The notes beneath the pieces are model-generated. The model was given only the letters and a program-made list of their open reading frames with translations, had not been told where the DNA came from and searched no databases. From the IMG/VR virus record IMGVR_UViG_3300031237_000041, positions 1 through 21,099 of that record: a stretch of DNA of 21,099 nucleotides; one strand, given 5' to 3'. The translations under genes were made by a program, and so were the position numbers. Shown here in pieces: positions 1 through 21,099 of this stretch (position 1 is the stretch's first letter; each line of letters opens with the position of its first letter). Source of the stretch: a virus.

Positions 1-12
1 GCCTAGCTTTGC

Positions 13-144
13 TCACGCCATCACCGAGACCGCCTGATGGACCCGATCCATGTCGTGCGCTTGGCTCAGCCGGGCTGGACGGGCGGCATGAAGACCCTCA
101 CTGATCATGCATCGCAGCATGACGTCCGACGCGCCGTATCGCAC
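13..144 (-). CDS. Possible 43-residue small protein, unknown function
   Basis: A short reading frame opens with GTG at 144 and stops with TGA at 15-13. The start is chosen because a strong Shine-Dalgarno (GGAGAGG, plus-strand positions 151-157) lies 6 nt upstream. The frame lies in the same phase as the WYL gene, whose stop is at 180-178, so the two would be a bicistron with about 33 bases between them. The product begins MRYGASDVMLR and ends QAVSVMA. It is mildly amphipathic, with several Arg, Met and His residues, no membrane segment and no motif I can name. It could be a real small phage protein, the tail of a longer ancestral WYL protein separated by a stop codon, or chance. Confidence 0.4.
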   Translation of the reverse strand: MRYGASDVMLRCMISEGLHAARPARLSQAHDMDRVHQAVSVMA

Positions 145-177
145 CCGGAACCTCTCCAGGCTCGGCGCAGCGATACC

Positions 178-807
178 TCAGTCGGCCGCCGCCCGCACCA
201 TCCGGCCGCGCCCGGCCTTCATGTCGTTGGTGACGCGCTCGGCCATCCAGTGCAGTGCATCGTCCGCGTCGCCGAGTACCTCGCCGGTTTCCTCGTCGAT
301 CATTTCCTCGACGCGATCGAGGCGGAAGATGCGCGGGGCGCGCCGCAGGTGGCAGTAGCCGAGAAAATACCCATGCGGCTCGAATGTGCCGTCCTGGCCG
401 ATCTCGCCGGTCACTGTGTCGATGGTGATGCGCCGCTCCTCGGCGCGGGGTGCATCAAAGGGGCGGTACCGCATGCTCACCTCGATGCCGAGACCCTTCG
501 CGGCTGGCAGAAATTCATCGTCGGCGTCCTCGGCAACCCCGCGCCGGACGTCTTCCAGGATGCGGTCAACATCCACCCTGATCGTATGGACATTTCTCCT
601 CGCCCGTCGCGGCGGGGGCGCTTCCTCCTGGGCATCATCGGCCGGCGCCGCGGTGCGCTGAAGCGCTCCGGCAGCTTTGGCTTTGGCGTTGGTTGCGGCC
701 TTGATCAGCACCATCGCGACAAAGCCGAGGCCGATGCCCCAAATCGCATCGACCCAGACGCCAACACCAACGGCGACCAGCAGCAGCAGCCCAGCGAAGG
801 CCTCCAT
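178..807 (-). CDS. Membrane-anchored WYL-domain protein
   Basis: The 209-residue protein starts at ATG 807-805, supported by GGGAGG about 6 nt upstream; an upstream ATG at 894 lacks this. Residues 4-36 are strongly hydrophobic (LLLLVAVGVGVWV, then WGIGLGFVAMVLI around Asp20), giving one long or two short membrane segments. Residues 40-72 are a charged, Ala/Pro/Arg-rich linker. Residues about 105-170 resemble a WYL domain: the segment GYFLGYCHLRRAPRIFRLDR matches the conserved tyrosine-rich strand followed by the R..R.FRLDR signature. WYL domains are known as ligand- or nucleic-acid-sensing modules, usually attached to a helix-turn-helix. No HTH is visible here, so direct promoter control is uncertain. 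It is transcribed away from the regulator at 930, the classic layout of a phage control region, but a repressor role is only inference. Confidence 0.75.
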   Translation of the reverse strand: MEAFAGLLLLVAVGVGVWVDAIWGIGLGFVAMVLIKAATNAKAKAAGALQRTAAPADDAQEEAPPPRRARRNVHTIRVDVDRILEDVRRGVAEDADDEFLPAAKGLGIEVSMRYRPFDAPRAEERRITIDTVTGEIGQDGTFEPHGYFLGYCHLRRAPRIFRLDRVEEMIDEETGEVLGDADDALHWMAERVTNDMKAGRGRMVRAAAD

Positions 808-929
808 GGCCGCCTCCCCATCAATTTGGCGGCACGCTGCCCTAACGTGATGGACCCCGCAACAAAAGGCTGCGCCGCCGGCGCGCACCACCAAGCCAAA
901 CCCCGTCCCCCAGCCAAGGCCGCCGCCTG
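808..929. promoter_or_regulatory. Divergent intergenic control region
   Basis: This 122-base gap separates the leftward WYL gene from the rightward regulator gene, so promoters for both directions should lie here. A short perfect dyad GCGCC-GCC-GGCGC sits at 872-884, but in such GC-rich DNA that is weak evidence for an operator. I could not find a convincing sigma-70 -35/-10 pair on either strand. A good ribosome-binding site for the WYL gene lies at its left edge. Confidence 0.4.
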
Positions 930-1403
930 ATGCGCCCCACCCAGCCCCGCGACATCCGCGCGATCAAAACCGCGACCTCGGCCCTGATCGAGGAGTGCGG
1001 CGGCGTCGAGGCCGCCGCGACCATCACGCGTGTCGGCAAGAGCCAACTCTCCGACTACGCCAACCCCCATAAGCCGGACGTCGTGATCCCCGCCGATGTG
1101 GCGGCGGACCTGGAAGCAACGACGCATGCGCCGCTGATCACCGCGGTCCTGGCGCGCCTCACGCATCACCAGATCATGCCGCTGCCCGAGGCGGTGCGCG
1201 GCGACGAACTCCGCGCCTGCGCCGAGGCCCTGCGCGTCGCCGCCGAGGCCGGCGTGACCTTGTTCGATGCCGCCGCCGATGGGCTGCTCGACGACGCCGA
1301 GCACGGCGTGCTGGACGCGAACCTCGGCGCCCTGGTTGCCGCCACGCTGCGGGCCCGCGCGCTGCTGGCCGGCCGCCCGCTGCCGCTGGGGCAGGGGGCA
1401 TGA
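930..1403 (+). CDS. Putative DNA-binding phage regulator (Cro/CII-like)
   Basis: This 157-residue protein has an N-terminal helix-turn-helix-like segment at about residues 10-45: AIKTATSALIEECGG, then VEAAATITRVGKSQLSDYAN. The layout resembles small phage regulators that bind DNA through one N-terminal HTH. Residues 50-85 contain a DVAADLE...PLITAVLARL stretch often seen after the HTH in phage CII-like proteins. The rest is Ala/Leu-rich and helical. The ATG at 930 has only a weak ribosome-binding site. The gene is the first of the rightward operon and its stop overlaps the start of the GcrA-like gene (ATGA), so the two regulators are probably translated together. Divergence from the WYL gene suggests a role in early control. 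The exact family is uncertain. Confidence 0.6.
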   Translation: MRPTQPRDIRAIKTATSALIEECGGVEAAATITRVGKSQLSDYANPHKPDVVIPADVAADLEATTHAPLITAVLARLTHHQIMPLPEAVRGDELRACAEALRVAAEAGVTLFDAAADGLLDDAEHGVLDANLGALVAATLRARALLAGRPLPLGQGA

Positions 1404-1786
1404 GCTGGTCCGCCGACACCGATGCGGTGCTGCGCGCCGAATGGGCCGCCGGCACCACGACGTTGCAGATCGCGATCCTGCTGGGCGTCACCAAAAACGC
1501 GGTCGTGGGCCGGGTCAATCGGCTGCGGCTGACGCCGCGCGAAAACCCCGTCCACCGCGCCGATCCTCTGCGCACCAGGCTGCCCCGTCCACCCGCCGCC
1601 ACGACCCCTCCCGTGCCTGCCCCGCGCGCGGCCACCACCGGCTGCTGCCGCTATCCGTTGTGGCCGCATCGCGCCCGGCCGCCGCAGCCTGCGCTGTTCT
1701 GCGACGCGCCGTCGCTGCCGGGCCGTTCCTGGTGCGCCAGGCATTTCGACGTGGTGCATCTCCGCCCCACCGCGGGGGCCGCTTGA
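1400..1786 (+). CDS. GcrA-family transcriptional regulator
   Basis: The 128-residue protein has both ends of a GcrA protein. Residues 3-44 (WSADTDAVLRAEWAAG, then QIAILLGVTKNAVVGRVNRL) match the N-terminal DNA-binding domain. Residues 82-118 (CRYPLW, FCDAP, WCARHF) match the C-terminal cysteine-containing domain that contacts RNA polymerase sigma-70. Between them is a Pro/Ala-rich linker at about 60-78. Caulobacter GcrA is about 170 residues, so this copy is short mainly in the linker. GcrA stimulates sigma-70 promoters, many carrying CcrM-methylated GANTC sites. Here it is probably a phage copy that redirects host transcription or couples phage expression to the cell cycle. The start overlaps the previous stop by ATGA. 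Confidence 0.85.
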   Translation: MSWSADTDAVLRAEWAAGTTTLQIAILLGVTKNAVVGRVNRLRLTPRENPVHRADPLRTRLPRPPAATTPPVPAPRAATTGCCRYPLWPHRARPPQPALFCDAPSLPGRSWCARHFDVVHLRPTAGAA

Positions 1787-1999
1787 ATGTCTCCCCTCCC
1801 CCCTTCCGCGACGCTCTCGGGTGGCCCTGACGGCCTGGGCGTCGCGGCCAGCCGTGTCGCGTCGGATGCGCGGTGCCGTGACACAGTCAGTCCTCCCCAA
1901 ACTGGCCCCGCCACGCCCGATGGCGGGGCCGATCTTTGGCCCCTGCGACCCTTGGCCACGCTGATCGCCCCGATTCTCGCCCGGGCCACCCGATCATGA
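1787..1999 (+). CDS. Hypothetical 70-residue protein
   Basis: The ATG at 1787 directly abuts the TGA of the GcrA-like gene, and the TGA at 1997-1999 overlaps the next start (ATGA). Coupling on both sides is the main support. The product is Pro/Ala/Gly-rich (MSPLPPSATLSGGPDG onward) with no recognisable domain, membrane segment or cysteine motif. The base composition fits the neighbours. It could equally be a non-coding spacer that happens to stay open in GC-rich DNA. Confidence 0.35.
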   Translation: MSPLPPSATLSGGPDGLGVAASRVASDARCRDTVSPPQTGPATPDGGADLWPLRPLATLIAPILARATRS

Positions 2000-2223
2000 T
2001 AACGCCGCTGCCGGTCGCCGATCCCGGTTTGACCAGCGCCCTATTGAGCGCCTGTCACGGTCATTCCCTGCTGCACGCCCAGGCCGCCCTCGAATCGGCC
2101 ATGGCGTATATAGCCGCGGCGCATCTCAGCCCTATGCAGCGGGTGGAGCTGCTCGTCCCAGCCGGCCTACGCGCCGTGCGCCGGGCCGAGCTGATCGTGG
2201 CCCGGCCCCAGGGCTATGCGTGA
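1996..2223 (+). CDS. Hypothetical 75-residue helical protein
   Basis: The ATG at 1996 overlaps the upstream stop, and the TGA at 2221-2223 overlaps the next ATG at 2223. The product is Ala/Leu-rich and predicted helical, with segments HAQAALESAMAYIAAAHLS and RVELLVPAGLRAVRRAELIV. It has no signal peptide or metal-binding motif. I do not recognise the family. Its position between the GcrA-like regulator and the replication ATPase suggests a small early accessory protein. Confidence 0.5.
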   Translation: MITPLPVADPGLTSALLSACHGHSLLHAQAALESAMAYIAAAHLSPMQRVELLVPAGLRAVRRAELIVARPQGYA

Positions 2224-2879
2224 TGGACCTGGCTCGGATTTGGGCCGAGGCCTGGCGCCACCGCGCGCGCCTGCCCGACCCGCTGCCCGCGCCCTTCGCC
2301 GGCGCCGGGGCCCTCGCCGCATCGCTGCTCGGCGCCTTGCCGGTGCGTGACAGCATCGGCGAAGACGGCGATGCCGCATGGGAGCCGATCCCGATCGCCG
2401 AGGCGCGTCCGCGTGACTGGCGCGTGATCGTCGCGGTGCGCGGCGGATCATCCTGGACGGGCCCCGGACCCGGCGCCCTGGCCCGGATGGAGCTGGTCGA
2501 ACGGGCCCGCTATGTGCTGGCCTTCGGATTCATCGATCCGGTGGTGTTCGGCCCGCTGGTCGATCTCGTGGCGGTGCATCCCAAGCGCCCCGCACGTCTG
2601 CCCTGTCTGACCGGCCATGCCGATGCGCTGGGCGATCCGGGCTCGGCGCTGTCGCTGCACGGTCCTGTTCGCATCGCTCGCGACCTGGCCGAATGGGTCC
2701 GCCTGTTGCCGACCGCGGCGATCGCGCTGCCCCTCGGATCGCCCGAGGCCCAGGCCGCCTATCTACGCCGCTGCCACGACGGCGTGATCGGCACTGATCT
2801 CGCGCATGGCGAGGCGCTCGCGCAGCAGCTGCGCCGCCCGGTGCCGGCCGCGCCGCCGGTGTTCGTGGCGGCGGCATGA
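2223..2879 (+). CDS. Hypothetical early phage protein, 218 residues
   Basis: The ATG at 2223 overlaps the preceding stop as TGATG; a GTG one codon upstream is also possible. The protein is Ala/Pro/Leu-rich. It has a central hydrophobic segment, YVLAFGFIDPVVFGPLVDLVAV, that looks like buried beta-strand and helix rather than a transmembrane helix. A helical C-terminal half follows (EWVRLLPTAAIALPLG, EAQAAYLRRCHDGVIG, HGEALAQQLRR). I found no catalytic motif and do not recognise the family. It lies in the coupled operon immediately before the methyltransferase fragment and the replication ATPase, so an early role in DNA metabolism or host takeover is plausible but unproven. Confidence 0.6.
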   Translation: MDLARIWAEAWRHRARLPDPLPAPFAGAGALAASLLGALPVRDSIGEDGDAAWEPIPIAEARPRDWRVIVAVRGGSSWTGPGPGALARMELVERARYVLAFGFIDPVVFGPLVDLVAVHPKRPARLPCLTGHADALGDPGSALSLHGPVRIARDLAEWVRLLPTAAIALPLGSPEAQAAYLRRCHDGVIGTDLAHGEALAQQLRRPVPAAPPVFVAAA

Positions 2880-2880
2880 G

Positions 2881-3111
2881 ATGACAGAGGCCGATCATGT
2901 GGAGATGCTCGAGCTCGCCGTGCGCCTCGCCGGCATGGTGGTGATCAGCGGCTATCCGCATCCGCTCTACGACGACGCCCTGCGCGGCTGGCGCAGACTG
3001 GAGCGGCTCGCCTATGCCGATGGCGGGCGCGAGCGCTGCGAAGTGCTGTGGATCAGTCCCGCTGCGATGGCGCGTTCTGCCGGGATGCTGGCACTCGGAA
3101 GCGCCGCATGA
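2881..3111 (+). CDS. C-terminal fragment of a D12-class DNA adenine methyltransferase
   Basis: The 76-residue product (ATG at 2881, one base after the previous stop) matches only the end of Dam/D12-class adenine-N6 methyltransferases. The segment GMVVISGYPHPLYDDALRGW is the family's late SGY..LYD block, and CEVLWISP is the terminal EVLW strand. The catalytic DPPY motif and the SAM-binding FxGxG motif are absent, and no remnant of them is visible in the preceding gene. Complete enzymes are usually about 250-300 residues, so catalysis is not expected. The frame is intact and both junctions are tightly packed (ATGA overlap with the next gene), so the piece may be retained as a small expressed protein rather than left as debris. 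Confidence 0.75.
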   Translation: MTEADHVEMLELAVRLAGMVVISGYPHPLYDDALRGWRRLERLAYADGGRERCEVLWISPAAMARSAGMLALGSAA

Positions 3112-4850
3112 GCGAACGCGTCATCCCCCTGAACGATGCCAAGCGCGATGCCAAGCGCGCCGCCAGGGCCTCCCGCGACCGCCAGGACCGGAACCAGGAT
3201 CCCGCCCGCTTCGATAACCCGCCGGTCGCCCCGATCGGCACCGCCGACGGCAAATACTGGGTGTTCCAGGCCAATGGTGAGCTGCGCGGCCTACCCGCCA
3301 AGGACCTCGGCTCCTCGCCCACCCTGCTCGCCCTGTTCGATGCCGACGTCGCCTGGCTGTCCAGCCGCTTTCCCGCGTTCGACCGCGAGGGCAACCCGAC
3401 CGGCTGGTTTTCGACCAAGCACGTCAATGCCTGGCTGGTGTCCGAGTGCGCCCGTCACGGCCTGTTCGATCCCGATGTGCCGCAGCGCGGCGTCGGCGTC
3501 TGGCGCGCCGGCTCCGCCATGGTGCTGCACACCGGCCGTCAGGTGCGCCATGTCGCCGCCGATGGGCAGGTGACCGAACGCAATGCCGGATTCGCCGCCT
3601 GGGGCGCGCTCTGGCCCCGTCGCGCCGCGGTGCCGCCGCCCGGCGATCCCGCGCCCCTGGAACACGCCCATTGGCTCCTCGGCCTGCTGCAGCGCTGGAC
3701 GTGGGAGCGTAGCGGCGAGGCCGGCGTCTTCCTCGGCCTATGGGCCGCGGGGTTGCTCGGCGCGGCGATCCGCTGGCGCCCGCATGCGCTGGTGGTCGGC
3801 GGCGCCGGCACCGGCAAGTCGTCGTTGATGGAGATCTACGCCCTGGCCAGCCCGCTCGCCTTCGCGAGCAACGACTTCACCGAGCCTGGCCTGCGCCAAT
3901 CCCTGTCAGGCCGCGCCGCGCCGCTGGTGCTGGACGAGGCCGAGGGCGACATGGACGGCCAGTTCAAGATGCAAAAGGTGATCGAGCTATTGCGCCGCGT
4001 CAGCGGCGGAGAGGGCGCGCGCACCGTCAAGGGGTCGCCTGGCGGCGCGGCGCAGGTCTTCAGCGTCACCAGCGCTGCCGTGCTGGGCGCCATCCTGCCG
4101 CCGCCGCTGCTGCCGCAGGACGCCAGCCGCATCACACGCCTGGACCTCTGGCCCCGCGCCGAGGATAGCGACGCCCTGGGCCTGCCCGACGAGGCGGAGC
4201 GCGATCTGCTCGCCACCCGCGCCCCTGGGCTATGGGGTCGTGCCCTGGCCGGCCTGCCGCGGTTCCATGACAATTTCGTCGCCATCCGCACCGCCATCCT
4301 CGCCCATGGCTGCGCCCCACGTCTGGCCGACCAGATCGGCACCATCCTCGCCGCCCGCGACATGATGTTGTCAGACCGGCCATCCGACCCGCGGGCCGCC
4401 ATCGACAGCATACCCTGGCTGATCGTGACGGCCGCCGAGGCTGCCGCCGACGACGGCCCGCATGCTGCGCTGGCGCATCTGCTCGCGAGCCCATCCGAGA
4501 TCACCCACGGCGGCGAGAAACCTTCGATCGGCCGCCTCGTCCACCAGGCGCTGCACGACCAGGTGCCGATCGAGGCGCGTCGGCAGCTCGGCGAGCACGG
4601 CCTACGTGTCGCACCCATGTTGGCCGGCGTGCCCGGCAGCACGGTGCTCTACGTCGCCAATGCCCATCCGCGCCTCACTCGGATTTTCGAGGGCACGCAA
4701 TGGAACAGCGGCCGCTGGCGCGACGACCTGCGCCGTCTGCCCGGCGCCATGAACCCGCCCAACCCAGAGCGAATCGGGCATAGCAAGGTGCGCTGCACGG
4801 CCATTCCAGCCGCTCTGCTGCCACCGCTGCGGCCCGAGAGGGAGGACTGA
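3108..4850 (+). CDS. Phage P-loop ATPase, probable replicative primase/helicase-like protein
   Basis: The protein has 580 residues, with ATG at 3108 overlapping the previous stop (ATGA). Residues about 40-170 form an N-terminal domain (GKYWVFQANGELRGL, then FPAFD..GNPTGWFS, GLFDPDVPQRGVGVWR) that recurs before ATPase modules in phage and plasmid primase/helicase-like proteins. Residues 231-238 are a Walker A (GGAGTGKS) and 273-277 a Walker B (LVLDE). A sensor-like strand VFSVTSAAV at 318-326 and an Arg-rich DASRITRLDLW segment at 338-348 could supply the arginine finger. The C-terminal half is helical. The overall look is of an SF3/DUF927-like replication ATPase. No Toprim or archaeo-eukaryotic primase motif is evident. 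It sits directly before the repeat array at 4862-5067, which could be its origin. Confidence 0.65.
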   Translation: MSERVIPLNDAKRDAKRAARASRDRQDRNQDPARFDNPPVAPIGTADGKYWVFQANGELRGLPAKDLGSSPTLLALFDADVAWLSSRFPAFDREGNPTGWFSTKHVNAWLVSECARHGLFDPDVPQRGVGVWRAGSAMVLHTGRQVRHVAADGQVTERNAGFAAWGALWPRRAAVPPPGDPAPLEHAHWLLGLLQRWTWERSGEAGVFLGLWAAGLLGAAIRWRPHALVVGGAGTGKSSLMEIYALASPLAFASNDFTEPGLRQSLSGRAAPLVLDEAEGDMDGQFKMQKVIELLRRVSGGEGARTVKGSPGGAAQVFSVTSAAVLGAILPPPLLPQDASRITRLDLWPRAEDSDALGLPDEAERDLLATRAPGLWGRALAGLPRFHDNFVAIRTAILAHGCAPRLADQIGTILAARDMMLSDRPSDPRAAIDSIPWLIVTAAEAAADDGPHAALAHLLASPSEITHGGEKPSIGRLVHQALHDQVPIEARRQLGEHGLRVAPMLAGVPGSTVLYVANAHPRLTRIFEGTQWNSGRWRDDLRRLPGAMNPPNPERIGHSKVRCTAIPAALLPPLRPERED

Positions 4851-4861
4851 CCGCCTGGCTG

Positions 4862-5067
4862 ACCGTCCCGACCGTCCCGCCCACCGTCCCGCGCAAGTCG
4901 TTGAAAACGCTGCTTTGGGACGGTTGGGACGGTTGGGACGATCAATCTCCTTCATGTGTGTGCGTGCGCCCGCGTGAGGGAAATCTGGTGTCCCAACCGT
5001 CCCAACCGTCCCATTCCTTTATTATCAATAGGTTAAGCGGGACGGTAGGCGGGACGGTTGGGACGGT
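4862..5067. repeat. Iteron-like array of ACCGTCCC/GGGACGGT octamers, candidate replication origin
   Basis: Ten exact copies of one octamer occur in about 206 bases. They fall in four blocks of alternating orientation: ACCGTCCC at 4862, 4871 and 4883; GGGACGGT at 4917 and 4926 (a one-mismatch copy follows at 4935); ACCGTCCC at 4996 and 5005; GGGACGGT at 5039, 5051 and 5060. Most neighbours are spaced 9 bases, some 12. The blocks form large inverted repeats: 4916-4939 pairs perfectly with 4990-5013 (24 bp), and 4996-5012 pairs with 5051-5067 (17 bp). The array lies between the replication ATPase and the NusG-like gene, with an AT-rich patch inside it. Repeated sites plus an AT-rich element are typical of origins. 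An operator array or an RNA element for the NusG-like protein are alternatives. Confidence 0.7.
5014..5036. other. AT-rich patch inside the repeat array (possible unwinding element or promoter)
   Basis: The segment from TTCCTTTATTATC to AATAGGTTAA is strongly AT-rich in otherwise very GC-rich DNA and lies in the loop between two inverted repeat blocks. It could be a DNA-unwinding element of an origin. TATTAT could also serve as a -10 element for the downstream gene, but no matching -35 at proper spacing is clear. Confidence 0.4.
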
Positions 5068-5096
5068 CCGAACACAACGCAAAAAGGAAGCTTGCA

Positions 5097-5762
5097 ATGG
5101 GAGCCTGCCGCATGCCAGATCACGCCGTTGAACCGGCTCCGGGCGCTCTGTCGCCCTGGAGTGCGGCAGCCATTCAGCCCCCCGCCCGCTGGTACTGCGT
5201 TGAAAGCCTACCTGGCGCTGAACGCACAGCCCGCGACCGTCTTCAAGCACAGGACTTCACGGCTTACCTGCCGCTCTATGGCGTCAAGGTCCGCCACCAG
5301 TGCCGCCGGGCCGAGGCACGCATCGTCGTGCGTCCGCTCTTCCCCGGCTACCTGTTCGTCGCGTTCGACCGAGAGCGCGACCAATGGCGCCCCATCGCCA
5401 GTACTCGCGGCGTCAAGCGCTTGTTCGGCACGACGCCGGAGTTGCCGACCCCGCTGCCCGATGCCGCGATGGCGCTGATGTTGCGCACCGCCTCGCTGCA
5501 GTCCGTCGTGCCCCAGGCAACGCTCGAGGCGCTCGAGGCGGGCAAGATCACACCGGCCCAGGCTGCCGCCGCCCTGGACGTGCCCTCGCGGTCGCCGCAG
5601 CCACCCCTGACCCCGGGCACGACCATCCGCATCATCACGGGCCCGCTGGCCGGCAGCAGCGCGACGGTGAAATGGTCCGACAGCCGACGCGTCGCCGTGC
5701 TGTTCGGCCTCCTCGGCCAGCGCAGCCTCTCCATGCCGCGAGCCGCCGTCGAGCCATGCTGA
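5097..5762 (+). CDS. NusG/RfaH-like transcription antitermination protein
   Basis: The protein has 221 residues. The ATG at 5097 is preferred because AAGGAAG lies at 5084-5090, about 8 bases upstream; an in-frame TTG at 5058 lies inside the repeats. Residues about 31-115 form a NusG N-terminal domain: RWYCVESLPGAERTARDRL, then RPLFPGYLFVAF, the family's hallmark strand, then STRGVKRLFG. Residues about 172-200 form a KOW-like domain (PGTTIRIITGPLAGSSATVKW). NusG-family proteins bind the RNA polymerase clamp; specialised paralogues such as RfaH stop termination in chosen operons. The gene lies directly before the packaging and late genes, like Q-type antiterminators in lambdoid phages, so control of late transcription is the likely role (inference). 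The N-terminal 30 residues are a Pro/Ala-rich extension. Confidence 0.85.
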   Translation: MGACRMPDHAVEPAPGALSPWSAAAIQPPARWYCVESLPGAERTARDRLQAQDFTAYLPLYGVKVRHQCRRAEARIVVRPLFPGYLFVAFDRERDQWRPIASTRGVKRLFGTTPELPTPLPDAAMALMLRTASLQSVVPQATLEALEAGKITPAQAAAALDVPSRSPQPPLTPGTTIRIITGPLAGSSATVKWSDSRRVAVLFGLLGQRSLSMPRAAVEPC

Positions 5763-5788
5763 CCGGCGCCGCCTGGGTATCGGGGGAA

Positions 5789-5809
5789 GGGCTGGCGACC
5801 CGGCGGGTC
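5789..5809. other. Candidate lambda-like cosN packaging site
   Basis: The sequence GGGCTGGCGACCCGGCGGGT at 5789-5808 closely parallels the lambda cohesive-end nicking site (GGGCGGCGACCT followed by CGCGGGT). It holds a perfect dyad GACCC-GGC-GGGTC at 5797-5809, as expected for a site nicked symmetrically on both strands. It lies about 120 bases upstream of the small terminase gene, the lambda arrangement, and the large terminase is of the lambda GpA family. The nick positions cannot be read from sequence alone. Confidence 0.45.
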
Positions 5810-5866
5810 CTTCTGGCACCTGCCCTCACACGGGAAGCTTGCGCGTCTGGGGTCGGTGGTGAACGG

Positions 5867-5913
5867 GTTGCGGAAGGGTGCAACTGGATGCACCCGTTGC
5901 GTCGCTCTGCAAC
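5867..5913. promoter_or_regulatory. Two GTTGC-N8-GCAAC dyads upstream of the small terminase (cosB-like or operator)
   Basis: Two dyads of identical layout occur: GTTGC at 5867-5871 with GCAAC at 5880-5884, and GTTGC at 5896-5900 with GCAAC at 5909-5913. Their centres are 29 bases apart. A further hairpin-capable pair, GGGTGCA at 5876-5882 and TGCACCC at 5889-5895, lies across them. They sit between the cosN candidate and the terminase start at 5929, where lambda has its small-terminase binding sites. The small terminase here has an HTH domain, so binding as a dimer is plausible. An operator for another regulator is the alternative. Confidence 0.45.
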
Positions 5914-5928
5914 GCAGGCAGGTTGACC

Positions 5929-6420
5929 ATGCCAAGGCTGACCATCACAGAGATTGCCGCCCATGCCGGGGTCCATAAAAGCACCGTTTCACGACAGGTC
6001 CGCCGCCATCATCTCGTCGGCGCCGATGGCCTGGCTGATCTGGATGCCTACCTCGCTTTGCGTGCATCAGGAATCGATCCGGCCCTGCAGACCTCGGACA
6101 CGGCCGCCATCGTTGGTGGCGATGAAAAGTCATTAGCCGCTGAGCGCAAGCGGAAGATGTCAGCCGACGCCGAGCTGGCAGAGCTGGAATTGGCACGTCA
6201 AAAGCATGAGCTCGTGCAGGTACGCGATGTTGAGACAGCGCAGGAAGACATCGCTCGAAAGGTCCGCCAGGCCGTCATGGACGTAGCTAGGAATGAAGCG
6301 GCGGCCCTAGTGCTGCTGGCGGACGAACAGGCGATCGAGGGGCATCTGGTCCTGGCGCTTGCCGCCGCCCTGGATAGCGTGAGGGACCCAGACACCGATG
6401 ACATGGGACGGGCTTCCTGA
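5929..6420 (+). CDS. Terminase small subunit (Nu1-like)
   Basis: The protein has 163 residues from ATG 5929, with AGG at 5916-5922 as a modest ribosome-binding site. An N-terminal helix-turn-helix spans residues 5-28 (TITEIAAHAGVHKSTVSRQVRR). Residues 65-120 are a charged helical region (EKSLAAERKRKMSADAELAELELARQKHEL), typical of the oligomerisation part of Nu1-like small terminases. The C-terminus is helical and acidic. The small subunit recognises the packaging site and recruits the large subunit. The gene directly follows the cosN candidate and its end overlaps the large terminase by 23 bases. Codons here use more A/T at the third position than the head and tail genes do. Confidence 0.85.
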   Translation: MPRLTITEIAAHAGVHKSTVSRQVRRHHLVGADGLADLDAYLALRASGIDPALQTSDTAAIVGGDEKSLAAERKRKMSADAELAELELARQKHELVQVRDVETAQEDIARKVRQAVMDVARNEAAALVLLADEQAIEGHLVLALAAALDSVRDPDTDDMGRAS

Positions 6421-8419
6421 CGCTGAGACGATAGTTCGCCGCGCCTGGTCGCGGGGGCTCGCTTCGCCACCGTCAAGGTCTCCATCGGAGTGGGCTGACG
6501 ACAAGCGCATCCTCGGCACCGAGGAAGGGAAGTTTCCAGGAAAGTGGAAGACCAGCCGGACCCCATACCTTATCGAGCCCCTGGCCTGCATGGCGTTGGC
6601 GCACCCGTGCGAACGGGTGAGCCTGATGTTCTCGGCGCAGACGGCGAAGACGGCGGGTCTTTTGAACGTAGGTGGGCAGATCGCGTGCGAGACGCCGGCG
6701 ACCGTGCTCTGGGTGCTGCCGTCACTGGATGAGGCCAGCGCGTTCAATCGGGAGAAGCTGGATCCAATGATTCAGAACAGCCCCGCTGTACGGCAACGGA
6801 TCAAGCCGCTGGCGAGCCGAGATAATTCGGGCAGCACGATGCTGCGCAAGATTTTCCCAGGCGGAAATATCGAGATCGTCGGAGCGAACTCGTCCAAGGG
6901 CCTGCAGATGCGCACCAAGCGCGTCGTGATCATGGACGAAATTTCCGAGTTCCCGTTTAGCATCGGAACTCGGGGTGATCCGGTCTTGATGGCCGAAACC
7001 CGGACTATCGCCTGGGGCAATCTCAAAAAAATTATCGCGGCGAGCACGCCTGGGCTTAAGGGCACCTGTCGGATCACCAAGCGGTGGGAAGAAGGATCAG
7101 CCGGGCGCTATCACGTGCCATGCCCGCACTGCCACACGCGGCAGGCATTGAAGTTTGCCAACCTGCACTGGCCTGACGGAAAGCCCGAGCTCGCAGCCTA
7201 CCACTGCGATAGCTGCGGGGCAGCCATCCAGCACGCGGCCAAGCGATCGATGCTGGCGGCTGGCGCCTGGGTGCATGAACACCCCGAGCGGTTGGGGAGC
7301 CACGCAAGCTATGCGCTGAACACGCTCTACTCGCCCTTCGCGACCTGGTCCGAGATGGCCCGCAAGCGCGAGGAATCGCGCGATGATCCGCAGGCCGACA
7401 AGGTCTTCACCCAGCAATGGCTCGGCGAGGCCTATGAGGCTCACCACGATCTTCCGAGCCATGAGGTTCTGCACCGCCGTCGAGACGCCAGGCCGCAAGG
7501 GCGCATTCCTCCAGGAGTGCTGTTCCTGGAGGGCGCGACCGACGTGCAGGGCAATCGCCTGGAATGGGGCGTCTACGGATTCGATCGGCACTTCGGCCAA
7601 TGGCTGGTGGACGGTGGCGTACTTGAAGGCGATCCGAATCTTCGCCTGGTCTGGGACCAGATGGCCGAGATCATGGCCCGGGATTGGCCAGACGCCTGGG
7701 GACGGCGCTGGCGCGCTACATCATGGGGCATCGATTCCGGCTTCCTGTCGCCGCAGGTCTATCGCTTCACCAGGCGCCATGCGGGCCAGGCCGAACCGCG
7801 GGTGATGGCGCTCGACGGACGCGCCAAATGGGGGCTGCCGGCGATCGGCACGCCCACCATCCGCGATGTCGACTACGACGGCCGCAAGATCGGCGTGGTG
7901 CAGCTCTGGCCTGTCGGCACATGGGACATCAAGAGCGAAGTCGCCTCGGCCATGCGACTGACCGAAATGGGGCCCGATGAAACCGGCGCCTGGCGGCGCG
8001 GCGCCATGCGGTTCCATGAGGCCTGCAGCGCGAATTTTTTTCAGCAGCTCTGCGCTGAAGCCTGCGTCGAGATCGACACCAGGCAAGGGACCAGCCGCCG
8101 CGAATGGAAAAAACTGGGGCCGAATGAACAATGGGATCTGGCCACCTATACCCGCGCCCTGGCGCGCCATGACACGGCGCAGTTCACCGAGGTGGAATGG
8201 GATGGGCTATCCGCCAAACGGCTGGGGCCGGCCATGGCCGCGCAGCCGGATCTGGCCAGCTTCTGGGCGCCCGGGATTCGGGATGTCGCAGCGCCGCCGG
8301 CGGCACCGCCGCCAGCCCCGGAACCGCCGCTCGATATCGTGGCGAGGCCGGGTTGGGCTGAGGGGCGTGCGGCCGGCTGGGGTCGCGCGACAGGCTGGGG
8401 ACGCGGAGCAGGACGGTAA
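6398..8419 (+). CDS. Terminase large subunit, GpA family
   Basis: The protein has 673 residues, within the GpA range (lambda A is 641). The N-terminal ATPase carries SAQTAKTAGLLN at residues 79-90, a Walker A-like loop with Lys84, and VVIMDE at 176-181 as Walker B. Residues 242-273 hold paired cysteines (CPHC and CDSC) in a zinc-ribbon-like insertion seen in the GpA family. The nuclease domain begins near residue 375 (FLEGATDVQGNRLEW, Asp381 a likely metal ligand) with a further acidic position in IDSGFLSPQVY. The enzyme pumps DNA into the prohead and cuts it at cos. The extreme C-terminus is Pro-rich and then Gly/Trp/Arg-rich with GWGR repeats, probably the portal-contact tail. A run of seven T lies at 8035-8041 within an intact frame. 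Confidence 0.95.
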   Translation: MTWDGLPDAETIVRRAWSRGLASPPSRSPSEWADDKRILGTEEGKFPGKWKTSRTPYLIEPLACMALAHPCERVSLMFSAQTAKTAGLLNVGGQIACETPATVLWVLPSLDEASAFNREKLDPMIQNSPAVRQRIKPLASRDNSGSTMLRKIFPGGNIEIVGANSSKGLQMRTKRVVIMDEISEFPFSIGTRGDPVLMAETRTIAWGNLKKIIAASTPGLKGTCRITKRWEEGSAGRYHVPCPHCHTRQALKFANLHWPDGKPELAAYHCDSCGAAIQHAAKRSMLAAGAWVHEHPERLGSHASYALNTLYSPFATWSEMARKREESRDDPQADKVFTQQWLGEAYEAHHDLPSHEVLHRRRDARPQGRIPPGVLFLEGATDVQGNRLEWGVYGFDRHFGQWLVDGGVLEGDPNLRLVWDQMAEIMARDWPDAWGRRWRATSWGIDSGFLSPQVYRFTRRHAGQAEPRVMALDGRAKWGLPAIGTPTIRDVDYDGRKIGVVQLWPVGTWDIKSEVASAMRLTEMGPDETGAWRRGAMRFHEACSANFFQQLCAEACVEIDTRQGTSRREWKKLGPNEQWDLATYTRALARHDTAQFTEVEWDGLSAKRLGPAMAAQPDLASFWAPGIRDVAAPPAAPPPAPEPPLDIVARPGWAEGRAAGWGRATGWGRGAGR

Positions 8420-8431
8420 AAGGGGGCAGGA

Positions 8432-8629
8432 ATGGCGGCGACTCAGGCGGACATCGACAAGTTGGTCACTGCCATCGCCACCGGTGAGAAGGTGGTGAAG
8501 TTCGCAGATGGCAGCTCGGTTGAATATCGGACCGTGATGGAGATGGAGCGGGCGCTTTCCATCCTGCAGGGGCGCGTGGCCACGGTACCGATGATGCGCA
8601 CAACCCTGACCCACTTCGTCCGCGGCTGA
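8432..8629 (+). CDS. gpW-like head-tail joining protein
   Basis: This 65-residue protein lies between the terminase and portal genes, exactly where lambda W (68 residues) lies. Its motif VVKFADGSSVEYRTVMEMERAL resembles the gpW signature of a short beta hairpin followed by a helix. gpW-type proteins stabilise DNA in filled heads and prepare the head for tail joining. The ATG at 8432 follows GGGGGCAGGA, a good ribosome-binding site, and the stop is two bases before the portal start. Confidence 0.85.
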   Translation: MAATQADIDKLVTAIATGEKVVKFADGSSVEYRTVMEMERALSILQGRVATVPMMRTTLTHFVRG

Positions 8630-8630
8630 C

Positions 8631-10169
8631 ATGAGTTTGCTCGATCGCGTGCTGGCCGAAATCGCGCCCGTGTACCAGATGCGGCGCACCGCGGCGCGGA
8701 TGAACATCCTGCAGCTGGAGCGGCTGAGCGCATCCTACGATGCGGCCCGCCGCTCTCGCCGGACGCAAGGGTGGCTGACCGACGGCGGCAGCGCGAATGC
8801 CCAGACGCGTAATGACCTGCTGCCGGTCCGCGAACGATCCCGCGACCTGGTGCGCAATAATCCCTATGCCTCCGCCGGGCTGGATATGCTGGTATCGTAC
8901 CAGATCGGCACAGGTATCGTGCCGCGGTCCAAGACGGGTGATGATGCGCTGGACCAGCTGCACGATGCGCTCTGGGAGGAATGGGCGCCGCATTCCGATA
9001 TCGCGGGGCGGCTGGATGTCTACGGCCAACAGGCGCTCATGGCGCGCACCCGATCTGAGTCCGGCGAGGTCCTGACATTTTGCTTGCCGCTGCCCTACGA
9101 CGACATGAGGCGCCGCGGTTCGCCCGTGCCGCTGGCGCTGCAGGTGGTCGAGCCGGATTATCTCGACAGTAGCATCGAGCAGGATCTGGCCGGAGGAGCC
9201 GTGATCAGACAGGGCGTGGAGATGGATCGGTCCGGTCGACCCGTCGCCTACCACCTGTTCCGACATCACCCTGGCGAGCCCGGGCGCATGTCGTGGTCGG
9301 GTGGGGATACGCGGCGGGTGGAGGCCAGATACCTGCTGCACACCTATCGCCAGGATCGGCCCGGCCAATTGCGTGGCGTGCCGGACCTTGCGTCGGTGAT
9401 GATGCGGCTGCGCCTCCTCGACGAGTACGAGGATGCGGCGATGATGCAGGCGATGGCACAGGCCTGCGTCGCCGCATTCGTCACCAGCAATGGCGGGCCG
9501 GCGACGGGCCCGCTGGAGAGCGGCAAGCCCGGTGCGGCCGACGCGATGCTGCGGCAGATCGAACCGGGCATGATCGAGCGCCTGCTTCCAGGCGAATCCG
9601 TGGACTTCCTGGTCCCGTCCGGCAGCGGCGCTTTTCCGGAATTCACGCGGCACCAGCTGCGCGCCATATCGACAGGGTACGGCCTCACCTACGATCTGAT
9701 GACGGGCGATCTGAGCAACGCCAATTACTCGAGCCTCCGCGCTGGTCGGCTGTCGTTCAAGCGACGCCTGGAAAGCGCGCAATGGCTGATGATCGTGCCG
9801 CAATGGTGCCAGCCCGTGCACCGCGCTTTCGTGTCGGCCGCGCAGTCGGTGGGCCGACTTCCTGCGCGCCCCACCTGGCCGGTCGAGTGGGGGCCACCGC
9901 ATTTCGAGATGGTCGATCCGCTGAAGGACACCATGGCGCTGCGCATGCAGCTGCGCCTCGGCATCACGACCTGGGCGCAGGCGGTGGCAGAGGCCGGGTG
10001 GCATCCCAAGCGCCAGGCGGCAGAACTCGCCGAGGTGAACGCGATGTTCGACGATCTGGGTCTGATCCTGGACGGCGATCCACGCCGCACCGGCAATGGC
10101 GGCACGGCGCAGGATGCGGCGCAGAACGCCGATGTCGAAATCGCGGCCACCGGCGTCGCCGGCGGATAG
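8631..10169 (+). CDS. Portal protein, lambda GpB family
   Basis: The 512-residue protein matches the lambda-type portal in length (lambda B is 533) and in motifs: VRNNPYASAGLDMLVSYQIG near residue 78, VVEPDYLDSS near 171, and a central GESVDFLVPSGSGAFPEFTRH with TYDLMTGDLSNANYSSLRAG near residue 350. The portal forms the dodecameric ring at one capsid vertex through which DNA enters and to which the tail joins. The ATG at 8631 is just after the gpW-like stop, so translation is probably coupled. The C-terminus is an acidic, Ala/Asn-rich tail. Confidence 0.95.
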   Translation: MSLLDRVLAEIAPVYQMRRTAARMNILQLERLSASYDAARRSRRTQGWLTDGGSANAQTRNDLLPVRERSRDLVRNNPYASAGLDMLVSYQIGTGIVPRSKTGDDALDQLHDALWEEWAPHSDIAGRLDVYGQQALMARTRSESGEVLTFCLPLPYDDMRRRGSPVPLALQVVEPDYLDSSIEQDLAGGAVIRQGVEMDRSGRPVAYHLFRHHPGEPGRMSWSGGDTRRVEARYLLHTYRQDRPGQLRGVPDLASVMMRLRLLDEYEDAAMMQAMAQACVAAFVTSNGGPATGPLESGKPGAADAMLRQIEPGMIERLLPGESVDFLVPSGSGAFPEFTRHQLRAISTGYGLTYDLMTGDLSNANYSSLRAGRLSFKRRLESAQWLMIVPQWCQPVHRAFVSAAQSVGRLPARPTWPVEWGPPHFEMVDPLKDTMALRMQLRLGITTWAQAVAEAGWHPKRQAAELAEVNAMFDDLGLILDGDPRRTGNGGTAQDAAQNADVEIAATGVAGG

Positions 10170-10184
10170 AAAAGGAAACCATGC

Positions 10185-12215
10185 ATGAAGCGCAAACCGG
10201 GCGTCGCCATCGTCGCCGCGGCGGCAGGGATCACCCTCACGCTCATGGGCGATGTGGGCTGGGACATCACGGTCAGCGGCGTAGCGGCCGCCCTGCGTGG
10301 CCATGAAGGCAAGCCATTGACCATCAGCCTCAACAGTCTGGGCGGCTCAGCGTTCGATGGGGTCGCGATCCACAATGTGCTGGCGCGCCACAAGGGCCCG
10401 AAGACCGTCATCGTGGAAGGCGTCGCTGCCTCGGCCGCCAGCCTGATCGCGATGGCCGGCGACCGGATCGTGATGCCCGAGAACAGCTTCCTGATGATCC
10501 ACAACGCCTGGGGTGGAGTCGTGGGCCAGGCCGATGAGATGCGGGAGCAGGCTGCCCTGCTCGACATGGTCTCGTCCGCCTATCGCAGCACCTATGCCGC
10601 GCGCACCGGCCTGCCGGAAGCCGAGATCGCGGCGATGATGTCAGCCACCACCTGGATGGGTGCGGCCGAGGCGGTGACCCGCGGATTCGCCACCGAAGCC
10701 ACCGCACCCCGCGACATTGCCGCTTACGCCTCGCGTGCCGAGACATTGGCTGAGGCCCCCGCAGCCATTCTGGCCGCGTTCCGCCCACCATCAGCCATAC
10801 CGGAGATGCCCAACATGAAGGCCACACTCGCCGAACTGCGCACCATTGCCGCGCGCGCCAATCTGGGCGCTGACTGGGTCCTGGCCCAGGCCGAGGCCGA
10901 GGCGACCACGGTCGCCGCGACGGAGGCTGCGCTGGATGTCCTGGCCACCGCCTCGGCCCAGGCCGCGCAGGCGGCGGCCGCCCAGGCGGCGGAAGCGACG
11001 CGGGTCGCCGCTGCGACCGCGGCCGCCAATGCCGCCGCCGCCGGCGCCCCCGCCGCGACCCCCGGCTTCACCGTCACCCGCGATGCCGGCGATACCCTCC
11101 GCGCCCGCGTCTCCAACGCGTTTGCCGCGCAGATCGCCGCCAATGCGCGTGGTGTCGCGGTGACCTATGCCGATGATCAGCGGGAATTCGCCGGAATCGG
11201 CATGCTGGGTGTCGCGCGCGAGCTGATGGCGGCGGCCGGGGTCCGCAACGTGCATCGCCTGGACAATGCCCAGGTCGCGGACATGCTGCTGGGCGGCGGT
11301 GCGCCCTTCGCGTCGGGCACCCATACCACCGGCGATTTCGTCGGCGTGCTGGCCAACACCCTCAACAAAACGGTGCGGGAGCTGTACGGCGCCTATCCGA
11401 ACACCTGGTCCGCCTGGACGGATGAGGCGGAGGTCGGCGACTACAAACAGATCACGGCCGCCACCATCGGTCAGGCCAGCGAACCCGAGATTTTCGCCGA
11501 GGGCGGCCAGGTGAAGATCGGGACGATCGCCGAGGACCCGGCCGAGACCTACCAGGTATCGGAGCGCGGTATCCTGCTGCCGGTCAGCAAGCAGGCGCTC
11601 GTCAACGACGATACCCGCGCGTTGACGCGCGCCGCGCAGAACCTGGCGCTGGGCGCCTATACCGGCCTGCGCCGCGTCGTTTTCGGCATCCTGACGGCGA
11701 ATGCCAATATGGCCGATGGCAATGCGCTGTTCTCGACCACGCACAAAAATCTGGGTACGGCTGGGGCGATGACGGCGACCAGCTTGGGCCAGCTGATTGC
11801 CCTGCTGGACGCGCAGACCGGCCCGACCCGTGCCGGCCGCCTCGCCGCCCCGCTGCCGCCCACTATGTCTGCGGCGTTGGTGACCGGCAGCAACAATCGA
11901 CGCACGGCGCTCGAGCTGCTCGGCGCCACCATTGTCCCGAACGCGAAGGATGCCGCGCTGCCGGCCGAGATGCGGGCGATGATGGCGCCGGTGTTCGACC
12001 CATTCCTGAACGGCGCCTCGACGCCGCAGCCCTATTATGCGGTGCGGACGGAGGCGGGGATGCGCCCGGTCGAAATCTCCTACATCCGCGGCCAGCGCAC
12101 GCCGCAGGTCACCCAGGCCGAGCGCATCGACTACACCGGCATTACGTTCCGTGTGCTGTTCGATTTCGGCGCCAAGGCGGTCACCTGGCGTACCGGTGCC
12201 GCCAACCTCGGCTGA
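10185..12215 (+). CDS. ClpP-like prohead protease / scaffold / major capsid fusion protein
   Basis: The 676-residue protein joins three functions that lambda keeps in C, Nu3 and E. Residues about 5-175 are a ClpP/S49-type serine protease: GVAASAASLIAMAGD holds the nucleophile (Ser83 in GxAxS) and FLMIHNAW the histidine (His106). Residues about 211-295 are Ala/Glu-rich helix, like a scaffold. Residues about 300-676 are a major capsid protein (VRELYGAYPNTWSAW, RGILLPVSKQALVNDD, NALFSTTHKN). Protease-capsid fusions of this kind are an established phage family. The ATG at 10185 has AAAGGAAA at 10171-10178. An internal start at 10815 may give a separate scaffold-capsid product. Proteolysis would release the mature capsid subunit. 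Confidence 0.92.
   Translation: MKRKPGVAIVAAAAGITLTLMGDVGWDITVSGVAAALRGHEGKPLTISLNSLGGSAFDGVAIHNVLARHKGPKTVIVEGVAASAASLIAMAGDRIVMPENSFLMIHNAWGGVVGQADEMREQAALLDMVSSAYRSTYAARTGLPEAEIAAMMSATTWMGAAEAVTRGFATEATAPRDIAAYASRAETLAEAPAAILAAFRPPSAIPEMPNMKATLAELRTIAARANLGADWVLAQAEAEATTVAATEAALDVLATASAQAAQAAAAQAAEATRVAAATAAANAAAAGAPAATPGFTVTRDAGDTLRARVSNAFAAQIAANARGVAVTYADDQREFAGIGMLGVARELMAAAGVRNVHRLDNAQVADMLLGGGAPFASGTHTTGDFVGVLANTLNKTVRELYGAYPNTWSAWTDEAEVGDYKQITAATIGQASEPEIFAEGGQVKIGTIAEDPAETYQVSERGILLPVSKQALVNDDTRALTRAAQNLALGAYTGLRRVVFGILTANANMADGNALFSTTHKNLGTAGAMTATSLGQLIALLDAQTGPTRAGRLAAPLPPTMSAALVTGSNNRRTALELLGATIVPNAKDAALPAEMRAMMAPVFDPFLNGASTPQPYYAVRTEAGMRPVEISYIRGQRTPQVTQAERIDYTGITFRVLFDFGAKAVTWRTGAANLG
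10802..10817 (+). promoter_or_regulatory. Internal ribosome-binding site and start (Met211) inside the protease-capsid gene
   Basis: GGAG at 10802-10805 lies 9 bases before an in-frame ATG at 10815, at the junction of protease and scaffold regions. Initiation there would give a 466-residue scaffold-capsid protein without the protease. Lambda uses such an in-frame internal start to make Nu3 from within C. The ATG at 10806 is too close to GGAG to use it. Confidence 0.45.
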
Positions 12216-12278
12216 CCACGGCGTGGCGCGGCCAGAGACGGCGCGCCCGCTTCCAACCTCATATCAGGAGATCACGAC

Positions 12279-12635
12279 ATGGCATCGAACGCGCGTGGCG
12301 GCGGCAACGAATGGGATCTGCCGGTCCCGTATGCGAGCGGCATCACGTCCGGCCAGGGCATCCAGGTCGGCGCATTCCTGTTCGGCGTGGCCCAGTCCAC
12401 CGGGGCGCAGAATGCGCTGGTCGCCGTGGAATTCCACGGCGTCTATGACCTGGCCAAGGAGTCGTCGCTGGTCGTCTCCGTCGGCGACAAGCTGTGGTGG
12501 GACAACACCGCCCGCGTGCTGACCAAGACGGCGACCGGCAATATCGCGGCCGGCATCGCGGTGGCAGCGGCCTTGGCGGCCGATGCCACAGTCACGGCGC
12601 TGATCGGCGCGCGCGTGCCGGCCGCGGCCGCCTAA
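12279..12635 (+). CDS. Capsid decoration protein, DUF2190-like
   Basis: The protein has 118 residues, with CAGGAG about 8 bases before ATG 12279. It is rich in Ala, Gly and Val and beta-strands: YASGITSGQGIQVGAFLFGVA, ALVAVEFHGVYDLAK, VGDKLWWDNTARVLTK. These match the small DUF2190-type head proteins usually found right after the capsid gene. The position equals that of lambda D or FI. Such proteins trimerise on the capsid surface and stabilise it after expansion. A 63-base gap without a gene precedes it. Confidence 0.8.
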   Translation: MASNARGGGNEWDLPVPYASGITSGQGIQVGAFLFGVAQSTGAQNALVAVEFHGVYDLAKESSLVVSVGDKLWWDNTARVLTKTATGNIAAGIAVAAALAADATVTALIGARVPAAAA

Positions 12636-12637
12636 CC

Positions 12638-12997
12638 GTGGGTGGGGTATTCGCGCGGGCGGCGGCGGTGCTGGTGGGCAACCTCGACCGAGGGACGGAT
12701 TGCCGGTATCAGCTGGCCGCCGGCGGCCCCAGTTTGCCGCTGCGGGCAATCCTGTCGGCGCCTGATCGCGAGATGCAGCTCGGGCAGGTCGGGCTGGTGG
12801 TGCCGGACATGACGGCTTCGGTGCTCATCGCCGAACTGGCGGAGCCCCAGGCCGGCGATGTGCTGCTCGATGGCGACACCGCCTATACGGTGAGTTGGGC
12901 GGAGCGGGATGCCGAACGCACGCGCTGGATGCTCCACCTGCGCGCCGACGCCGATCCCAACATGGTGGCGCTGCGGCTGGCGACGGCGGCGCAATAG
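12638..12997 (+). CDS. Head-tail attachment protein, lambda FII-like
   Basis: The 119-residue protein starts with GTG at 12638, two bases after the preceding stop, so coupling rather than a strong Shine-Dalgarno probably drives it. Length and pattern match lambda FII (117 residues): an N-terminal helix (VFARAAAVLVGNL), then REMQLGQVGLVVPDMTASVLIAEL and a C-terminal beta sandwich (PQAGDVLLDGDTAYTVSWAE, WMLHLR). FII-type proteins form the ring on the portal complex to which the tail docks. Similarity is structural rather than strong in sequence. Confidence 0.7.
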   Translation: MGGVFARAAAVLVGNLDRGTDCRYQLAAGGPSLPLRAILSAPDREMQLGQVGLVVPDMTASVLIAELAEPQAGDVLLDGDTAYTVSWAERDAERTRWMLHLRADADPNMVALRLATAAQ

Positions 12998-13000
12998 GCC

Positions 13001-13453
13001 GTGGCGACCGCGGCATCCATCCTGATCGGCCAGGCCATCGAGCGAGTGCTGACCGTGGCGCTGGCCGATCTCGAGATGCCGGTCGAGCGCGAACGCTATA
13101 CGCCGCTGACACCACGCGAGCTTCCGCGCGTCGTGGTGCTCGAGGATGATGACGGCCTCGAAGAAGTCTATGTCGGGGGTGCCGCGCTGCGCGTCGTGCG
13201 GCTGTCGGTCGAATGCTATGCCGATGGCGCGACCGCCGCCCATTCCATGAGCGCGATTGCCACGCTGCGCGACCGCTGCCGGGTCGCAATCGAGGCGGAT
13301 CGCACACTGGGCGGGGCCTGCCTGTCGCTGGAGATCGGCGAGGGCGATGGCAGCATCGGCGGCAGGCTGGCACTCGACGTGCCGGAGAAATCCGTGGCAC
13401 GATCCCATACCACCCGCGTCAATGCCTATTACGCGACGCAGCCCGCGGCATGA
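13001..13453 (+). CDS. Tail terminator-like protein (gpU-like position)
   Basis: The 150-residue protein starts with GTG at 13001, three bases after the previous stop. It has the pattern of tail terminator proteins: an N-terminal helix (ILIGQAIERVLTVALADL), a Pro/Arg strand (LPRVVVLEDDDGLEEV), a strand VVRLSVECYADG, a long helix (AHSMSAIATLRDRCRVAIEADRTLGG) and a final strand (HTTRVNAYYA). Tail terminators cap the growing tail tube and join it to the head. No strong family signature is visible, so the call rests on secondary structure, size and gene order. Confidence 0.6.
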   Translation: MATAASILIGQAIERVLTVALADLEMPVERERYTPLTPRELPRVVVLEDDDGLEEVYVGGAALRVVRLSVECYADGATAAHSMSAIATLRDRCRVAIEADRTLGGACLSLEIGEGDGSIGGRLALDVPEKSVARSHTTRVNAYYATQPAA

Positions 13454-14181
13454 TCGGGGTCGACACGCGAATCGCGGTGGCCCGGCTGCGCCAGTTCCCG
13501 CCGCTTCATGTCGAAGAAATGGCCAAGCAGGTCACCGCGGTCATGGCCAGCCGGACGCGCGGGTTGGAAAAGACGATCGAGGGAGCGATCGCCGCCAGCG
13601 GCCTCGGCGCGCGTCTGCCGCGCACGATGCAATCCAATGTCTACCCGAAAGGTAAACCAAGCCTTGGCGCCGCGGGGATCGTCTGGTCCAAGGCGACGGA
13701 AGTTATCGAGGCCTTCGGCAATGGCGTGGTGATCCAGGGCAAGGACGGCGGCTGGCTCGCGATCCCCACGCCCGAGGTCGCGAAGATCCGCGGCTTCCGC
13801 GCCATCGAGGCGGTGCAGGGCGGCGGTGTTCGCGGTGTCGGCCGCAAGACCGCGCGCATCACGCCAAAGAGCTTTCAGGCCGCAACCGGCCTGCGCCTGC
13901 AGTTCATCTACACAGGCACACAGATCGCATTCCTGATCGCGACCGGCGTGACCTCCAACAACCGGCTGGGATTCGCGCCGGCGACCAAGCAACGGCTGCG
14001 GCGTGGTCGCGTCCAGAAATCATTCCTCGCCTTCTGGCTGATCCGCCAGGTGACGCTGCGGAAGCGATTCGACCTCGCCGCCATGGTCGCGGCCGAGCGG
14101 CCACAACTCGCCGCAGCCCTGGCCGACGCGATCGCGCGCGGCGTTGTCGCTGCCCAGCTGCGGATCGCCACCACAACCTGA
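13450..14181 (+). CDS. Tail completion-like protein (DUF6441-like)
   Basis: The 243-residue protein starts at ATG 13450, overlapping the previous stop (ATGA). Its features include a basic N-terminal helix, an IVWSKATEVIEAFGNGVVIQG segment followed by GGWLAIPTPEVAKI, a central basic stretch (GVGRKTARITPKSF), a hydrophobic strand pair (LRLQFIYTGTQIAFLIATGV), and an Ala-rich helical C-terminus. The WSKA...GGWLAIPT pattern fits phage proteins labelled DUF6441, found next to tail terminator and tube genes. Position is like lambda Z or HK97 gp10. A role in tail completion is inferred from location. Confidence 0.65.
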   Translation: MIGVDTRIAVARLRQFPPLHVEEMAKQVTAVMASRTRGLEKTIEGAIAASGLGARLPRTMQSNVYPKGKPSLGAAGIVWSKATEVIEAFGNGVVIQGKDGGWLAIPTPEVAKIRGFRAIEAVQGGGVRGVGRKTARITPKSFQAATGLRLQFIYTGTQIAFLIATGVTSNNRLGFAPATKQRLRRGRVQKSFLAFWLIRQVTLRKRFDLAAMVAAERPQLAAALADAIARGVVAAQLRIATTT

Positions 14182-14196
14182 GCAAGGATCGGCCTC

Positions 14197-15150
14197 ATGG
14201 CTTTGGATTTTGGGTATGCCGCCAATATTCTGCTGGCGACCGAGACCACATACGGCACGCAATCTGCCAGCACCGCGTGGAACCGCGTGCCGGTGCTTTC
14301 CTTCGATCCGGGGACCAGGCAGCCCCGGGAAAACCAGGACGTCACCAGCTACCAGGGTGGGCGGGATGGCGGGATCTCGCTCACCGGCCTGCGGACTATC
14401 GAGCCGACCATCGAAGTGCCGATGGACCTCAACAATATCGGCCACTGGCTCCATCTCGTTTTCGGCGCGCCGGTGACGACGGGCACCACGGATTACGTCC
14501 ATACGTTCAAATCCGGCGGGACCACCCTGCCCTCCGCGTCGGTGGAGCGGCAATTGGGCGGCGTGGGCGATTTTCTGCGGGTGCTGGGCTGTCGGGCCGA
14601 TTCCCTCGATCTCACCTTCAGCCCAGGGGCCGCAGCGCAATCGGCCAAAATCGGGCTGGTGGCCAATGGCCGCGTGCGGACCGGGGTCTCGGCGGATACC
14701 TCGCCGGTGGATGCCCTCTTCCTGCCACTGCTTGGCCAGGCCACGGTGATCAACCGCGCGGGGTCCCCCCTGGCGCGTGTCACCGGCGGCAGCATTCGGT
14801 TCAGCAATGGGCTGGAGCGGCTGCGGGAGGCCAATGGCGGGGTCGACATCAAGGAGGCCGCGCCGGGCCCCACCACGCTGACCGGCACGGTCGATATGCG
14901 CATGGACTCGGATCTGCTGATCGATGATGCCGAGGCCGGCCTCCCCATCGCGCTCACCTTCGGCTATTCGCTCGGGCCGACGCAGTCGCTGGTCTTCACC
15001 GTGCCGGGGGCGCTGGTCGAGCTGACCGATCCGCCGGTCCAGGGGCGCGGTGGCATCCAGGCCAGCTTTTCCTACACGGGCCAGTATGATGCGACGGCCG
15101 GATGCCGGCTGTCGGCGGTGCTGAAAAATCAGGTGGCGGCCTACACCTGA
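14197..15150 (+). CDS. Major tail tube protein
   Basis: The 317-residue protein starts at ATG 14197 with AAGGA at 14184-14188. The N-terminus (GYAANILLATETTYGTQ, then VPVLSFDPG) and the repeated beta-rich segments (GLRTIEPTIEVPMDLNNIG, GDFLRVLGCRADSLDLTF, GGSIRFSNGLERLREANGG) match siphovirus tail tube proteins of the Phage_tube_2 type. Subunits stack as hexameric rings into the tail tube around the tape measure protein. It stands directly before the chaperone pair and tape measure, the conserved order. The stop overlaps the next start (TGATG). Confidence 0.85.
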   Translation: MALDFGYAANILLATETTYGTQSASTAWNRVPVLSFDPGTRQPRENQDVTSYQGGRDGGISLTGLRTIEPTIEVPMDLNNIGHWLHLVFGAPVTTGTTDYVHTFKSGGTTLPSASVERQLGGVGDFLRVLGCRADSLDLTFSPGAAAQSAKIGLVANGRVRTGVSADTSPVDALFLPLLGQATVINRAGSPLARVTGGSIRFSNGLERLREANGGVDIKEAAPGPTTLTGTVDMRMDSDLLIDDAEAGLPIALTFGYSLGPTQSLVFTVPGALVELTDPPVQGRGGIQASFSYTGQYDATAGCRLSAVLKNQVAAYT

Positions 15151-15614
15151 TGCTGACCTTGCCCGATACCTCCCCGCGCTGGATCGATCTGCCGCAGGGC
15201 GTGCGCGTCTTCGCGCGTCCCGCCGGCTCCGCCACCCGGGCCGCCGCCATGGCCTCCGCAACGCTGCGGCTCGCGGAGTTCGGGGTGATCGCGGAGGAAC
15301 AGCGGACCCCGCTGCTCTATGCCTGGTTCGTCCAGGCCATGGCGAGCGTCTGCATCCTGAAATGGCAGGGCGTGGCGGCGCCACTGACACCGGAGAACGC
15401 CGAGGCGCTGATGGATGTGGAAGGCATGATGGAGGTCTTCGCCCCCGCCATGCTGCTGCCGTCCGAGGCCCTGGCCGCGGAGGGAAACGGCTCAGGGCCC
15501 GCGCCGAATGGCATTTCGGCGGCGGGCCCCGATATTGCCGAGGCTGCCGCGCCGGGGGGTCCGCCTGCAGCCCCTGCGAATACGACGACCCAGCCCGCCT
15601 GCCCCGCACGGTAG
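15150..15614 (+). CDS. Tail assembly chaperone, lambda G-like
   Basis: The 154-residue protein lies between the tail tube and tape measure genes, like lambda G (140 residues). Its ATG at 15150 overlaps the previous stop (TGATG). Residues 1-110 are the helical chaperone domain (ASATLRLAEFGVIAEEQRTPLLYAWFVQAMASVCILKW, abbreviated here to its start and end as ASATLRL to CILKW). The rest, beyond about residue 115, is low-complexity Ala/Pro/Gly (NGSGPAPNG, APGGPPAAPANT), as expected once the frame is not under strong selection past the shift site at 15554. G-type chaperones coat the tape measure until the tube polymerises. A minority of ribosomes should slip -1 and make the longer fusion. Confidence 0.8.
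   Translation: MLTLPDTSPRWIDLPQGVRVFARPAGSATRAAAMASATLRLAEFGVIAEEQRTPLLYAWFVQAMASVCILKWQGVAAPLTPENAEALMDVEGMMEVFAPAMLLPSEALAAEGNGSGPAPNGISAAGPDIAEAAAPGGPPAAPANTTTQPACPAR
15554..15560 (+). other. Probable -1 programmed ribosomal frameshift site (G GGG GGT)
   Basis: In the zero frame the codons read ccG-GGG-GGT, a heptamer of the X XXY YYZ type on which both tRNAs can re-pair after a -1 shift. The -1 frame stays open from here to 15793 and encodes a sensible protein segment. Downstream, CCCAGCCC at 15589-15596 can pair perfectly with GGGCTGGG at 15616-15623, a possible stimulatory stem, though it lies farther away than usual. A weak closer stem, GCAG 15567-15570 with CTGC 15574-15577, also exists. 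Confidence 0.65.
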
Positions 15615-15793
15615 AGGGCTGGGCAGCGTGGGAAGCCGCGACGATCTGCACCCGTGAAACCAAACATGGCCCCGGCATCGACGTAGCGGCCGCGGCCGCG
15701 CTGCTGGTGCAGCAGGGCCTGGCCGCCGATGTCGCGCTGCTGCTGGTGGATGCGGTGCGGATCGGTCTGTTGACGGCCACCACGAAACCATAG
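15560..15793 (+). CDS. GT-like frameshift extension of the tail assembly chaperone
   Basis: This -1 frame has no good start codon of its own near its beginning, yet it holds a protein-like sequence: CEYDDPARLPRTVEGWAAWE, then HGPGIDVAAAAALLVQQGLAADVALLLVDAVRIG. That is the expected T portion of a G-T fusion. A slip at 15554-15560 would join 137 residues of the upstream frame to 77 residues of this one, giving about 214 residues in total. In lambda the T part binds tail tube subunits while the G part binds the tape measure, and the ratio of the two products matters for assembly. The stop at 15791-15793 lies 12 bases before the tape measure start. Confidence 0.75.
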   Translation, partial: SACSPCEYDDPARLPRTVEGWAAWEAATICTRETKHGPGIDVAAAAALLVQQGLAADVALLLVDAVRIGLLTATTKP

Positions 15794-15805
15794 GGGGAGG
15801 CACGC

Positions 15806-17572
15806 ATGTCAGGCACGCGATTGCCTATCCGCATGGAGGCGCTCGGCAAGGCGGAGGTGGAAGCTGCGCTACAGCAGATTGCGCAGGCCGGCGTGCGGGC
15901 CATGGAACAGGTCAACAAATCGACCGCGACCGCCACCGTGACGATGTCCGGGTTTACCGCCCAGATCAACAAGGTCCAGAGCGCGCTCGACATCGTCGGT
16001 TCCGCGGTGCCTGGACTGTCGGCGATCACCGGACCGCTTTCCGCCGCGGCGAATTCGCTGGACGCGCTGAACATCGCGGCGACCGTCGCGAGCAATTCGA
16101 CGGGGGGATTGCTGGCGCGGTTGATCGCGTTGGGGACGTCGCCTCTGGGCACGATCGCGACGCTCGGCTCCATCGCACTGGCGAGCACCCGCGCCGGCGA
16201 GGCCGCCACTTCGACGGATGAGGCGATGCGCCGGTGGAATGCGACGCTGCAGGCGCTCGCGCCATCCCTTGATGCGGTGGAGCGGTCGGCCATCGCCGCC
16301 GCCAATGCGCAGCGGTTGCAGCAGGCGACGCAGCTGGAGGGCGATTTCGGCCGAGTCATCACGAGGCGGGGCAGCATTGTCGGCGAGATGTCGGTTGCCG
16401 ATCGGCGTGAGGCGGCGGCCGCAGCATCGCTGGCGGCTGCACAGGCGCGGCAGTCGCGGTACCAGCCGGTGATCACCTCGGCCGATGAAGCCAATCGGGC
16501 GCCAGACCCGGTCGGCGATGCCTTGGCCGCGGACGTCGAGGCGGCTGCGCAGAACCTGGCGCGCGTGACCGAAACCCGCACCCGCCTGGTCGAGGAATAT
16601 CGCACGCTGGAGGCGCAGGACGCCGCGTATCGCGAGGTCAGTCGCCGGCTTGCCGCGCCGATCGTCTATGCCGCGCCGATCGGTCCGCAGGAAGCCACGC
16701 CAACGCGCGCGTCGGGCAATGGTGGCGGCCGCGCCGCCGCCGCGCCGACAGACTATTCCGGCCAGGTCGAGGCGACACTCGACCGCATTCGGCAGGCCAA
16801 TGAGAAGGCCGGCCAGGCGATCGCCGCCTCGCTCGATCCCGCCTATGCGGCATTGTTGCGCTACCAGGATGCGCTCAAGGCAATCGACAATGGCACCTTC
16901 GATTCCGAACGCCGCACCGAACTGCAGGCATTGGCCCAACGTCGCTACAACGACGAATTGGAGCGCGGCGAGCGGTCTGTCACGGCCTTCGGAAAATCCG
17001 CCTCGGCTGGCCTGGGCAAAGCGGTTGACCAGACGTTAAACGCGGTCCTGGCCGGAAAAAAGCTCGGCGACGTGCTGAAGGATCTGGAGTCCGACCTGGC
17101 GCGGCTGGTGCTGCAAAGCGCGATCACCAGGCCGTTGGAAAGCGCCCTGACTCCGGCGCTGAGCGCCGCCGGCCAAAGCGTGGGCAGCGCGGTGTCCGGG
17201 CTGTTCAATGCCAAGGGCAATGCCTTCGACGCCGGCGGCGTCATGCCCTTCGCCAAGGGTGGCGTGGTGGATCGCCCGACCATCTTTCCCTTCGCCCGGG
17301 GCACCGGTCTGATGGGGGAGGCGGGGCCGGAGGCGATCCTGCCGCTGCGCCGCGGCGCCGATGGTAGCCTGGGGGTGCAGGCCAATGGAGGTGGTGGTGG
17401 AGCCTACACCTTCGCGCCCAACATCACCATCGATGCGCGGGGCGCCGAGGCGGGGACCGAGGCCAAGATCGCCGCCGCCGCACAATACGCGATCGCCGAG
17501 GCGCAGAAGCAGTTTTTGGTGCAGATCGCCCGCGGCGGCAGCACCGCCAAGGCGGTGGGCCGCCGCCGATGA
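15806..17572 (+). CDS. Tail tape measure protein
   Basis: The 588-residue protein starts at ATG 15806 with GGGGGAGG about 6 bases upstream. It is Ala-rich and largely helical, with two hydrophobic stretches near residues 50-75 (DIVGSAVPGLSAITGPLSAA) and 95-125 (LLARLIALGTSPLGTIATLG). A long coiled-coil-like region covers roughly 150-400 (ERSAIAAANAQRLQQATQLE, LRYQDALKAIDNGTFDSERR). Residues about 415-545 carry the common tape-measure end: SAITRPLESALTPALSAAG, FDAGGVMPFAKGGVVDRPTI, GLMGEAGPEAILPLRRG. Tape measure length sets tail length, and about 588 residues implies a short siphovirus tail. It overlaps the next gene (ATGA). Confidence 0.9.
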   Translation: MSGTRLPIRMEALGKAEVEAALQQIAQAGVRAMEQVNKSTATATVTMSGFTAQINKVQSALDIVGSAVPGLSAITGPLSAAANSLDALNIAATVASNSTGGLLARLIALGTSPLGTIATLGSIALASTRAGEAATSTDEAMRRWNATLQALAPSLDAVERSAIAAANAQRLQQATQLEGDFGRVITRRGSIVGEMSVADRREAAAAASLAAAQARQSRYQPVITSADEANRAPDPVGDALAADVEAAAQNLARVTETRTRLVEEYRTLEAQDAAYREVSRRLAAPIVYAAPIGPQEATPTRASGNGGGRAAAAPTDYSGQVEATLDRIRQANEKAGQAIAASLDPAYAALLRYQDALKAIDNGTFDSERRTELQALAQRRYNDELERGERSVTAFGKSASAGLGKAVDQTLNAVLAGKKLGDVLKDLESDLARLVLQSAITRPLESALTPALSAAGQSVGSAVSGLFNAKGNAFDAGGVMPFAKGGVVDRPTIFPFARGTGLMGEAGPEAILPLRRGADGSLGVQANGGGGGAYTFAPNITIDARGAEAGTEAKIAAAAQYAIAEAQKQFLVQIARGGSTAKAVGRRR

Positions 17573-18192
17573 CGATCCTGCCCTTTCCTTCCGTCATTGC
17601 CCCATCCGCCATGACCTGGCGCCTGACCGGGAACACCCAGACCGCCACCAGCCCCTTCGATGGCACCACCCAGACGCTGCGCCAGCCCGGTGAGCGATGG
17701 GAGGCGACACTGACCTGGGAGACGCTGGTGGAGGCCGATACGCGCAAGCTGGAGGCGTTCTTCGCATTCCTGTCTGGCCGCGCGGGGCGCTTCACCTTTT
17801 CCCGCCCGGACCGGCCCAGGCGGGGCGATGGTGTTCCTGCTGGGCCGGTTACGATCAGCGGTGCCGGCCAGACCGGAACCCAGATCATCCTGGCCGGCTG
17901 GACCTATGGCGGCAGCTGGTCGTTTCTGGCCGGCGATATGGTGGGTTGGAACGATCCGGCGGGTCGCCCGCAAATGCATGTGGTGACGGGCGATGTCGGC
18001 GGCCCGGGCCCAGACGGACGTGTCCTGGCCAATATCGCGCCCGCCATCCGCCGAAGCCCGGCCGATGGCGCCGCCGTCACCTTCACCCCCGCGGCCGTGT
18101 TCCGCCTGCGCGCCGATGACGGCGGCAACATGGGGCTGCGCCCCGGTGCCTTCGGCCGCATCACGCTGGATATCCTGGAGGCCCTGATATGA
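17569..18192 (+). CDS. Distal tail protein-like
   Basis: The 207-residue protein starts at ATG 17569, overlapping the tape measure stop (ATGA). It is beta-rich with tryptophans: MTWRLTGNTQTATSPFDGTT, GERWEATLTWETL, LEAFFAFLSGRAGRFTFSRP, then a Gly/Thr-rich central part and RLRADDGGNMGLRPGAFGRI at the end. Immediately after the tape measure is where distal tail or baseplate ring proteins lie (lambda M and L region). I recognise no catalytic motif. The functional call comes mainly from position and fold impression. Confidence 0.6.
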   Translation: MTILPFPSVIAPSAMTWRLTGNTQTATSPFDGTTQTLRQPGERWEATLTWETLVEADTRKLEAFFAFLSGRAGRFTFSRPDRPRRGDGVPAGPVTISGAGQTGTQIILAGWTYGGSWSFLAGDMVGWNDPAGRPQMHVVTGDVGGPGPDGRVLANIAPAIRRSPADGAAVTFTPAAVFRLRADDGGNMGLRPGAFGRITLDILEALI

Positions 18193-18764
18193 CCCGCCCC
18201 ATGACGACGGCCGCCGATACCGCGGTGCAGGCCGAGGTGGTCGACCGCACTACCGCCGTGGCGCTGGATTTCGCCTCCGGCATGGTGCGGCTCTGCGGCG
18301 CGCCCTTTGACATCACGATCGACGGCGAAACATTCATCGGCGTCGGCCAGCTCGGCGGCATTTCGGTGGTGGAGGAAAGTGCGGAGCTGCAATCCTATGG
18401 GCTGACGATCTCGCTGCAGGGCATCCCGCGCGACAGCATCGCCCTGGCCCTGACCCAATCCTACCAGGGGCGGCCGGGGATTGTCTGGGAGGTTCCGCTG
18501 ACCGCGGCAGGCCTGGCCGTCGCCGATCCCATCGTGGTGTTTCGTGGGCGCATGGACCAGATGACGGTGGAGTTGGGCGCCACCGCCGCGGTGCGGGTCC
18601 AGCTGCAGAACCGGCTGGTCGATTGGGAGCGGGCGCGCATCCGCCGCTACACTTCGGAAGACCAGCAGCGCGAGCATCCCGGCGATCTCGGCTTCGCCTT
18701 CGTCTCGGCCACCGCAGAAAAGGACATCATCTGGCCGACGCGCACCGCGCTGGAACGCGGCTGA
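18189..18764 (+). CDS. Baseplate hub-like tail tip protein
   Basis: The 191-residue protein starts at ATG 18189, overlapping the preceding stop (ATGA). It is beta-rich: ALDFASGMVRLCGAPFDITI, FIGVGQLGGISVVEE, LQSYGLTISLQGIPRDSIAL, then PIVVFRGRMDQMTVELG and VRVQLQNRLVDWERARIRRY, ending with DQQREHPGDLGFAFVSATAE. A beta barrel followed by an Arg-rich closing segment is typical of tail hub proteins that sit between the distal ring and the J-like fibre. Lambda L-type iron-sulfur cysteines are absent. A hub role is inferred from order and fold impression. Confidence 0.6.
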   Translation: MTRPMTTAADTAVQAEVVDRTTAVALDFASGMVRLCGAPFDITIDGETFIGVGQLGGISVVEESAELQSYGLTISLQGIPRDSIALALTQSYQGRPGIVWEVPLTAAGLAVADPIVVFRGRMDQMTVELGATAAVRVQLQNRLVDWERARIRRYTSEDQQREHPGDLGFAFVSATAEKDIIWPTRTALERG

Positions 18765-19192
18765 TGCGGCCTGTTCCGATCCGCCGGCGCTTTGCCGATT
18801 GGCCGCAGCGCCTGGCCGAGGTGGTCGAGGCCCGGCGCGACCAGCCCTTCGCCTGGGGCCAGCGCGATTGCGGAATGTGGGCCGCGGATGTGACGGTGGC
18901 CCTGGCCGGCTGGGACCCGCTGGCGGCCTGGCGTGGCGCCTACGACAGCGAGGCGGCGCTGGAGGCGATCCTGGGCGCCGAAGGCCTGGAAGCCTTCCTG
19001 GACCGCCTGCTGGCGGCACAGGGGGTCGAGGCCTGCGACCCGGCCTTCGCGGCGCGGGGGGATTGGTGTCTTATCCTGGCCGGCAACCAGCCGATGCTGG
19101 GGGTGGTGGTGGGCGAGACGATCGCCGTCACCGGTCTGGACGGTCTGCGTTTCGTGCCGCGCCAGATGGCGCTGCGCGCCTGGGCGATGTGA
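18764..19192 (+). CDS. DUF6950-like tail protein (NlpC/P60-related, probably inactive)
   Basis: The 142-residue protein starts at ATG 18764, overlapping the previous stop as TGATG. Residues 28-42 (PFAWGQRDCGMWAAD) match the F.WG..DC motif of the NlpC/P60 cysteine-peptidase nucleophile region, with Cys36 in the catalytic position. The protein contains no histidine at all, so the usual Cys-His pair is missing and peptidoglycan cleavage is unlikely. The segment LGVVVGETIAVTGLDGLRFVP replaces the region where active enzymes carry their histidine. The slot corresponds to lambda K, an NlpC/P60 tail tip protein. A structural tail-tip role is the best inference. Confidence 0.7.
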   Translation: MRPVPIRRRFADWPQRLAEVVEARRDQPFAWGQRDCGMWAADVTVALAGWDPLAAWRGAYDSEAALEAILGAEGLEAFLDRLLAAQGVEACDPAFAARGDWCLILAGNQPMLGVVVGETIAVTGLDGLRFVPRQMALRAWAM

Positions 19193-19193
19193 G

Positions 19194-21099
19194 GTGGCGG
19201 CGATCCTCATTGCCGTGGTCGCGGCAGCAGCGGGTTCGGCTGCGACCGCCATCGTCGCCGGCGCCGTCGGCGCCATCGTCGCCGGCGCCGTCGGCGCCAT
19301 CGTCGCCGGCGCCGTCGCCTATGGCGCGACGCTGCTGTTCAACACCCCGAAGAAAACCGCCACCAAATCCGGCGCCAGCAGCGCCAGCGATCGCAAATTG
19401 ATGATCCGCACGCCGGTGTCGCCGCGCGTGATCGTCTATGGCCAGGCGCGCGTCTCCGGCTCGCTGGTCTATGCAGCCAGCTCCGGCGAGGCACAGATCT
19501 ACCTGCACCTGGTGGTGGTGCTCGCCGGCCATCCGATCCACGCGATCGACACGGTGCTGCTCAATGATGTGCCTGTCTACATCAGCGAGGTGGACGGCTC
19601 GGGCATGGTCATTGCCGGGCAATTCGCCGGCCATGTGCGGATACACAAATACCTCGGCAACCAGACCACCGCCGATGCCGACCTGATCGCCGAAAGTCCG
19701 GATGGATGGAGTGCCGAGCACAAGCTGCTCGGCTGCGCCTACCTCTACGTCCGGCTCGAGTATACGCGCGACCTGTTTTCCTCCGGCATCCCCACCATCT
19801 CGGCCGAGGTCTGGGGGCGCAACGATATCCTCGATGTCCGCAACGGCCTCACCGGCTACAGCAACAACCCGGCGCTGTGCATCCTGAACTACATGCGTTC
19901 CGAAGCCGGCCTCGCCGCCGCCGCGGACGAGCTCGACGCCGGCACCTTCATCGCGGCTGCCAATCTGTGCGACGAGGCGGTAGATCTGACTGAGGATGGC
20001 AGCCAAACCCAGCGACGCTACGAGCTGGACGGTGTGTTCACCACCGATGTCGCGCCGATCCAGGTGGTGGAGGACATGCTGACCTCCTGCGCCGGCACCA
20101 TGACCTATGTGCAGGGCCAGCACCGGCTTTATGCCGGCGGATATGAGGCGCCGACCGGCAGCCTCGGCATTTCCGACATGGCCGGCTCGATCGAGCTCGA
20201 GACACTGCCGACCCGGAGCGACCTGTTCAATTCGGTGCGCGGAACATTCGTCAATCCAGCGCAGGCGTGGCAGCAATCGGAATTCCCGGCCTGGACCAAT
20301 GCCGGCCTGCAGGCACTGGATGGCGAGGTCATCTGGCGCGATGTCGAGTTCCCATTCACCATCGACGGCGTGCGGGCCCAGCGACTCGCCAAGATGTTGT
20401 TGGACCGGGCGCGCGAAAGCCTCACGATCCGCTGCCCGGTGCGCTATGCCGGGCTACGCTACGTCGTCTGGCAGATGCTGAGCGTCACGCTGCCCGACTT
20501 CGGTTTTGCGGCGAAACCCTTCCGCGTCGTGTCCTGGACCTTCGATCCCCAGACCGGGGTCGTGAACCTGACGCTGCGCGAGGAAAGTGCCGCCAGCTAC
20601 GCCTGGCTCTACGACGACCCCTCGGAATACCCCGAGGCGCCCGACACCACCCTGATCGACCCGCTTACCATCCCGGTGCCGCAGGACCTGGTGCTGATCG
20701 CGACCACCGCGTTGAATGCCGATGGGGCGGCGATGCCAGCGCTCGAGCTGACCTGGACCGCGTCGCCCCACGCCTTCGTGACCGCGACCGAGGTGCAATG
20801 GCGTGTCTCCGCCGGACCCGGCGCGTGGAGTAGCGCCGAGGTGCCGGCTGGCACAACCCGCTACATCATCGCGCCGGTGGTTGTGGGCCAGCTGCTGGAC
20901 GTTCGGGTGCGTGCCGTAGCCGGTCTGGTGCGCAGCGCCTGGAGCGCGACCATCAACGGCCTTGGCGTGGTCGACACCACCGCGCCCGGCGTGCCGACCG
21001 GACTGGTCGCCGTGGGGCAGACGCGGGCGGTGGCGCTGCGCTGGGTGAACCCCGGCGATCGCGACCTGCGCCATGTCGAGATCTGGGAGCGTGCTGCGC
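19194..21099 (+). CDS. Host-specificity / tail tip protein, J-like (3' end beyond window)
   Basis: An open frame starts with GTG at 19194, two bases after the previous stop, and stays open through the right edge (635 codons seen). Residues 2-47 are hydrophobic and Gly/Ala-rich (AILIAVVAAAAG, then AIVAGAVG three times), like the membrane-like segment seen in lambda I or in I-J type tail proteins. The body reads MIRTPVSPRVIVYGQARVSG, HLVVVLAGHPIHAIDTVLLN, AYLYVRLEYTRDLF, GVFTTDVAPIQVVEDMLTSC, FRVVSWTFDPQTGVVNLTLR, the hub-like core of J-family proteins. From about residue 490 there are fibronectin type III-like repeats (ALELTWTASPHAFVTATEVQ; a second begins at TTAPGVPTGLVAV near 596). J proteins form the tip that contacts the host receptor. 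Confidence 0.88.
   Translation, partial: MAAILIAVVAAAAGSAATAIVAGAVGAIVAGAVGAIVAGAVAYGATLLFNTPKKTATKSGASSASDRKLMIRTPVSPRVIVYGQARVSGSLVYAASSGEAQIYLHLVVVLAGHPIHAIDTVLLNDVPVYISEVDGSGMVIAGQFAGHVRIHKYLGNQTTADADLIAESPDGWSAEHKLLGCAYLYVRLEYTRDLFSSGIPTISAEVWGRNDILDVRNGLTGYSNNPALCILNYMRSEAGLAAAADELDAGTFIAAANLCDEAVDLTEDGSQTQRRYELDGVFTTDVAPIQVVEDMLTSCAGTMTYVQGQHRLYAGGYEAPTGSLGISDMAGSIELETLPTRSDLFNSVRGTFVNPAQAWQQSEFPAWTNAGLQALDGEVIWRDVEFPFTIDGVRAQRLAKMLLDRARESLTIRCPVRYAGLRYVVWQMLSVTLPDFGFAAKPFRVVSWTFDPQTGVVNLTLREESAASYAWLYDDPSEYPEAPDTTLIDPLTIPVPQDLVLIATTALNADGAAMPALELTWTASPHAFVTATEVQWRVSAGPGAWSSAEVPAGTTRYIIAPVVVGQLLDVRVRAVAGLVRSAWSATINGLGVVDTTAPGVPTGLVAVGQTRAVALRWVNPGDRDLRHVEIWERAA
19248..19319 (+). repeat. 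24-bp tandem repeat, three copies, in the J-like gene
   Basis: Three consecutive 24-base units at 19248-19271, 19272-19295 and 19296-19319 encode AIVAGAVG repeated, with the last unit ending in Ala instead of Gly (one base changed, GGC to GCC). They lie in the hydrophobic N-terminus of the J-like protein. Near-identity at the DNA level points to recent duplication by slippage. The Gly spacing would allow tight helix packing. Confidence 0.85.

Follow-up and report, generated by a model that had tools for sequence, protein, structure and literature searches.

The C-terminal domains of SaPI Rep and of Cch2 bind iterons located just downstream of their own genes (PMC7581432), and SaPI Rep apparently binds as two hexamers (PMC7581432 citing Ubeda et al. 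2007). Cch is described as a relative of the Rep helicase of SaPIbov1 (PMC7581432). PICI origins lie 3′ of the rep/initiator gene and consist of two iteron sets flanking an AT-rich region; they have been tested on plasmids (PMC6092414). The origin of lambda-type phages is likewise made of repeated initiator sites, namely iterons inside gene O, next to an AT-rich stretch (for comparison, see PMC7466680).

Here, we analysed a 21,099-base stretch of viral DNA (IMG/VR record IMGVR_UViG_3300031237_000041, positions 1 to 21,099; hereafter the window), in which an array of short repeats stands directly 3′ of the gene of an AAA+ helicase. The preliminary description of this locus, made from sequence alone, had favoured an iteron-type origin belonging to the ATPase gene. 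This idea was supported by comparison, because relatives carry the array directly 3′ of the gene and their iterons track the C-terminal subdomain of the helicase, although there are no binding or replication data. We regard it as likely that the array is an iteron replication origin which is read by the C-terminal domain of the upstream helicase and works in the SaPI/PICI manner; both the binding and the origin activity are inferred.

As in SaPI and PICI origins, the iterons immediately follow the 3′ end of an AAA+ helicase gene, sets of them lie by an AT-rich stretch and the iteron sequence is element-specific. Those origins, however, have two iteron sets around one AT-rich region, whereas here about 12 iterons are distributed over four blocks of alternating orientation, and the centre is an alternating purine/pyrimidine tract. 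They also belong to satellite islands, while the window is a phage with terminase, portal, head and tail genes of its own. Since the window encodes a terminase, portal, head protease and tail proteins of its own, it is not a PICI, a satellite that depends on a helper phage for its particles. Cch of SCCmec (5dgk) is the nearest solved fold, and the C-terminal domain of Cch2 binds direct repeats downstream of its own gene (PMC7581432); but there are three 5-nt iterons in that system against a 12-iteron dyad here, and no sequence-level relation was found. The likeness to a lambda-type origin is that of a phage origin with repeated initiator sites beside an AT-rich stretch; unlike that origin, the repeats here are 3′ of the helicase gene and outside any initiator gene, the presumed initiator being the helicase itself. 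The kind of origin is thus already known from SaPI/PICI; what differs is the layout of four blocks with a Z-prone centre, and its presence in whole tailed phages. In the open-access literature searched, no description was found of these repeats, of the four-block layout with a central tract, or of Z-DNA or alternating tracts at phage origins.

Structure of the repeat array

The features of the locus are as follows (positions are those of the window).

3048-4850, + strand: presumed initiator gene, 600-aa AAA+ helicase (PHROG 21086/35358; Cch/SaPI-Rep-like fold by prediction)
4662-4817, + strand: helicase codons 539-590, C-terminal subdomain, presumed iteron reader (from covariation with iteron sequence)
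4862-4890, − strand: iteron block A, three ACCGTCCC starting at 4862, 4871 and 4883
4891-4916, no strand: gap A-B, GC 0.50, holding GTTGAAAA
4917-4942, + strand: iteron block B, GGGACGGT at 4917 and 4926, GGGACGAT at 4935
4953-4969, no strand: alternating purine/pyrimidine (Z-prone) tract CATGTGTGTGCGTGCGC, containing the dyad centre
4987-5012, − strand: iteron block C, degenerate GGTGTCCC at 4987, ACCGTCCC at 4996 and 5005
5013-5038, no strand: AT-rich gap C-D, GC 0.27, candidate unwinding element
5039-5067, + strand: iteron block D, GGGACGGT at 5039, 5051 and 5060
5097-5762, + strand: NusG/RfaH-like antiterminator gene (PF02357, E 7e-18), a neighbour outside the element
5878-6420, + strand: small terminase gene, a neighbour outside the element
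6398-8419, + strand: large terminase gene (GpA type), a neighbour outside the element

Ten exact octamers (GGGACGGT/ACCGTCCC) occur at 4862-5067, the first beginning 12 bp past the end of the helicase gene, and no further copy was found in the window. In 100 dinucleotide shuffles of the window the octamer count averaged 0.77 and never exceeded 4, so the earlier claim of ten exact octamers beyond chance held. When the GGGAC core was counted instead, exactly 12 copies were located in the array (36 in the entire window), six per strand: at 4917, 4926, 4935, 5039, 5051 and 5060 on the + strand, and at 4865, 4874, 4886, 4990, 4999 and 5008 on the − strand. By this core the array is laid out as 3+3+3+3, in four blocks with orientations −/+/−/+, which upheld the four alternating blocks of the preliminary description and refined them to twelve cores. 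Two copies are degenerate: GGGACGAT at 4935, which is copy 3 of block B, and GTCCC at 4990, which is copy 1 of block C. The iterons are spaced 9 or 12 bases from start to start. The two perfect inverted repeats described earlier were also both present, one of 24 bp (arms 4916-4939 and 4990-5013) and one of 17 bp (arms 4996-5012 and 5051-5067).

The midpoint of the outer pair of blocks (4964.5) nearly coincides with that of the inner pair (4966), placing a dyad at about 4965. Its centre falls inside the 17-nt alternating tract CATGTGTGTGCGTGCGC, which is the sole alternating purine/pyrimidine run of at least 13 nt in the 21-kb window. The C-D gap is AT-rich, with a GC content of 0.27 vs 0.69 for the window. 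The central gap is GC-rich and alternating, and the AT-rich gap is flanked instead by C and D. Neither the alternating tract at the dyad nor the AT-rich gap had been included in the earlier account. The array, its dyad geometry and the central tract are shown directly by these data.

The upstream helicase and neighbouring genes

The product of 3048-4850 matched PHROG 21086 and 35358 ("DNA primase"), but no Pfam family was found for it, and searches of Pfam and PDB gave no sequence match beyond the P-loop. The AlphaFold (AF2) model of the protein had a mean pLDDT of 89.1, and its best match among solved structures was SCCmec Cch (5dgk; Foldseek E 2.4e-8). VIA also ranked 5dgk first, aligning 426 residues (positions 52-595 of the model) at Z 17.0; MCM ATPase domains came next at Z about 15, and after them the SaPI5 primase-helicase (7ola) at Z 14.0. 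The likeness to helicases of the SaPI Rep/Cch kind is thus one of predicted fold, and the model predicts a fold nearest to that of a self-loading initiator helicase. For the isolated C-terminal domain no convincing relative was obtained among solved structures (best Z 4.1); its weak matches of Z 2-4 were mostly to DNA-binding domains (pCW3 relaxosome protein, IBP39, HSF, IRF) and were excluded as evidence.

On the other side of the array, the product of 5097-5762 matched the RfaH model with an E of 1.5e-23, under the cut-off of that model. No primase gene was recognised in the window, and the proteins encoded at 37-930, 1936-2223 and 2220-2879 remained without assigned function. Among the other genes, a GcrA-like cell-cycle regulator is encoded at 1400-1786 (+ strand; PF07750, E 7e-13) beside a CII-like gene (930-1403), which suggests an alphaproteobacterial host. 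A 101-aa open reading frame at 2806-3111 (+ strand) weakly resembled DNA methyltransferases in the PHROG comparison (E 6e-11) and is perhaps a fragment.

Recurrence of the layout in relatives of the helicase

Homologues of the helicase were collected from 7 of 385 genomes of one bacterial class and from 80 viral contigs, and the DNA 3′ of each gene was inspected. At least seven copies of one 6-mer were present within 560 bp of the helicase stop in 38 of 70 non-redundant loci, while only 25 of 1054 windows taken elsewhere in these loci reached this array threshold (2.4%). These counts show that the array recurs behind the genes of this helicase family; the relatives that carry the layout have 24-57% identity. 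Adjacent to the helicase gene, 32 of the 70 relatives were below the threshold. In several of these an array was located upstream or at a distance of 0.4-2.4 kb (L110, +1.1 kb; L128, +1.6 kb; L138, +2.0 kb, for instance), and others had none anywhere in the approximately 9 kb of locus examined. Where cultured phages have relatives of the helicase fused to a primase, an adjacent array was mostly absent. On the question raised earlier, whether the octamer always lies beside this ATPase family, the result is mixed: in some relatives the ATPase is present but no array adjoins it, although several of these have one elsewhere in the locus. A close-relative search of viral contigs with the NusG-like and helicase proteins gave none, a nucleotide search of cultured phages gave no match, and a 32-nt repeat probe found merely weak matches, in phages and plasmids.

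Synechococcus phage MinM1, which is syntenic with the window, has the four-block layout with GTGTGAG-type iterons (CTCACA). The same layout was seen with CCTAACG (L085), CGTAACC (L088), GGGACA (L092, L095), TTCACA (L098), CGCTACA (L113), AGCGACA (L115) and TGAAACC (L130), among others. Iteron sequence therefore varies among the relatives (TGGGACA, TTCACA, CTAACG, CGCTACA and others) around a pattern of roughly NGNNACA; in a hand-made alignment of the iterons of 39 arrays, C was found at position 6 in 38 and A at position 5 in 35, and position 4 was variable. In three whole phage records (L101, L109, L132) only 10-12 copies of the respective core were counted, nearly all of them within the array.

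The anatomy was compared in 28 arrays with four delimitable blocks, chosen by eye for clear block gaps. Neighbouring blocks were oppositely oriented in all 28 for B/C and for C/D, and in 27 for A/B. These arrays held 11.4 iterons on average, with a start spacing of 8.6 in the inner blocks and 11.9 in the outer ones; eight were exactly 3+3+3+3, as is the window if its degenerate first core of block C is counted. In the central gap the alternating run averaged 18.4 nt vs 6.3 ± 0.35 in shuffled gaps, so that the central tract is a shown property of the family, while the runs in the two outer gaps were no different from shuffles. The C-D gap of the family is AT-rich (mean GC 0.334). The longest tract seen was a perfect alternating run of 47 nt in L160, where it lies in the central gap of the array that follows the helicase gene.

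Covariation of the iterons with the helicase C-terminus

For 29 arrays, the similarity of automatically derived iteron profiles was compared with the identity of helicase segments. All segments correlated with the iterons, as common descent predicts, and residues 539-590 did so most strongly (Mantel r 0.451 overall and 0.309 for distant pairs, each with 0/2000 permutations as high). Given the ATPase core, the partial r of residues 539-590 was 0.358 (0/2000 permutations), against 0.11-0.16 for the other segments. A version of the test with hand-aligned motifs gave an agreeing result. TCACA-type iterons (MinM1, L098, L107, L109) pair with a WW-containing variant of the 539-590 subdomain, and a different variant is common to the window and its GGGACA relatives L092 and L094. 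Iteron sequence thus tracks the C-terminal subdomain of the helicase and not the ATPase core; the covariation itself is shown, but it is a correlation in a modest sample, without binding data.

Arrays beside other helicase families

The octamer pair also turned up in bacterial genomes and further viral contigs. Many of the genome matches were repeats of a different kind, running in one orientation, and were excluded; long one-orientation tandem repeats of the TTGGGACGG type (L035, L046, L047, L057, L058, L061), mostly in Victivallales/Bacteroidales MAGs, are a different phenomenon. Alternating arrays with the octamer pair were located 3′ of helicase genes of the VapE (L015, L016, L029), D5 (L006) and actinobacterial DUF3631 (L034, L040, L052) types. 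In L016 the next gene codes for antitermination Q. In L052 and L063, the DUF3631 gene and its GGGACGG array are followed by a helix-turn-helix gene and then an integrase, with no terminase or late genes adjoining. For arrays of the VapE type, the longest alternating run of the 500-bp region lay within the main gap at 13 of 16 loci, although this gap averages 14% of the region. By hhalign, the window helicase family had no similarity to VapE beyond the P-loop. GGGAC-type iterons occur beside VapE all the same, and helicase family and iteron motif are thus not strictly coupled. More distant VapE relatives (L193-L245) were mostly without an adjacent array.

Further observations concern the same loci. 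The VapE-helicase phages L172-L190 have CAACCTGCCC-type iterons and a central alternating tract. Compact alternating arrays with a GGGACGG core stand 3′ of the actinobacterial DUF3631 genes (L034:1188-1345, L040:977-1115, L052:1421-1565, L063:1466-1600) and have neither a long central gap nor an alternating tract. A protein of unknown function, PHROG 9306, is encoded directly 3′ of the array in loci with two different helicase families (L006:1557-2273, L084:4036-4635, L088:3034-3645); there the helicase has apparently been swapped and the downstream gene kept.

Alternative explanations

The array might be a packaging site, that is, a cosB- or pac-like terminase recognition site bound by the small terminase encoded downstream. 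The cosB and pac sites of the lambda kind are short repeated sites 5′ of terminase genes, and in many relatives the array does lie at the border of replication and packaging genes, with terminase genes next. However, large terminases of two families follow the same architecture, PHROG 15 in the window and MinM1 and PHROG 2 in L086 and L117, and the same-core arrays of L052 and L063 have no adjoining terminase. The array layout is thus independent of the terminase family and present also without terminase neighbours, and this reading is weakened for these reasons; moreover, the iterons track the helicase C-terminus, with no matching comparison for the small terminase. We therefore hold it to be very improbable. 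About as improbable is a regulatory DNA or RNA element of the downstream gene, either a set of operators or an element in RNA or in the nontemplate strand that serves the NusG/RfaH-like protein in late transcription. In its favour, the gene directly after the array is NusG/RfaH-like in the window, in MinM1 and in L095 and is the antitermination Q gene in L016, and the blocks of the array could pair as RNA. But such pairing is explained by the alternating iteron orientation alone, and the covariation is with the helicase. The downstream gene varies (PHROG 9306, PHROG 15261, terminase-associated, integrase), whereas a replication helicase is encoded upstream in the loci that were examined. Action through the NusG-like neighbour, an alternative offered in the preliminary description, is unsupported; it is weakened because that neighbour is rare, being confined to the window, MinM1 and L095 among the array-bearing relatives examined, which mostly have some other gene downstream.

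It is also conceivable that the array is an origin but that another protein, an initiator or a partition-like factor, binds the iterons and the helicase is loaded in a later step. This would suit the occurrence of GGGAC-type iterons with helicases of no detectable sequence similarity (VapE, D5, DUF3631), and the several unassigned window proteins listed above leave room for such a binder. On the other hand, no conserved partner gene except the helicase was noted beside the arrays, albeit without a systematic search; iteron similarity follows the last ~50 structured residues of the helicase above its core; and structural relatives read their own iterons (PMC7581432). We judge this version, too, to have very little chance of being correct.

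Proposed mode of action and significance

In the helicase-read origin that we prefer, the protein encoded upstream would bind the iterons via its C-terminal domain, and two hexamers, with six iterons each, would form on the mirror halves A+B and C+D about the dyad. The double hexamer is inferred because the twelve iterons stand in mirror halves. The duplex would open in the alternating tract at the centre, in the AT-rich C-D gap, or in both, and the hexamers would load themselves and travel apart, giving bidirectional replication. Binding of protein to DNA, the site of melting and replication from the array are inferred as well. Cumulative GC skew, suggested earlier as a check, left the array unmarked: the minimum of the window is at 5773, 0.7 kb downstream of the array, and in most of nine related phages the minima were off the array.

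A bolder reading is that these arrays represent a widespread, undescribed class of tailed-phage origins, with about 12 iterons in four mirror blocks, a Z-DNA-prone centre and a double hexamer of self-loading helicases, on a plan common to Cch-like, VapE and D5 helicases and with an NGNNACA-like code (variable middle bases) coevolving with a C-terminal reader of ~50 residues. We lean towards this reading, if only by a narrow margin.

For most environmental phages and prophages the origin has yet to be identified, and this layout can be detected by sequence alone. For dozens of phages with a helicase that Pfam does not label, it assigns origin and initiator jointly, and it would carry over to whole phages an organisation reported as unique to phage satellites. 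The different iterons with their different C-terminal domains form a natural series in which the specificity between initiator and origin is directly testable. Finally, the conserved alternating tract at the dyad raises the question of whether a Z-prone sequence marks where two MCM-like rings open DNA.
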